The notes under the pieces: model-generated
What the model was told of the DNA's origin: nothing
What the model saw: only the letters and a program-made list of their open reading frames with translations
The model's database searches: none
Translations under genes and position numbers: made by a program
Part shown: one piece after another, positions 1 to 64,000 of the stretch
Layout: every line of letters begins with the position of its first letter
Position numbering within the stretch: position 1 is the first letter of the stretch
From: an uncultured Clostridia bacterium
GTDB lineage: Bacteria; Bacillota; Clostridia; Christensenellales; CAG-314
DNA length: 64,000 nt
NCBI GenBank assembly: GCA_947586855.1
Contig: CANPXV010000007.1
Span: forward strand, 1-64,000
Reading direction: 5' to 3'

Positions 1-234
1 CGCTCGATGGTGGTGCGGTCGCCGTTCGCTTTCTCCCTCATCGCATGCTTTTGTCTCCGTATTCGCCCGTTACGGCCGATTTTCTCCCGCTTCGTACGCT
101 TGGTTGGCAGGATGCCTGCGCAAAATAAATTTCAAAAAATCATAAAATTTGCAAAAATTATTTTGCAAAGTATTGTTATTTTTTCAGGTAAATGATATAA
201 TATTTTAGTAAATTATTTAACAAAGGAGACAAAT

Positions 235-1014
235 ATGGAAAACAAGTTGTTTCAGATAGGTACCACCGATATTTTGGTATGGCATCTGTTGGTGGCGATC
301 GCCATTTTGGTGATCATCGCCCTGTTTGTTGTCATCGTGTTGTTGGCCCGCAAAAAGCCCTCTGCCGACGCAGCCGAGCCCGTTGAGGAGCAGCCCGCCG
401 ACGTCGTCGAGGACGAACCCGCCGAGGAACCCGCCCCACAGCCCGTTGCCGATACGGCCGAGGATCAACCCGCAGCCGACGAGCAACCTGCCGAGCAGCC
501 CGCCCCCGTCGAGGAACCCGTTGCGGAAGAGCAGCCCGCCGATGTTGTCGAGGACGAACCTGCCGAGGAACCCGCCCCGCAGCCCGTCGAGGAGACAGTT
601 GCCGAGGAGCCTGTTGCTGAGGAGCAACCTGCCGAGGAGCCTGTTGAAGAAGAGCAGCCTGCCCCCGTCGAGGAAAAACCCGCTCAACCCGTCAAACAGC
701 CCGCCAAGCAGCCCACAAAACAACCCGCAAAACAGCCTGCAAAGCAACCTGCAAAGCAACCCGCTAAACAACCTGCAAAGGAGGCTGCCGCTCCCGAAAA
801 CAAGGAAGAGCCCAAGCAGCGTCCCAAAAACTACCATATTTCTATCCGCGAGGACGGCAAATGGCAAGTCAAGCTGAGCGGTGGCGCTCGCGCTCTCAAA
901 CTGTTTGATACGCAGGCCGAAGCTATCGAGTTTGCCAAGGAAAAGGCCAAGAGTCAGGACGGCAACTACACCATCCACAAGGTCAACGGCCAGATCCGCA
1001 AGCAAAAGTATTGA
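235..1014 (+). CDS. N-terminally membrane-anchored protein with long Pro/Glu-Ala repeat linker, KQPA repeats and C-terminal DUF2188-like domain
   Basis: TM segment WHLLVAIAILVIIALFVVIVLLA, low-complexity EEQPA/KQPA linker, C-terminus YHISIREDGKWQVKLSGGARALKLFDTQAEAIEFAKEKAKSQDGNYTIHKVNGQIRKQKY resembles DUF2188; AAAGGAG RBS upstream. Confidence 0.85.
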   Translation: MENKLFQIGTTDILVWHLLVAIAILVIIALFVVIVLLARKKPSADAAEPVEEQPADVVEDEPAEEPAPQPVADTAEDQPAADEQPAEQPAPVEEPVAEEQPADVVEDEPAEEPAPQPVEETVAEEPVAEEQPAEEPVEEEQPAPVEEKPAQPVKQPAKQPTKQPAKQPAKQPAKQPAKQPAKEAAAPENKEEPKQRPKNYHISIREDGKWQVKLSGGARALKLFDTQAEAIEFAKEKAKSQDGNYTIHKVNGQIRKQKY

Positions 1015-1059
1015 TTTTGGCCAAATCAGGTGCGGCCGACGCACTCCAAAGGATAACCT

Positions 1060-1512
1060 ATGAACAAATGGGATAAACGTTTTATGGAGCTTACCGAACA
1101 GGTGGCTTTGTGGTCAAGCTGTTTTAAGGAGGACCGCCAAGTGGGCGCCGTCATTGTCAGGGACAAGAGGGTGCTTTCCACGGGCTACAACGGTGCGCCG
1201 GAAGGTATCGTCAGCTGCAAGGAGAAGGGCGAGTGCCTGCGCATCAAGTTGGGTATACCCAGCGGCCACAATCTGGAACTGTGCTACTCGGTGCATGCCG
1301 AGCAAAACGCCATCGTCAATGCCGCCCGCATGGGCGTTTGTCTGGACGGCGCCACCCTGTATTGCACCCACCAACCCTGCGTGATCTGCGCCAAACTTAT
1401 CGTCAACGCAGGCATCAAGCGGGTGGTGTACAAGGAGGGCTATCCCGACGAGTTTGCCAGAGAAGTGCTTGGCGAGGCCAAGGTGCAGGTGGACAAATAC
1501 GCCGACCTGTAA
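1060..1512 (+). CDS. deoxycytidylate (dCMP) deaminase family protein
   Basis: HAE...PCVIC zinc deaminase motifs (SVHAEQNAI, THQPCVICAKLI). Confidence 0.9.
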   Translation: MNKWDKRFMELTEQVALWSSCFKEDRQVGAVIVRDKRVLSTGYNGAPEGIVSCKEKGECLRIKLGIPSGHNLELCYSVHAEQNAIVNAARMGVCLDGATLYCTHQPCVICAKLIVNAGIKRVVYKEGYPDEFAREVLGEAKVQVDKYADL

Positions 1513-1721
1513 CTTTGCGCCGTGCGCCGATTTGCACATAATGGCTTGCAATCTCCACTTTGCACAATTTGCGCCTTGAAACATTGGTGCAATTGGCACA
1601 TTTTGCGCCGCTTTGCCCCTTGCGCCGATGTGCAACTTTTGCACTGATTTGCTCTTTGTGCCTATGTGTACCTTTGCACCTATTTTGTCGCTTTCGCATA
1701 TGCAATTTCCGCAAAAAACTA

Positions 1722-1747
1722 CGCCGACTTTTCACAGTCGGCGTTTT
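1722..1747 (+). terminator. intrinsic-terminator-like hairpin
   Basis: CGCCGACT/AGTCGGCG 8-bp stem followed by TTTT. Confidence 0.6.
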
Positions 1748-1899
1748 CATATCACACGGATTTTTTGCTTTTTGCTTGCAATTTGCACAATTTGTGCCTT
1801 GTGCCTATTGGCCCCTTTACTCCGAAAAGCAATCTTGTGTTGATGTGCCCCTTTGCGCCCACTTTGTCGCATTCGCACATGCAATATCCGCAAAAACCA

Positions 1900-1925
1900 C
1901 GCCAACTTTTCACAGTCGGCGTTTT
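1900..1925 (+). terminator. second copy of the terminator-like hairpin, one stem mismatch
   Basis: CGCCAACT/AGTCGGCG followed by TTTTT. Confidence 0.5.
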
Positions 1926-2001
1926 TCATATCACACGGACGTTTTATCCGCTTTCCCCGTTTCCAGACGTTTTTTATTCGCCATCTTATCCTTTCTAAGC
2001 G

Positions 2002-2113
2002 CAATATATTTGTCTATTGTAGTAGAGTTTACTCATTTTTTTCTACTGCTCTAAAATCGGCGTGAATAATTTTGTTATAATAACATTTGTATATCAACTC
2101 TACTGCGAGTAGA
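2002..2113 (+). repeat. dispersed repeat copy 1 (core 2048-2113)
   Basis: gctctaaaatcggcgtgaataattttgttataataacatttgtatatcaactctactgcgagtaga; terminal TCTACT-GCG-AGTAGA hairpin. Confidence 0.9.
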
Positions 2114-2410
2114 AAACCATTATTCTGCATAGCGGCAGTTGCCCAATACCTTGCGCTTGATCCTTGTCCCCCAAAAAGTATTCTCCTGAAAAGGTGGTGC
2201 AATCTCTGCGAAATTGCGGACAAATCACACCTGATGTGTTGTTTTTGTGCTGCTTTGCGTTTGTTAGCCGGCTTCAAGACAAATCATTCGAGCTCACAAG
2301 ATGTTCGGTCAATATTTAATTTTTATACCACAACTTTTTATAATTTTTTACTTTGTAATGCGAGAACTTTTGGGGATTTTGTTGTATTTTCTTTTCTTAT
2401 TTCAGGTGTT

Positions 2411-2475
2411 CTCTAAAATTGGCGTGAATAATTTTGTTATAATAACATTTGTATAGCAATTCTACTGCGAGTAGA
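2411..2475 (+). repeat. dispersed repeat copy 2
   Basis: ctctaaaattggcgtgaataattttgttataataacatttgtatagcaattctactgcgagtaga. Confidence 0.9.
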
Positions 2476-2794
2476 TACTTATTGCAACTGCGTTTTTTAA
2501 TTTTTCGATTTTCTATTCTTTACCACGTTTATCCGATTTTGACATGATTTTATTCGCAATTCTATTTTCGTAATACCCTATACCAAATCATTGTTTTTAC
2601 TTCCGGATTCTTTTTTGTCTTTGCAACTTTTATTAAATTCAACTGTTTCTCTATCGCCATAGCATTGACCTTGTTATCAATTTAATTTTCAAAATTTATA
2701 TTTACATTTATGCAAGTGGCTTATTGTACAAGTTGTGAATGGTTATTTTTTTTCTTGTTCTTCGATCTATTTTTTTATCAACCCACCTAACGTT

Positions 2795-2904
2795 CAATAT
2801 TTTTTTCTAATGTAGTGAAACTCACTTATTTAGCACATGCTCTAAAATCGGCGTGAATAATTTTGTTATAATAACATTTGTATATCAACTCTACTGCGGG
2901 TAGA
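2795..2904 (+). repeat. dispersed repeat copy 3 (core 2839-2904)
   Basis: gctctaaaatcggcgtgaataattttgttataataacatttgtatatcaactctactgcgggtaga. Confidence 0.9.
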
Positions 2905-3134
2905 GGACAGATTTTCCCAAAATACAAGCAAAAAGTGGTGCGCTCTATTGAAAAAACATTGGTGCGCCCGTTGGATTGTTGTGCTCTCCACATGCAAAAC
3001 GCCGACCCCCAAAAAGTCGGCGTGTCTTTTGTCGGACATATGCAAGGCGTTTCGATTGTCTTATGCACCTGTTTTCTGTTTGTTCGCCCACACAACCCAA
3101 AGTTTTCTCACATGGCTTTGCCGATGTCCCGACC

Positions 3135-4022
3135 TCACAGGCAGTGGGGCGGGGCAAGATAGCGCAGTGGCACATCCAGCACGTCCACGGCGCCCCGATA
3201 GCCGTCGGCCAGCAGCAGCGGCAACGCTTTTGCGTAGGCCAGCATAATTTTTGCGGTGTAGTCGGCGTTGTTGTCTATGCGGACGGTGCAATTGGCCTCA
3301 AACCCCTCGCCCCCACACAAAACCTGTCCGCTGTGATGGGTACGTTGGCGCAATTTTCGCACCTCCTGCGGCGACGCAAAGTGCACCTCGGTGCGATACC
3401 CCTCAAAGTAGTTGGGCATCTGCGCAATCTGTTCGGCGATACTTTCCCTGTCGCTCTCCACGCAGGCCACGTAGCAGATTCGGTCGTGCAGCAGCCGTCC
3501 GTCCGTCACGCCCTCGGCCACAAGTTGCAGCGCATTGGGCTTGGGCACGGTAAATTGCACGGCGTCGATCACCCCCGCAATGGCCCTGATGGCGTTGCTG
3601 TGTCCCTGCGATACCCCCTCGCCCCACAGCGTCGCCACGGTGTTTGCGCCCAGGCCAAACGTCGCCCTCGCCACGGATAGCAGCCCGGGGTCCCAGCCCA
3701 CCGACACAATGGCCAGGCTGTCCCGCTTGATTTGCGCAAGTTGAGCCTTGTATTCGCCTATTTTGGCGTGCGTGTCAAAGCAATCCACGGTGTTGAGGTG
3801 CGCCGTTTGTTGGCAAAACCCCTCTATATCCCGATAGCTGCCCAGCGCCAGCAGCGCCACGTCGAAATCTCTCTGCACCCCAAGCTGTGTCATCGGCCGC
3901 CACATCGGCAGGTCTATCCTCCTGCGAGAATACACGGCCGCCACCTGCACATCGGCCGATTTTGCCTGCGACAGCAAACTTTTGCCCACATTTCCGTAGC
4001 CCACAATTGCAATTTTTAGCAT
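3135..4022 (-). CDS. ddh: meso-diaminopimelate D-dehydrogenase
   Basis: MLKIAIVGYGNVGKSLL Rossmann N-terminus; DCFDTHAKIGEY, SVGWDPGLLSVAR, GEGVSQGHSNAIRAI are DapDH-type motifs; start moved to the internal ATG giving MLKIAIVG. Confidence 0.85.
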   Translation of the reverse strand: MLKIAIVGYGNVGKSLLSQAKSADVQVAAVYSRRRIDLPMWRPMTQLGVQRDFDVALLALGSYRDIEGFCQQTAHLNTVDCFDTHAKIGEYKAQLAQIKRDSLAIVSVGWDPGLLSVARATFGLGANTVATLWGEGVSQGHSNAIRAIAGVIDAVQFTVPKPNALQLVAEGVTDGRLLHDRICYVACVESDRESIAEQIAQMPNYFEGYRTEVHFASPQEVRKLRQRTHHSGQVLCGGEGFEANCTVRIDNNADYTAKIMLAYAKALPLLLADGYRGAVDVLDVPLRYLAPPHCL

Positions 4023-4468
4023 AATTTCCTCCGACATCATTATATGACCCGATTTTGCCAAAATGGCCGCCGTCCCAGCAAAATTTGTCCGATTTGCCCC
4101 GTCATCGCCCCCTCGTTCCCGCTCCCTGCCCCCTCGCTTATCTCCGCACCAACAATCAAATTAAACGGTTTTTGTGCAATTCTCCCGAGCATTTTTCTCA
4201 TTTTTGCCTTTTCCGCCCTTTTTCGATTGTCACCACGTCCCAACTCCGCCTTTTATTTCGATTTGTCCCGTTCTCTGACCCATTATTTTCCATTCTTCGC
4301 CCCTTCGTTGCTCTCCCGTCGGCGATATGCCGTCCCATCACCTGTCCCTCGTCTGTCTCTCGCCCTCGTCGCCCGCAAATTTATCTAAAAAAAATCTTGA
4401 AAAATACTTAATTTATACTTTATTTTTTTGCAAAAGTATAGTATTATATAAATAAGTATAATATACTG

Positions 4469-4501
4469 ACTATATAGCTCACAAAAACTATATAGCGCAC
4501 A
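4469..4501 (+). promoter_or_regulatory. candidate operator: two direct ACTATATAGCKCACA repeats 18 bp apart upstream of cdaA
   Basis: actatatagctcaca at 4469 and actatatagcgcaca at 4487, each with palindrome CTATATAG; cdaA ATG at 4524. Confidence 0.45.
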
Positions 4502-4523
4502 CAAAGCGACAAGGTAAACGGAC

Positions 4524-5366
4524 ATGCTGGACTTTTTGAAAAATATCTTCACAAACGTAGATACAAAAGCGCTGGTGGCAAGGATAATCTTTGCGGTGGT
4601 GCTGACGTTTGTGTATTATTTGTTCTTCTTTTACGCAAAAAAGCGCAATTTGCAGCTATACACCTACATAGTGACGGGCACGCTTGCAGTGTTGTTTGCC
4701 CTGTCCTTTTTGGTTGCGCCGCAGGAGCTAAGCGTGTATGTCTACCTTGCATTGGGATTGTTGGCGGCGTTGGGCCTGATGTTGTTTATATCGGATATCA
4801 ACCGTCACATCTTCCGCCTCTCGCTAAAACGCAAAGTCTTTCGGGATAGCCTTGCCGACCACTACGGCAGCGAGGACCTGTCCAAATCGGTTGCGGAGAT
4901 CGTCAAATCCTGCTTGCGCCTTTCCAAAACGGATACGGGTGCGCTCATCGTGCTGGCCGACCACATGTCGGACGAAATTTTGGATAGCGGCATCAAGATC
5001 AATTCGGAAATCACCGCCGAGCTTATCGAGACGCTGTTCTTCCCCAAGACGCCCCTGCACGACGGCGCCGTGATCATCACCGCAAACAAAGTGGTGGCGG
5101 CAGGCTGCTATTTGCCCCTTACGCAGGCGCAAAATCTGCCCCGAGAGTTTGGCACTCGTCACCGTGCGGCGATAGGCGTTTCGGCCGCCTTCCCCGATTG
5201 CACAGCCATCGTTGTCAGCGAAGAAACGGGCATCATCTCTGCCATGCACGACGGCAAGATCAAGCGCTATCTGGATAGCCGCCAGCTGCAAGACCTGCTT
5301 GATTGCGCCATGGGCTTGTCCGACGAAAGCGCCGAAGAAAGATTGTGGGGAGAAAACAGACAATGA
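4524..5366 (+). CDS. cdaA: membrane diadenylate cyclase (DisA_N domain)
   Basis: N-terminal TM helices, TPLHDGAVII and GTRHRAAIG catalytic motifs. Confidence 0.95.
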   Translation: MLDFLKNIFTNVDTKALVARIIFAVVLTFVYYLFFFYAKKRNLQLYTYIVTGTLAVLFALSFLVAPQELSVYVYLALGLLAALGLMLFISDINRHIFRLSLKRKVFRDSLADHYGSEDLSKSVAEIVKSCLRLSKTDTGALIVLADHMSDEILDSGIKINSEITAELIETLFFPKTPLHDGAVIITANKVVAAGCYLPLTQAQNLPREFGTRHRAAIGVSAAFPDCTAIVVSEETGIISAMHDGKIKRYLDSRQLQDLLDCAMGLSDESAEERLWGENRQ

Positions 5367-5491
5367 AAAAGAAAAAAAGCGTACCGCTTTCTCAACGAAT
5401 TGCATATTTTTTCAAACACTATTTTGTGTTGCTGTTGTTGGCGCTGGGCTGCTCTGTGCTGACAGTGCTGCTTGTGGCCTTTTGCGCCTGA
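5363..5491 (+). CDS. 42-aa single-TM membrane protein overlapping the cdaA stop codon
   Basis: ATGA overlap at 5363-5366; MKKKKSVPLSQRIAYFFKHYFVLLLLALGCSVLTVLLVAFCA. Confidence 0.5.
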   Translation: MKKKKSVPLSQRIAYFFKHYFVLLLLALGCSVLTVLLVAFCA

Positions 5492-5970
5492 CCCCCGCCA
5501 AGAGCTGCACAGCAGTGCGCTAAGCTGAGCAGAGGTGCACTGAGTTGCGGATAGTTGTGCGGAGATGTTCATTTGACCGCCCACCCGCAAACGAGCGTTG
5601 CTCCACCTGACAGCATACTGAAATCGAATCAGATATCCACATTTGTAAAATGTCGTTTTCAACGGCATTTTTTTTATGTTATCCCGCCGCAGAAAAGCAC
5701 TCTGCCCCTTTGCGGGCGCATTTTTTGAAAGCGGTGCGCACATTTGTAGGTGTATGCCATAGTGTATTGCAGCGGCGCTTCAAGGCCTTTTGTATTTTCG
5801 TAGCAAAAAGTGGTGCGCCCATGGGATAGTTGCATTCAAGAAGTCTGTATTTTCAGTCGGCCCTATATTGGCCCTTTATTTAATCATTATAATTTTACAG
5901 GTTTTCCCCAATTTTTCCGGATATTTGTTTTTCCTTTTTTTCCAACTGCCACTATATTCTTTCTTGCACT

Positions 5971-6081
5971 CAATATATATGTATAGTGTAGAGAATCTTA
6001 CTTAATTTTTTCCATGCTCTAAAATAGGCGAGAATAATTTTGTTATAATAACATTTGTATATCGACTCTACTGTACGTAGA
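5971..6081 (+). repeat. dispersed repeat copy 4 (core 6016-6081)
   Basis: gctctaaaataggcgagaataattttgttataataacatttgtatatcgactctactgtacgtaga. Confidence 0.9.
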
Positions 6082-6327
6082 TACTTATCAAAACTGCGGC
6101 TATTTTCTAAACATTTCGTCTATTCGTATTTGCTCTCTTTCCTCCGCTTGCTATCTTTTCACTGCAGTTATCCAATTTCATCTTGACCTGAGGAAAGTAT
6201 AGTTTTTTTAGCGTTTTCATTTCTGCTTTTCAATCCGCATTTACCCAATTTTTATTTCCAGCTATATTTTTCCAAGTGCTGACATTTTATTTTTGTGTGT
6301 TCAACTATTACTTATTAGGCTCAATAC

Positions 6328-6390
6328 CTAAATTTGGCGTGAATAATTTTGTTATAATAACATTTGTATATCAACTCTACTGTGGGTAGA
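6328..6390 (+). repeat. dispersed repeat copy 5
   Basis: ctaaatttggcgtgaataattttgttataataacatttgtatatcaactctactgtgggtaga. Confidence 0.9.
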
Positions 6391-6531
6391 TACTCTGATT
6401 AGCCATGCGATAGCGGTGCATGCCTCCCGACGACTTTCCATATCGAAAAAAGATTGCCTATAATTAAAACTTATATGTATTATTATATATTATACAATAT
6501 TAGATGACTTTCATCAATCTCGCCTTGTGAG

Positions 6532-6614
6532 TCTTCGTGATTTGACCTTTGCACCGTCCTCTCGTCTTGCCATCTTCGTGATCTGGCCTTTGCGACCGTC
6601 CTCTCGCCTTGCCA
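6532..6614 (+). repeat. ~41-bp tandem duplication upstream of aspartokinase
   Basis: cttcgtgatttgacctttgcaccgtcctctcgtcttgccat then cttcgtgatctggcctttgcgaccgtcctctcgccttgccat. Confidence 0.8.
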
Positions 6615-6746
6615 TCTTGCTGTTTCTTGCCTTTGCTTAGCTTTCTCCTTGCCTTCGTCTGCCCGTCGTCCTGTTGCTGCTCAAATGCGGCCATTCGGCG
6701 GGGTGCGGCGGCGTATATTTGCCCGTCGGGCGCAGTAAAATACAGC

Positions 6747-7811
6747 ATGATTGTTGCAAAATTCGGCGGGACGGCCGTCACTCCGCAAAATCTCATCTAT
6801 TTGCGGCGCATTGTCGGGTCGTCGCACAAAATTGTGGTGGTGTCGGCGGTGGGACGAGAGTTCGTCGGCGATGTCAAGGTGACGGACATGTTGCTTGCCT
6901 ATCACGCCAGCCCATCCGATGCCCTTTGGCAGGCCATTGCGGATAAATATCTGCGCCTTGCCCAGGTCAACGCCATTGTGGCAGATGTCGATGTGCTGCT
7001 CACCGATGCCCGTCAACGTGCCGCCCGTTTCGACGCCCCCTATTGCGCCTCGCTGGGAGAGGAGCTTTCCGCCCGATTGGTGGCGGCCTACCTCGATGCG
7101 GACTATTTGGAGGCGGAGCAGGTTGTGCGATTTGCCCCCGACGGCCAGCTGCAAGCGCAGCGAACCCTCGATTTGCTGCAAAAATCCGTCCAAAGCGGCA
7201 AACTTTACGTGATGGGCGGCTTTTACGGCGGCAGCGATAGGCACGGGCGACGCACTTTTCCCCGTGGCGGCGGCGACATCAGCGGTGCGTTGGCTGCTGC
7301 TGCGGCAGGCGCCCACCTGTACGAAAATTGGACAGATGCCAACGGTGTATGCGTGGCCGACCCCACATTGGTGCCCGATGTCGCCACGGTAGACGGCCTC
7401 AGCTATGCGCAGATGCGGTTGTTGTCCCAAGCGGGCGCCGAAGTGCTGCATCCGGACGCCGTTTTGCCTTGTTGCGATCGGTGCATACCCATCAAAATCG
7501 GCAATTTTTTCCGTCCCTACGGCCCAAGCACGCTCATTTCCAACTGCCCGTCGCAAAATCGGCTGCTGTCCCTTGCGCAAAAGGCCACGGTGGACGGATA
7601 TGTCACCACGCTGCTGCACAGCTATCCGCAGTGGCAAATTTTGGACAAAATCGCCCGATTTTTGCGCAGTAGGACCTCGCAGGTGAGCTTTTTTGACCGT
7701 TCGGCGACGGTGGACCCGTCCTTCGGCATCTCTTTCGAGGCGCACGTCGTCCGCATATCTTCGCCCGATTCCATTCTTCGCCCGCTGTACGACGTCCTCG
7801 TCCGCACGTAG
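6747..7811 (+). CDS. aspartate kinase family protein
   Basis: MIVAKFGGTAV, RGGGDISGALAAAAAGAHLYENWTDANGVCVADPTLVPD, GAEVLHPDAV; start moved to the ATG giving MIVAKFGG. Confidence 0.85.
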   Translation: MIVAKFGGTAVTPQNLIYLRRIVGSSHKIVVVSAVGREFVGDVKVTDMLLAYHASPSDALWQAIADKYLRLAQVNAIVADVDVLLTDARQRAARFDAPYCASLGEELSARLVAAYLDADYLEAEQVVRFAPDGQLQAQRTLDLLQKSVQSGKLYVMGGFYGGSDRHGRRTFPRGGGDISGALAAAAAGAHLYENWTDANGVCVADPTLVPDVATVDGLSYAQMRLLSQAGAEVLHPDAVLPCCDRCIPIKIGNFFRPYGPSTLISNCPSQNRLLSLAQKATVDGYVTTLLHSYPQWQILDKIARFLRSRTSQVSFFDRSATVDPSFGISFEAHVVRISSPDSILRPLYDVLVRT

Positions 7812-7947
7812 CCGCCCTCGCACCAAAACCCGACGTTTGCCCGCCCTGATGTCTTGCTCGTTTGTCGATTTGCGATTTTTTTGCCCCTCGCCGCCCCGCA
7901 AATTGCGTCGATATGACCGCCCACACGCCTCAATTGAGCCGTAAATC

Positions 7948-7976
7948 TTGACACTTTTTGCGCTTTCGTCTACAAT
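7948..7976 (+). promoter_or_regulatory. sigma-A type promoter for the HI0933-family gene
   Basis: TTGACA (7948) - 17 bp - TACAAT (7971). Confidence 0.75.
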
Positions 7977-7995
7977 ATAGCGTAGAGAGGTACCT

Positions 7996-9171
7996 ATGAA
8001 AACTTTGGTTATCGGCGGCGGCATGTCGGGGCTTACCTATGCCACAGTCGCCCTCAAAAACGGCTGGGACGTCACTTTGGCGGAGCGCAACGCCCGTGTG
8101 GGCAAAAAAATCTCCATGACGGGCAACGGCCGCTGCAACATCGGCAACGAGCACGTTTCGCCCGCCTGTTACAATCGCAGCAGTGTGGTTTCGCACGTGC
8201 TGGACGTGATTTCGGTGGAGGAGTACAAGCTTTTTCTCAATTCCTGCGGGATCTTCACCTACACGGACGGCGACGGGCGCATGTATCCGCTAAGCGACAG
8301 CGCCTCCAACGTGGTGGATTGTTTCCGCCACCAAATTTCCAAGCAGGGCGGCCGCCTGCTCACCGATACCGTTGTCAGCAGCGTGCAGCGCAGTGCAGAT
8401 GGTTTCGACGTGACGATGGGCGGCAAAACGGAGCATTTCGACCGTGTTGTGTTGGCATGCGGCAGCGGAAGTCAGGCCGAGCCCACCAATGCGATGCGGC
8501 TTGTTTCGCCGGCGTACTTTACGCCCGTGTGCCCCTCGCTGGTGCCCGTCAGGGTGATGGGCATGGACGGCTCCCTCAACGGTCTGCGCACCCGTGCCAA
8601 AGTTACCCTGTGGGATGGTGACAAGCAACTTGCCTGCGAGACGGGCGAGGTGCAATTCAAAGATTACGGTCTGTCGGGCATATGCGTGCTCAATTTGTCC
8701 GCCCTGATTGCTCGCCGAGAGGTGCAGCGCAAAAGCGGCGACTACCGTTTCGATTTGGACGTCGTGCCCGATATGACGCAGTGGCAGTTGGAGGACGTGG
8801 TGCATCGCCGCCTTTTGTCGGGAGAGCGGAACAAGCTGTTTTACGGCATTTTGCACAACAAGCTGGCCGAGCATATCGTGCGCCGAGCGGGCACACACGC
8901 CAATGCGGCCCAGATTGCCCACCTAGCCAAGAACCTGCCCTTCCGTTTCGACCGCCTGCTGGACTACTCGATGAGTCAGGTGACGGCGGGCGGCATTGCC
9001 TCCAACAACGTGGATATCGCCACGTTGCAACTGCCCTCGGGGGTGGTGGCGCTGGGCGAGGTGCTGGATGTGGACGGCATATGCGGCGGCTACAATCTGT
9101 TTTTTGCGGCGGCTTCGGCGCTGTACACCTTCACTGCGGCACAGCGTGCCAAGGCCTATTCGATCAGCTGA
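7996..9171 (+). CDS. NAD(P)/FAD-dependent oxidoreductase, HI0933/YhiN family
   Basis: VIGGGMSGLTYA, ARVGKKISMTGNGRCN, TAGGI, C-terminal GEVLDVDGICGGYNL. Confidence 0.9.
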   Translation: MKTLVIGGGMSGLTYATVALKNGWDVTLAERNARVGKKISMTGNGRCNIGNEHVSPACYNRSSVVSHVLDVISVEEYKLFLNSCGIFTYTDGDGRMYPLSDSASNVVDCFRHQISKQGGRLLTDTVVSSVQRSADGFDVTMGGKTEHFDRVVLACGSGSQAEPTNAMRLVSPAYFTPVCPSLVPVRVMGMDGSLNGLRTRAKVTLWDGDKQLACETGEVQFKDYGLSGICVLNLSALIARREVQRKSGDYRFDLDVVPDMTQWQLEDVVHRRLLSGERNKLFYGILHNKLAEHIVRRAGTHANAAQIAHLAKNLPFRFDRLLDYSMSQVTAGGIASNNVDIATLQLPSGVVALGEVLDVDGICGGYNLFFAAASALYTFTAAQRAKAYSIS

Positions 9172-9325
9172 AACGTTTCCCTTGCGCCACTTCGCAGTCA
9201 GATTGTTGCTGTGCTGCATTTTACGGCCAATCTTGCAAAACAGCTATTTCAGGGCTTAACTATGTCGATTTTTGCCCTTTTATAGAATACTATCACACAC
9301 ATAGTAGCCAAATTAGTATATAATT

Positions 9326-10909
9326 ATGTCATATTTCGTCACAAAACCGCTAAATATTCCCGTGGGAGATGACGTCATGCAGGTGCGTGTGCGCTTATGC
9401 AAGCTGCTGCGATTGAAGGATAAAGAACTACTCAACTTCTGCCTGCACCGTCAAAGCGTGGACGCCCGCAACAAGTCGGACGTGCACTTTGTGTGCTCCT
9501 ACGTGGTGGAGGCCGCTCGCACGCCTTGCAACGCCACGCCCTACGCTCCGCCGCAGGATGTTCTTTTGAATGAAACCCACCAGGGCGAGGGCCTCAATTG
9601 CATTGTGGTGGGCGCAGGTCCTGCGGGGCTTTTTGCTGCGCTCTATCTGGTGCAGCAGGGTGCCCATGTTACCGTGGTGGAGCGTGGCTCCGACGTCACC
9701 ATTCGGCAGGCCAAGGTGCGCAGCTTTTTCGATGGCGGCCCATTCGACCCCGATTGCAACGTGCAGTTTGGTCTGGGCGGAGCGGGCACTTTTTCCGACG
9801 GCAAGCTGACAACGGGTATTTCGTCGCCCCTCACGCACACCGTTTTCAACCAATTTGTACGCAGCGGCGCACCGCAAAGCATACTCACGGACGCCCTCCC
9901 CCACATTGGCACCGACCGACTTGTGGACGTGGTGGCGGATATGCGCAACCGTATCCAACAGCTGGGCGGCACCTTTCTGTTCGATAGTCCCGTCGAAAAC
10001 TTCCTTTTGGACGGCGGCACAGTGCGAGGCGTCGTGTTGCGCAGCGGCACCAAGCTATCGGCCGACGCAGTGTTGCTTGCCTGCGGCCATAGCGCCCGCA
10101 ACCTGTTTGAGCTGCTGCACCAAATGGGCGCACAGCTGATTTTCAAGCCCTTTGCGGTGGGCCTCAGGATAGAGCACACCCGCAGTTTTATCAACACAGC
10201 GCAGTACGGGGCGCTTTTTGCCACCCACAGAGACCTGCCCGCCGCCAGCTACAAATTGGTGATGAACGCCCCCTCTCGCAGCTGTTACAGTTTTTGCATG
10301 TGCCCGGGCGGAGTGGTGGTTGCGGCCAACTCCGAGCCGAACACGGTGGTGGTCAACGGCATGAGTGCCTATGCACGCAACGCCGCCAACAGCAACAGCG
10401 CCTTGGTGGTCAACGTCACTGCGCAGGATATGCAGGATTTCGGTTTTGGCGACGGCCCCCTTGCGGGTGTGGCCTTCCAGCGTGATCTGGAACGCAAAGC
10501 CTATCTTTTGGGCGGCGGCAACTACCTTGCCCCCTGCCAAAACGTCGCCGATTTTCTCCGCAACCGCACCTCGACGGCCTTCGATGTGGCGCCCTCCTAC
10601 CCGTGCGGCGTGGGTTCGGCCAATCTGCGCAGCCTGTTGCCGCAGCCCCTTTCGCAAACGTTGTGCGATGCGCTGGGCTATTTCGACCGCAAAATCGCAG
10701 GATTTGGCACAAGCGGCGTGCTTACGGGGGTGGAAAGCCGCACTTCATCGCCCGTCCGCATAGTGCGCAACGACGCCTTCCAAAGCAATCTTGGCAACTT
10801 GTACCCCATTGGAGAGGGCGCAGGATATGCCGGCGGGATAGTGTCGTCGGCGGTGGACGGCCTGCGTGTCGCCATGCACATCGTTCAGTCCCATTCACCT
10901 CGTCGGTGA
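9326..10909 (+). CDS. uncharacterised FAD-dependent dehydrogenase, COG2509-like
   Basis: VVGAGPAGLFAALYLVQQGAHVTVVERG; NVQFGLGGAGTFSDGKLTT; C-terminal YPIGEGAGYAGGIVSSAVDG. Confidence 0.85.
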   Translation: MSYFVTKPLNIPVGDDVMQVRVRLCKLLRLKDKELLNFCLHRQSVDARNKSDVHFVCSYVVEAARTPCNATPYAPPQDVLLNETHQGEGLNCIVVGAGPAGLFAALYLVQQGAHVTVVERGSDVTIRQAKVRSFFDGGPFDPDCNVQFGLGGAGTFSDGKLTTGISSPLTHTVFNQFVRSGAPQSILTDALPHIGTDRLVDVVADMRNRIQQLGGTFLFDSPVENFLLDGGTVRGVVLRSGTKLSADAVLLACGHSARNLFELLHQMGAQLIFKPFAVGLRIEHTRSFINTAQYGALFATHRDLPAASYKLVMNAPSRSCYSFCMCPGGVVVAANSEPNTVVVNGMSAYARNAANSNSALVVNVTAQDMQDFGFGDGPLAGVAFQRDLERKAYLLGGGNYLAPCQNVADFLRNRTSTAFDVAPSYPCGVGSANLRSLLPQPLSQTLCDALGYFDRKIAGFGTSGVLTGVESRTSSPVRIVRNDAFQSNLGNLYPIGEGAGYAGGIVSSAVDGLRVAMHIVQSHSPRR

Positions 10910-10922
10910 GATTGGCAAATAA

Positions 10923-10958
10923 TAACGGCCTGACATCACGTCAAGCCGTTCATTTTTT
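10923..10958 (+). terminator. intrinsic terminator after the COG2509-like gene
   Basis: AACGGCcTGACatcacGTCAaGCCGTT followed by cATTTTTT. Confidence 0.8.
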
Positions 10959-10996
10959 ACTCTTTTTTGCGTTTTGCGCTCTTGGGTTGCGCTCGT

Positions 10997-13900
10997 TTAA
11001 CCTACGCCGCCTGTAATTTGTATCTTGTTGACTATATTCAGCATTTCGCTCACGAAGTCCACCAACAGCATATTTTTCCATTCATAGCCGTGTTCTTCGC
11101 TCGGCGAGCCGTGGTGTTCGCTTATCTCTTGCCAGAATTGCTCAGCCGTCAGGCTTTCGGGGCTTGTTGCTTTTTTCATCAAATATGTGGTCAGATTGCA
11201 GTCGTCGTGTTTTTGTCCCTCGGGCAAATCTTCCTCAAATATGATGGCCAGCAGTGCAATATTTTCGGGTTCCAACGTCATCATTCCGCTGTCCATGATG
11301 TCGCCCACGGTCAGATCCTGTGCAATACCCGTCATCTGGCTGCCCGTCAGTTCGTCGATACGCAAGTTGGCGATCTTGCCGTTCAGCCCCTTGGCTATCG
11401 AGCAGGGATATTGGCCACCGCCGCCCGGCGTTCCGTGGGAGTGAGTTTCGTCAGCGTCGTTTCTGTCGTCGCAGTCGTACCACACAAAGCCGTAGCAGCG
11501 GAATGTGTGCTCCTTGTGCTCAACTTTGCCGCAGGTGGAGCCCTTGCCATCCTCGTCCACATCGCCGCAAACATCCGTTTCATGGGTGTGCAGTTCCTTC
11601 TTGCAGGTCAGTTGCGCCTCGTAGTAGACGTTGTTTTTCACATCGTGGTAGTACAGTTTGCCGTCGCCGCTGCCCTGCACCTTCACGATTTCGTCCAGAT
11701 AGCTGCGTTTTTCGTTGGTGTCCTTTGCAACGGTCTCAAACGTTTTGCCCGCCACCTCCTTGGTGACGTCGTTGCGCTCAAAGTTCATGGCTACGCCCAC
11801 ATACACGGCGTCCAGCTCGTCGCTCAGGTCGCCAATCTTGACGTCCTTCAATTCTTTCAGCAGGCCGTTGGCGTTGTCCAGCGTCAGCACGTCGCCCAGC
11901 GGGGTGTCGTTTACGGTGTCGGTGATGGTGTCGCCGTCCATTTCGCTCACTTTCAGCCGAGCAAGCCTGCCGATAAGTTTGTCGGCGGCAACGTAGCAAT
12001 CGTCGGTGTGTTGAACGTGTTCGGGATCGCCCTCGTGCTTGCAATTAAGCGTGTACCAATTGAAGCGGTAGCAGTCCAGACTGTGCGTGTGTTCCTCTTT
12101 GTCGCAGCTACCTAAGCCCTCGCAACTTGCGTCGTGCGTGTGCTCCTCTTTGGTGCAGTACATCGCAGCGTCGTACCAGATTCCGTCGTCGCCCAGCAAT
12201 GCAAAGTGTTCGCTGTCGGCGGTGTTGCGTTTAAGTTTGCCCAACTCGTCCGGGCCCGTCATGTCCGCATAGCCGCTGCTCACGTCCACGGGCTTTTTGA
12301 CGTATTTCAAAAATGCGCCCAGGTACATGTCGTCGATTGCGCCGCCCAGCTCGCCGATAGGCACGTCCGCAAGGGACAGCAGCGATTCGGGCACGTTGTC
12401 GCCCATCACGTCCTGCAACGTAAAGCTCTGGATGGTGTCGTTGAGGTCGCCCAACTCGTCCACCCGTTCATTGGCCAGCTTGCCCATCATGCCGTCGGCC
12501 ACGATGTAATAGTTGTTTTCGTCGTTGTCCTCGGTGGGCAGCCATTCGCCCGCCGCTTTGTGGTGGTCGGCCTCGGTGTGATCGACGATATCGCACACCT
12601 TGTACCACACATAGCCGTAGCAGCTTGCGTCATGGACGTGGTGCTTTTCGTTGGTGCAGTCGGCGCCGTCCACTCCGCAGTTCTCGTCGTGGGGCACTTC
12701 CTTTTTGGTGCAGGTCAGCGCAGCCTCGTACCAGATGTCGCCGCCCTGCTTGATGGCGTTGCCGCTTGTGTCCAGCCGCACTTCGCCATCCGTCACCTTG
12801 CCCGTTTCGTCGGTCAGTTCGGGCAGAGTTGCGCCGCCGACAGTTGCGCCGTAGTTGTTTTCGGTGACGCCCTCGCCGATTTCCGTCACGGTCTTGCGCC
12901 TGTACTCCAAAAAGTCGCCCAGATACATGCCGTTGATGGCGTCATTGAGGTTGCCGATTTTTTCGTCCTTGATACTGCCCAGCATATCGGGCACGTCGTC
13001 GCCCAGCACGTCCGCCAGGGTAAAGTCCTTGATAGTTTCGTCGAGGTCGCCCATGTCGCCCACTTTTTCGCGGGCCAATTTGGACATCATGCCGGTGGTG
13101 GGGATGTAGTGCACCTCCACGCCGTCCTTATCCTCAAATATCCACTCGCTTGTCTTGTCGCACTCGTGATCGCCATCGATTTTTTCGTACCACACAAAGT
13201 CGTAGCAATCCACGCCGTGGACGTGGTGGGTCTCGTCGGTGCAGTTGCCCTCTTCGCCGCCGCAATCGTCGGTGTGATTTTTCTCTTCTTTGTCGCAGAC
13301 GTACACCGCCTCATACCAGGTTTCGCCGTCGTCCTCCGTCTTGGCATAGGCCTTTTCTGCGCCGTCTTGTGTTTCCACAACAACGATTTCGTCCGTCTCA
13401 AACACGACTGTGTAGCCCGATCGATCTTCGGGCACGTCCACGGGCCTGCGCTTGTAGTGGAGGAAGTCTCCCAAGTACACGTTGTCGATAGCGGCGTCCA
13501 TCTCGTTGATGGGGGTATCTTTCAGCGATTCCAGCATTTCGGGCACGTTGTCGCCCATCACGTCTTGCAGAGTAAATTCCTGCACGGTCTCGTTGAGGTT
13601 GCCCATATTGCCCACATGTTCGTTGGCCAGCTTGCCCATCATGCCGTCGGCCACGATGTAATAGTTGTTTTCGTCGTTATCCTCGGTGGGCAGCCAATCG
13701 CCGGCGGCAGCGTGGGCGTCAGCGTCGGTGTGTTCGACGTCCTCGCACACCTTGTACCACACAAAGCCGTAGCAGCTTGCGTCGTGGACGTGGTGCTTTT
13801 CGTTGGTGCAGTCGGCGCCGTCCACTCCGCAGTTCTCGTCGTGGGGCACTTCCTTTTTGGTGCAGGTCAGCGCAGCCTCGTACCACATTTCGCCCGCCTG

Positions 13901-16549
13901 TTTGATGGCGTTGCCATCTTTGTCGATCTTGACCGCACCATCCGACACTTTGCCCTCTTCGTCTGTCAGTTCGGGCAGGGTGACATTGTCAAAGTCCGCC
14001 TCGTCCTTGCCCAGATCTTTCAGCGTTTTGCGGCGATATTCCAGCAGCTCGCCCAGATACATGTTGTCGATAGCTTCGTCCAGCTTGCCGACGGGCGTAT
14101 CTTTCAGACTGCTCAGCATGCCGGGCAGGTCGTCTCCCATAACCTCGCCGAGGGTCAGCTCCTTGGCCTTGTCGTTGAGGTTGCCCAGGTTTTTGACCTG
14201 TTCATCGGCCAGCTTGCCCATCATGTCGTTGTTGCGGACGTAGTATTCTTCCTCGCCCTCAGGCAGCCATTCGCCCTCGTGCGTGTGATCCTCTTGGGTA
14301 TTTTCGCACTTTTCGTACCACCAGAAGCCGTAGCAGCTTGCGTCGTGGACGTGGTGGGTCTCGTCGGTGCAACTTTCGGGGGCGCCGCACTCCTCGGTGT
14401 GGGGCACTTCCTTTTCGATACAGGTCAGGCGCGCCTCGTACCAGATGTCGTCCGCCAGCTTGGCGTATTCCGTCACGGCCTCGTCGCCCTCGCCGACGAG
14501 CTTGCATTTCAGCCCGTCAATTACGTTGCCGTTGATGTCTGTGACGTCCTTGGTGTAGGTAGCCAACTCGCCCTCGGTCAGCGGTCTGCGCTTAAAGGAC
14601 AGCAATTCGCCCAGATACATATCGTTGATGGCGTCGTTCATGTCGCCGATGGGCGTGTCCTTGATACTATCCAGAATATCCGGCACGTCGTCGCCCATCA
14701 CGTCCGCCAAGGTAAACTCCTTCACGGCGTCATCCAGGTTGGACATATCGGCAATTTGCTTGTTGGATAGCTTGGCCATCATGCCTTCCAGCGGCACAAA
14801 GGGCAGTTGTTCGTCGTTGTTGTCCTCGGGCACCCATTCGCCCTCGTGGGTGTGATCGGACTCGGCGTTTTCGCACTGCTCGTACCACACAAAGCCGAAG
14901 CAGCCCGCCACATTGTGGGTGTGCTCTTCCAGACCGCAAATTTCGCCCTTGCCGTCGGGGTCGATAACGCCGCACTCAGCGGTGTGTTGATGTTCTTCCT
15001 TTATGCAGGTAAGCCCGCCCTCGTACCAGGTTTTGCCGTCGGGCGAAAGGCCCAGCACATTGCCTTCGGCGTCCTTTATCAGATATTTGCTCGGTTCTTC
15101 GTCCTCTTCGGGCGTTTCGTTTTTGTATAGCTCTATCACGTTGCCCTCGGGCTGCTCGTCCAGCTTTCTCATGCGGAAGCCCAGCAGTTGGCCGAGATAC
15201 ATGTCGTCTATGCCGCCGTCTATCAGTTCGCCTATGGTCATATCGGACAAATTTTCAAACATACCGCTCATTTCCTGCCCTTCAAGCAGCTCGTTGAGGG
15301 GGATATTCATCATCTTGTCCATCAGGGCGTCACTTTCCGGGTCGGTCATCATGCCGATCGTCACGTCGGCGATGGCGGCGTACAGTCCGGTTGCGGCAGC
15401 GTAGTGCACGCCGTCCAGTACAAGGTCGCCTTCGGCCTCTTCTTCGGCGGCAGTGGTGCTGTACCACACAAAGCCGTAGCAATCGATGGTGTGCACGTGC
15501 TCTTCGTCCTCGTCGGTGCACACAAGTTTGGCCTCGTATCTGTCCGTGCGAGGCTCCTCCTCGCCCTCCTTTTCGACTACCTTCACCAGCGCAAAGTCAT
15601 CGCCGTTTTGCCACAGAGTGTAGTTGTCGTTTTTCAGATCCGTCTCGGTGTAGCCCTCAAATGCGGCCTCGTCCAGCAGATTGCGTTGCAGGTTGACCAG
15701 GTCGCCGAGGTACACGTCGTTTATCATATCGTCGGGGTTCAGGTTGCCCTCTGCGTCGATGAGGTCGGCCAGGGCATTTTCGCCGAATATTGCCGTCAAA
15801 AACGTGCTTGCGTCGCCCAACAGTTCGGTCAGCGGCAGCTTGCCCATTTCGTCAAAGGCGCCTCCCAGCTTAAACTCCAACAGCATATTGCCGTCCATAC
15901 CGCCCAGCAGGGGCCCCAACTTGGCTTGTCCGATGGCCCAGATCAGCGAGTTATCCTCTGTTTTGTCCAGCGGCAGCATGCCCAGCGCCATTTCCGACAG
16001 GCGCACGTCGGCAAACACGGTGGCAATGCCGTCTTCCGCCATCAGGTCGTTCATGCTGAATGCGGACAGCTTTTCCAGCACCGAGTCGGGGAACATTGCA
16101 TTGGCCGAACCGTCCTCGCCTTGCTCTCCGCCGGCAAACATATTCAGCAGGGCGGGTATCACGCTCACCCTGATCTGATTCATCGCCATGTTTCTGTCGC
16201 CGCCGATCAGCTCAAAAATGGGCACATCAAGCACTTCTTGCGGCACAGGCTTGCCCCCAAACAGCTCGCTTGGGTTGATATTATATTTCTCGCAGAACTG
16301 CCCAAAGGTAAAGTACTGCCCGTTCTCGTCCGTGATGCCCACCTTGCTGCGATACAGCTCGCTTACCGATTTGTATATATCCAGCAACGACATGTTGGCC
16401 AAGTCGCCCAGGTACTTTACGCTGTCGTAGGACAGGTCGCTGGGTTTGATAACCGTAGCGGCAATAAGGATGCCTCCGGCGATTGCTCCGATAAAGAAGA
16501 TAATGCCGAAAATCATTCCCAAGAAAAATGCCAATACTCTTCTTCCCAT
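10997..16549 (-). CDS. giant N-terminally anchored repeat protein with about eight YLG modules and Cys/His-rich segments
   Basis: MGRRVLAFFLGMIFGIIFFIGAIAGGILIAA anchor; repeated (I/L)xxxYxGxxxxxxR and CTKKEVPHDENCGVDGADCTNEKHHVHDASCYGFVWYKVC; start chosen at MGRR with GAGG RBS. Confidence 0.85.
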   Translation of the reverse strand: MGRRVLAFFLGMIFGIIFFIGAIAGGILIAATVIKPSDLSYDSVKYLGDLANMSLLDIYKSVSELYRSKVGITDENGQYFTFGQFCEKYNINPSELFGGKPVPQEVLDVPIFELIGGDRNMAMNQIRVSVIPALLNMFAGGEQGEDGSANAMFPDSVLEKLSAFSMNDLMAEDGIATVFADVRLSEMALGMLPLDKTEDNSLIWAIGQAKLGPLLGGMDGNMLLEFKLGGAFDEMGKLPLTELLGDASTFLTAIFGENALADLIDAEGNLNPDDMINDVYLGDLVNLQRNLLDEAAFEGYTETDLKNDNYTLWQNGDDFALVKVVEKEGEEEPRTDRYEAKLVCTDEDEEHVHTIDCYGFVWYSTTAAEEEAEGDLVLDGVHYAAATGLYAAIADVTIGMMTDPESDALMDKMMNIPLNELLEGQEMSGMFENLSDMTIGELIDGGIDDMYLGQLLGFRMRKLDEQPEGNVIELYKNETPEEDEEPSKYLIKDAEGNVLGLSPDGKTWYEGGLTCIKEEHQHTAECGVIDPDGKGEICGLEEHTHNVAGCFGFVWYEQCENAESDHTHEGEWVPEDNNDEQLPFVPLEGMMAKLSNKQIADMSNLDDAVKEFTLADVMGDDVPDILDSIKDTPIGDMNDAINDMYLGELLSFKRRPLTEGELATYTKDVTDINGNVIDGLKCKLVGEGDEAVTEYAKLADDIWYEARLTCIEKEVPHTEECGAPESCTDETHHVHDASCYGFWWYEKCENTQEDHTHEGEWLPEGEEEYYVRNNDMMGKLADEQVKNLGNLNDKAKELTLGEVMGDDLPGMLSSLKDTPVGKLDEAIDNMYLGELLEYRRKTLKDLGKDEADFDNVTLPELTDEEGKVSDGAVKIDKDGNAIKQAGEMWYEAALTCTKKEVPHDENCGVDGADCTNEKHHVHDASCYGFVWYKVCEDVEHTDADAHAAAGDWLPTEDNDENNYYIVADGMMGKLANEHVGNMGNLNETVQEFTLQDVMGDNVPEMLESLKDTPINEMDAAIDNVYLGDFLHYKRRPVDVPEDRSGYTVVFETDEIVVVETQDGAEKAYAKTEDDGETWYEAVYVCDKEEKNHTDDCGGEEGNCTDETHHVHGVDCYDFVWYEKIDGDHECDKTSEWIFEDKDGVEVHYIPTTGMMSKLAREKVGDMGDLDETIKDFTLADVLGDDVPDMLGSIKDEKIGNLNDAINGMYLGDFLEYRRKTVTEIGEGVTENNYGATVGGATLPELTDETGKVTDGEVRLDTSGNAIKQGGDIWYEAALTCTKKEVPHDENCGVDGADCTNEKHHVHDASCYGYVWYKVCDIVDHTEADHHKAAGEWLPTEDNDENNYYIVADGMMGKLANERVDELGDLNDTIQSFTLQDVMGDNVPESLLSLADVPIGELGGAIDDMYLGAFLKYVKKPVDVSSGYADMTGPDELGKLKRNTADSEHFALLGDDGIWYDAAMYCTKEEHTHDASCEGLGSCDKEEHTHSLDCYRFNWYTLNCKHEGDPEHVQHTDDCYVAADKLIGRLARLKVSEMDGDTITDTVNDTPLGDVLTLDNANGLLKELKDVKIGDLSDELDAVYVGVAMNFERNDVTKEVAGKTFETVAKDTNEKRSYLDEIVKVQGSGDGKLYYHDVKNNVYYEAQLTCKKELHTHETDVCGDVDEDGKGSTCGKVEHKEHTFRCYGFVWYDCDDRNDADETHSHGTPGGGGQYPCSIAKGLNGKIANLRIDELTGSQMTGIAQDLTVGDIMDSGMMTLEPENIALLAIIFEEDLPEGQKHDDCNLTTYLMKKATSPESLTAEQFWQEISEHHGSPSEEHGYEWKNMLLVDFVSEMLNIVNKIQITGGVG

Positions 16550-16553
16550 AGTG

Positions 16554-17309
16554 TTACCTCTCGATTTGTTGCAGATCTTTGCGCTCGGGCACAAAGGAAT
16601 CGAAAATCATATTGTCAAAGCTGTCGTGCAGCGTGTCGTATTGCTGCTGACTGCGCACCGTCCAGCACAGGATGGGGATTTTTTTTGCGAGGCGCCTCAC
16701 CGCCTTGTTGGTTTGGATGGTGGCGGCGTCGTATGCCACAAATTGAGTGCCGTTCCAGCGGTGCAGCTTCAAGTCTCGCAGTATCCACCGCCTGATTGGC
16801 CCAAACGCCCCCTCAAACGAGCAGGACAGCTGCCCCCGTATCACATCGGGCGCATGCACCTTGAACCAATGCACCACAAACGGGTCAAACGACTCGATGC
16901 AGTAGTGCCCCTTGTAGCCCAGCAGCATATCCCTTGTTTTTTGTTCCACCTCGCCGATATCTTTGTGCGGCTTGATTTCCACCACGATATTGCTGCCGTT
17001 GGCCGCCGCCAAAAACTCCTCAAAGGTGGGGATAACGCAGTCCGTGCCCAACAGCCTCAGCTGACGCAGCTCGGCAAAGGTCTTGTCGCACAGCTTGCCC
17101 TCTGCGCCCGTCATGCGGAGCAGGGTGTCGTCGTGGAAAACCACCAACACGCCGTCCGACGTCATCTGCACGTCCGTTTCTATGCCGAAACTGCTTTGCG
17201 CCGCCCTTTCAAATGCGGGCAGACTGTTTTCGGGCAGGCCGACGTTGTCAAATAGCCCCCTGTGGGCGATGTAGATATCCGTCAGCCACTTGTAATCTTG
17301 CCTTATCAC
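16554..17309 (-). CDS. glycerophosphodiester phosphodiesterase family protein
   Basis: IAHRGLFDNVGLPENSLPAFERA, GIETDVQMTSDGVLVVFHDDTLLRMTG. Confidence 0.92.
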   Translation of the reverse strand: MIRQDYKWLTDIYIAHRGLFDNVGLPENSLPAFERAAQSSFGIETDVQMTSDGVLVVFHDDTLLRMTGAEGKLCDKTFAELRQLRLLGTDCVIPTFEEFLAAANGSNIVVEIKPHKDIGEVEQKTRDMLLGYKGHYCIESFDPFVVHWFKVHAPDVIRGQLSCSFEGAFGPIRRWILRDLKLHRWNGTQFVAYDAATIQTNKAVRRLAKKIPILCWTVRSQQQYDTLHDSFDNMIFDSFVPERKDLQQIER

Positions 17310-17355
17310 GACATTTCTCCTTGCGCCTTTTGTGCGCCGCCTCGTTTCACCGCCC

Positions 17356-17500
17356 GCCTTGCATTTTTGCGATAGGATAGTGCAAAAATCTTCCTCTCAC
17401 TCCCGTCGCCTTGCGTTTCGGTGATAGGGTAGTGCAAAAATCTTTTTTCACTCTTCCCACATCGCATTTTCGCCATATGCCCTGCGATTCGGTGAGATTT
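17356..17500. repeat. ~52-bp degenerate tandem repeat between divergent genes
   Basis: cgccttgcatttttgcgataggatagtgcaaaaatcttcctctcactccc / cgccttgcgtttcggtgatagggtagtgcaaaaatcttttttcactcttccc / third degenerate unit. Confidence 0.7.
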
Positions 17501-17689
17501 TAGGTATTGTTATTGCAATAAAGTAATTTACAGCAACAAGATACTATCTGCTAATTTAATATTATATAATGATTTGCTTCAAATTGCAACAGTATGCAAC
17601 CAAAAAACACCCCCGACTTTTTTATGTGTAAAGTTTTATTCTCATTTGCTTGCCAATCATTTTAGGACAAAACCGCTTGACAGCCACTT

Positions 17690-17770
17690 TCCCCCGCAAA
17701 GAAACTCTCTTTTCTTTTTTCCTTCTCTTTTGTTATTTTTCCTTTTCCCTTTTTTCTCTCTTCTCCTCAT
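17690..17770 (+). repeat. pyrimidine-rich low-complexity tract
   Basis: near-continuous C/T run on + strand upstream of lepA. Confidence 0.7.
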
Positions 17771-17805
17771 TCGCAGGCGGTGTCAACAAAATGGCGGGTC
17801 AAAGG

Positions 17806-17834
17806 TAGACAAACGCCGCCTTTTCGGTTATAAT
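17806..17834 (+). promoter_or_regulatory. sigma-A type promoter for lepA
   Basis: TAGACA - 17 bp - TATAAT. Confidence 0.65.
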
Positions 17835-17861
17835 TGATGTAATAAAAAGGGGCAAACAAGT

Positions 17862-19661
17862 ATGTCACAACAAAACACGCGAAATTTTTGCATAATTGCG
17901 CACATCGACCACGGCAAAAGCACCCTTGCCGACAGGCTGATGGAGTACACGGGGCAGGTGGCCAAGCGAGATCTCGAAGCCCAGATGTTGGACACGATGG
18001 ACATCGAGCGCGAGCGGGGCATCACAATCAAACTTACGCCTGTGCGCATGCACTACACAAAGGACGGCGTGCAGTACACCCTCAACCTCATCGACACCCC
18101 CGGTCACGTGGACTTCAACTACGAGGTCTCCCGTTCTCTGGCGGCGTGCGAGGGCGCATTGTTGGTGGTGGACGCCTCGCAGGGGGTAGAGGCGCAAACT
18201 TTGGCCAACTGCTATCTTGCGCTGGAAAACGACCTGGAAATCATCCCCGTCATCAACAAAATCGACCTGCCCTCGGCGGATGTGGAGGGCACCAAAAAGG
18301 AAATCGAGGATGCTATCGGCCTGGACGCAAGTGCGGCCCCGTTGGTTTCCGCCAAGGAGGGCATCAACATCCGTGACGTGCTGGACAGCGTGGTGCAGCT
18401 CATTCCGCCGCCCGTAGGAGACGAGTCCGCCCCTCTCAAAGCGCTGATTTTCGACTGCCAATACGATAACTACAAGGGCGTCATCATTTTCACCCGCATA
18501 GTGGATGGCACGGTGCGTATCGGCACGCAGATCAAGATGTTCGAGACCCCGGGCAAGCTGTTCGACGTGACGGAAGTGGGCATTTTTGCCCCTGCAATGC
18601 AGCCTGTCGATTGCCTCCAAGCGGGGGACGTGGGCTACATTTGCGCAAGCATCAAGACCGTTTCCGACACCAAAGTGGGCGACACGATCACCGACGCCAA
18701 GCGCCCATGTGCGCAGCCTCTGCACGGCTACAAGGAAGTAAAGCCGATGGTTTTTTGCGGCATTTTTCCTGCGGACGGCAGCAAATACAACGATTTGAAG
18801 GACGCATTGGAAAAGCTCAAACTCAACGACGCCTCCCTCACCTACGAGCCGGATACGTCCGTTGCGTTGGGGTTCGGGTTCCGTTGCGGCTTTTTGGGAT
18901 TGCTGCACATGGAGATCATTCAGGAACGGTTGGAGAGGGAGTTTGACCTGGATCTTGTTACCACCGCACCCAGCGTGGTGTACAAGGTGTTCACCACACA
19001 GGGAGAGCAGCTCTTCATCGACAACCCCACCAAGCTGCCGCCGCCCACGTTGATAGAGCACATCGAGGAGCCCATTGTCAAGGCCGAGGTATATTCTCCG
19101 CCGGAGTACGTCGGCGACGTGATGGGTCTGTGTCAGGACAAGCGAGGCACCTTTGTGGATATGACCTATCTGGACAAGCACCGTGTCAAACTCACCTACG
19201 ACATCCCCCTCAACGAGATAATCTACAACTTTTTCGACTCGCTCAAATCCCGCACAAGGGGATATGCAAGTCTGGACTACGAGTTGAAGGGCTTTGCCAC
19301 CGGCAAGCTGGTGCGCATGGATATGCTGCTCAATGGTGAGGTGTGCGACGCCCTGTCCATCATCGTCAACGAGGAGCGGGCCTACGCCCGTGGCCGCCAG
19401 ATGGCCGAAAAACTCAAAGACGCAATCCCCCGCCAGATGTTCGAGATACCCATTCAGGCGGCTATCGGCAACAAAATCATCGCCCGAGAAACGGTCAAGG
19501 CGCTTCGCAAGGACGTGCTTGCCAAGTGCTACGGCGGCGACATAACCCGCAAAAAGAAGCTGTTGGAAAAGCAAAAAGAGGGCAAAAAACGTATGCGTCA
19601 GGTGGGTTCGGTCAGCGTCCCAAGCGAGGCGTTTATGTCCATACTCAAAATCGACGACTGA
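17862..19661 (+). CDS. lepA: elongation factor 4 (LepA)
   Basis: [33 protein letters not shown] and LepA C-terminal domain. Confidence 0.97.
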
Positions 19662-19690
19662 CCCAAGCGCACCGTCAAAGGAGTCACACA

Positions 19691-20518
19691 ATGCTCAAAA
19701 ATTTTGTCACTTACGATGGCGTATCGATACCGCCCGTCGGGTTGGGCACCTGGCAAAGCGCCCCAAACGATTGCTACAATGCCGTGCGTTGGGCGTTGGA
19801 TGCGGGCTATCGTCACATCGACACGGCCTTTGCCTACGGCAACGAGGCGGACGTGGGGCGTGCCGTACGGGATAGCGGCCTGCCGAGAGAACAGGTTTTT
19901 GTCACCACCAAGCTGCCCTCCGACGTCAAGGACGAAAAGGGCACCGAGGCCCATCTGGTGCAATCGCTGCGCAATCTGCGCATGGACTATGTGGATTTGT
20001 ACCTGATACATGCGCCGTGGCCTTGGTCGGATATCGGCAAGGACTGCACCCAAGGCAACATCGCCGCCTGGGGCGCCATGTTGGAGCTGCAACTAAGCGG
20101 TCTGGTGCGCTGCTGCGGCGTTTCCAACTTTCTGCCAAGCGACATCCTCCCCCTTTTGGACGCCACGGGTGTGATGCCCGCCGTCAACCAGATACGCTTT
20201 TTTGTGGGCAACACCCAGCGAGAGTGCACCTTTTTCTGTCAGGAAAACGGCATTTTGGTGGAGGCCTATTCTCCCCTTGCCACGGGCAACATATTGGATA
20301 ACGGCGTGTTGGCGCAGGTGGCGCAACGCTACAATGTCACCGTGGCGCAGCTGTGTATCGCCTATTGCCTGCACAAGGGCACGCTTCCTTTGCCAAAATC
20401 CGTCAATCAGCAGCGTATCAGGCAAAATATCGACGTGGATATTGCCCTTTCCGACGGCGACGTCGCCCTGCTGGACGGCTTGGAGGGCATCGGCCCCTAT
20501 CGCAAATTGAGAAGCTGA
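19691..20518 (+). CDS. aldo/keto reductase
   Basis: VGLGTWQS, GYRHIDTAFAYGNE, VSNF, PLPKS. Confidence 0.93.
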   Translation: MLKNFVTYDGVSIPPVGLGTWQSAPNDCYNAVRWALDAGYRHIDTAFAYGNEADVGRAVRDSGLPREQVFVTTKLPSDVKDEKGTEAHLVQSLRNLRMDYVDLYLIHAPWPWSDIGKDCTQGNIAAWGAMLELQLSGLVRCCGVSNFLPSDILPLLDATGVMPAVNQIRFFVGNTQRECTFFCQENGILVEAYSPLATGNILDNGVLAQVAQRYNVTVAQLCIAYCLHKGTLPLPKSVNQQRIRQNIDVDIALSDGDVALLDGLEGIGPYRKLRS

Positions 20519-20552
20519 CGCAGCCTCTCGCCCCTCGCACCTTATTTAGCCC

Positions 20553-21671
20553 ATGTACAGCGACTATTCCATCTACATTCACATACCATTTTGCAAAAAG
20601 CGGTGCAGCTATTGCGGATTCAGCTCCTGCACCGATTTTTCCAGCGTTTCGGCCTATTTTGACAAACTTTTTGAGGAAATCGACCGCTACGCCGACCCGT
20701 CCAAGCCGATTTACACGGTGTATCTGGGCGGTGGGACGCCCTCGTCGGTGCCCACGCACTGCATGGACGCCCTTTTTGCCAAGCTGCGCAGCCGTTTCGA
20801 TATGTCGCAGCTGCAAGAAATGACTGTGGAGTGCAATCCGGAAAGCGCCTCGGCCCCGCTGTTGGAGTGCCTCATGCGCAACGGCGTCAATCGCCTCAGT
20901 TTCGGGCTGCAAAGCGTCAACGACGCCACCCTCCGCAAGATGGGCCGCCTGCACACCTATGCCGATTTTGTTGCGGCGGTGGATCGGGCGAAGGCAATGG
21001 GCTTCGACAACCTCAACGCCGATCTCATTTTGGGCATCGACGACAACGCCGAGCAATTTCTCCGCTCGGTGCAAACGGCCACCGATTTGCCCCTTTCGCA
21101 CATCAGCGTGTACGCCTTGGAGCTGCACGAGGGCACGCCTTTGTATCGCCAACTTGACGGCACCCTGCCGCTAAGCGACGACGACATGGCCGATATGTAC
21201 GATATGGCAGTGGCGGTGCTGGCCGCACACGGTTTTGCCCGATACGAGATCTCCAACTTTGCGCAAACGGGCAGGCAGTGCAAGCACAACCTTCACTATT
21301 GGCAGGAGGGGCGCTATTTTGCCTTTGGAGCGTCGGCCGCCGGCTTTGTGGGGGATGTGCGCTTTACCAATTGTTGGGATGTTGACGACTATCTGCGTTT
21401 GCCCGTGGACAAATTGCGTGCCGAAAGCAGCGTCATTTCGCTATCGGAGCAGGCCAACGAGTGTGCCATGCTGGGTTTGCGATTGCAGCAGGGGCTAAGC
21501 CTCAGCCAATTTGCCCTGCGCTACGGCAAGGACTTTTTCACCTTTTTCGACCAAGCCGACCGCCTGCGTCAACAGGGCTTTTTGGCCGTCGACGGCGACT
21601 TCGTGCACGTCCCTTCCGACAAATTTTACGTCCTCAACTCCATCCTCACCGACCTCCTCCAACTCGACTGA
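20553..21671 (+). CDS. hemW: radical SAM HemW / coproporphyrinogen III oxidase-like
   Basis: IYIHIPFCKKRCSYCGFSS; YLGGGTPS; ECNPES; RLSFGLQS. Confidence 0.9.
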   Translation: MYSDYSIYIHIPFCKKRCSYCGFSSCTDFSSVSAYFDKLFEEIDRYADPSKPIYTVYLGGGTPSSVPTHCMDALFAKLRSRFDMSQLQEMTVECNPESASAPLLECLMRNGVNRLSFGLQSVNDATLRKMGRLHTYADFVAAVDRAKAMGFDNLNADLILGIDDNAEQFLRSVQTATDLPLSHISVYALELHEGTPLYRQLDGTLPLSDDDMADMYDMAVAVLAAHGFARYEISNFAQTGRQCKHNLHYWQEGRYFAFGASAAGFVGDVRFTNCWDVDDYLRLPVDKLRAESSVISLSEQANECAMLGLRLQQGLSLSQFALRYGKDFFTFFDQADRLRQQGFLAVDGDFVHVPSDKFYVLNSILTDLLQLD

Positions 21672-21719
21672 TCCATTTTGGGACAGTTAGCATATCACCC
21701 CATATCAAGTGGTGCATTT

Positions 21720-22275
21720 TTCGATCACTTTGCTCTTTCCTCTCTCCCTCGTTTTTTTTGTGACTTCCCATTTTTTTATAAAATTTTCACCCAATTGAGG
21801 TCAAATACCCTCATTTTATCCCCGATTTTTTATAGAAATCACGCTTTTACTACGTCTCCATTTTTTACGGTAGCTTTTTTTGTGTCGGTGGTGCAATCGT
21901 TCTCTCTTCTTCTCTTTCTGCGCCCTCTTCCTTTTTTTCTTATATTTTTTAACCGTCTACCTCTCTTCTCCCCTTCTATTTTTTTTGTTTCGTTTCTTTT
22001 TTTTCTTGTCCAATTTATTTTTTTGAAAGAAATACATGATTTTCACTCATTTTAATGAATTATCCCGAGATTTTATTATGAAGTGGCGGACCTTTTTTTT
22101 TGTTACCCTCTCTTCTCCCTCCTCTCTCCCCTCTTTCTTTTTTTTTATCTTTTCACCTCTTCGCAGCCCTCTCCCTCTCCTCTCTTTCCTCTCTTGTTTC
22201 CTTTATTTTCTTCTTTTCTTCTCTCTTCTTTTTTTTCTTTTCTAATTTTTATCTCTCCTCTTTTTTTCGCTCTTT
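21720..22275 (+). repeat. long pyrimidine-rich low-complexity tract
   Basis: ~550 bp dominated by C/T runs on + strand. Confidence 0.85.
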
Positions 22276-22530
22276 TTTACTTATTGGATGTGGGTGGTGG
22301 TGCGGTGAAAGGCGTGCGGAGGGGCTCAACTATGTCAGAAATCGGCGTTTTGTAGAATACTATTTCAGACATAACACCCTCAATATCCCTACTTGGGGGC
22401 AATTTGCCGCAAAATAGACGCAAAATATAGGCATATATAAGTTGATTTATTTTATTTCTTCTGCTATAATTGCATAGTCAAAACTTTGTTCAAACGCCTT
22501 TGAGCAAAATTTTTCTAAGTGGGTGGGCAA

Positions 22531-23406
22531 ATGAAACTTCTGCAAATGAGATATTTCCAGACGGTCTGCCGATATGGCAGCATAACCAAGGCGGCCGAGG
22601 AGCTGTATGTCAGCCAGCCCACAATTTCCTTTTGCCTCAAAGAGTTGGAGGACGAGTTCGGCGTCAAGTTGTTCCATCGCAGGCACAATCGATTGCAGCT
22701 GACGGTGGAGGGGCAATTTTTCTATGACAAGGTCAACTACATTTTGCAGTCGGTGGATTCTCTCGTCACGCAGATGAAGGACATGGGCAACAACCACAAC
22801 CACGTCAAGATAGCCGTGCCCGCCATGATCAGCACGTTTCTGTTTCCGCAGATGTTCAACGCCTACACCAAGCTCTACCCCGATGTGGAGTTGGAGATGT
22901 TGGAGACGGGCTCGTTGCAGGCCCGCAAGCTGGTGGACGCCAATTCGGTGGATCTGGGCATCACGATACTTGACAATTTTGTCAACGACGCCTACAATGT
23001 GTTGCCGTTGTGCTCTACGGAGTTGGTTTTTTGCGTCAGCAAGCGGCATCATCTTGCGCAAAAAAAGCGCATTTCCTTCAAGGAGTTGCAGGACGAGCAC
23101 ATCATCCTGTTCAAGGCGGATAGCTACCAAAACATCTTTATCAAGAGAGCCTTTTCGGAGGTGGGCATCGAGCCGAAGATCCTGCTGTATTCCTCTCAGC
23201 TGTACACGGTCAAGCAATTTCTCGGATACGGCAATGCGGGAGCGTTTTTGTATCGGCAGGTGGCCGAGATGGACGATGAATTGGTGTGCATACCGCTGGA
23301 TCAGGCGATTTTTCAGGAGATCGTGCTCATCTGGGGCAAAAGCGGCGTGCTCTACTCCGATTCGGAAAACTTTATACAATTTGCCAAGCAGTATCACTGC
23401 CACTGA
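22531..23406 (+). CDS. LysR family transcriptional regulator
   Basis: MKLLQMRYFQTVCRYGSITKAAEELYVSQPTISFCLKELEDEFGVKLFHR HTH. Confidence 0.93.
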   Translation: MKLLQMRYFQTVCRYGSITKAAEELYVSQPTISFCLKELEDEFGVKLFHRRHNRLQLTVEGQFFYDKVNYILQSVDSLVTQMKDMGNNHNHVKIAVPAMISTFLFPQMFNAYTKLYPDVELEMLETGSLQARKLVDANSVDLGITILDNFVNDAYNVLPLCSTELVFCVSKRHHLAQKKRISFKELQDEHIILFKADSYQNIFIKRAFSEVGIEPKILLYSSQLYTVKQFLGYGNAGAFLYRQVAEMDDELVCIPLDQAIFQEIVLIWGKSGVLYSDSENFIQFAKQYHCH

Positions 23407-23439
23407 CACGGTGCGCACGTGATCTAACAGGAGGACAAT

Positions 23440-23976
23440 ATGAACATTTGGCACGATATTTCGCGCGACAGGATCAGCTGTTCGGATTTTTATGCGGTGA
23501 TCGAGATAACCAAGGGCAGCAAGATGAAGTACGAGCTGGACAAGGAAACAGGCTTGCTTGTTTTGGACAGGATATTGTACACATCCACCCACTATCCCGC
23601 CAACTACGGGTTCATCCCCCGCACCCTTGCGGAGGACGGCGACCCCATGGATGTGTTGGTGTTGTGTTCGGAGCCGCTTTTGGCGCACAGTCTGGTGCGC
23701 TGCTACCCGATAGGCGTCATCATCATGAACGACAACGGCTCCTGCGATGAAAAGGTCATCGCAATCCCCTTTACCGACCCCAACTACAATTGCTACAAGT
23801 CCATCAAGGATCTGCCCCGGCACATCTTTGACGAAATGCAGCACTTTTTCCGCGTGTACAAGGAGTTGGAAAACAAGCCCACGTCCGTATCGGAGGTGCA
23901 CGACGCCGAAGACGCCCAGCGCATAGTGGAAAAGTCCATCAAGGAGTACATCGACAAGATCCGCTCTCGCATGTGA
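23440..23976 (+). CDS. ppa: inorganic pyrophosphatase
   Basis: [54 protein letters not shown]. Confidence 0.95.
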
Positions 23977-24063
23977 CGCTTTGCCGCACGGGCGATTTGC
24001 TCCGACGGCTCCATTGCAAAGCAGAGGCGCAAACAACCGGTCTCTGCGCAAAAAGAGGTTTGT

Positions 24064-25392
24064 ATGGTACGAAAACGGTTTCATCTCAATCCGTTTCAGC
24101 TGATAATAATAGGCTTTTTGGCGTTGATATTGCTGGGCACGCTGTTGTTGCTGTTGCCCATTTCCGCCAAAAGCCGCACTGTGACGCCCTTCAATCAGTG
24201 CCTGTTTACGTCCGTTTCGGCGGTGTGCGTTACGGGTCTGGTGGTGGTGGATACCGCCACACATTGGTCGGTGTTCGGTCAGGTGGTCATTTTGCTGCTC
24301 ATTCAGATAGGCGGCCTGGGCGTCATCACGTCCATGGCGGCGCTGATATTGCTGTTTGGCGGCAAAATCACGCTGTTTCAAAAAACCGCCATGCAAGAGG
24401 CTAACTCCGTGCAAAAGATGGGCGGTATCGTGCGCTTTACCGTGTTCATTTTGCTGGCGACGGTCGTCACCGAGCTGGTGGGCACAATTGCGCTCATTCC
24501 CCCATTTGTGATAGCCTTTGGCGGGCGGGGCGTCTGGTTGGCGCTGTTCCATGCCGTTTCGGCCTTTTGCAATGCCGGATTTGACATCATGGGCTCACAG
24601 GGCGCCCAATTTGTGTCCCTCACGGGCTTTGTGGGCAGCCCCACCGTCAATCTCACCGTCATGCTGCTGATATTTATCGGCGGTATCGGGTTTATCACCA
24701 TCTACGACATCGGCGTCAACAAATGCCGTTTTTCCCATTATTCGTTGCAGACCAAGACGGTGCTTATCACTTCGGCAGTGCTTACGTTGGTGCCTGCGGT
24801 GTATTTCTTCTTTGCCGAGTTTGGCGATATGCCCATCAAGGAGCGCATTTTTGCATCGCTGTTTCAGGCGGTCACGCCCCGCACGGCCGGCTTCAACACC
24901 GTAGATTACAACAATATGAGCGGCTTCGGCAGGGGGCTGACAGTGGTGCTGATGCTCATCGGTGGTTCGCCCGGCTCCACGGCAGGCGGCATGAAAACAA
25001 CCACCTTTGCGCTTTTGTTTGCCGCAGCCATATCCACCTTCCGCAAAAAGAACGACACTCTCATCCTGCACCGCCGTGTAGACGACAACACTGTCAAGAC
25101 GGCCTCGGCGCTGTCGCTGATGTATCTGGTGCTGTTTTTGCTGGGCGGCGGCGTCATCAGTCTGGCGGAGGGCTTGCCATTTGACGTGTGTCTGTTCGAG
25201 ACGGCCTCGGCCATCGGCACGGTAGGCCTCACCACGGGTATCACGCCGAGTTTGGGTATAGCCTCGCAAATAATACTTATGCTACTTATGTTTGTGGGCA
25301 GAGTAGGCGGCTTGACGCTGCTGTATGCGGCGCTGTCCAATTCCAACAAAAACATATCCAAGTTGCCGCAGGGAAAAATTTCGGTAGGCTAA
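24064..25392 (+). CDS. TrkH/KtrB family potassium transporter membrane subunit
   Basis: multi-TM, SVSAVCVTGLVV, GGSPGSTAGGMKTTT, AIGTVGLTTG. Confidence 0.93.
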   Translation: MVRKRFHLNPFQLIIIGFLALILLGTLLLLLPISAKSRTVTPFNQCLFTSVSAVCVTGLVVVDTATHWSVFGQVVILLLIQIGGLGVITSMAALILLFGGKITLFQKTAMQEANSVQKMGGIVRFTVFILLATVVTELVGTIALIPPFVIAFGGRGVWLALFHAVSAFCNAGFDIMGSQGAQFVSLTGFVGSPTVNLTVMLLIFIGGIGFITIYDIGVNKCRFSHYSLQTKTVLITSAVLTLVPAVYFFFAEFGDMPIKERIFASLFQAVTPRTAGFNTVDYNNMSGFGRGLTVVLMLIGGSPGSTAGGMKTTTFALLFAAAISTFRKKNDTLILHRRVDDNTVKTASALSLMYLVLFLLGGGVISLAEGLPFDVCLFETASAIGTVGLTTGITPSLGIASQIILMLLMFVGRVGGLTLLYAALSNSNKNISKLPQGKISVG

Positions 25393-25402
25393 GGAGAAAA
25401 TT

Positions 25403-26050
25403 ATGAAAACAGTACTACTTTTGGGTTTGGGACGCTTTGGCGAGCACATCGCCGCCGAGCTGGACAATCTTGGCGATCAGGTGATGGCGGTGGATATCCG
25501 AGAGGACCGTATCAACGACGTGCTCAACCATGTCACCCGTGCGCAGATAGGCGACAGCACCAAGGCCGAGTTCCTCAAAACTTTGGGCGTGCGCAACTTC
25601 GATTTGTGCGTGGTGGCGATAAGCGACAACTTCCAAAGCTCGCTGGAAACCACCTCTCTGCTCAAAGAGTTGGGCGCTCGCTACATCGTATCCCGTGCCG
25701 CCAACGACGCACAGGAAAAGTTTTTGCGTCTGGCAGGCGCCGACGCCGTCATCTACCCCGAAAAGCAAATGGCCAAGTGGGTGGCTATCCGCTACGGCTT
25801 GGATAACATTTTGGACTACGTCGAGCTGGACGAAAGCCACGCCATCATCGAGGTCAACATCCCCAAGGGCTGGGTGGGCAAAAGCGTAGGCGAGCTGGAC
25901 ATCCGCCGCAAGTTCAACATCAACATCATGGGCGTCAAGCAGGACGACGTGCTCAACGTGGACATCACTCCCGATACCGTCCTCTCCGAGGACAAAACGC
26001 TGTTGGTGCTGGGCGAATATCGCTCCCTGCAAAAGTGCTTCAAGCTGTAA
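25403..26050 (+). CDS. TrkA/KtrA family potassium uptake regulatory subunit
   Basis: LGLGRFGEHIAAELDNLGDQVMAVDI RCK_N and C-terminal RCK_C. Confidence 0.93.
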   Translation: MKTVLLLGLGRFGEHIAAELDNLGDQVMAVDIREDRINDVLNHVTRAQIGDSTKAEFLKTLGVRNFDLCVVAISDNFQSSLETTSLLKELGARYIVSRAANDAQEKFLRLAGADAVIYPEKQMAKWVAIRYGLDNILDYVELDESHAIIEVNIPKGWVGKSVGELDIRRKFNINIMGVKQDDVLNVDITPDTVLSEDKTLLVLGEYRSLQKCFKL

Positions 26051-26072
26051 TCGCAGATAAATCTAAAATAAT

Positions 26073-26104
26073 AGAAGTCAACCATTTGCCGTTGACTTCT
26101 TTTC
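26073..26104 (+). terminator. hairpin terminator copy 1
   Basis: AGAAGTCAAC-CATTTGCC-GTTGACTTCT-TTT. Confidence 0.8.
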
Positions 26105-26294
26105 AAATAATTGTAGCGCCGTCCATATTTTTTGCGGAGATTGGAGGCGGTGCGTTTTTGTGCGACAGAAAGATGTTTGTGAGCGGTTGCCCACTCGCAC
26201 TTGCGACCGAGTAAAAAAACAAAAAAAATAAAAATAAAAAAAAAATAAATAAAAAAATTAAATAAAAAAATTAAATAAAAAAAATCAAAATTTC

Positions 26295-26326
26295 AGAAGT
26301 CAACCATTTGCCGTTGACTTCTTTTC
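26295..26326. terminator. hairpin terminator copy 2, same sequence
   Basis: AGAAGTCAAC-CATTTGCC-GTTGACTTCT-TTT. Confidence 0.75.
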
Positions 26327-26443
26327 TATTCGGGTTTTGCACTTGAAAAAAATTAACCATAAAAAACATGCACTCGTCAACGACGAGTGTTTATCTTGCC
26401 CCAACTCGCCCCGCTGATGTGGTGCATTTTGAGGACATGGGGG

Positions 26444-27649
26444 TCAATTTTTTGCGCTCTCTCCGCTTTTGTAGTTGTAGACGGGCCGCACGGTTTCGGC
26501 AATGTCCACGGTGTCGCCGATGTTGTCCACAATGGACTGCGCACTCTTGTAGGCCATGGGCGATTCGTCCAGCGTGCCCTCGCCCACCGTTGTGGAAAAT
26601 ATCCCCTGCATTGTGCGCCGAAATTCCTCCACACTCAGTTCCTTTTTGGCCCGGGCACGGTTCATGATACGTCCTGCGCCGTGCGGAGCGGAGCAGTTCC
26701 AATCGTCGTTGCCCTTGCCCACGCACAGCAAAGCGCCGTCTCGCATGTTTAGCGGAATGATGACCCGCTCTCCCTTTTGCGCAGACACCGCCCCCTTGCG
26801 CAGTATCATATTGTCCGTATCGACGTAGTTGTGCACGCAATCAAATCTGTCGGTCGCAGTCAGACCGCACCCCCGCAAAATTTCCTGCGCAATGGCACGG
26901 CGATTCAGCTGCGCAAAGCGTTGCACAATGCGCATATCGTGCAGATAGTCCTGCAACAGTTGCCCCTCAAGGTAGGCAAATTGCTCGCTGATTTTTTGTT
27001 GGTTCAGGCGGTGCAGTTGCTGCTCGATCTCGTCGTCTCTGCCCTGCAATTGCAGTTGCAGCGACGTCATCTCGGCACGGGTTTTGCGCATGTAGTCCAT
27101 CGCCGAGCGCTGATACAGCCTGGCCACTTCCAGCCCCAGCCGCCTGCTGCCGCTGTGTATCACCAGCACAAGCGTGCCGTCGTTGCGACGGTCCATTTCC
27201 ACAAAGTGATTGCCGCCGCCCAGCGTGCACATGGATAGCTCCGCCGCCTGCAAATCGATACGTTTGGCGCACACAAGTTTGTCGAGAGCCGCCTCCTTGG
27301 CGCAGCGGTGCACATATCGCCGCAAACCCCGCCCTTGGGGCAGGGCGCTATGCACGGCCTCGTCCAGACGGGCGCAATCCACGTCCTTTTCCGCCAAAAA
27401 CGCCACTTCCATGCCGCAGCCGATATCCGCCCCCACCAAGCTCGGCGCCAATTTGCCGCCGATAGTCATGGCCGTGCCCACTGTGCAGCCGTTGCCTGCG
27501 TGCACGTCGGGCATCAAGCGTATTTTTTGCCCCTCGGCGATGGGGCTGTTCAGCAGCTGAATGATCTGCGAAACCGTCTCGCCGTCCACGATGTCGGTAA
27601 ACACCGTTGCGCTGTTGTATTTTCCTCTGTATTCCTGCACAGCCCTCAC
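26444..27649 (-). CDS. rtcB: RtcB-family RNA ligase
   Basis: MPDVHAGNGCTVGTAM, GADIGCGM, GGGNHFVE, IHSGSR, NCSAPHGAGRIMNR. Confidence 0.92.
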   Translation of the reverse strand: MRAVQEYRGKYNSATVFTDIVDGETVSQIIQLLNSPIAEGQKIRLMPDVHAGNGCTVGTAMTIGGKLAPSLVGADIGCGMEVAFLAEKDVDCARLDEAVHSALPQGRGLRRYVHRCAKEAALDKLVCAKRIDLQAAELSMCTLGGGNHFVEMDRRNDGTLVLVIHSGSRRLGLEVARLYQRSAMDYMRKTRAEMTSLQLQLQGRDDEIEQQLHRLNQQKISEQFAYLEGQLLQDYLHDMRIVQRFAQLNRRAIAQEILRGCGLTATDRFDCVHNYVDTDNMILRKGAVSAQKGERVIIPLNMRDGALLCVGKGNDDWNCSAPHGAGRIMNRARAKKELSVEEFRRTMQGIFSTTVGEGTLDESPMAYKSAQSIVDNIGDTVDIAETVRPVYNYKSGESAKN

Positions 27650-27774
27650 CTCCTTGGATAGATGTCTTGTAGCAGCCTATCAATTATAGCATAAGATATT
27701 CACTTTTGCAACATTTTGACGGCTGTTTTGCCATTTTCGCCGCAAAAAAATTTTGCCGCAGCGCCGCTTGCGCC

Positions 27775-27804
27775 TTGACTTTGCTGTCGGAGATATTATA
27801 TAAT
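27775..27804 (+). promoter_or_regulatory. sigma-A type promoter for the DUF2974 cluster
   Basis: TTGACT - 18 bp - TATAAT. Confidence 0.6.
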
Positions 27805-27842
27805 TTGTTTATACTCAGATTTTGTAACACGGAGACTAAACA

Positions 27843-28952
27843 ATGAATATTGTACGGTATGTAAGGCAGACCAAGGCCACCTTTGACGAGTTGCCATTCA
27901 ACGAGGTGGACAGCCTCATCCTGTGCGAGCTGTCCTATCTTCAATTCGATCGCTCGGTGTGCGGCCGTCCCGCCAAAACGATGGGGCAGTTGTGCCAAAA
28001 CATCGACGCCCTTGTTGCGGACACCCTTTTGCCCAAGGACAACGTCAAGCTGCTCAAAGAGGTGGCCACCAGCCCCCGATTTGCGCCCGTCAAGGTGGGA
28101 TATTTCCGTCAGTGCAACAGCGCACGCAGGGAGATCCGCTTTGCCGCAATGACATTTGAGCTGACCGAAAATCTCCATTATATCGCATACCGTGGCACGG
28201 ATATCACACTGCTGGGCTGGAAGGAAGATTTCAACATGGCGCTGCTCAAAACCATACCCTCGCAAAGGTTGGCGCTCAACTATTTGCAAAAGTTTGCGCC
28301 GTTGTTGCAGGGCAGGCTGCTGATGGGCGGCCACAGCAAGGGCGGCAATCTGGTGGTATATGCGGCGGTGTACGCCCCCGACGAGTTGCGCAACCGTATC
28401 GATGGCGTCTACGACCACGACGGCCCGGGCTTCAAGCAGGACATCTTTGGCGACCCGCGCTACTTGCAGTTGCAGCCCCGCATACACAAAACTGTGCCGC
28501 ACGACTCCATCATAGGCATGCTGCTAAACACCATGCAGCAATATGAGGTGGTGGAGAGCGACAGCATATCCGTCATGCAGCACAACCCATTCAGTTGGGT
28601 GATCACCGAGCAAAACGCCTTCAAAAAACTGCCCCAAACGGCACGCACGTCGCAGGCCACCGAGCTTGCGCTCACCTCATGGATAGCAAGCCTCGATCGA
28701 CCCACCACCAAAAAGCTGGTGGACGCACTGTTCACGGTGGTGTACGGCAGCGGCGCAACAACCGTGCCGCAGCTGACCGACCATGTGTTGGTGCACCTGC
28801 ACAAGATGAAGCAAGCATTCCACACGCTGGACGAGGACAGCCGCAATCTGTTGCTTGGCAACGGCAAGGAGCTCATCAAGCTGTGGTTCGACTCTATGCG
28901 GCACGTCCGCAAGGGCGCCCAACCTGCGCTTTCTCCCGATACAACGTTATGA
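27843..28952 (+). CDS. DUF2974 (Mbeg1-like) alpha/beta hydrolase-fold protein, paralog 1
   Basis: MGGHSKGGNLVVYAA, YDHDGPGF, MQHNPFSW. Confidence 0.88.
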   Translation: MNIVRYVRQTKATFDELPFNEVDSLILCELSYLQFDRSVCGRPAKTMGQLCQNIDALVADTLLPKDNVKLLKEVATSPRFAPVKVGYFRQCNSARREIRFAAMTFELTENLHYIAYRGTDITLLGWKEDFNMALLKTIPSQRLALNYLQKFAPLLQGRLLMGGHSKGGNLVVYAAVYAPDELRNRIDGVYDHDGPGFKQDIFGDPRYLQLQPRIHKTVPHDSIIGMLLNTMQQYEVVESDSISVMQHNPFSWVITEQNAFKKLPQTARTSQATELALTSWIASLDRPTTKKLVDALFTVVYGSGATTVPQLTDHVLVHLHKMKQAFHTLDEDSRNLLLGNGKELIKLWFDSMRHVRKGAQPALSPDTTL

Positions 28953-30049
28953 ACATCATCGGATACGTCAGAAAAAACACAGCCGATTTCGGGCAGGCGC
29001 CCCTCAACGAGGTGGACAGCCTCGTCTTTGCGGAGTTGGCCTATATGTCCTTTGCAAGGGCGCAGTGTTCCCTGCCCAACAAGACTCTTGGCGAACTTTG
29101 CCAAGACATCGACAAGCTGCTTGCGGGCACCCTTTCGGTGTTGCACAAGCACAATGTGCAGTTGTTGAAGGCCATATCCGCCAGTCCCCGATTTGCGCCC
29201 GTCAAGGTGGGTTTTTTTCGCCAACGCAACTGCGACGCCAAGGAGCAACGCTTTGCCGCCGTCACCTTTATGCTGTGCGACGGTGCCTACCACATAGCCT
29301 TTCGGGGCACGGGCGTTTCGCTGGTTGGCTGGCGAGAGAACCTCAAAATGTCCCTTTTGGACGTGATCCCCACCCAGCGCATAGCCCTCGCCTATCTGGA
29401 AGAGGTGCTGTCTCGTTTGGAGGGCAGTTTTACTGTGGGCGGCCTCAGCAAGGGCGGCAATTTGTCGGTGTTTTCCGCCACGTTTGCCCGCAGCGATTTG
29501 CAGCAGCGCATCGCCGCCGTCTACAACCACGACGGCCCGGGGTTCAACTTCAACATTTTCGAGGACGAACGCTACCAACGCATAGCCCAACGTGTGCGCA
29601 AAACGGTGCCGCACGACTCCATTGTGGGCATGCTGCTCACGGCGTCGCAGGTCTACGAGGTTGTGGATAGCACCAACCTGTCGATAGCCCAGCACGACCC
29701 GTTCAGTTGGGTAGTCAGGGATATGACGTCCTTCAAAAAACTGCCCAAAACAACCCACGGCTCCCGTGCCACCGACACGGCGCTTTCCGAGTGGATTGCG
29801 TCCATGGATATGCCCACCCGCCGACGGTTTGTCAACGCCGTTTTTGCCATTGTGCACGGCAGCGGCGCAACGGAAGTGGGAGATTTTCTCTACCGTCCCC
29901 TGCAAAAGATTCGCCTCATGCGCAAGGCCTTCGACGCCCTGCCCGACGGCGACAAGCAGCTCATTTCCCACGGCGGCAAGCAACTGCTGTCCCGATGGTT
30001 CGGTGAGATTTTTGCCTTTGCCCGCAGGCGTGCTCCCCACAGGGAGTGA
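28949..30049 (+). CDS. DUF2974 (Mbeg1-like) protein, paralog 2
   Basis: VGGLSKGGNLSVFSA, YNHDGPGF, AQHDPFSW; ATGA overlap with paralog 1 stop. Confidence 0.88.
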   Translation: MNIIGYVRKNTADFGQAPLNEVDSLVFAELAYMSFARAQCSLPNKTLGELCQDIDKLLAGTLSVLHKHNVQLLKAISASPRFAPVKVGFFRQRNCDAKEQRFAAVTFMLCDGAYHIAFRGTGVSLVGWRENLKMSLLDVIPTQRIALAYLEEVLSRLEGSFTVGGLSKGGNLSVFSATFARSDLQQRIAAVYNHDGPGFNFNIFEDERYQRIAQRVRKTVPHDSIVGMLLTASQVYEVVDSTNLSIAQHDPFSWVVRDMTSFKKLPKTTHGSRATDTALSEWIASMDMPTRRRFVNAVFAIVHGSGATEVGDFLYRPLQKIRLMRKAFDALPDGDKQLISHGGKQLLSRWFGEIFAFARRRAPHRE

Positions 30050-30064
30050 CGGGCGCCACGCACC

Positions 30065-31150
30065 ATGAACCTCACAAGTTATGTCAAAACTCACAAGCAA
30101 ACCTTTGCGCAGTCCCCTCTTTGTCAGGCGGATAGTCTTGTGTTTTGTCAGCTTGCCTATCTCAATTTTCCCCGCAAGTTTTGCGGCGCCCCCAAACGCA
30201 CGTTATCACGGCTTGTGGAGGCAAATGGTCTTGCCGAGGGCACATTCTACGTCAAATCCAACAACAAGTTGATAGCGGCAGTGGCGGCCAGCCCCCGTTT
30301 CGGCGATGTCAGGGTGGGCTTCTTTCGTCAGCGCAACAGCGACAAGCGAGTGGTGCGCTTTGCCGCCGTCACCTTTTTGCTGCCCGACGACAGCGTCTAT
30401 GTGGCTTTTCGGGGCACGGATACCACCGTTTTGGGCTGGAAAGAAGATTTTTATATGTCCTTCCTCAAAGTGATACCCTCGCACATTCTGGCGCAAAACT
30501 ATCTGCAAACCGTCGGCAGCACGCTATCCGGCAGGCTGTATGTGGGCGGCCACAGCAAGGGCGGCAACTTGGCGGAGTACTCGGCGTGCATGGCCTCGCC
30601 GCAGATACAGCAGCGCATCGAGATGGTGTTCAACCACGACGGCCCGGGGTTTGTGGACAGCATCTACCACACCGAGCAGTACCTTTGCATTGCCGAGCGT
30701 GTCAACAAAACCATACCGAGAGACTCGATGGTGGGCCTGCTGCTCAACACTCGGCAGGACTATCAAGTGGTGGACAGCACCAGCCTGCTGCTGTTGCAGC
30801 ACAACCCCTTCACCTGGAAAATTTTACAGGACGGCTCCTTCAAGAGGCTGAACGGCCTGTCCTACGTCTCGCAAGTGTTTGACGAAACGCTTACCGAGTG
30901 GATTTTCGGCATGGACCTGCCCGCCCGCCGCAAGCTGGTTGGGTGCATATTTGCCGTGTTGGAGGGCAGCGGCTGTCAAAACGTCACCGACATCGGCAAA
31001 AAATTGGTCAGCTCGGTGCGAGGCATGCACACCGCCTACAAATCGCTGGACGACGACGGCAAAAAACTGATGACGCAGGGCGGCAAAGAGCTGCTTCGCC
31101 TGTGGTTGGGCACGTTTTTTGTCCGCCCCCGCAAACCGCGCAACCTCTGA
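30065..31150 (+). CDS. DUF2974 (Mbeg1-like) protein, paralog 3
   Basis: VGGHSKGGNLAEYSA, FNHDGPGF, LQHNPFTW. Confidence 0.88.
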   Translation: MNLTSYVKTHKQTFAQSPLCQADSLVFCQLAYLNFPRKFCGAPKRTLSRLVEANGLAEGTFYVKSNNKLIAAVAASPRFGDVRVGFFRQRNSDKRVVRFAAVTFLLPDDSVYVAFRGTDTTVLGWKEDFYMSFLKVIPSHILAQNYLQTVGSTLSGRLYVGGHSKGGNLAEYSACMASPQIQQRIEMVFNHDGPGFVDSIYHTEQYLCIAERVNKTIPRDSMVGLLLNTRQDYQVVDSTSLLLLQHNPFTWKILQDGSFKRLNGLSYVSQVFDETLTEWIFGMDLPARRKLVGCIFAVLEGSGCQNVTDIGKKLVSSVRGMHTAYKSLDDDGKKLMTQGGKELLRLWLGTFFVRPRKPRNL

Positions 31151-31212
31151 TCCCTCGCCGCCCCCTCTTTTCTTCTCTTTCCCTTTTCTTTTATCGCTCG
31201 CTCCATCTCTAC

Positions 31213-31640
31213 AAGCCAAGCAGCAGTGTAAGACGTCCAACAAAAAAACGGTAACATAAATCTGCTGTCCTCAGTGGTGGATCCAAACGCTTTTCGTCAA
31301 CATCAAGGCAGCACAGCAATCATACGCCTACCCCAAACGCCCCTATGCTCCTCACTTTTTTTTCTTTTCTCCTCTCTCCTCTTATTTCTTTTTTCTTCTC
31401 CCTCTCCCTCTTCTCTTTTTTCTTCTTTTCTCTCCCTTTTCTTTTTTATATCTCCTCTCATTTTTTCTTTTCTCTTTTCCACTCGCCCCAACCCCACAAT
31501 CCAAGAGGAAGTGCAAGACGTTCAACAAAAAATCGGTAACATAAATTGCCTGTCCTTAGTGGTGGAGCTAAACGCTTTTCGTCAACATCAAGGCAGCACG
31601 GCGCTCATACAACCCACCCCAACGCCCCCACGTCCCTCAC
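31213..31640 (+). repeat. two ~140-bp direct repeats 285 bp apart, each followed by a CT-rich tract
   Basis: aagacgtccaacaaaaaaacggtaacataaat...aaacgcttttcgtcaacatcaaggcagcac versus aagacgttcaacaaaaaatcggtaacataaat...aaacgcttttcgtcaacatcaaggcagcac. Confidence 0.9.
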
Positions 31641-31945
31641 TCTTTTTCTTTCTTTTCTTCTCTCTCCTCTTATTTCTTCTCTCTTTCCTTTCTTTTTTAT
31701 CTTTCTTCTCCTCCCTCACCCTCATCTTCCCTCTTCTCACTCCTTTTCTTCCCTTTCTTCTCTTCCCTTTCTTCTCTTTCTTTTCTTCTCTCCCCTCTTT
31801 TTTTCTTTATCTTTCTTCTCTTCCCTCTCTTTTTTTCCTCAATCCTCAATCACCCTCTCTTTTCTTCCTCTTCTCTCTTCTTTTTTCTCACTCTTTTTTC
31901 TTCTTTTTCTCTCCCCTCTCCTCTCCCCTCTCCCTTCCCTTTTTC
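31625..31945 (+). repeat. pyrimidine-rich low-complexity tract upstream of spo0A
   Basis: long C/T runs on + strand. Confidence 0.85.
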
Positions 31946-32100
31946 GACGAAAAGCGGCGCAAGTGCGGCGCACAATTTCCAAAAATACAAAATTTCGGAA
32001 AATTTTCGACAAAAAAACCAAAAAATACAAGATTTTACAAAATTTTCGACGTACTTAAATGTGCTACAATGTAGTCACCAACAAAAAGGAGCTATTGTCA

Positions 32101-32829
32101 GTGATTACAATTGGTTTGATAGGTCAATCGGGCCTCAAAGAAAGATTGCAGGAAAACGAAGATTTCGAGGTGCTTTTCGACGTGGAAGGCAAGGACGCCC
32201 GCCGCTGCTTGGACGAGCACATCCCCGATGTGGTGGTGACGGAACTGATGATGAACGGCGAGGACGGCTACGCCCTTTTGGAGAAGTACCGAGACGCCCG
32301 CTTTATTGTAGCGTCCGAGCTTAAAAGCGAGGTTTTCGTCATCAAAGCGCTGGAATTGGGCGCCAAGTACTACCTTGTCAAGCCGATAGAGTACAACGTG
32401 TTAGAGCAGCGTATCCTCAACGTCTACGAGGGCGACCGTCTGGGCGGCAAAGTGGTGCGCAAAAAGACCGTCTCGGAAAAAACTCTGGACGAGCGTATCA
32501 GCAGCATATTTGTCAGCGTGGGGATACCTGCGCACATCAAGGGCTACCAATTTTTGCGAGAGGGCATCAAGTTGGCGGTGGACGACCCACCCATCATCAA
32601 TGCGATAACCAAAACACTCTACCCGTCCATTGCCAAGCGCTTTGATACCACGCCCAGCAAGGTGGAGAGGGCCATTCGCCACGCCATCGAGGTGGCCTGG
32701 AACAGGGGCAAGATCGAAAACATCAACAGTGTGTTCGGCGTCAAGGTCTACAATGCGTCGGAAAAGCCCACCAACGGCGAGTTTATCGCCCTGCTTGCCG
32801 ACAAAATGCTGTTGGAGTGCGCCTACTGA
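32101..32829 (+). CDS. spo0A: Spo0A-family sporulation response regulator with degenerate receiver
   Basis: C-terminus VGIPAHIKGYQFLREGIKLAVDDPPIINAITKTLYPSIAKRFDTTPSKVERAIRHAIEVAWNRG; GTG start with AAGGAG upstream. Confidence 0.92.
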   Translation: MITIGLIGQSGLKERLQENEDFEVLFDVEGKDARRCLDEHIPDVVVTELMMNGEDGYALLEKYRDARFIVASELKSEVFVIKALELGAKYYLVKPIEYNVLEQRILNVYEGDRLGGKVVRKKTVSEKTLDERISSIFVSVGIPAHIKGYQFLREGIKLAVDDPPIINAITKTLYPSIAKRFDTTPSKVERAIRHAIEVAWNRGKIENINSVFGVKVYNASEKPTNGEFIALLADKMLLECAY

Positions 32830-32983
32830 TCCCCCAAAAATCGCCACACGGGGCACAAAAATGAATTAAAAATAAAAAATTCCCAAAATGTGTTGCTATT
32901 CTTTTTCCGTTATGTTATAATCATTCTACTTGATGCGATGGTCGCACCAAAAGGACAACTAATGGCATTTACGGAGAGGGTTT

Positions 32984-33574
32984 ATGCAGTACTTGAAGAA
33001 GGAAATCAGGGAAAAGATTTTAGCGTCTGCCGTGCAGGAATTCAAAGAGCAAGGTTTTGCCGATGCCTCCATCAGGAACATAGCCAACAATGCCGAAATT
33101 TCACTTGGTAACGTCTACCGATACTACGCCAACAAAGAGGCGCTTTATTTTGCCGTGGTAAACCCCTTTATGGAGAGCGTCCGCCAATTTATCGGCAACG
33201 ATTTTCCCTTTGAGGAGAAGTCCATGAAGGAGATTTCCGAGATGGTGATAGAGTTCATCACCACCTACCACGACGAGCTGCTTATCATCCAAAAGGGCAA
33301 CACTGTCCACTACGATACCTTTGTCAACTATATTATCGAGGTCATCGCCGGCCAGATCCGCCAGATGGTGCGCAGCGTTTTCCCCGAGATTGGCGCCAAG
33401 ATCGAAAATCCCGATTTTTACCCCGCCATTGCAGAGGGCTTTTTGACCAGCTTTTTCAAGATCCTCAAAAACGGCGACCCCACCGAAGTGTTGGAGCGCA
33501 AGGCGAGAGAGCTGATGACCTTCTATTTCGGCCACATGAAGGACCGTTTCCGTCACTTCGATCTGGCCGAGTGA
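32984..33574 (+). CDS. TetR/AcrR family regulator
   Basis: ILASAVQEFKEQGFADASIRNIANNAEISLGNVYRYYANKEALYFAVV. Confidence 0.92.
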   Translation: MQYLKKEIREKILASAVQEFKEQGFADASIRNIANNAEISLGNVYRYYANKEALYFAVVNPFMESVRQFIGNDFPFEEKSMKEISEMVIEFITTYHDELLIIQKGNTVHYDTFVNYIIEVIAGQIRQMVRSVFPEIGAKIENPDFYPAIAEGFLTSFFKILKNGDPTEVLERKARELMTFYFGHMKDRFRHFDLAE

Positions 33575-33624
33575 CCCCAACCAAGGCTTGCAAGGTGCCT
33601 TTCGACCCACTTCGGTCGATTGCC

Positions 33625-33700
33625 GCACCTTTTTTTCTTATATTTTTTCTCTTCTTTTTTTCTCTTCTCTTATTTTCTTCTCCCCATCTTTTTTCCCTCG
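33625..33700 (+). repeat. pyrimidine-rich tract
   Basis: C/T runs upstream of rarA. Confidence 0.6.
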
Positions 33701-33787
33701 GGGGTGGTGGGGATTTGGTTCTGGCGCAGCGTGCGGTGACGGCAATTTTCCCTCGACGGCTTTGTATATAGTTACTCTAAATTATAC

Positions 33788-33816
33788 TTGTCAATTTATT
33801 GAAAGTTTGCTACAAT
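33788..33816 (+). promoter_or_regulatory. sigma-A type promoter for rarA, possibly leaderless
   Basis: TTGTCA - 17 bp - TACAAT, 6 nt before the ATG at 33823. Confidence 0.6.
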
Positions 33817-33822
33817 AGTATC

Positions 33823-35181
33823 ATGGCTCAGTATGAACAAAATTCCATATTCGAAAGTGAAAAAGTCGCCAACATCCCCCTTGCGGAGCGCATGCGCCCG
33901 CGGGTTTTGAGCGAATTTATCGGGCAGACGCACATCATCTACGACGGCTCGCTTTTGTGCCGTGCCATCAAGGCGGACAAGCTTGGCAGCTGCATATTTT
34001 GGGGTGCGCCGGGCACGGGCAAGACGTCCCTTGCCAACATAATTGCCAACACAACGGGCAGTCATTTCGAAAAGCTCAACGCAGTATCCAGCGGCGTATC
34101 GGATGCCAAAAAAATCATAGACGAGGCCATGCGCCGCTTCAACGCCTATGGTCAAAAAACCTACCTGTTGCTGGACGAGTGCCACCGTTGGAGCAAGGCG
34201 CAAAGCGACTGCATGTTGCCCGCCATCGAAAAGGGCTACATCACGTTTATCGGCTCCACTACGGAAAATCCCTACGTTTCCATGACCCGTGCGATAGTGT
34301 CTCGTTGCAGGGTATTTGAGTTTTTGCCCCTCACCAAGCAGGATATTTTGCAAGGTTTGCAGCAAGCGCTCCGTCGCGACACGGTGCTTTCTCGCCGCAA
34401 GATAGTGCTGGACGAGGACGCAGCGGACTACATCTGCGAGACGGCCGCAGGCGATCTGCGCAACGCCTACAACGCATTGGAGCTGGCCGTGCTGACCACC
34501 GATGTCGAGCAGGACGGCAGCACACACGTCACCAAGCTGGTGGCGTCGCAATCCATGCAGCGCAAGGCACTTTCGGTGGATACGGGCATGTACTACGACA
34601 TGATCAGCGCCTTTATCAAAAGCATGCGGGGCAGCGATCCCAACGCCGCCATGTTCTGGTTCGAGCGGTTGTTGGAGGCGGGCACCGACCCATTGTTGCT
34701 TGCCCGCCGCATAGTGATACACGCCGCCGAGGACGTGGGCTTGGCCGACCCTCAGGCGTTGGTGGTGGCCACAAGTGCCCTCACGGCCTTCCGGAATATC
34801 GGCCTGCCGGAGGGGCGTATCCCCCTCACCGAGGCGATATTGTATATCTGCAACTGTCCCAAGTCAAACAGTGTTGTCAACACGCTGTACGCCGCCGAGG
34901 AAAGCGCCAAGCAGCACCCAACGGCGCAGGTGCCAAGGTATCTGATGGACGAAAATCACCCCCGCAGCACCGAGGAGCCCGATGCCCCCGCCTACAAGTA
35001 CCCTCACAACTACGGCGGATGGGTGCAGCAGCAGTATCTGCCCGACGAGGTAAAGGACGACGTGTATTTTGTGCCCAGCGGCAACGGACAGGACGTCGGT
35101 TGCAGGCAAACCAAGCAAAACAAGCAATATTCCAAACAGCAAGTACCCAACAAGTGGTTTGAGGACGACAAGCATGATTAG
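33823..35181 (+). CDS. rarA: replication-associated recombination protein A (RarA/MgsA AAA+ ATPase)
   Basis: LAERMRPRVLSEFIGQTHI, FWGAPGTGKTSLA, LLLDECHRWSKAQSD, GSTTENPY. Confidence 0.93.
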   Translation: MAQYEQNSIFESEKVANIPLAERMRPRVLSEFIGQTHIIYDGSLLCRAIKADKLGSCIFWGAPGTGKTSLANIIANTTGSHFEKLNAVSSGVSDAKKIIDEAMRRFNAYGQKTYLLLDECHRWSKAQSDCMLPAIEKGYITFIGSTTENPYVSMTRAIVSRCRVFEFLPLTKQDILQGLQQALRRDTVLSRRKIVLDEDAADYICETAAGDLRNAYNALELAVLTTDVEQDGSTHVTKLVASQSMQRKALSVDTGMYYDMISAFIKSMRGSDPNAAMFWFERLLEAGTDPLLLARRIVIHAAEDVGLADPQALVVATSALTAFRNIGLPEGRIPLTEAILYICNCPKSNSVVNTLYAAEESAKQHPTAQVPRYLMDENHPRSTEEPDAPAYKYPHNYGGWVQQQYLPDEVKDDVYFVPSGNGQDVGCRQTKQNKQYSKQQVPNKWFEDDKHD

Positions 35182-35905
35182 ACTACACAACGTATCCAAA
35201 ACCTACGCCAAGGCAGATGTCAAGGCGGTGGACGATCTTTCTCTGGAAATCAACGACGGCGAAATTTTCGGCTTTTTGGGGCCAAACGGCGCCGGTAAAT
35301 CCACCACGATAAAGATTATCACGGGCATATTGACCGCCGACAGCGGCACGGTGGAGCTAAACGGCTGCAACATCGCCGACGACCCCATCGCCGCCAAAAT
35401 GCAGATAGGCTACGTGCCGGACAATCACGACACCTACGACGCCCTCAAAGGCATCGAGTACCTCAAATTTATCGGCACAATGTATGGCGTGGGCGGCGAC
35501 AAGCTCAAACAGCGCATAGACGAATACGCACAGATGTTCGAGCTGACGGACGTGCTTTCCAATGCGATAGGCTCCTATTCGCACGGGATGAAGCAAAAAT
35601 TGTCGGTGATAGCGGCGCTTGTGCACGATCCCAAGGTGTGGGTGCTGGACGAGCCGCTGACAGGTCTGGATCCGCAATCGGCGTACAGGCTCAAACAGCT
35701 TATGCGCCAACAGGCGGATAGGGGCAACACGGTGTTTTTCAGCTCTCACGTCATCGACGTGGTAGAGAAGGTCTGCGACCGCATAGCCATCATCAACAAA
35801 GGCAAGCTGGTGGCGGTGGACACGTTGGATAACATCCGCAACGACCCCAATGTGTCGTTGGAGAGTCTGTTTCTCACCGTTACGGCGGACGGAGAGTCCA
35901 AATGA
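35174..35905 (+). CDS. ABC transporter ATP-binding protein
   Basis: GFLGPNGAGKSTTIKII, SYSHGMKQKLSV, VWVLDEPLTGLD. Confidence 0.93.
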   Translation: MIRLHNVSKTYAKADVKAVDDLSLEINDGEIFGFLGPNGAGKSTTIKIITGILTADSGTVELNGCNIADDPIAAKMQIGYVPDNHDTYDALKGIEYLKFIGTMYGVGGDKLKQRIDEYAQMFELTDVLSNAIGSYSHGMKQKLSVIAALVHDPKVWVLDEPLTGLDPQSAYRLKQLMRQQADRGNTVFFSSHVIDVVEKVCDRIAIINKGKLVAVDTLDNIRNDPNVSLESLFLTVTADGESK

Positions 35906-37608
35906 GGCGTTACTTTGCGCTGGTGCGGCTGATGCTCTTGCAGCAGTACAAGGCCCGCACCGTGATAAAAACAAAAAAGAAAGGCCGCCGAGCGGGCACC
36001 GTGCTGATAGCGTTGCTCCTTTTGGTGGGCTTTGGGCCGATGTTGGCGTCCTTTGCCCTTTTATCCTACACAATGGGCACCATTTTGCAGGGCGACGTGC
36101 ATTTTGCCGCACTGCTGATGCTCATCTGTCAGTGTCTGGTGCTGGTGTTTGGCCTGCACGACATCATGGCCAATGTGTTTTTGGCCTCGGACGGCGACAA
36201 ATTGCTCTATCTGCCCGTGCGTTCGCCCGTCATTTTTCTGGCTCGGTTGACGGTGGTGTACCTCAACGAGCTGATAACGACGTGTATTTCCTCGCTGGTG
36301 CTGCTGTTGCCCTATATCATCGGTTCGGGCGCAGGCGCAGGGGCCTATCTGATGTTGCCGATAGCCATCTTGCTGCTGCCTTTGCTGCCCATGCTGACGT
36401 GCGCCATCATCTGCCTGCCCGTCAGTGCGCTCATCAACCTTTTGGGCAAAAACAACGTGCTCAAAACGGTGTTGCGCACCATCTTGCAGATCGTGATAAT
36501 AGCCTTGGTGGTGCTGGTTGCAGGGTTTACCGGTTACGGCAGTGTGGATCTGGACGAAATTTTGCAGGATCCCACTTCGTCGCAGGCTTTTGAGGGCTTC
36601 ATCGATCAACTGCGGCACACCGTATCCTATTTTCACAGCGACTACATGCTGTCCAAGGGCATGTTTGCCGACGGCGCAGGGCAGTGGTTGGGCGGTTTTG
36701 GAGCGTCATTTGGCGAAAACGCACTGCTTCTGTCGCTGACGGTGCTGGTTTCCTTGCCATTTTATCATCGCATGCTCACAGGCACAGCGGATAGCGGACG
36801 TACCCGTCGCAAACACCGCACCGAGCAATATTCCGTCAAGCCCGTCGGCGTGGTCAGGCAATTTATGGTCACGGAGGTCAAGCGCCTCATGCGAGACGCT
36901 CAAAAGGGCTTTCAGAGCCTTGCCGGCATGATAATGATGCCCTTTATCGTGGTGCTGTTTGCCGTGATGCTCGGCGTTTTGCAGCCGGGGGGCGTCTCCA
37001 TTCTGGACGAATTTGCCGCTGCGCCCCTCTACAACGTGCTTGCCCCTGTGGTAATTGTGGTATATTTGTCCATCTTGGGCATATCCAGCAACTATCTGGG
37101 CATCTATCCCATTTCGAGGGAGAACAAAACGCTGCCCTTGCTGAAAAGTTTGCCCGTACCCTTTTCCAAGATACTGCTTGCTAAGGTGCTGCTGGCCACC
37201 TCGTCCATGCTGATTGCCGACTTTGTCACGGTTGCGCTGACGGTGGCGCTTTTGCGGGTCAAGTGGTATTGGGGGCTGGCTATGCTGGCGACGATGGTGT
37301 TTTCGGGCTTTGGCAGCATGTGCCTCACCACCCTGCGAGACCTGCGTTCGCCCTTGCTCGGCTCCGACGGCCTCACCCGACAAAACACCCGTGCAAGCCT
37401 GTCCCTGATGTTGATAAGTCTGTGCGTGGGCATGGCGCTGGCGCTGTTGGCCGCCCCCTTCATCGTGCTGTACGCCCTTGTAGGCGGCTGGTATTGGACG
37501 CTGCTGATGTGGCTGGTGGAAATTGCCGCAACCTGCGCCTTTGCCGTCCTCGGCTACAAATTTATGAAGGACCGTGCCGCCTTCTATTTTCAGCGTATCG
37601 AGGCGTAA
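35902..37608 (+). CDS. ABC-2 type transporter permease
   Basis: multi-TM protein overlapping the ATPase gene by ATGA. Confidence 0.8.
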   Translation: MRRYFALVRLMLLQQYKARTVIKTKKKGRRAGTVLIALLLLVGFGPMLASFALLSYTMGTILQGDVHFAALLMLICQCLVLVFGLHDIMANVFLASDGDKLLYLPVRSPVIFLARLTVVYLNELITTCISSLVLLLPYIIGSGAGAGAYLMLPIAILLLPLLPMLTCAIICLPVSALINLLGKNNVLKTVLRTILQIVIIALVVLVAGFTGYGSVDLDEILQDPTSSQAFEGFIDQLRHTVSYFHSDYMLSKGMFADGAGQWLGGFGASFGENALLLSLTVLVSLPFYHRMLTGTADSGRTRRKHRTEQYSVKPVGVVRQFMVTEVKRLMRDAQKGFQSLAGMIMMPFIVVLFAVMLGVLQPGGVSILDEFAAAPLYNVLAPVVIVVYLSILGISSNYLGIYPISRENKTLPLLKSLPVPFSKILLAKVLLATSSMLIADFVTVALTVALLRVKWYWGLAMLATMVFSGFGSMCLTTLRDLRSPLLGSDGLTRQNTRASLSLMLISLCVGMALALLAAPFIVLYALVGGWYWTLLMWLVEIAATCAFAVLGYKFMKDRAAFYFQRIEA

Positions 37609-37716
37609 CGGAGCGAATCGCCCTTGTCGCCTTTCGGCACATCAACTTGCAGCACAAACCGCCCTTTGCAGCGGTGCAAAACTACAAAAAAATAACACAT
37701 TTTGGGAGATAACCAC

Positions 37717-38919
37717 ATGAAAAACGTACTTGACGTACTCAAAGAGCGAGGCTATATCAAGCAAACGGTATTCGAAGACGAGCTGTACGAGCTTATGGGC
37801 AGTCAGCACATCACCTTCTACACGGGCTACGACCCCACGGCGGACAGCCTCACGGCGGGGCACTATGTCACGCTGATGGCCATGGCGCACTTGCAGCGGG
37901 CGGGGCACACCCCCATCATTCTGATAGGCGGCGGCACGGCAATGGTGGGCGACCCCACAGGCCGCACGGATATGCGCTCCATGCTCAGCAAGGAGACCAT
38001 CACCCACAATGTGGAGTGTTTCCGCAAGCAGATGTCCCGCTTTATCGACGTGGACAAGGCCATCTTCGTCAACAACGCCGATTGGCTGTGGAACCTCAAC
38101 TATATCGACTTTTTGCGGGAGATAGGCACTTGTTTTTCCGTCAATCAGATGCTGACAGCGGAGTGCTTCAAGCAGCGTTTGGAGCGTGGCCTCAGCTTTT
38201 TGGAGTTCAACTACATGCTGATGCAGGGCTACGACTTTTTGGTGCTCAACCGCAAGTACAATTGCGTATTGCAGACGGGCGGCGACGACCAATGGAGCAA
38301 TATGCTGGCCGGCGCCGACCTCATCCGCCGCAAGGAGGGCAAAAAGGCCTATGCGCTCACCTATACGCTGCTCACAACCTCCGACGGCAAAAAGATGGGC
38401 AAAACGGCCAAAGGCGCAGTGTGGCTGGACGCTGACAAAACTTCGCCCTTCGATTTCTTTCAATATTGGCGCAATGTAGAGGACGACCGTGTGGAAACCT
38501 GCCTCAAATTGCTCACTTTTGTGGATCTTGACGAGATCAGGCAGCTTACCGCCCACCGAGACGAGCGCATGAACGCCGCCAAGGAGCGCCTCGCCTACGA
38601 GGTGACGGCGATAGTGCACGGCAAGGACGTGGCCGACGAGGTTCTCCGTCAGGTAAGGGCGTCTTTTGCCGCCGATGTGCAAAACATGCCCACCGTTAGC
38701 ATTTCCTCCCCCGGCAACATCATCGATATTCTGGTCAAATGCGGCCAATGCAAGTCCAACGGCGAGGCCCGCAGATTGGTGGAGGGCGGCGGCGTGTCCG
38801 TCAACGATCAAAAAATCTCCTCGCCCAGCTGGACATTGCCGCAGGACGTGGCCGACAAGGGCGAATTTGTGTTGCACAGGGGCAAAAAGGTGCACCTGCG
38901 CATAGTTATCTCACAATGA
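37717..38919 (+). CDS. tyrS: tyrosyl-tRNA synthetase
   Basis: FYTGYDPTADSLTAGHYVTLM, KMGKT, C-terminal S4 domain. Confidence 0.95.
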   Translation: MKNVLDVLKERGYIKQTVFEDELYELMGSQHITFYTGYDPTADSLTAGHYVTLMAMAHLQRAGHTPIILIGGGTAMVGDPTGRTDMRSMLSKETITHNVECFRKQMSRFIDVDKAIFVNNADWLWNLNYIDFLREIGTCFSVNQMLTAECFKQRLERGLSFLEFNYMLMQGYDFLVLNRKYNCVLQTGGDDQWSNMLAGADLIRRKEGKKAYALTYTLLTTSDGKKMGKTAKGAVWLDADKTSPFDFFQYWRNVEDDRVETCLKLLTFVDLDEIRQLTAHRDERMNAAKERLAYEVTAIVHGKDVADEVLRQVRASFAADVQNMPTVSISSPGNIIDILVKCGQCKSNGEARRLVEGGGVSVNDQKISSPSWTLPQDVADKGEFVLHRGKKVHLRIVISQ

Positions 38920-39539
38920 AAGAATACACAACCATTGCCGCTCCTGTCACAGCAGAAACGGTGATAGAAAAATCCCGCTTTATCGCTGCGGCCGCACCCG
39001 TCGATACTCCCGAGCAGGCCATGGCCTTTGTCGAGTCCCGTCGCAAGCAGTTCTACGACGCCACCCACAATTGCTACGCCTTTGCCGTGGGCGACAAGGC
39101 CAAGTTCAGCGACGACGGCGAGCCGCAAGGCACGGCAGGGCTGCCCATTTTCGAGTGTATCCGCCAAAGCGGTCTGGATCACATCTGCGTGGTGGTCACT
39201 CGCTACTTCGGCGGCGTCAAGCTGGGCGCAGGAGGGCTGGTGCGTGCCTATAGCGGCTGCACGGCCGATTGTCTGCGCACGGCCGATCGCCTGTCAATGA
39301 CCGATTGCATTGTGGCGGAGGTGGTGGCGGACTACTCCTTCCTCAAACCTCTGCGCAAGGCATTGCTGCCCGTTGCCACCGAGCAAAACGTTTTCTACGA
39401 GGAAAAAGTGCGTCTACTATTCTTGTTTCCTGCGGTTTCGTATAATACTATTTCAGACATAGTATTGCAAAACACCCTCGGAAAGGGCATTTTGACGCAA
39501 AAAGAACGCCTTTTGGCCCATTTCGAAAAGCAACGCTGA
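38916..39539 (+). CDS. YigZ family (UPF0029/IMPACT) protein
   Basis: KSRFIAAAAPVDTPEQAMAFVE; FSDDGEPQGTAGLPI; VVTRYFGGVKLGAGGLVRAYSG; ATGA overlap with tyrS. Confidence 0.92.
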   Translation: MKEYTTIAAPVTAETVIEKSRFIAAAAPVDTPEQAMAFVESRRKQFYDATHNCYAFAVGDKAKFSDDGEPQGTAGLPIFECIRQSGLDHICVVVTRYFGGVKLGAGGLVRAYSGCTADCLRTADRLSMTDCIVAEVVADYSFLKPLRKALLPVATEQNVFYEEKVRLLFLFPAVSYNTISDIVLQNTLGKGILTQKERLLAHFEKQR

Positions 39540-39692
39540 GGCGGCCACTTCTTGTGCGGCAAAGGGCTTCGGAGCCTGTTTTCAACAAATTTTCTGTAAA
39601 TTTTTCGCTTATATTTTGCTTGCACGTCCCGTTCGGTCGGCGTGGAGCAAGTGCCTTTGCGCTCCCGTTCGGGCGTGGGGCAAGGAAAGGAT

Positions 39693-40325
39693 ATGTCAAA
39701 AATAACACTCAAAGGCGCCAATCTGCTTGCGCCGCTGCCCGTGGTCATGGTGTCTCTCGGCGACGGGCAAATGGACAACATCATCACGGTGGCCTGGACG
39801 GGGATAGTCTGTTCCAACCCGCCCCGAGTCTACATATCCGTGCGGCAGGACCGTCACAGTCACGGCATGTTGCGCAAGGGCGGCGATTTTGTCATCAATT
39901 TTACCACGGCCGACTTGCTTGCCGCCTGCGATTGGTGCGGTGTGCGCAGCGGACGGGATTTCGACAAATTTTCCGAGATGGGCCTCACCAAGGCGCCCGC
40001 CTCCAAGGTTTCTTCGCCCCTGATTGCCGAGAGCCCCGTCAACATCGAGTGCCGTGTGTTCGACGTGTTGCCGCTTGGCTCGCACGATATGTTTTTGGCG
40101 GACGTGTTGGCGGTGGACGTGGACGAGTCGCTTGTGGACGACAAGGGCGCAATCGACTATTCCAAGGCGCATTTGGTCAGCTATCAGCACGGAGAGTACT
40201 ACGCCACAGGCAAGCATCTGGGGCGATTTGGATTTTCCGCACAGCGCCGCTACATTCACAAATACGGCAAGGGCGTGCACGCCATGAGCGACAGTCCGCT
40301 TACCAAGCGCCGCCCTCGCAGCTAA
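39693..40325 (+). CDS. flavin reductase-like domain protein
   Basis: PLPVVMVSLGDG...NIITVAWTGIVCSNPPRVYISVR...FVINFTTADL. Confidence 0.85.
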   Translation: MSKITLKGANLLAPLPVVMVSLGDGQMDNIITVAWTGIVCSNPPRVYISVRQDRHSHGMLRKGGDFVINFTTADLLAACDWCGVRSGRDFDKFSEMGLTKAPASKVSSPLIAESPVNIECRVFDVLPLGSHDMFLADVLAVDVDESLVDDKGAIDYSKAHLVSYQHGEYYATGKHLGRFGFSAQRRYIHKYGKGVHAMSDSPLTKRRPRS

Positions 40326-40353
40326 CAGAGCAACATTTTTGGGGAGCAACAAG

Positions 40354-42570
40354 GTGAATCTTCAACATCTCAACGACGCACAATTGCAGGCAGTCACTGC
40401 GCCTATGGGGCCGATATTGGTATTGGCGGGGGCAGGCAGCGGCAAGACACGTGTGCTTACCAACCGAATATTGTATCTTGTGCAGGATTGCGGCGTGCAC
40501 CCCTCCGAAATACTTGCCATCACCTTCACCAACAAGGCCGCCAACGAGATGAAGCGCCGCCTGTACGAGTTCGACTGCGACGCCCAATTTATGCACGTCT
40601 CCACGATACACTCTTTTTGTGCCTCGGTGTTGCGCAGCGAGTACAAGGCGTTGCAATTTGGCAGCAATTTTTCCATCTACGACGAGTCGGAGAAGCGCAC
40701 CGTGCTCAAACAAGTGGCCAAGTCGGTGTTCAGCGATGTGCCGGCGCAGATGCTGGACAGCTTTGCCGACAGCATTTCCGACATCAAAAACAACGCCCCG
40801 GAGCTGTTGGACGGGGACATTGCGCAACTTGCCTGCTCGGACGAATATCTGATGGAGCAAATGGACAGGCTTTCACAGGCGGCGTCCTGCTCCGACAATG
40901 CCGAGATCATCGACGTCATCAACGGCTACCGCACCAGAATGTTGCAAAACAACGCCATGGATTTTGACGACCTGCTGTACTACGTGCACAAACTTTTCGG
41001 CAACGAGCAGATCCTGCAAAAATATCGCCAACGTTTCCGCTACATTTTGATAGACGAGTTTCAGGACACCAACAAGGTGCAGTACGACATCTTCAAGATG
41101 CTTGCCGGACAGGACGGCAACATATTTGTGGTGGGGGACGACGACCAATCCATCTACGGTTGGAGGGGAGCCGACGCCTACAATCTCAAAAAGTTCGAAA
41201 GGGATTTTTCCAACTGCCACATCTACAAGTTAGAGCAAAACTACCGCTCCACCAAGCGCATTTTGGAGGCGGCCAACGCCCTCATCGCCCCCAACGACAA
41301 CAGATTTGACAAGGTGCTGTGGACGGACAACCCCGAAGGCGTCAAGGTGCAGCTGTACACCGCCTATAACGAGCTGGACGAGGCCTACTACGTGGTGGAG
41401 CAGCTCAAAAACCTGCGCTACATGCAGCCCAACGGCCGTTTCAGGGATTTTGCCATATTGATGCGCGTCAACGCCCTTTCTCGCAGTTTCGAGCAGCAAT
41501 TGCAGCAAAACGGCATACCTTTCAAGGTTTTTGGCGGATTCAAGTTCTTCGAGCGGCGAGAGGTCAAGGACGCCCTTGCCTACATGAAGTTGGTGCACAA
41601 TCCCTACGACGCCGAGGCCTTTGTGCGTGCGCTGAACGTGCCTCGCAGGCGGGGCATAGGCGACAGCACTGTTGCCAAGCTGAGGGATCTATCGGTGGAG
41701 TACGGCATACCCATGACGGACGTCATCTCCGACGAGCGCAATCTGGAAGGTTTCAACTCTGCCATGCGCACCAAGCTGACCGATTTCCACAAGCTCACGG
41801 CCAAGCTGGGAGAGCTTTCCGTCACGCAAAATGTCAGCGTTTTTGTGCATACTATGTTGGAGATGTTGGATTTCCGCAAGGCGCTCATCGAGGCGGACGA
41901 GGAGGATCGTGCACTCAACATCGACGAGCTGGAAGAGTCCGTTGCGGAGTTTCTCCAAGCCGACCCGCAGGGCACCTTGGCCGACTATCTGCAAACGGTG
42001 GGGCTGGCGCAGGACGCCGACGAGATGAACGACGCCGACTACGTCACCCTTGCCACCATACACGCCGTCAAAGGGCTGGAATTTCGCACCGTGTTTGTGG
42101 TGGGCATGGAGGAGGGGTTGTTTCCCATTTCCCGTGCCACCTACGAGGCGGAGGGCATGCAGGAGGAGCGCCGTCTGATATACGTTGCCGCCACCCGTGC
42201 CGAGGAACGGCTGTATTTTACCCGAGCCCAAACTCGTTTTATGTGGGGTCAGCGCAAAAAAAACCTTGCCAGCCGCTACTTCAACGAGGTGCAAAAGCTG
42301 TATGTGCCCAAGCGCCCGCCGCTAAACGAGGCGCAGCTGCACGACGACAGGCTGTTGGACAGGCTAAACAATGCCGAGTATCGCCGCCCGATGCCCTCTG
42401 CGCCCACCGCCAACGAGACGGATTTCCGTGCCGGGCAAAAGGTGGAGCACAGCTCCTTCGGCAAGGGCATGATACTGCGTATCAACGGGCCGATTGCCGA
42501 CGTCGTGTTCGAGGGCGTGGGAAAAAAGACCCTCAACGTCAAGTTTGCGCCCCTCAAAGTCATCAAATAA
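40354..42570 (+). CDS. pcrA: UvrD/PcrA-type ATP-dependent DNA helicase
   Basis: VLAGAGSGKTRVLTNRI, DEFQDTN, GDDDQSIYGWRGA; GTG start after GGGGAG. Confidence 0.93.
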   Translation: MNLQHLNDAQLQAVTAPMGPILVLAGAGSGKTRVLTNRILYLVQDCGVHPSEILAITFTNKAANEMKRRLYEFDCDAQFMHVSTIHSFCASVLRSEYKALQFGSNFSIYDESEKRTVLKQVAKSVFSDVPAQMLDSFADSISDIKNNAPELLDGDIAQLACSDEYLMEQMDRLSQAASCSDNAEIIDVINGYRTRMLQNNAMDFDDLLYYVHKLFGNEQILQKYRQRFRYILIDEFQDTNKVQYDIFKMLAGQDGNIFVVGDDDQSIYGWRGADAYNLKKFERDFSNCHIYKLEQNYRSTKRILEAANALIAPNDNRFDKVLWTDNPEGVKVQLYTAYNELDEAYYVVEQLKNLRYMQPNGRFRDFAILMRVNALSRSFEQQLQQNGIPFKVFGGFKFFERREVKDALAYMKLVHNPYDAEAFVRALNVPRRRGIGDSTVAKLRDLSVEYGIPMTDVISDERNLEGFNSAMRTKLTDFHKLTAKLGELSVTQNVSVFVHTMLEMLDFRKALIEADEEDRALNIDELEESVAEFLQADPQGTLADYLQTVGLAQDADEMNDADYVTLATIHAVKGLEFRTVFVVGMEEGLFPISRATYEAEGMQEERRLIYVAATRAEERLYFTRAQTRFMWGQRKKNLASRYFNEVQKLYVPKRPPLNEAQLHDDRLLDRLNNAEYRRPMPSAPTANETDFRAGQKVEHSSFGKGMILRINGPIADVVFEGVGKKTLNVKFAPLKVIK

Positions 42571-42585
42571 CGGAGAAAAACTACC

Positions 42586-44532
42586 ATGACAATGCAGCAA
42601 ATGGTCGATCAACTCAACAAATGGGCCTATCAGTACTATGTTCTGGACGATCCATCTGTGCCCGATACCACCTACGATGCGCTGTACGATCAGCTTGTGC
42701 TGTTGGAAAAGCAAACAGGCGTCGTCCTGCCCGACAGTCCCACTCGCAGGGTGGGCGGAGAGCCGCTTAAAGGCTTTGTGCAGCACAACCACCTCAAAAG
42801 GCTGTACAGTCTGGACAAGGTGCAGAGCTTCGGCGAGCTGCATGATTGGGTGGACCGTGTGCAAAAGGCGCTGGGCAAAACGGAGTTTACCGTGGAGTTG
42901 AAGTACGACGGCCTCACCGTCAACGTGACCTATCGCAACGGGCAGATGACGGGCGCCGCCACAAGAGGCAACGGCGTTGTGGGCGAGGACATCACCGAGC
43001 AGGTCAAGACCATACGTTCGGTGCCGCTTACCGTGCCCTTTGACGGCGTATGCGAGTTGCAGGGCGAGGGCATCATGCGGCTGTCCGTTTTGCGCCGCTA
43101 CAACGCCGCCCACCCCGACGACGCTCTCAAAAACGCACGCAATGCCGCCGCCGGTGCGATACGCAACCTCAACCCCAAGGTGACGGCGGAGCGCAATCTG
43201 GACGTGGTGTTTTACAGCAACGGCTATCAGGAGGGGCTGCCCGTCTCCTCGCAAACGCAGCTGGTGGATTTTTTGCGTTCGTGCGGATTTTTGACCAACA
43301 ACGTGTTCCAAAAGGCGTACAACTACGAGCAGATCAAGGCGATAATAGAGCAAATCGGGCAGGATCGCCCCAACTACGACTTTTTGATAGACGGCGTCGT
43401 CATCAAGGTAAACGATTTTGCCCTGCGAGAGCAGCTTGGCTACACGGACAAATTTCCCAAATGGGCCGTGGCCTACAAGTTTGACGCCGAGCAGGTCACC
43501 ACCGAGCTGTTGGATGTCGATTGGCAGGTGGGGCGCACGGGCAAACTTACCCCCATCGGCAAAATGGAGCCTGTGGAGCTGTGCGGGGCCACCATCAGGC
43601 GTGCCACCCTCAACAACTACGGCGATATCATACGCAAACGCCTCAAAAAGCATGCTTTGGTGTTTTTGCGGCGCAGCAACGACGTCATACCGGAAGTGCT
43701 TGGTGCCGCCGAGGAGGGCGGCGAGGCCATCGAACGCCCAACCGTGTGCCCTGCGTGCGGATCCCCCTTGCAGCAAGTGGGGGCCAATCTCTATTGCACC
43801 AACGCCGAGCATTGCCGTCCGCAGATAGTGTCCCGTATCGCTCACTATTGCTCCAAAAACGCCTGCGACATCGACGGTATCAGCGACAAAACGGTAGAGC
43901 TGTTGGTGGACAAACTGGGCGTGCGCTCCGTGGCCGACTTGTACGACCTCACAGAGGAGCAGCTTGGCTCGGTGTTTGTTTCGGGCGGACGAGAGTCCAA
44001 AAAGGCGCAAAACGTCCTTCTCGCCATCGAAAACAGCAAAAAAGTGCCCCTTGCGCAGTTTATTTTTGCGCTGGGGCTGGACAACGTCGGCACTGTAACT
44101 GCACGGGATCTGGCCGCCCGCTTCGGCAGCGTACAAAATCTGGCCGCCGCCACAGCCGAGCAGCTTGTTGCCATCAACGGCGTTGGCGACGTGGTGGCCG
44201 AAGGCATAGTGCAATTTTTTGCAGAGCCGCAAAACCGAGACATCTTGCAACGTCTGGACGCTTTGGGCATACACCCCACCTATCTTGCCCCGCACACAAG
44301 CGGTGTTTTCAGCGGCAAAAAAGTGGTGCTTACGGGCAGTTTGCAAACGCTGACACGCTCGCAGGCCTCCAAGCTGATAGAGCAAAACGGCGGCGAAACG
44401 GCCTCGTCCGTCAGCAAATCGGTCAATCTGGTGGTGGTGGGCGCCGATGCGGGCAGCAAGCTGGACAAGGCCCGTGCTCTCGGCATCGAAATCATCGACG
44501 AACAGCAATTTTTGTCCCTGCTCAACTCCTGA
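42586..44532 (+). CDS. ligA: NAD-dependent DNA ligase
   Basis: ELKYDGLTVNVTYRNG, zinc finger, HhH repeats, BRCT domain. Confidence 0.96.
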   Translation: MTMQQMVDQLNKWAYQYYVLDDPSVPDTTYDALYDQLVLLEKQTGVVLPDSPTRRVGGEPLKGFVQHNHLKRLYSLDKVQSFGELHDWVDRVQKALGKTEFTVELKYDGLTVNVTYRNGQMTGAATRGNGVVGEDITEQVKTIRSVPLTVPFDGVCELQGEGIMRLSVLRRYNAAHPDDALKNARNAAAGAIRNLNPKVTAERNLDVVFYSNGYQEGLPVSSQTQLVDFLRSCGFLTNNVFQKAYNYEQIKAIIEQIGQDRPNYDFLIDGVVIKVNDFALREQLGYTDKFPKWAVAYKFDAEQVTTELLDVDWQVGRTGKLTPIGKMEPVELCGATIRRATLNNYGDIIRKRLKKHALVFLRRSNDVIPEVLGAAEEGGEAIERPTVCPACGSPLQQVGANLYCTNAEHCRPQIVSRIAHYCSKNACDIDGISDKTVELLVDKLGVRSVADLYDLTEEQLGSVFVSGGRESKKAQNVLLAIENSKKVPLAQFIFALGLDNVGTVTARDLAARFGSVQNLAAATAEQLVAINGVGDVVAEGIVQFFAEPQNRDILQRLDALGIHPTYLAPHTSGVFSGKKVVLTGSLQTLTRSQASKLIEQNGGETASSVSKSVNLVVVGADAGSKLDKARALGIEIIDEQQFLSLLNS

Positions 44533-44635
44533 CCCACCCCTTTGCTGCACAAGATAGCCCTTTGCCCCCTGCGCCTTGCCCCTTTGTTGCGCAAAGAACC
44601 ACAACATCGCATGTGGAATAATTTCAGACACCCAC

Positions 44636-44677
44636 CCCGAATATCTTTTTTCAAACCGAAAAAAAACGATATTCGGG
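44636..44677. terminator. long inverted repeat after ligA
   Basis: CCCGAATATC ... GATATTCGGG with inner TTTTTTC/GAAAAAA. Confidence 0.5.
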
Positions 44678-44744
44678 ATCCCGCAGACGGCTCACGCCGC
44701 CTGTTTTCATTTCGCCACTTTTTCGCTCGATCCCTGACCCACAA

Positions 44745-45300
44745 ATTGCTCTCCCCACTCTCTTTCTTCCTCTTTTTTCTCTCCCTTTTTTCTTCTCTTT
44801 CTTTTCTCTTTCATTTTTTTGATTTTTCTTTTTTCTCCCGCCCGCCCATTTTTCGTCGCTTAATTTCTCACCCATCTCTCAAATTTTAATATTTTTTTGT
44901 AATTTTTTCCATATTCTTCTCGCATTTTTTCTCTTTTTCTCGCCGCCGATAACCTCACCCTCGTCCGCCGCCTCCTTTCTCCCTTCCTCTATCCTCTATT
45001 CTCTCTTCTCTCTTTTTATCTTTCTCCCTCTCTTTTCTCTCTTTTATTTTTTTCTTTGATTTTTCTTTTTTCTCCCGCCCGCCAAATCTCCGTTCTCAAA
45101 CTCAAATTTTAATAATTTTTTGTAATTTTTTTCCTGTTCTTCTCGCATTTTTCTCGCCGCCGATACCCTCACCCACTCGCCCCCTCTCTTTTTTTCTTCT
45201 CTCTCTTCCTTCTCCTCTCTCTTTCTTCCTCTTTTTTCTCTCCCTTCTTTTTTCTTTTTTTCTTTTCTATCTTTTATTTTCCCCCTTTTCTTTCTTCCCA
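44745..45300 (+). repeat. pyrimidine-rich tract containing two ~130-bp direct repeats
   Basis: ttgatttttcttttttctcccgcccgcc...ctcaaattttaat...ttctcgcat...tctcgccgccgata repeated at ~44818 and ~45056. Confidence 0.85.
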
Positions 45301-45468
45301 CCGCCCGTTTTCGCCGAGGGCCGCTCGGTGTTTTTGCGCTATCCCGCTTTTCGGGTGTGGCGGATAATAAATAATAATATATTTACACTATATTTTCGCT
45401 CAATATCGATTGAAAAAATTTTTTCTCTGTGCTACAATATACTATTGAGAAATATCGGAGCGCAAATC

Positions 45469-46347
45469 ATGAAAAGTATGACAGGTTACGGCAAGGCCAC
45501 CGTCTTGCGAGACAACCGAGAGCTCACGGTGGAGCTCAAAACCGTCAACCACCGTTTTTTGGACATTTCCACCAAGATCCCCCGCACGTTCATTTCCTGC
45601 GAGGACATCATTCGCAACGTTTTGGCCAAGGGGTTGTCTCGGGGGCATGTGGACGTGTTTCTCAACTACACCCGTGTGGGCGATTCGGACAAGCGTGTCG
45701 TCGTGGACGCAGCCCTTGCGCAGCAATATGTCGATGCGGCGCACAGTCTCAGTCAGGCCTTTCCGGAGTTGCATCACGATTTCAACATCAGCGCCCTTAT
45801 GCGTGCCGGTGACGTGCTGTCGCTGCAACAGGTGGATGAGGACGACGCCGTTTTGCGAGAAATGGTGGCGGAGGCCATGCAAAGTGCGGTGGACAACCTC
45901 AACGCCATGAGGGAGACAGAGGGCAACGCTCTGCAAAAGGACTTGCTGTCCAAGATAGACGTCGTGGAGGCCCTGCTTGCCCGTGCGGAGGGCTTTGCCC
46001 CCAAGGTGGCCGAGCAATATCGCACCCGATTGCAGGCACGTCTTGCCGAGGCGTTGGGAGATATCGAGCTGGACGAAGGCAAGCTGGCCAACGAAGTGTG
46101 TCTGTTTGCCGACAAATCCTGTATCGACGAGGAGATCACTCGTCTGCACAGCCACATCGCCCACGCCCGAGAGATACTTCATTCGGACGGGCCCGTGGGG
46201 CGCAAGCTGGATTTTTTGGTGCAGGAGTTCAACCGAGAGGCCAACACCATATGCAGCAAATCTGCCGACCTCGACCTGACCAACGTTGCGTTGGAAATGA
46301 AAAACGAGATAGAAAAGATCCGCGAACAAGTACAAAATTTGGAATAA
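45469..46347 (+). CDS. yicC: YicC/YloC family endoribonuclease
   Basis: MKSMTGYGKATV...ELKTVNHRFLDIS; C-terminal GRKLDFLVQEFNREANTICSKS. Confidence 0.94.
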   Translation: MKSMTGYGKATVLRDNRELTVELKTVNHRFLDISTKIPRTFISCEDIIRNVLAKGLSRGHVDVFLNYTRVGDSDKRVVVDAALAQQYVDAAHSLSQAFPELHHDFNISALMRAGDVLSLQQVDEDDAVLREMVAEAMQSAVDNLNAMRETEGNALQKDLLSKIDVVEALLARAEGFAPKVAEQYRTRLQARLAEALGDIELDEGKLANEVCLFADKSCIDEEITRLHSHIAHAREILHSDGPVGRKLDFLVQEFNREANTICSKSADLDLTNVALEMKNEIEKIREQVQNLE

Positions 46348-46372
46348 AATCCACAGGAGATAAGACAAAATT

Positions 46373-46945
46373 ATGGAAGAAAAGAAACAAGGCAAGCTGA
46401 TAATCATTTCCGGTCCAAGCGGAGCGGGAAAGGGAACGATATGCGCCGAGCTTATGCGGCAGATGCCCGATCTGGTGCTGTCCTGTTCCGTAACAACCCG
46501 TGCACCCCGTGCCAACGAGCGCAGGGATCGCAGCTATTTTTTCGTGTCGGAGGAGACTTTTCTCGATATGGTGCGCAAAAACGAGCTGTTGGAGTACGAC
46601 CAGCACTTCGAAAACTACTACGGCACACCCAAAAAGTTTGTGGTGGATATGCTCAACTTCGGCAAGGACGTCATTTTGGAAATTGACGTCAAGGGTGCGT
46701 TGCAGGTCAAGCAAAACTATCAGGACAGCATTTTGTTCTTCATCGAGGCCCCCAGCGAGCAGGCCCTCTACGAGCGCCTCAAAAAGAGAGGCTCCGAAAG
46801 CGAAGATAAAATTCAGATCCGCATGGCACGCAACAAGTTGGAGCTGGCGCAGCGTCACAAGTACGACTACTGCATCATGAACGACGACGTGGACAGGGCC
46901 GTGGCGGAAATCATAGACATTTTGAAGCAAAGGAGAGAAAAATGA
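46373..46945 (+). CDS. gmk: guanylate kinase
   Basis: LIIISGPSGAGKGTI, SVTTRAPRANE. Confidence 0.96.
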   Translation: MEEKKQGKLIIISGPSGAGKGTICAELMRQMPDLVLSCSVTTRAPRANERRDRSYFFVSEETFLDMVRKNELLEYDQHFENYYGTPKKFVVDMLNFGKDVILEIDVKGALQVKQNYQDSILFFIEAPSEQALYERLKKRGSESEDKIQIRMARNKLELAQRHKYDYCIMNDDVDRAVAEIIDILKQRREK

Positions 46946-47127
46946 TAACCAAACCTCCCATTGACGAACTGACCGAAAAGGCCGGCGACAAGTACACGCT
47001 TTGCTGCGTGGTGGCCAAGCGCGCCAAGGAGCTTAACAACAGCCCCGAGCTGCCGCAAAACTTCAAGCCCATCACCTACGCCGCAGGAGAATTTGACGAC
47101 GGCATAACGGAAATCGCCAAAAAGTGA
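46942..47127 (+). CDS. rpoZ: DNA-directed RNA polymerase omega subunit
   Basis: ITKPPIDELTEKAGDKYTLCCVVAKRAKEL; between gmk and coaBC. Confidence 0.92.
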   Translation: MITKPPIDELTEKAGDKYTLCCVVAKRAKELNNSPELPQNFKPITYAAGEFDDGITEIAKK

Positions 47128-48305
47128 TGAGACTTTCGGGTAAAAACATAGTTGTGGGCGTAACGGGCGGCATAGCTGTCTACAAGGTGTGTCAGCTTGT
47201 GCGCCTCTTCAAAAAATTGGGTGCCAACGTGGACGTCATCATGACGAAAAATGCCACGCAATTTGTCACGCCGCTCACCTTCGAGACCCTTTCCAACCGT
47301 CCGGTTGTCACGGATATGTTCAAAAGGGGCGGCCATTGGGAGGTGGAGCACATTTCCCTTGCCAAAAAAGCCGACCTTTTTGTGGTAAGTCCCGCAACGG
47401 CCAACATTGTGGGCAAGCTGGCCAACGGCATTGCCGACGACATGTTGTCCACAACCCTCATGGCGACCACTGCGCCCATTGTGCTGTGCCCCGCCATGAA
47501 TGTCAACATGTACCGCAGCAAGAGCTTCAACGCCAATTTGCAAAAGCTGACGGAGCGAGGTGTGCATGTGGTGCAGTCGGAGACGGGCTTTCTGGCGTGC
47601 GGCGACGTGGGCGAGGGCCGTATGGCCGAGCCGGAGACCATCTTGCAGCATTGTTTGCAGATTATCAGCCCCGTGTGGGATATGGAGGGCAAGCGTGTGT
47701 TGGTCACTTGCGGCGCCACGATAGAGAAGTTGGACGACGTCAGGTACATCACCAATTTTTCCAGCGGCAAAATGGGCGCAAGCGTGGTGCAGGCGGCCTT
47801 GGACAGGGGAGCGGAAGTCACGGCCGTTTGCGGCAATCACACCGCCCCGATAGACCCCCGTGCGCATATCGTGGAGGTGCAGACCACCCAACAAATGCTG
47901 GATGCCGTGCTGGACGCAGCGCCCCAACAGGATATTTTTGTTTTGGCGGGCGCCCCTTGCGACTATCGACCCGAAAGCGTTTCTCCCACCAAGCTGAAAG
48001 CGGACTCTCTCACGCTGACTTTTGTCAAAAACCCCGATATTGCCCGCATTTTGGGCAAAAAAAAAGGAGAAAAATTTTTGTGCATTTTTGCCGCCGAAAC
48101 GGATAACGGCTTGGCCAACGCCCGCAGCAAATTGCAAAGCAAGCATGCCGACCTGGCGGTGCTCAACGACGTCAAGCACAACGACGTGTTCGGCAGCGAC
48201 ACAAACGTCGTCACCTTTGTCACCAAAGAGGGTGCCACCGACTATCCGCAGATGTCCAAGGCGGATGTGGCGCAGCTGATTTTGGACAGGGCGTTGGGCA
48301 AATGA
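47127..48305 (+). CDS. coaBC: phosphopantothenoylcysteine decarboxylase / phosphopantothenate-cysteine ligase
   Basis: VGVTGGIAVYK, PAMNVNMY, CGATIEKLDDVRYITNFSSGKMG. Confidence 0.95.
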   Translation: MRLSGKNIVVGVTGGIAVYKVCQLVRLFKKLGANVDVIMTKNATQFVTPLTFETLSNRPVVTDMFKRGGHWEVEHISLAKKADLFVVSPATANIVGKLANGIADDMLSTTLMATTAPIVLCPAMNVNMYRSKSFNANLQKLTERGVHVVQSETGFLACGDVGEGRMAEPETILQHCLQIISPVWDMEGKRVLVTCGATIEKLDDVRYITNFSSGKMGASVVQAALDRGAEVTAVCGNHTAPIDPRAHIVEVQTTQQMLDAVLDAAPQQDIFVLAGAPCDYRPESVSPTKLKADSLTLTFVKNPDIARILGKKKGEKFLCIFAAETDNGLANARSKLQSKHADLAVLNDVKHNDVFGSDTNVVTFVTKEGATDYPQMSKADVAQLILDRALGK

Positions 48306-50500
48306 TATATTCCGTTATTGTAGATTTGTCCGCAAGCGAGGTGGACCGCATATACGACTACAAGGGCGAGGGCTATGCCGTGGGCACCCGAGTTCTGGTC
48401 AGCTTCGGCAAGCGCCAGACAGAGGGCTACATCATCGGCGAAAAGCAAACGTCCGATTGTGACGAAAGCAAGCTCAAACAGATCATTCGCCCGTTGGAGG
48501 ACTTTCCCGCCATATCGCAGCAGTTGTTGCAGTTGGGCAGCTACATGCGCAGCGAGTATCACTTGCGCTGGGCAGATGTGCTGAGGCTGTTTATCCCTGC
48601 GGAAATGCGCGGCAGCAGGGTGAGGGCGCTATCCAAGCAGCAGATATGCCTTGCCACCGACGACAGCCTCGATATCATACTCAACTCACTAAAACCCAAC
48701 GCCACCATGCAAAGGGATTTGGTGACTTTTTTGTATCTCAACGGCGCAACGCTTGCCGAGACGCTCAACAAGGAGTTCGGCGCAAGTGCGCTCAAAGCCC
48801 TCAAAGACAAGGGCATTGTCTCCTCGCAACAGATCGTGATACGCCGCACCCCCTACAAGGACCTTGCGGTGGGCAAAGCGGACAAAAAGCAGTTGCTGCC
48901 CGCCCAACAGCACGCCGTGGACACGGTGCTATCCAACAGACAAGGGCGCTTTTTGCTGCACGGAGTGACGGGCAGCGGCAAGACGGAAGTGTACCTCACG
49001 GTCATCGAAAGGATAGTGCAGCAGGGCAAGACGTGCATCATGCTTGTGCCGGAAATTTCCCTCACGCCCAACATGTTGCGGCAGCTGAGGGAGCGCTTTG
49101 GCGATACGGTGGCATTGTTGCACAGCGGCTTGTCCGTGGGAGAACGGTATGACGAGTGGCTACGCCTCAAAAACGGCGAGGCGCAGATAGCCGTCGGCGC
49201 TCGCAGTGCGGTGTTTGCCCCGTTGGAGAACATCGGCGCCATCATCATCGACGAGGAGCACGACAGCAGCTACATATCCGACTTCAACCCCCGCTACAAC
49301 ACGTTGGACGTGGCGGACTACCGTGCCAAACAAAACGGTGCGCTGTTGCTTTTGGGCAGCGCCACCCCCAGCCTGGGCAGTTACTATATGGCGCAAAAGG
49401 GACAGTTGCAGCTTATCGAGATGCCCGAGCGTATCAACAAGCAGCCCCTGCCCAAGGTAGAGATCGTGGATATGTCCTGGGAGACGAGGCGGGGCAACCG
49501 CAGCATATTTTCCTCCCTGCTTAAACAGCGCCTTGCCGAGACCATACAGGCGGGCAATCAGGCAATGCTGTTTCTCAACCGACGGGGCTACTCGTCATTT
49601 TTGATGTGCACCAAATGCGGCTATGTGGCCAAGTGCACCGATTGCGACGTCAGCCTGACGGTGCACCGAGACGACAACATGCTCAAATGTCACTATTGCG
49701 GCAAGCGGTTCTACATGCTGGACCAATGCCCCAACTGCAAGCAGCGCAGTTTTCGCCAGGGCAAGATAGGCACCCAGCAGATAGAGCAGCTGCTCAAAGA
49801 GATGTTTCCCGATGTCAAGGTGCTGCGCATGGACGCCGACACCACCCAGACCAAGGAAAGTCACGGCAAAATTCTCGAAGCCTTTCGCAATGGCGAGGCG
49901 CAGATACTTGTGGGCACCCAGATGATCGCCAAGGGACACGATTTTCCCAAGGTGACGTTGGTGGGCATTTTGGACGGCGACCAAAGCCTTCACCACTCGG
50001 ACTATCTTGCCACCGAGCGCACCTTTCAGCTCATCACGCAGGTGGCGGGGCGCAGCGGACGGGACAAGGACGTGGGCACAGTGGTGCTGCAAACCTACAC
50101 ACCCACTCACTATTGTTTGCAATTGGCCGCCCGGCAGGACTATGTCGGCTTTTACCGCAAGGAAATCAACCTGCGAGAGGCCGCATCCTTCCCACCCTTT
50201 TCGGAGATACTGCGCATCTTGTACACCGGCGAGAAGGAGAAGGACTGCATCGACCTGCTTACCGAGCAGTACGCCGAGCTGACCGACCTCAAAGGCAAAT
50301 ATCCCGCTGCGTTTCTGTATATGGACAAAATGCGCTGTCCGTTGAAGCGTGCGGAAAACAAATTTCGGTTCCAGATACTCATCAAATTGCAAAAGGACAG
50401 CCTCAAACAGCTGATCCCGCAGATATACGCCGTGTGCGACGGCAAAAAACGCTCCGGCGTGCAAGTTTCGGTGGAGCGCAATCCGCAAAATCTATCCTGA
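48302..50500 (+). CDS. priA: primosomal protein N' (PriA helicase)
   Basis: LLHGVTGSGKTEVYL, DEEHDSSYI, CTKCGYVAKCTDCDVSLT zinc motifs. Confidence 0.96.
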   Translation: MIYSVIVDLSASEVDRIYDYKGEGYAVGTRVLVSFGKRQTEGYIIGEKQTSDCDESKLKQIIRPLEDFPAISQQLLQLGSYMRSEYHLRWADVLRLFIPAEMRGSRVRALSKQQICLATDDSLDIILNSLKPNATMQRDLVTFLYLNGATLAETLNKEFGASALKALKDKGIVSSQQIVIRRTPYKDLAVGKADKKQLLPAQQHAVDTVLSNRQGRFLLHGVTGSGKTEVYLTVIERIVQQGKTCIMLVPEISLTPNMLRQLRERFGDTVALLHSGLSVGERYDEWLRLKNGEAQIAVGARSAVFAPLENIGAIIIDEEHDSSYISDFNPRYNTLDVADYRAKQNGALLLLGSATPSLGSYYMAQKGQLQLIEMPERINKQPLPKVEIVDMSWETRRGNRSIFSSLLKQRLAETIQAGNQAMLFLNRRGYSSFLMCTKCGYVAKCTDCDVSLTVHRDDNMLKCHYCGKRFYMLDQCPNCKQRSFRQGKIGTQQIEQLLKEMFPDVKVLRMDADTTQTKESHGKILEAFRNGEAQILVGTQMIAKGHDFPKVTLVGILDGDQSLHHSDYLATERTFQLITQVAGRSGRDKDVGTVVLQTYTPTHYCLQLAARQDYVGFYRKEINLREAASFPPFSEILRILYTGEKEKDCIDLLTEQYAELTDLKGKYPAAFLYMDKMRCPLKRAENKFRFQILIKLQKDSLKQLIPQIYAVCDGKKRSGVQVSVERNPQNLS

Positions 50501-50510
50501 CAGGTGATTT

Positions 50511-50969
50511 ATGGCAAAACGAAACATTCTCAAAATGGGCGATCCCCTTCTTCGCAAAGTATGCAAACCCGTCGATACCTTCGACGTCAAGCTGTGGCGG
50601 CTCATTGACGACATGACAGACACTCTGCATGCAGTGGGCGGTCTGGGGCTTGCTGCGCCGCAGGTGGGCATGCTCAAACGTGTGTGCATTGTAGAGTACG
50701 ACGATCAACACTTCGAGCTGGTCAACCCCGTGCTTGTGCACAGCTCGGGCAAGTGCGTGGATAACGAGGGCTGCCTGTCCGTGCCGGGGTTCAGGGGGCT
50801 GGTGGAGCGTCCCGAAAGCATCGATGTGGAGTATTTCGACCGCTTCGGCAAAAAACACCATCAACATGCCGAAGGCTACTTTGCCCGAGTGTTTTTGCAC
50901 GAGATGGACCACTTGGACGGCATTTTGTTTGCAGATAAGATGATAAAGAAGATAATCGACGACGACTGA
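50511..50969 (+). CDS. def: peptide deformylase
   Basis: GLAAPQVG, EGCLSVPG, HEMDHLDG. Confidence 0.95.
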   Translation: MAKRNILKMGDPLLRKVCKPVDTFDVKLWRLIDDMTDTLHAVGGLGLAAPQVGMLKRVCIVEYDDQHFELVNPVLVHSSGKCVDNEGCLSVPGFRGLVERPESIDVEYFDRFGKKHHQHAEGYFARVFLHEMDHLDGILFADKMIKKIIDDD

Positions 50970-50984
50970 TACGGGGGGGGCGCA

Positions 50985-51908
50985 ATGAAGGTTGTATTTT
51001 TGGGCACACCCGATTTCGGCGTGCCCGCCATGGACAAGATAAGCCAACATCATACGATAGTGGGCGTGGTGTGCCAGCCCGACAAAGTGGGCGCCAGAGG
51101 CAAAACGGAGTTCTGCCCCGTCAAAAAGTATGCCCTCTCCCACAACTTGCCGCTGTTTCAGTTCGAAAAAATATCCCGAGACGGCGCCGAAACGCTTCGT
51201 TCGCTTGGTGCGGACATCATGGTCACGGCGGCATACGGGCAAATCCTCTCGCAGGAGATAATAGATATCGCCCCCCACGGGATAATCAACATTCACGGCT
51301 CGCTGCTGCCCAAGCTGAGGGGAGCGGCCCCCATACAGTACGCTGTGTGGCAGGGATTGTCCCAAACGGGCGTCACGATACTCAACACCGTGCGCAAGGT
51401 GGACGCAGGAGAGATAATTTTGCAAAAAACCCTCGACATCGCCCCCTACGAGACGTGCGGTCAGCTGTTCGAGCGTATGTCGCTGCTGGGTGCGGAGGCC
51501 GTGACAGAGGCGCTGGACCTGATACAGTCCGGCAAAGCGGTGTACACTCCGCAGGACGAAGCTCAAGCCACATTTTGCAGCAAGATAACCGCCGAGCAGG
51601 AGCAGCTGGATTGGTCCCTTTCGGCGACGGAATTGGTCAACCTGGTGCGTGCGCTGTGCCCCAGCCCCTCCGCCTGGACGACGTTGGGCGGCAAACGCCT
51701 CAAAATCTTTGCGCTGCGCCCGTGCGAGCTGCCCTTGGACGGCAGATCGGGCGAGGTGGTGCTGTGCGGCAAAAAGGAGCTGGTCGTCAAATGCGGCCAA
51801 GGTGCTGTGTATGTGACGGACTTGCAGGCGGAGAACTCCAAACGTATGGATATCGCCAGCTTCCTCAACGGCCACAAGGTGCCGACGGGCACCGTTTTGG
51901 GTGAGTGA
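50985..51908 (+). CDS. fmt: methionyl-tRNA formyltransferase
   Basis: VVFLGTPDFGVPAM, GIINIHGSLLPKLRGAAPIQYAVWQG. Confidence 0.95.
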   Translation: MKVVFLGTPDFGVPAMDKISQHHTIVGVVCQPDKVGARGKTEFCPVKKYALSHNLPLFQFEKISRDGAETLRSLGADIMVTAAYGQILSQEIIDIAPHGIINIHGSLLPKLRGAAPIQYAVWQGLSQTGVTILNTVRKVDAGEIILQKTLDIAPYETCGQLFERMSLLGAEAVTEALDLIQSGKAVYTPQDEAQATFCSKITAEQEQLDWSLSATELVNLVRALCPSPSAWTTLGGKRLKIFALRPCELPLDGRSGEVVLCGKKELVVKCGQGAVYVTDLQAENSKRMDIASFLNGHKVPTGTVLGE

Positions 51909-53176
51909 TGAACACAGCCTTTCTCAAAAGCTTCACGGTGCTCACCAAGGTGTATGCCGAGGGCGCATTTTCTTCCATTGCTCTCAACAAAACATTGCAG
52001 GGCTGCAAAAAGCAGGACAAGGCCCTCATCACCAAATTGGTGTACGGCGTGCTGGACAACGACATCAGATTGCAGTACATTTTGTCCCACTATGTGCACA
52101 AAATGCCCAAAAGCGACGTGCTTTTGTACCTCAAAATGGGCGCCTATTGCCTTGCCGAGCTGTCTCTGCCCGTCTACACGGTGGTCAACGACATGGCCGA
52201 GCTTTCCAAGATGAGCGGCGACAGGCGCATTGTGGGCTTTGTAAACGCCACCCTCAAAACGGTAGCGGCCAACATCAAAAATTTTGACGACTACCCGCAG
52301 GACAAGTTGCAGCGGCTTTCCGTCGAGTGCTCCTATCCGCAGTGGGCGCTGCAAAAACTTGTCAAGGACTACGGTTGGGATACCGCCGAGCAAATCGTGC
52401 GCTATCCTGCCGATCATCGCAGCGTTTTTCGCTTTGCCAAGCCCATTTCGCCTGCGCAGATAGCCGAGCGCTACGGCGTTGAGGCCGAGCCGACGGTGTT
52501 TGCCGACGCTTTCAGGATTGCTGGCACAGTGCCCCTCTCGCAGGATTGCACGCCCCAAAGCCTGTCCTCTATGGCCATTTCGCACGTGTGCGCCTCTCTT
52601 TTGCCGCAGCAGGGCAGTTTTTTGGATTGTTGCGCTGCGCCGGGCGGCAAATCGGTGTATGTAAAGCAGTTGCGGCAGGACGTTTCCGTCACTTGCTGCG
52701 ATATCCATGCGCACAGGGTGCAGCTCATCGAGGACTACGCCCGCCGAATGGATGTGCAGATTGCCTCTTTCTGCAAGGATATGACGCAATTTTGCGCCGA
52801 TTGGCAAGGCGCCTTCGACACGGTGCTGTGCGATGTGCCATGCAGCGGTTTCGGCGTGTTGGACAGCCGCCCCGACATCAAGCTGTTCCGTCAAAACAAG
52901 GATATTTCCGATTTGATGAAGCTGCAATACGCCATTTTGGATAATTGCAGCAGATATGTCAAGGTGGGCGGCGATCTGGTGTACTCCACATGCACCCTTT
53001 TCGACAACGAAAACGGTCAAAACATACGCAAATTTTTGGCGCAGCACCCCAACTTTCAGTACGGAAAGTTGTTTGTGCCCTCTTTGCCGCAGGTTTCGGG
53101 CGGCAGTTATCAATTTTTACCTCACAAGGACGGCATGCACGGCTTTTTTGTGGCGGTAGTGCATCGTAACTCATGA
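51908..53176 (+). CDS. rsmB: 16S rRNA m5C967 methyltransferase RsmB-like
   Basis: NusB-like N-terminus, FLDCCAAPGGKSVY, CDVPCSGFGV. Confidence 0.93.
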   Translation: MNTAFLKSFTVLTKVYAEGAFSSIALNKTLQGCKKQDKALITKLVYGVLDNDIRLQYILSHYVHKMPKSDVLLYLKMGAYCLAELSLPVYTVVNDMAELSKMSGDRRIVGFVNATLKTVAANIKNFDDYPQDKLQRLSVECSYPQWALQKLVKDYGWDTAEQIVRYPADHRSVFRFAKPISPAQIAERYGVEAEPTVFADAFRIAGTVPLSQDCTPQSLSSMAISHVCASLLPQQGSFLDCCAAPGGKSVYVKQLRQDVSVTCCDIHAHRVQLIEDYARRMDVQIASFCKDMTQFCADWQGAFDTVLCDVPCSGFGVLDSRPDIKLFRQNKDISDLMKLQYAILDNCSRYVKVGGDLVYSTCTLFDNENGQNIRKFLAQHPNFQYGKLFVPSLPQVSGGSYQFLPHKDGMHGFFVAVVHRNS

Positions 53177-54216
53177 TACTATTACAGGATATGACATTGC
53201 AGCAACTAACGGATTATCTGACGAGCGAATATCAGGTGCGCTCGTTTGTTGCCAAGCAAATTTACGGCTGGCTCAACAAATCGGTGGATTTCGACGGCAT
53301 GACGGATATATCCAAGTCTTTGAGAGAGCAGTTAAAGCAAAACTGCGTGGCCGTATCCGCTCGTATCGTGCGCACCCTCACCTCCCAGTTGGACGGCACA
53401 CAAAAGTTTCTGTTTCGGCTGCACGACGGCAACGTGGTGGAGGGCGTGCTGATGAACTACAAATACGGCAACACCCTGTGCGTGTCAAGTCAGGTGGGCT
53501 GCCGCATGGGCTGTGCGTTTTGCGCAAGCACCCTGGGCGGCTTGGTGCGCAACCTCTCCGCAGGAGAAATTCTTGGGCAGGTGCTGGCGGTAAACGCCTT
53601 GCAGCAAGGCAAAGAGCGCCACGTCACCAACATCGTGATGATGGGCAGCGGCGAGCCGTTGGACAATTTCGACAACGTTGTGCGCTTTTTGCAGTTGGTA
53701 TCCTGCCCGGAGGGCATCAATATTTCGCTGCGCAACGTTTCGCTATCCACATGCGGCATTGTGCCCAACATCCGCAAGTTGGCGGATATGGGTTTGCCCG
53801 TCAACCTCACGTTGAGCCTGCACAACCCCGACAACGAGCAACGCAAGGCCATCATGCCCGTCACCAAAGCCTACCCCGTCGAGGAGGCCGTGGCCGCCTG
53901 CCGCTACTATTTTGAGCGGACGGGCCGCCGTGTTATCATAGAGTACACGCTGATAGACGGCCAAAACGACACCTATGCGCATGCGCTGCAACTTGCCTCG
54001 CTTCTCAGGGGTATGTCGGTGCACGTCAACGTGATATCCCTCAACCCCGTCAAGGAGACGGGCCTCAAAGGCACAAGCGAGCGCACCCTGCAAAAGTTTT
54101 TGCAGTATCTGGACAAGTTTGGCATTTCCGCCACACGTCGGCGCACCATGGGACAAGATATCGAGGGCGCCTGTGGCCAGCTCAGGCGGCGCTATTTGGA
54201 GGGCGACGATGACTAA
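53173..54216 (+). CDS. rlmN: 23S rRNA A2503 / tRNA A37 methyltransferase RlmN (radical SAM)
   Basis: SSQVGCRMGCAFCAS, GSGEPLDNFDNV; ATGA overlap with rsmB. Confidence 0.95.
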   Translation: MILLQDMTLQQLTDYLTSEYQVRSFVAKQIYGWLNKSVDFDGMTDISKSLREQLKQNCVAVSARIVRTLTSQLDGTQKFLFRLHDGNVVEGVLMNYKYGNTLCVSSQVGCRMGCAFCASTLGGLVRNLSAGEILGQVLAVNALQQGKERHVTNIVMMGSGEPLDNFDNVVRFLQLVSCPEGINISLRNVSLSTCGIVPNIRKLADMGLPVNLTLSLHNPDNEQRKAIMPVTKAYPVEEAVAACRYYFERTGRRVIIEYTLIDGQNDTYAHALQLASLLRGMSVHVNVISLNPVKETGLKGTSERTLQKFLQYLDKFGISATRRRTMGQDIEGACGQLRRRYLEGDDD

Positions 54217-55081
54217 AAGCGGCACCGTTGTCAAAAGCGTCGGCGGAGTGTTTACCGTGATGGACGACGACCAACGCAAATATGTGTGTTTTGCCCCCAA
54301 AAAACTGCGCTACAACGATGCGGATGTGGTGGTGGGCGACAAAATTTTCTTTGACGACATCGGTCGGGGCAAGGGCGTCCTGACGGAGATCGCTCCCCGC
54401 CGCAACAAGCTGTCCCGCCCGCCCATTGCCAATGTGGACGTCTGCTTTGTGGTGGTGGCGTGCCGGCCGCAGCCCGATTTCTTTCTGGCGGACAAGGTGC
54501 TCATCAACTGTTTTCAGGAGGGTATCGAGCCCGTCGTGGTGGTCAACAAGGTGGATCTATCCGACGAGGTTGTGTCTCTTGCCCGTCAAAACTACGGTTC
54601 TGTTGCCGATATTGTGGCCGTTTCGGCGTTGGACAACAGCGTTTTGGGGCTTGTGGACTACTTGCAGGGCGGCAAAACTGCCTGTTTTGCGGGGCAATCG
54701 GCCGTGGGCAAGACGTCTTTGCTAAATGCGTTGCTGCCGCAAGCTATGGGCGCCACAGGAGGTATCTCCGCCAAGTCGGGCAGGGGCGTACACACCACCC
54801 GACACAGCTCGCTGCACAGGCTGTCCTGCGGGTATCTGGCGGATACGTGCGGTTTTTCGCTGTGCGAGCTGCACAACATCCGCTCGGACGAGCTGCGCTT
54901 GTATCTGGACGACTTTGTCACGCTATCGCACGAATGTAAGTACACATCCTGCACCCACACGGCCGAGCCTGATTGCGCCGTAAAGCGTGCCGTGCAGCAG
55001 GGCGACATCTGCCTCAGCCGCTACGAGCGATATGTAGAGGAATTTAACGAATTGAAGCAAGCGGAAAAAAATCAGTACTGA
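54209..55081 (+). CDS. rsgA: ribosome small subunit-dependent GTPase RsgA
   Basis: VVNKVDLSDE, AGQSAVGKTSLLNALLP, HECKYTSCTHTAEPDCAV zinc motif; overlaps the rlmN end. Confidence 0.94.
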   Translation: MTKSGTVVKSVGGVFTVMDDDQRKYVCFAPKKLRYNDADVVVGDKIFFDDIGRGKGVLTEIAPRRNKLSRPPIANVDVCFVVVACRPQPDFFLADKVLINCFQEGIEPVVVVNKVDLSDEVVSLARQNYGSVADIVAVSALDNSVLGLVDYLQGGKTACFAGQSAVGKTSLLNALLPQAMGATGGISAKSGRGVHTTRHSSLHRLSCGYLADTCGFSLCELHNIRSDELRLYLDDFVTLSHECKYTSCTHTAEPDCAVKRAVQQGDICLSRYERYVEEFNELKQAEKNQY

Positions 55082-55105
55082 AATTTTTCGCAAAGCGAGG
55101 TATCT

Positions 55106-55762
55106 ATGAAGAAAATTTTTGTCAGCCCATCAATACTTTCTGCCGACTTTGCCCGTTTAGAGCAGGAGTGCAAAGCTCTGGAAAAATGCGGCGCCGATTG
55201 GATCCATTGCGACGTGATGGACGGCAATTTTGTGCCCAACATCACATTTGGCATGCCCGTTGTGCGCAGCATACGCCGTTGCGTTGTGTTGCCGCTGGAC
55301 GTGCACCTGATGATAGACGACCCCGGCCGCTATGTAGAGCAGTTTGCCGAGGCGGGTGCGGATATCATCACCATCCACGTCGAGTCCACGCAAAACGTGT
55401 CGCAGGTACTGCGCAAGATACACGCTTGCGGCAAAAAGGCGGGGCTTTCCGTCAAGCCCGATACCCCCATCGGCGCCCTCACGCCGTACAGGGGCCTGTT
55501 TGATCTGGCATTGATCATGTCGGTGGAGCCGGGGTTCGGCGGCCAGCAGTTTATCCCCTCCGCCGTGGGCAAAATTCGCCGTGCCAAGCAGCTTTTCTCC
55601 GATATTCTGGTAGAAGTGGACGGCGGTATCAATGCCGAAACGGCCCGTCTCGTCATCGACGCAGGCGTGGATGTGGTGGTGGCAGGTAGCTCCATCATGA
55701 GCGCGCCCGACCGCCGAGCCGCTATCGAGGCTGTCCGCAACGGCGGCAAAACGACTTTGTGA
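55106..55762 (+). CDS. rpe: ribulose-phosphate 3-epimerase
   Basis: VSPSILSADFARLEQE, HCDVMDGNFVPNITFG, SVEPGFGGQQFIP. Confidence 0.96.
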   Translation: MKKIFVSPSILSADFARLEQECKALEKCGADWIHCDVMDGNFVPNITFGMPVVRSIRRCVVLPLDVHLMIDDPGRYVEQFAEAGADIITIHVESTQNVSQVLRKIHACGKKAGLSVKPDTPIGALTPYRGLFDLALIMSVEPGFGGQQFIPSAVGKIRRAKQLFSDILVEVDGGINAETARLVIDAGVDVVVAGSSIMSAPDRRAAIEAVRNGGKTTL

Positions 55763-55791
55763 CCCCACGTGCGCATTTTTGGACGTTTTCG

Positions 55792-55813
55792 GCCTCCTGC
55801 AAAGGAGGCTTTT
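55792..55813 (+). terminator. intrinsic terminator after rpe
   Basis: GCCTCC-TGCAAA-GGAGGC-TTTT. Confidence 0.65.
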
Positions 55814-56067
55814 GCTTGCCGCAAAGCTGTTGTAGCCGTATTGCATAGAGCGAATGGTAGTATCTTGCAATAAAATTCAAAAAAATTTTGCGGTTTTTAT
55901 ATAATTTTTGAGTATTTTCGTTTGGTTTTTTCTGCGGCCGTGCCGCAGTCCCTACTTTTTTGTTATCGTTTTTCTATTTGTCTGCGGGTGATTTGCAAAT
56001 TTATTTTGTTGGCAGTAACACATTGCGGCGCAGGGGCATACAATGTACAAAACATAGGGGAGAGGAT

Positions 56068-56160
56068 ATGAAAGGAAGAATTTATTGTTTCAAACTGCCC
56101 AATTGTATCGGCAGCGTGCTGCGGCTGCTGCTGGGCAAAAAGGCCGCAGGCAAGAGGTAG
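56068..56160 (+). CDS. spoVM: SpoVM-like 30-aa amphipathic peptide
   Basis: MKGRIYCFKLPNCIGSVLRLLLGKKAAGKR, similar to B. subtilis SpoVM MKFYTIKLPKFLGGIVRAMLGSFRKD as I recall it; AGGGGAGAGG RBS; canonical position between rpe and rpmB. Confidence 0.75.
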   Translation: MKGRIYCFKLPNCIGSVLRLLLGKKAAGKR

Positions 56161-56304
56161 TTGTCGGCGCATTTTTGCCTCAGATATGCCCAAAACATGG
56201 CGCAACGGCCGCAACCAGGCATAAAACGTGAAAAAAAAGTTGAGGTGCGGGGCAATCAAAACATACAAATCGCACGGTCAACCGTTCTTAGGGTTGTTTA
56301 AGGC

Positions 56305-56340
56305 ACAAAAAAAGAGCGATAAACAATCGCTCTTTTCTCT
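56305..56340. terminator. bidirectional hairpin terminator
   Basis: AAGAGCGAT-AAACA-ATCGCTCTT flanked by A and T runs. Confidence 0.75.
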
Positions 56341-56397
56341 TGATTTCTGCTATTTTGCTGCGCCAAGTCTTGTTCGGGTCGGCCGAAAGGCCGCATT

Positions 56398-56907
56398 TCA
56401 GTCGGCGTCCTTCGGTTTGCCCTGCGCTTCACCATCTGCCGCAGGTTGCTCGTCGGCATTTACGGCACCTGTTTGGCCCGTCAGTATGACCAGCATTTCC
56501 TGCGGATATTGCGTGTCAAATTGCAAAGTTTTGCCCTTGCCCGTCACGCAAAAGCGCACAAATTTGCCCTCAGCGGGCGCACAGCGGTATGTTTCCACGT
56601 CGGATAGCGCCATTTTTTTGCTGTGAAAAAACAGTTGCAGCACAATTTGCCGCTCCGTCACGGTCAGTCGATATGCCACCGATTTCCACAGCTGCCAAAA
56701 CACAACGTCGTTGACGATCCACCCCACAAAAAGGGATATATATGCGGCAATGCCCCAGCCCTGTTTGCCCGTCAAAAACATCAGCGCCACAATGGCCAGC
56801 GTGATGACCGCCTCGATTGCCACCAACCAGATAACTTTTGTTTTGGCGTTGGGCACGTCGTCGGCCAGCAGTGCGGCGGCGGTGCGTTTGGTTTGATTAT
56901 CCGACAT
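56398..56907 (-). CDS. two-TM membrane protein of unknown function (PH-domain-like layout)
   Basis: two hydrophobic helices then LTVTERQIVLQLFFHSKKMALSDVETYRC. Confidence 0.6.
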   Translation of the reverse strand: MSDNQTKRTAAALLADDVPNAKTKVIWLVAIEAVITLAIVALMFLTGKQGWGIAAYISLFVGWIVNDVVFWQLWKSVAYRLTVTERQIVLQLFFHSKKMALSDVETYRCAPAEGKFVRFCVTGKGKTLQFDTQYPQEMLVILTGQTGAVNADEQPAADGEAQGKPKDAD

Positions 56908-57937
56908 TTTGCGCCTCCTCGCCCGATTGTTCGTTCGATTGTTCTTCGTTTGATTGCTCGTCCGTTTCTTCGTCCGATTTTATCCAGCCCCATTTGCGCC
57001 ACAGCTTGTCCGTCTGGGCAAACAGCAGCGGATACACGCCAATCACGCCAAAGGTCACAACGGCGTAGCGCAGCGTGCGGAAGATATGCTCGAACCACAC
57101 ATTGCTTTTGTAGCTTGGGTAGATTGCGCCCACAATCAGCTTTATCAGTTCGTTTGCACCCAAAAACAGGCCGCCGCCCACGCACACCCGCAGCACGATC
57201 CGCCACCAGATGCGAGTGTTTGCAAAGTGGGTGATTTTGTTCTCAAACAGAACGCCGCAGGTAAAGCCCAGCAGCAATCCGAAAGCGGTAAAAAAGTCGT
57301 CGGTGGTGCAGTAGAAAAATCCCGCCAGGCCGATAACGATCAGCCCGCCGTACAGCCAATATTTGTTGGGCACCGCTTTGAACAGGTAGTGCACCAAAAA
57401 CACCAGCCCCACGCCCAGCGCCAGACCGCAAACTACGTCGGATGGGTAGTGCGCACCCAGATATGTGCGGGACAGCGCCACCAGCAGCGATATCACAATG
57501 GCCACAGGCAGCATCCAACGCTGTTTTTTGTCCCAATAGGCAACGGTTGTGCCCAGATAGGTGGCGGCGGCATTGGACGAGTGTCCCGACGGAAAGGAAT
57601 ATCCATCCACGTCTCTGAAATTTTGTATGCCGCTTTGACTGTCAAACGGCCGTGTGCGGCACACAACGTTTTTTATCATAGGGTTAAACACCGTTGCGGA
57701 TATCATCGTAAAGGCGATTTTTTCGCCCCGATGCTTGTCCAGTCCCCAATAGATCAGGCCCACAATGCCCACAAGCACCGTTTCTTCGCCCAACATAGAC
57801 ACAAAGTTCATCAGGTAGTACAAAAAACTGCCCTGTCCGGCCAGCCCCTGAAACCACAAAATAAATTCATTTTCGCCGGGCAACACCCATTGGTTGCCGA
57901 TAGCGGCGGCAAAAAAACTAAGCATAGTTTTCCTCAT
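56897..57937 (-). CDS. PAP2 family membrane phosphatase
   Basis: KNVVCRTRP, SFPSGHSS, SRTYLGAHYPSDV. Confidence 0.92.
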   Translation of the reverse strand: MRKTMLSFFAAAIGNQWVLPGENEFILWFQGLAGQGSFLYYLMNFVSMLGEETVLVGIVGLIYWGLDKHRGEKIAFTMISATVFNPMIKNVVCRTRPFDSQSGIQNFRDVDGYSFPSGHSSNAAATYLGTTVAYWDKKQRWMLPVAIVISLLVALSRTYLGAHYPSDVVCGLALGVGLVFLVHYLFKAVPNKYWLYGGLIVIGLAGFFYCTTDDFFTAFGLLLGFTCGVLFENKITHFANTRIWWRIVLRVCVGGGLFLGANELIKLIVGAIYPSYKSNVWFEHIFRTLRYAVVTFGVIGVYPLLFAQTDKLWRKWGWIKSDEETDEQSNEEQSNEQSGEEAQNVG

Positions 57938-58011
57938 TCAGCAAAAAAGCCTCTGTGATAAATGTAGTGGTGCGGCAGCAACCAAAACATAAAACCAGAT
58001 GCTTCAACAAA

Positions 58012-58077
58012 TCCCTGCAATCACGGACCTGCGCCGAGATTGCAGACTACCCAGGGAGTGCCGGGGCTCGAAGAGCC
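58012..58077. ncRNA. candidate structured RNA element of unknown class
   Basis: nested inverted repeats CTGCAATC/GATTGCAG, CGG/CCG, TCCCTG/CAGGGA and GGCTC/GAGCC in noncoding DNA between the PAP2 gene and rpmB. Confidence 0.3.
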
Positions 58078-58104
58078 AAAAAAGCCTCACTCTCGGTGAG
58101 GCTT
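58078..58104 (-). terminator. intrinsic terminator of rpmB
   Basis: AAGCCTCAC-TCTCG-GTGAGGCTT with T run on - strand. Confidence 0.8.
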
Positions 58105-58113
58105 GATTTTGTT

Positions 58114-58302
58114 TTAGTGTTGCTCTTTGTTAGCTGTTCTCAGGCAGCGGGTGCAAACGTATTGGGTGGACTCTTTTCCTTCGATTTCCACCTTTACCTT
58201 TTGCAAATTGGCACTGTACGTTTTGGGCGTCCTCCTGTTAGAGTGGGAAACCTTGTTGCCGGACATCTTGCCTTTACCGCATATAGCGCATACCTTGGAC
58301 AT
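58114..58302 (-). CDS. rpmB: 50S ribosomal protein L28
   Basis: MSKVCAICGKGKMSGNKVSHSNRRTPKTYSANLQKV; two CxxC motifs. Confidence 0.95.
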   Translation of the reverse strand: MSKVCAICGKGKMSGNKVSHSNRRTPKTYSANLQKVKVEIEGKESTQYVCTRCLRTANKEQH

Positions 58303-58530
58303 ATCTACACCTCCGTGTACGAATTGCTTGTGTTCAAATTGACCTTTACTATAATATCATTTTTGTGTAGTTTTGGCAAGCACTTGACGTACTTTTTTTG
58401 CCGATTAGCTTACAAAACCTGCCATTTTGCATTTTGCGCCCCAAATTGTGGCAAAATTAGCCGTGAAACACTTGTGAAATAATGTATTTTGTTGTAAAAT
58501 ATTATTACTTATATAAGGGAGGAAGAACCA

Positions 58531-58881
58531 ATGGCATTGCGTACCAGAAATTCGTACGGCGTGATAACCGTTTCCGACGACGTGATAGCGTCCCTCGCCG
58601 GGCACCTTGCAACAGAGTGTTACGGAGTTGTGGAAATCGTTCCCTTTGGCTTCTCCGATTCTTTTACCGACTTGTTCAAGCGCAACGGCAAGAGCCGCGG
58701 GGTGAGGGTCTCCACCAAAGAGGATAGGATTTTTGTGGATTTGTATGTCAAGATCAAATACGGTCTGCCTGTTTCCGCTGTTTCATCCAGCTTGAAGAAT
58801 ACGGTAAAATACGGCTTGGAACGCTTTACCGGTATGATTGTCGATTCTATCGACGTGCACGTTGTAGGCGTCAAGCTGTAA
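58531..58881 (+). CDS. Asp23/YloU family protein
   Basis: GVITVSDDVIASLAGHLATECYGVVEI; position upstream of yloV homolog. Confidence 0.9.
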   Translation: MALRTRNSYGVITVSDDVIASLAGHLATECYGVVEIVPFGFSDSFTDLFKRNGKSRGVRVSTKEDRIFVDLYVKIKYGLPVSAVSSSLKNTVKYGLERFTGMIVDSIDVHVVGVKL

Positions 58882-58915
58882 CAACATTTACTTTGATTTT
58901 GAGAGGAAACACCAA

Positions 58916-60598
58916 ATGGCTGCTGCTCATACTATAAAAACTCACATAACTGCGTCCGTGATGAAGCGTATGTTTATCGCCGGCGGCAAGATGCTGGAAG
59001 TAAACAAAGCTCAGGTAGACGCATTGAACGTTTTCCCCGTACCTGACGGCGACACGGGGACAAATATGTCTCTTACCATGGTATCTGCCGTCAAGGAAAT
59101 CAACGCTCTCAACAGCACCTCCATGGCAGAGCTGGCCGAAAAGCTCAGCAAGGGCGCTTTGAGGGGCGCCAGAGGCAATTCCGGCGTCATTCTGTCGCAA
59201 ATTCTCAAAGGATTCAGCAATATCATAGCTCAAAATGACGAGTGCGACGCTCGCACCTTTGCCAAGGGACTGCGAGAGGGCGCCGAGCTGGCCTATCGCG
59301 CCGTGTCAAAGCCCAAGGAAGGCACAATTCTGACGGTGGTGCGTGCCATGGCCGAGGAAGCTATCGATGTGGCCAAGCGCAACAACGACATCCAAAAGCT
59401 GCTCAACGCCGTGTTGGAAAAGGGCGAAGAAACCCTTGCCAAAACGCCCGATATGTTGGACGTGCTCAAACGTGCAGGCGTGGTGGATAGCGGCGGATAT
59501 GGCCTCATCACCCTGTTCAAGGGTATCATCATGGGCTATCTCAATCAGGAGATAACCGGCGCAGAGGAGTACGCCGCCCCCGACACCAACAACAAGCCCA
59601 TCAGTATCGACTCGGCCTTCCCCGACGACAACGAGCTTGTGGTGGACTACGAAACGCTTGGCGAGCTGGACTTTGGCTACTGCACGGAGTTTTTTATCAC
59701 CAACATCAAAAAGCGCACAACCGTCACCGACATCGACAAGCTGAGAGAGTACCTCAACGAGATTGGCAACTCCGTCATCTGCATTGGCGACCTCAATTTG
59801 GTAAAGGTGCACGTGCACACCAACAACCCCGGCAAGGCACTGACCAAGGCGCTGACCCTTGGCGAGTTAGACAAGGTAAAGATAGAAAACATGATGGAGC
59901 AGAACCGTCAGCTGCGTGCCCGTTACGAGGCGGAGCGCAAGCCCATCGGCCTGTTGGCAGTGTGCTCGGGCGACGGCTTTGCTGCCATCTTCAAGGATCT
60001 GCTTGTGGACCAGGTGATAGAGGGCGGCCAGACCATGAACCCGTCCGCCGAGGATATCGCCTCTGCCGCACGCAAGATCAATGCGGAAAACATCATAATT
60101 TTGCCCAACAACAAAAATATCATTTTGTCGGCGGAGCAATCCCGCACGCTGGTGCAAAACCGCAATATCTTTGTGCTGCAAACCAAGGATATCCCCCAAG
60201 GCCTTGCCGCCGTGCTCAATTTCAGCCCCGAGCTTAGCCTGTCGGAGAATCTGGAAAACATGACCACCGCCTTTGTGGGTATCGACGCAGGTCAGGTCAC
60301 CTACGCCGTCCGAGACACCGTGATAGACAAATTCAAAATCAAAAAAGGCGACATCATCGGTCTGGACAAGGGCAGCATCGTCACCAGCGGCAAGGACGTC
60401 GAGGCCGTCACCACCAAGCTTATCGAGGGCATGCTCAACGAGGACAAGGAGGTCGTCACCCTGTACTACGGGCAGGACGTTGCCGAGGACAAGGCCGAGG
60501 CTTTTGTGGAAAAACTGCAAAACAAACACCCCGACATCGAGTTTATCCTTCACTACGGCGGCCAACCCCTGTATTACTACGTCCTCAGCGTGGAGTGA
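58916..60598 (+). CDS. fakA: DAK2 domain protein YloV/FakA (fatty acid kinase subunit)
   Basis: NALNVFPVPDGDTGTNM-type DhaL motif, GARGNSGVILSQIL. Confidence 0.9.
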   Translation: MAAAHTIKTHITASVMKRMFIAGGKMLEVNKAQVDALNVFPVPDGDTGTNMSLTMVSAVKEINALNSTSMAELAEKLSKGALRGARGNSGVILSQILKGFSNIIAQNDECDARTFAKGLREGAELAYRAVSKPKEGTILTVVRAMAEEAIDVAKRNNDIQKLLNAVLEKGEETLAKTPDMLDVLKRAGVVDSGGYGLITLFKGIIMGYLNQEITGAEEYAAPDTNNKPISIDSAFPDDNELVVDYETLGELDFGYCTEFFITNIKKRTTVTDIDKLREYLNEIGNSVICIGDLNLVKVHVHTNNPGKALTKALTLGELDKVKIENMMEQNRQLRARYEAERKPIGLLAVCSGDGFAAIFKDLLVDQVIEGGQTMNPSAEDIASAARKINAENIIILPNNKNIILSAEQSRTLVQNRNIFVLQTKDIPQGLAAVLNFSPELSLSENLENMTTAFVGIDAGQVTYAVRDTVIDKFKIKKGDIIGLDKGSIVTSGKDVEAVTTKLIEGMLNEDKEVVTLYYGQDVAEDKAEAFVEKLQNKHPDIEFILHYGGQPLYYYVLSVE

Positions 60599-60823
60599 TT
60601 TTGTCCCGATCAACGAATTTGACCGTCAACAACTCAGATAACCAATGTAAAAAGTTGTTGTGACGCTTGCGGCAGGCAGTATATCAGCCGAGATCAACCC
60701 TTTTGGCCATGTTTTTGCCAATGCGATAGTGCAGCACTTGTACATAACCCCTCGCACACCCGATTGGCCGTGTTGACGTACCCATTTCCGCCCAAATCAT
60801 TTCCTTTTTCAATCATCTTGCAT

Positions 60824-60860
60824 AAAAAAAGTTCCGTTTGCCTCTTGCAAACGGAACTTT
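60824..60860 (-). terminator. intrinsic terminator for the YjbR-family gene
   Basis: 13-bp stem AAGTTCCGTTTGC/GCAAACGGAACTT; T run on - strand. Confidence 0.85.
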
Positions 60861-60876
60861 GCGTTTCTCCCAAAAA

Positions 60877-61263
60877 TCACTTTTTGCGGGATTTGGGGCC
60901 GACAATGGTGTAGCTGTCGTCGATAAGCTGGCTCACAAGCGCCATATCCGCCGAGCCGTCCAGCAGCACGCCTATCCAATGCAGCTTGTTGAGGTGGTAG
61001 CAGGGCACAAATCCGACCTGTTCCAGCAGCACCTCTCTTGCAAAGGGGTCGCATTTGATGTCCAAAATGTCCACAATGCCGTCGCCTTGCAGCCCCAAAC
61101 GGCACCTCGGCACGTCCATGATGACGCCGTACCATTTGCGTGTGTCCGTCCGCCGCAGCACAGCGTAGTTGGGCACGTCCGCCCACAGATACTCTGCCAG
61201 AGTTCCGTATTGATCAGCCGCATATTGCAGCACCCGCTGTCTTGTTGCCCCGATTTTTGACAT
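60877..61263 (-). CDS. MmcQ/YjbR family DNA-binding protein
   Basis: RKWYGVIMDVPRCRLGL...DIKCDPFARE...GFVPCYHLNKLHWIGVLLDG. Confidence 0.85.
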   Translation of the reverse strand: MSKIGATRQRVLQYAADQYGTLAEYLWADVPNYAVLRRTDTRKWYGVIMDVPRCRLGLQGDGIVDILDIKCDPFAREVLLEQVGFVPCYHLNKLHWIGVLLDGSADMALVSQLIDDSYTIVGPKSRKK

Positions 61264-61510
61264 AATTTGCACCTCTCATTTGATTATAAATCAATTCGCC
61301 CCAAAACGCAATATCCAAACGCATTTGCAAGGCGATTTTTGCAACATACCCGTGCCCCACGTCCAGAAGCTATCCGCCACAAAAAATAACGCACGCCAAA
61401 TCAGGGCGGCTTTTGTATGACAAGATTTTTTGGTACAAATTTGGTACACACAAAAAATAAGTTTCTGAAATAAAAAATGATATTTTTATTAAAATTGTCT
61501 GTTTTTTTGC

Positions 61511-61543
61511 AAAAAAAAGGGCGATTTCGCCTCAAAAACGCCC
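61511..61543 (-). terminator. terminator downstream of the tRNA pair
   Basis: GGGCG...CGCCC stem with T8 on - strand. Confidence 0.65.
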
Positions 61544-61551
61544 ATTTTCAG

Positions 61552-61639
61552 TGGTGCCCGCAATCGGACTTGAACCGATACGACTTGTTAGGTCGAGGGA
61601 TTTTAAGTCCCTTGCGTCTGCCGATTTCGCCATGCGGGC
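61552..61639 (-). tRNA. tRNA-Leu (anticodon UAA)
   Basis: GCCCGCATGGCGAAATCGGCAGACGCAAGGGACTTAAAATCCCTCGACC...GGTTCAAGTCCGATTGCGGGCACCA with encoded CCA. Confidence 0.95.
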
Positions 61640-61726
61640 AAAGTGTGCGATGGTGCAACTGCAATCGATCACAGCAACGGCAAGCCGCTCCGATGGATGT
61701 GCGCCGCACCTTCGGTCAATAGTGCA

Positions 61727-61755
61727 ACTGCGAAGCCATATTTCGGCTTCGCAGT
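61727..61755. other. 11-bp inverted repeat between the two tRNAs
   Basis: ACTGCGAAGCC-ATATTTC-GGCTTCGCAGT. Confidence 0.6.
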
Positions 61756-61761
61756 CGTATT

Positions 61762-61835
61762 TGGAGGCACCACCCAGACTCGGACTGGGGGTGGAGCTTT
61801 TGCAGAGCTCTGCCTTACCACTTGGCTATGGTGCC
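61762..61835 (-). tRNA. tRNA-Cys (anticodon GCA)
   Basis: GGCACCATAGCCAAGTGGTAAGGCAGAGCTCTGCAAAAGCTCCACCCCCAGTCCGAGTCTGGGTGGTGCCTCCA with encoded CCA. Confidence 0.95.
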
Positions 61836-61978
61836 GTCAACCTTTATTATTTTATCAAATAAAAGCAAAAAAATCAACCCTTTAAGCACAATTTGTTGCA
61901 CAATATATGTTTGCAGAGTGCGCCGCCGCAAATCAGGCAAAAACGCCCTGCCCAAGCCCCGTGCAGCAGTATGGGGTG

Positions 61979-62007
61979 TTGATTTTTCGCAACTGTCGTG
62001 CTATAAT
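61979..62007 (+). promoter_or_regulatory. sigma-A type promoter for the Fe-ADH gene
   Basis: TTGATT - 17 bp - TATAAT. Confidence 0.65.
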
Positions 62008-62037
62008 GTAAAACAACGTCGCAGGAGGGCCGCCGCT

Positions 62038-63243
62038 ATGAATTTTTTCAAGGCATTGTATTGCAGAGCCTATCAATTTTGCTGTCGGATTGCCATTCCG
62101 CTGTTGCCGTACAGGCAGCCCGTTCGGTTGGACGACTACCGTGCCCTGTGCAGCAAACTCGCCGAGTTGCACCTTAGCCGCCCGCTGATTGTCACGGACA
62201 AGGTGTTGCACGATCTGGGCGTGTGCGACGGCCTGACGACGGCTCTTGCGCAGTCGCAAATCGCCTTTTCGCTCTTTGACGGCACCGTGGCCAACCCCAC
62301 AACGGATAACGTCGCCCAAGCGGTGCGACAATATCTGGACGAGGGCTGCGATTGCCTCATTGCAATCGGCGGAGGTTCCTCAATGGATTGCGCCAAGGCG
62401 GTTGGTGCCTGTGTGGTGCGTCCCAACAAAACTCTTGCGCAGATGAAGGGCCTGCTAAAAGTGCGCGAACGTCTGCCCACGCTGTTTGCCATACCCACAA
62501 CGGCCGGTACGGGCAGCGAAACCACAGTGGCCGCCGTCATCACCGATGCGCAAACACGCCACAAGTATGCGATAAACGATTTTTGCCTCATCCCGCACTA
62601 TGTGATATTGGATAGCGGCCTCACGCTCGGCCTGCCGCAGACAGTCACCGCCGCAACGGGCATGGATGCGCTGACCCACGCCGTGGAGGCCTTTATCGGG
62701 CGCAGCACAACGTCCGATTCTCGCAAAAACGCACTTCAAGCCGTGCGCCTGATTGCGGCAAATCTGCCCCAAGCCTATGCCGACGGCACCAACAAAACTG
62801 CCCGCTGCAACATGCTGTATGCGTCCTATCTGGCGGGGCTGGCCTTTACCAAAAGCTACGTCGGATACGTCCACGCCATTGCGCACGCCTTGGGCGGCAA
62901 GTACAACGTGGCGCACGGATTGGCCAACGCCGTCATTTTGCCTTATGTGCTAAAAGCCTACGGCAAATCTGCGCACAAAAAGCTGTGGAAGCTGGGCGTT
63001 TCGGCGGGATTGTTCGACAAGAGTCTCTCCAAGGCGGAGGGTGCGACGCTGTTTATTGACAAGGTGGAGCAGCTCAATGCGCAAATGAATATCCCCACAA
63101 CGCTGGATTGCATTGCGGCAGAGGACGTTGCACAGCTGGCGGCCACGGCGGAGGCGGAGGCCAACCCACTGTATCCCGTGCCCAAGCTGCTGACGTCGGC
63201 GCAGTTGCAGCGTATTGTGCATCAGGTGGGCGGTCTGGATTGA
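62038..63243 (+). CDS. iron-containing alcohol dehydrogenase family protein
   Basis: IAIGGGSSMDCAKA, IPTTAGTGSETT, GMDALTHAVEAFI, VHAIAHALGGKYNVAHGLANA. Confidence 0.93.
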   Translation: MNFFKALYCRAYQFCCRIAIPLLPYRQPVRLDDYRALCSKLAELHLSRPLIVTDKVLHDLGVCDGLTTALAQSQIAFSLFDGTVANPTTDNVAQAVRQYLDEGCDCLIAIGGGSSMDCAKAVGACVVRPNKTLAQMKGLLKVRERLPTLFAIPTTAGTGSETTVAAVITDAQTRHKYAINDFCLIPHYVILDSGLTLGLPQTVTAATGMDALTHAVEAFIGRSTTSDSRKNALQAVRLIAANLPQAYADGTNKTARCNMLYASYLAGLAFTKSYVGYVHAIAHALGGKYNVAHGLANAVILPYVLKAYGKSAHKKLWKLGVSAGLFDKSLSKAEGATLFIDKVEQLNAQMNIPTTLDCIAAEDVAQLAATAEAEANPLYPVPKLLTSAQLQRIVHQVGGLD

Positions 63244-63329
63244 TTTTTGGCAAAATCGGGCGATAAAAACTTCATTTTGGGGCAAAATCGGGCCGTTTTA
63301 ACTTTATTTTGCCCCGCAATCTGCAAAAA

Positions 63330-63352
63330 AAAGACGGCAATGCGCCGTCCGA
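63330..63352 (-). terminator. terminator for the MATE gene
   Basis: GACGGC-AATGC-GCCGTC with T run on - strand. Confidence 0.7.
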
Positions 63353-63379
63353 AGATAAAGAATGAATAAAGCGTGCCTA

Positions 63380-64000
63380 TCAGGTAGTGGCCGTTGCGGT
63401 TGTGCCGACTACGGGCTGCTCGGCGGGCATTTTCAGCTTTTTGTACAGCACGGCAAAGCACACCAGATGTACCAACGCCGTCAACAGCCAGCTTATCGGG
63501 TAGCTGATCGCCAGCCAGGTGATGTTGTGGAAGTACTGCAACGGAAAGATAAAAAATATCCACAGCAGCCTGAACCCGCACGCCCCGCAGGTGGAGATGA
63601 TCGTCGGCAGCACCGAGTAGCCGATTGCACGCAGCGCAAAGGCAAACGTATCCATAAGGCCGCACAAAACGTAGGTGCCCACCGTGATATATATGCGTTG
63701 CAGGCCAAATTGTACTGCGGCGGGGTTGTTTCGGACGTACAGACCCAGCAGCGGCCCTGCAAAAATCAGCACAACGCTGCCCGTTATCAGCCAGGCGCAG
63801 GATATAAGTAAAATTGTTTTGACGATAACCTTTTTGATATTTGCCTTTTTGTGCGCAGCGTAGTTTGCCGACCCAAAAGTCACAACTGCTTGCGCACAGC
63901 TGTTCATGGCGGTGTACACAAACCCTTCCAGGCTAGCGGCGGCGCCGTTGCCGTCTACCGATTCCGGCCCCAGCGTCAGGCTGAGGTCGTTGACGCTTGT
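63380..64000 (-). CDS. MATE family efflux transporter, C-terminal part (gene continues past the window edge)
   Basis: reading frame stays open to 64000; GFVYTAMNSCAQAVVTFGSANYAAHK plus TM helices. Confidence 0.8.
   Translation of the reverse strand, partial: TSVNDLSLTLGPESVDGNGAAASLEGFVYTAMNSCAQAVVTFGSANYAAHKKANIKKVIVKTILLISCAWLITGSVVLIFAGPLLGLYVRNNPAAVQFGLQRIYITVGTYVLCGLMDTFAFALRAIGYSVLPTIISTCGACGFRLLWIFFIFPLQYFHNITWLAISYPISWLLTALVHLVCFAVLYKKLKMPAEQPVVGTTATATT

Follow-up and report, generated by a model that had tools for sequence, protein, structure and literature searches.

Reviews of sporulation state that all endospore formers initiate the process via Spo0A phosphorylated at a conserved Asp (e.g. 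PMC11210211), and a study of Epulopiscium found the phosphorylation site conserved in all Spo0A homologues aligned there (PMC3416734). Among aspartate-less receivers, Glu is the commonest replacement (26%), and the first acidic residue is usually kept (65%) (PMC4395418). The same source, citing Green et al. 1991, states that an Asp-to-Glu change alone is insufficient for constitutive activity in several regulators, Spo0A included. In addition, truncated Spo0A is carried by gut phages (PMC10294663). Among open-licence papers, we found no report of an aspartate-less receiver in Spo0A, and no paper naming both Spo0A and D56E. Aspartate-less receivers are a known class, and their occurrence in Spo0A appears to be new as far as that literature reaches.

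The window, i.e. the whole stretch of 64,000 nucleotides analysed here, belongs to a genome that is ~93% complete (G000); its relatives are referred to as genus g1 (25 genomes) and family f1 (~11 genera). The spo0A gene lies at 32101..32829 on the plus strand and encodes 242 aa, comprising an aspartate-less receiver (residues 1-110), a linker (111-127) and a Spo0A_C DNA-binding domain (128-242). Its start codon is the GTG at 32101, with the ribosome-binding site AAAAAGGAG at 32083-32091; a longer frame starting from the ATG at 32059 was rejected because it overlaps the promoter. The protein scores 212.4 bits against the TIGR02875 spore_0_A equivalog (curated cut-off 200), and Pfam gives 136 bits for Spo0A_C and 47 bits for Response_reg. 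The effector domain is ~57% identical to 1lq1 with a conserved recognition helix, in agreement with the strong conservation of the DNA-binding domain pointed out in an earlier note on this DNA. Moreover, 0A boxes are present in the promoters of spo0A itself and of spoIIA. By these family scores and promoter sites, the protein is Spo0A by descent and belongs to the orthologous family. The earlier note had considered that it might be a divergent paralog of a canonical Spo0A encoded elsewhere; a search of the genome revealed no second canonical or full-length Spo0A, and the sole other match has no receiver. That match (G000:C28:3853-4305, L141) consists of a Spo0A_C domain only and is flanked by leuS and a gene for an NAD(P)HX dehydratase-like protein; distant relatives are carried by 13 viral contigs.

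The receiver residues were mapped by alignment of the window protein with B. subtilis Spo0A. The acidic pair D10-D11 is replaced by G8-Q9 (32122..32127, plus strand), and a deletion right after it removes five residues from the canonical beta1-alpha1 region (GLIGQ-----SGLKE); the pair is lost in all 21 genus members. With the acidic pair gone and five residues deleted, the Mg2+-binding loop is missing. Glu48 (codon GAA, 32242..32244, plus strand) occupies the position of the phospho-Asp56, Lys94 (32380..32382, plus strand) that of the catalytic Lys108 (K108), and both are invariant in the genus. Thus, the replaced metal-binding DD pair, the Glu aligned with D56 and the retained catalytic Lys, all reported in the earlier note, were recovered and extend to the whole genus. 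Its reading of LTA as VAS, on the other hand, needs a correction by one residue: Ser72 (32314..32316, plus strand; Ser or Thr throughout the genus), not Ala, is the partner of the switch Thr, which makes the change a conservative one (A-S-E under L-T-A). As to the features of a canonical regulator, the phospho-acceptor Asp and the two metal-binding acidic residues after beta1 are lacking, and the switch Ser/Thr and the catalytic Lys are present as Ser72 and Lys94. Read from these residues, the pocket can bind no Mg2+ and can accept no phosphoryl group on an Asp; the Glu-Ser-Lys set, which surrounds the phosphoryl group in activated receivers, remains, with catalysis lost.

An AlphaFold model of the window Spo0A (mean pLDDT 86, 36 sequences) contains all five strands of the receiver, with helix 1 shortened. 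The model receiver superposes on 1qmp, the phosphorylated Spo0A receiver, with an rmsd of 1.6 Å. For the effector domain, the best PDB matches are 1lq1 and 1fc3, the DNA-bound 1lq1 superposing at 1.3 Å. The receiver is predicted to keep a complete REC fold, the superposition speaking to the fold and not to the activation state. A REC fold without the phospho-Asp, as seen in the alignment and the predicted model, is what characterizes aspartate-less receivers.

Full-length Spo0A was found in 21 of the 25 genus genomes, all 21 carrying Glu, Ser/Thr and Lys and lacking the acidic pair. Two named MAGs have the same pattern: CANRHP010000007, whose isolate name 'Lapin' points to a rabbit source, and CANOTO010000004. 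Because it is shared genus-wide and by two independently named MAGs, the pattern is real, and sequencing error or chance was rejected. Mean identity within the genus is 79% for the receiver and 95% for the effector domain, and the median pN/pS is 0.16 and 0.05, respectively, a rough measure as synonymous sites are near saturation. By this measure, the receiver is under purifying selection across the genus; its invariant parts are Glu48, Lys94 and the greater part of beta3, beta4-alpha4 and beta5-alpha5. No full-length spo0A was found in G003, G010, G011 and G017, of which the last three retain the spoIIA 0A box, and several spo0A copies in the genus are situated close to contig ends. The four missing genes are probably assembly gaps.

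SpoIVA was found in 24 of the 25 genus genomes, sigma-E in all of them (in some slightly below the curated cut-off), a sigma-K-like protein in nearly all, and SpoIIE-like proteins in all, below the curated cut-off. In the window genome, spoIIAA-AB-sigF lies at ~83-85 kb of C7, the same contig as the window. Judging from this gene set, the lineage, represented by uncultured MAGs, probably sporulates. An 0A box, TTCGACA (opposite strand: TGTCGAA), is located at 32005..32011 (plus strand), 96 bases before the spo0A start codon. Exact TTCGACA occurs ~96 bases upstream of spo0A in 17 of the 21 genus members, in most of them precisely 56 bases ahead of the -10 element; composition-shuffled sequences average 0.27 of 21. 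Since the genus sequences are related, the shuffles overstate the significance. Nevertheless, with synonymous sites so close to saturation, chance inheritance does not explain an unchanged 7-mer at a constant position. Upstream of spoIIAA, the box is found at ~85 bases in 13 of 16 cases, the remaining three having one mismatch at the same place. The regions upstream of spoIIE, taken as a negative control, contained no 0A box in any of 19 genus loci, and a motif scan of the sigE promoter gave no match. A second, imperfect 0A-like site, TTCGACG (32045..32051, plus strand), is present in the window genome only. An extended -10 element with a conserved YAC downstream (GTGCTACAATGTAGTCAC; 32061..32078, plus strand) follows a pattern shared by 19 of the 21 genus members and is a possible operator.

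Within family f1, genus g3 has a canonical DDD receiver; g6, g7, g8 and g9 have lost the acidic pair and retained the Asp, and in g6 and g9 the Lys is additionally replaced by Arg; the phospho-Asp position carries Glu in g1, g4 and g11 and Gln in g10. Since no Glu sequence with this region aligned is acidic at both pair positions, the pair seems to have been lost first, and the order of loss in the family seems to be the acidic pair followed by Asp to Glu. Altogether, the Asp is missing from 47 of 174 Spo0A sequences, with Glu in its place in 35, Ser in 5, Gly in 5 and Gln in 2, and Lys is present in all 47. Residues other than Asp are found in families f1, f10, f11, f15, f28 and f31, all of which have Asp members too, and once in a Lachnospiraceae MAG. 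Given that non-Asp and Asp members share families, the Asp would have been lost independently no fewer than six or seven times if the families are monophyletic; parsimony gave 14 Asp/non-Asp changes on an approximate tree with masked diagnostic columns and a weak backbone. On these counts, loss of the phospho-Asp, usually to Glu, has recurred across the order, in six or more families. Two further arrangements were seen in the family. In g8 (L044, L046), a stand-alone degenerate receiver resembling that of Spo0A is encoded directly downstream of spo0A and is a possible partner subunit; in g7 (G033, G034; L047, L048), a second Spo0A-like protein has a strongly altered N-terminal domain replacing the receiver.

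The window genome encodes four receivers and three histidine kinases; every kinase lies beside its own regulator, and the fourth receiver is Spo0A. No Spo0F or orphan kinase, the cognate inputs for which the earlier note advised a search, was found in this ~93% complete genome, although canonical relatives are alike in this respect: orphan kinases were likewise not found in g3 and f3 genomes with canonical DDD receivers. In four further genus genomes, unpaired kinases numbered zero in G008, G010 and G023, and two, both hybrid, in G013. Because canonical receivers also occur without orphan kinases, the missing kinases are no proof of independence, and the idea that their absence caused the receiver to decay is weakened. 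Dedicated kinases may have disappeared before the pocket did.

A candidate replacement input is the TetR-family regulator at 32984..33574 (plus strand). A TetR-type gene adjoins spo0A in 21 of 21 genus loci, as a rule immediately downstream and in the same direction, and does so also in g4, g6, g7, g9 and g11 (33-83% identity), so that the linkage is confined to six pocket-lacking genera, g1 included. It is absent beside spo0A in the canonical g3, in g5, in g8 and in ~150 loci of other families, and none was seen in g10, where there is little flanking sequence. A search for a TetR operator shared by the spo0A and tetR promoters found none: the pattern conserved at the spo0A promoter (19/21) is not conserved at the tetR promoter. 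By its linkage, the TetR-type regulator is a good candidate for a new input to Spo0A.

Several other features of the window were noted. Just upstream of spo0A, at 27843-31150, three Mbeg1-like (PF11187) genes with 67-69% DNA identity stand in tandem; they are not conserved there in relatives. Intergenic tracts at 31551-31950, 44701-45350 and 21901-22300 have a pyrimidine content of up to 95% in one strand; the tract before spo0A holds two diverged repeat copies (31162-31426 and 31454-31712), and related copies occur on contig C3 and none upstream of spo0A in relatives. On the minus strand, 10997-16594 encodes an 1865-aa repeat protein with recurring Cys/His motifs (e.g. HHVHDASCYGFVWY) and 'MYLGELL'; it may be a surface protein that binds metal. 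In addition, a membrane diadenylate cyclase, CdaA-like as judged by eye, is encoded at 4524-5366.

The earlier note had proposed a phosphorelay-independent or ligand-gated Spo0A. The first part is well supported: the pocket is lost, and no canonical paralog, Spo0F or orphan kinase was found, with selection and 0A boxes kept. We hold it highly probable that the window Spo0A is independent of phosphorylation in one way or another. More specifically, we propose a functional Spo0A that works without Asp phosphorylation, with entry into sporulation set mainly by the amount of Spo0A, to which we give an even chance. The receiver is an aspartate-less pseudo-receiver that has lost the metal-binding acids and kept most of the beta3-beta5/alpha4-alpha5 side. 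Glu48, a plausible phosphomimic, may together with Ser72 and Lys94 hold the receiver in or near a dimerisation-competent state. Because Asp-to-Glu alone often fails to activate, the changes in pair and loop may matter as well, and pair loss and loop deletion may contribute to the phosphate-free competence of a Glu-Spo0A. The level of Spo0A would be raised by positive feedback through its own 0A box, in place of kinase input, and the linked TetR-type regulator may co-set the amount.

For the ligand-gated part of the earlier proposal we found no direct support; it is taken here as a pseudo-receiver gated by a ligand or partner, in which a small molecule, a protein or a Spo0A_C-only paralog controls dimerisation through beta3, beta4-alpha4 (FIVASELKSE) and beta5-alpha5 (YYLVKP...VLEQRI). 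These are the most conserved receiver stretches in the genus, yet the same surfaces form the normal dimer face, and no ligand pocket or partner has been identified. Ligand-binding atypical receivers are known (PMC4395418), and g8 has its stand-alone degenerate receiver right behind spo0A. A Spo0A_C-only paralog is present, in one or more copies, in 23 of the 25 genus genomes, but these paralogs are strongly diverged and share just 22% identity with the effector domain of Spo0A. We consider gating of this kind possible and rather doubtful. Continued phosphorylation of Spo0A through cross-talk from the paired kinases, whether on Glu48 or elsewhere in the protein, is very unlikely; Lys94 and Ser72 are retained and the genome has three kinases, but both metal-binding acids and five loop residues are missing, and each kinase has a neighbouring regulator. 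That the gene is a decaying relic with a drifting receiver in a lineage losing sporulation, as the small genomes, the lower identity of the receiver (79% versus 95% for the effector domain) and a published predictor that rates most gut MAGs of the Christensenellales, the presumed order of this lineage, as non-sporulating (PMC12536801) might suggest, is most improbable in view of the purifying selection, the invariant Glu and Lys, the conserved 0A boxes and the sporulation set retained in nearly all genus members.

A wider reading, which we offer tentatively, is that the whole clade of gut spore formers starts sporulation without Spo0A phosphotransfer, kinase control having been repeatedly replaced in the order by control through the amount or partners of a Glu-Spo0A that is always competent, with new input from the linked TetR-type sensor. 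In this large lineage, phosphorylation at the conserved Asp cannot be the sporulation trigger, and sister genera show graded intermediates. This makes it possible to test how a developmental master switch sheds its phosphorylation input yet keeps its regulon, and in which order pocket residues are lost. It would also bear on the numerous gut Clostridia that are thought to spread between hosts as spores, and on sporulation predictors built on kinase control.

Compared with the Spo0A of Bacillus and Clostridium (TIGR02875; 1lq1, 1fc3, 1qmp), the window protein shares the domain order, an effector domain that is ~57% identical and the REC fold, and the gene shares the 0A boxes before spo0A and spoIIA and a single full-length copy per genome. 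In contrast to them, the protein has no acidic pair, Glu in place of the phospho-Asp and a shortened beta1-alpha1 region, and the gene has no identified kinase or Spo0F input and a TetR neighbour. The phage-borne truncated Spo0A (PMC10294663) is an effector without phosphorylation control, like the Spo0A_C-only paralog of the window genome, whereas the window protein has a folded receiver under selection and is the product of a chromosomal master gene. Because the defining features of a phosphorylation-activated regulator are lacking, the window Spo0A is grouped by mechanism with the aspartate-less receivers such as RitR and ChxR (PMC4395418). Like these, it has a REC fold in which the phospho-Asp is replaced and the Lys, usually kept among them, is present; their DNA-binding output is phosphorylation-independent, as the sequence suggests for the window protein too. 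Unlike typical members of that class, it has lost both acids, carries a Spo0A_C output domain and has sporulation as its output.
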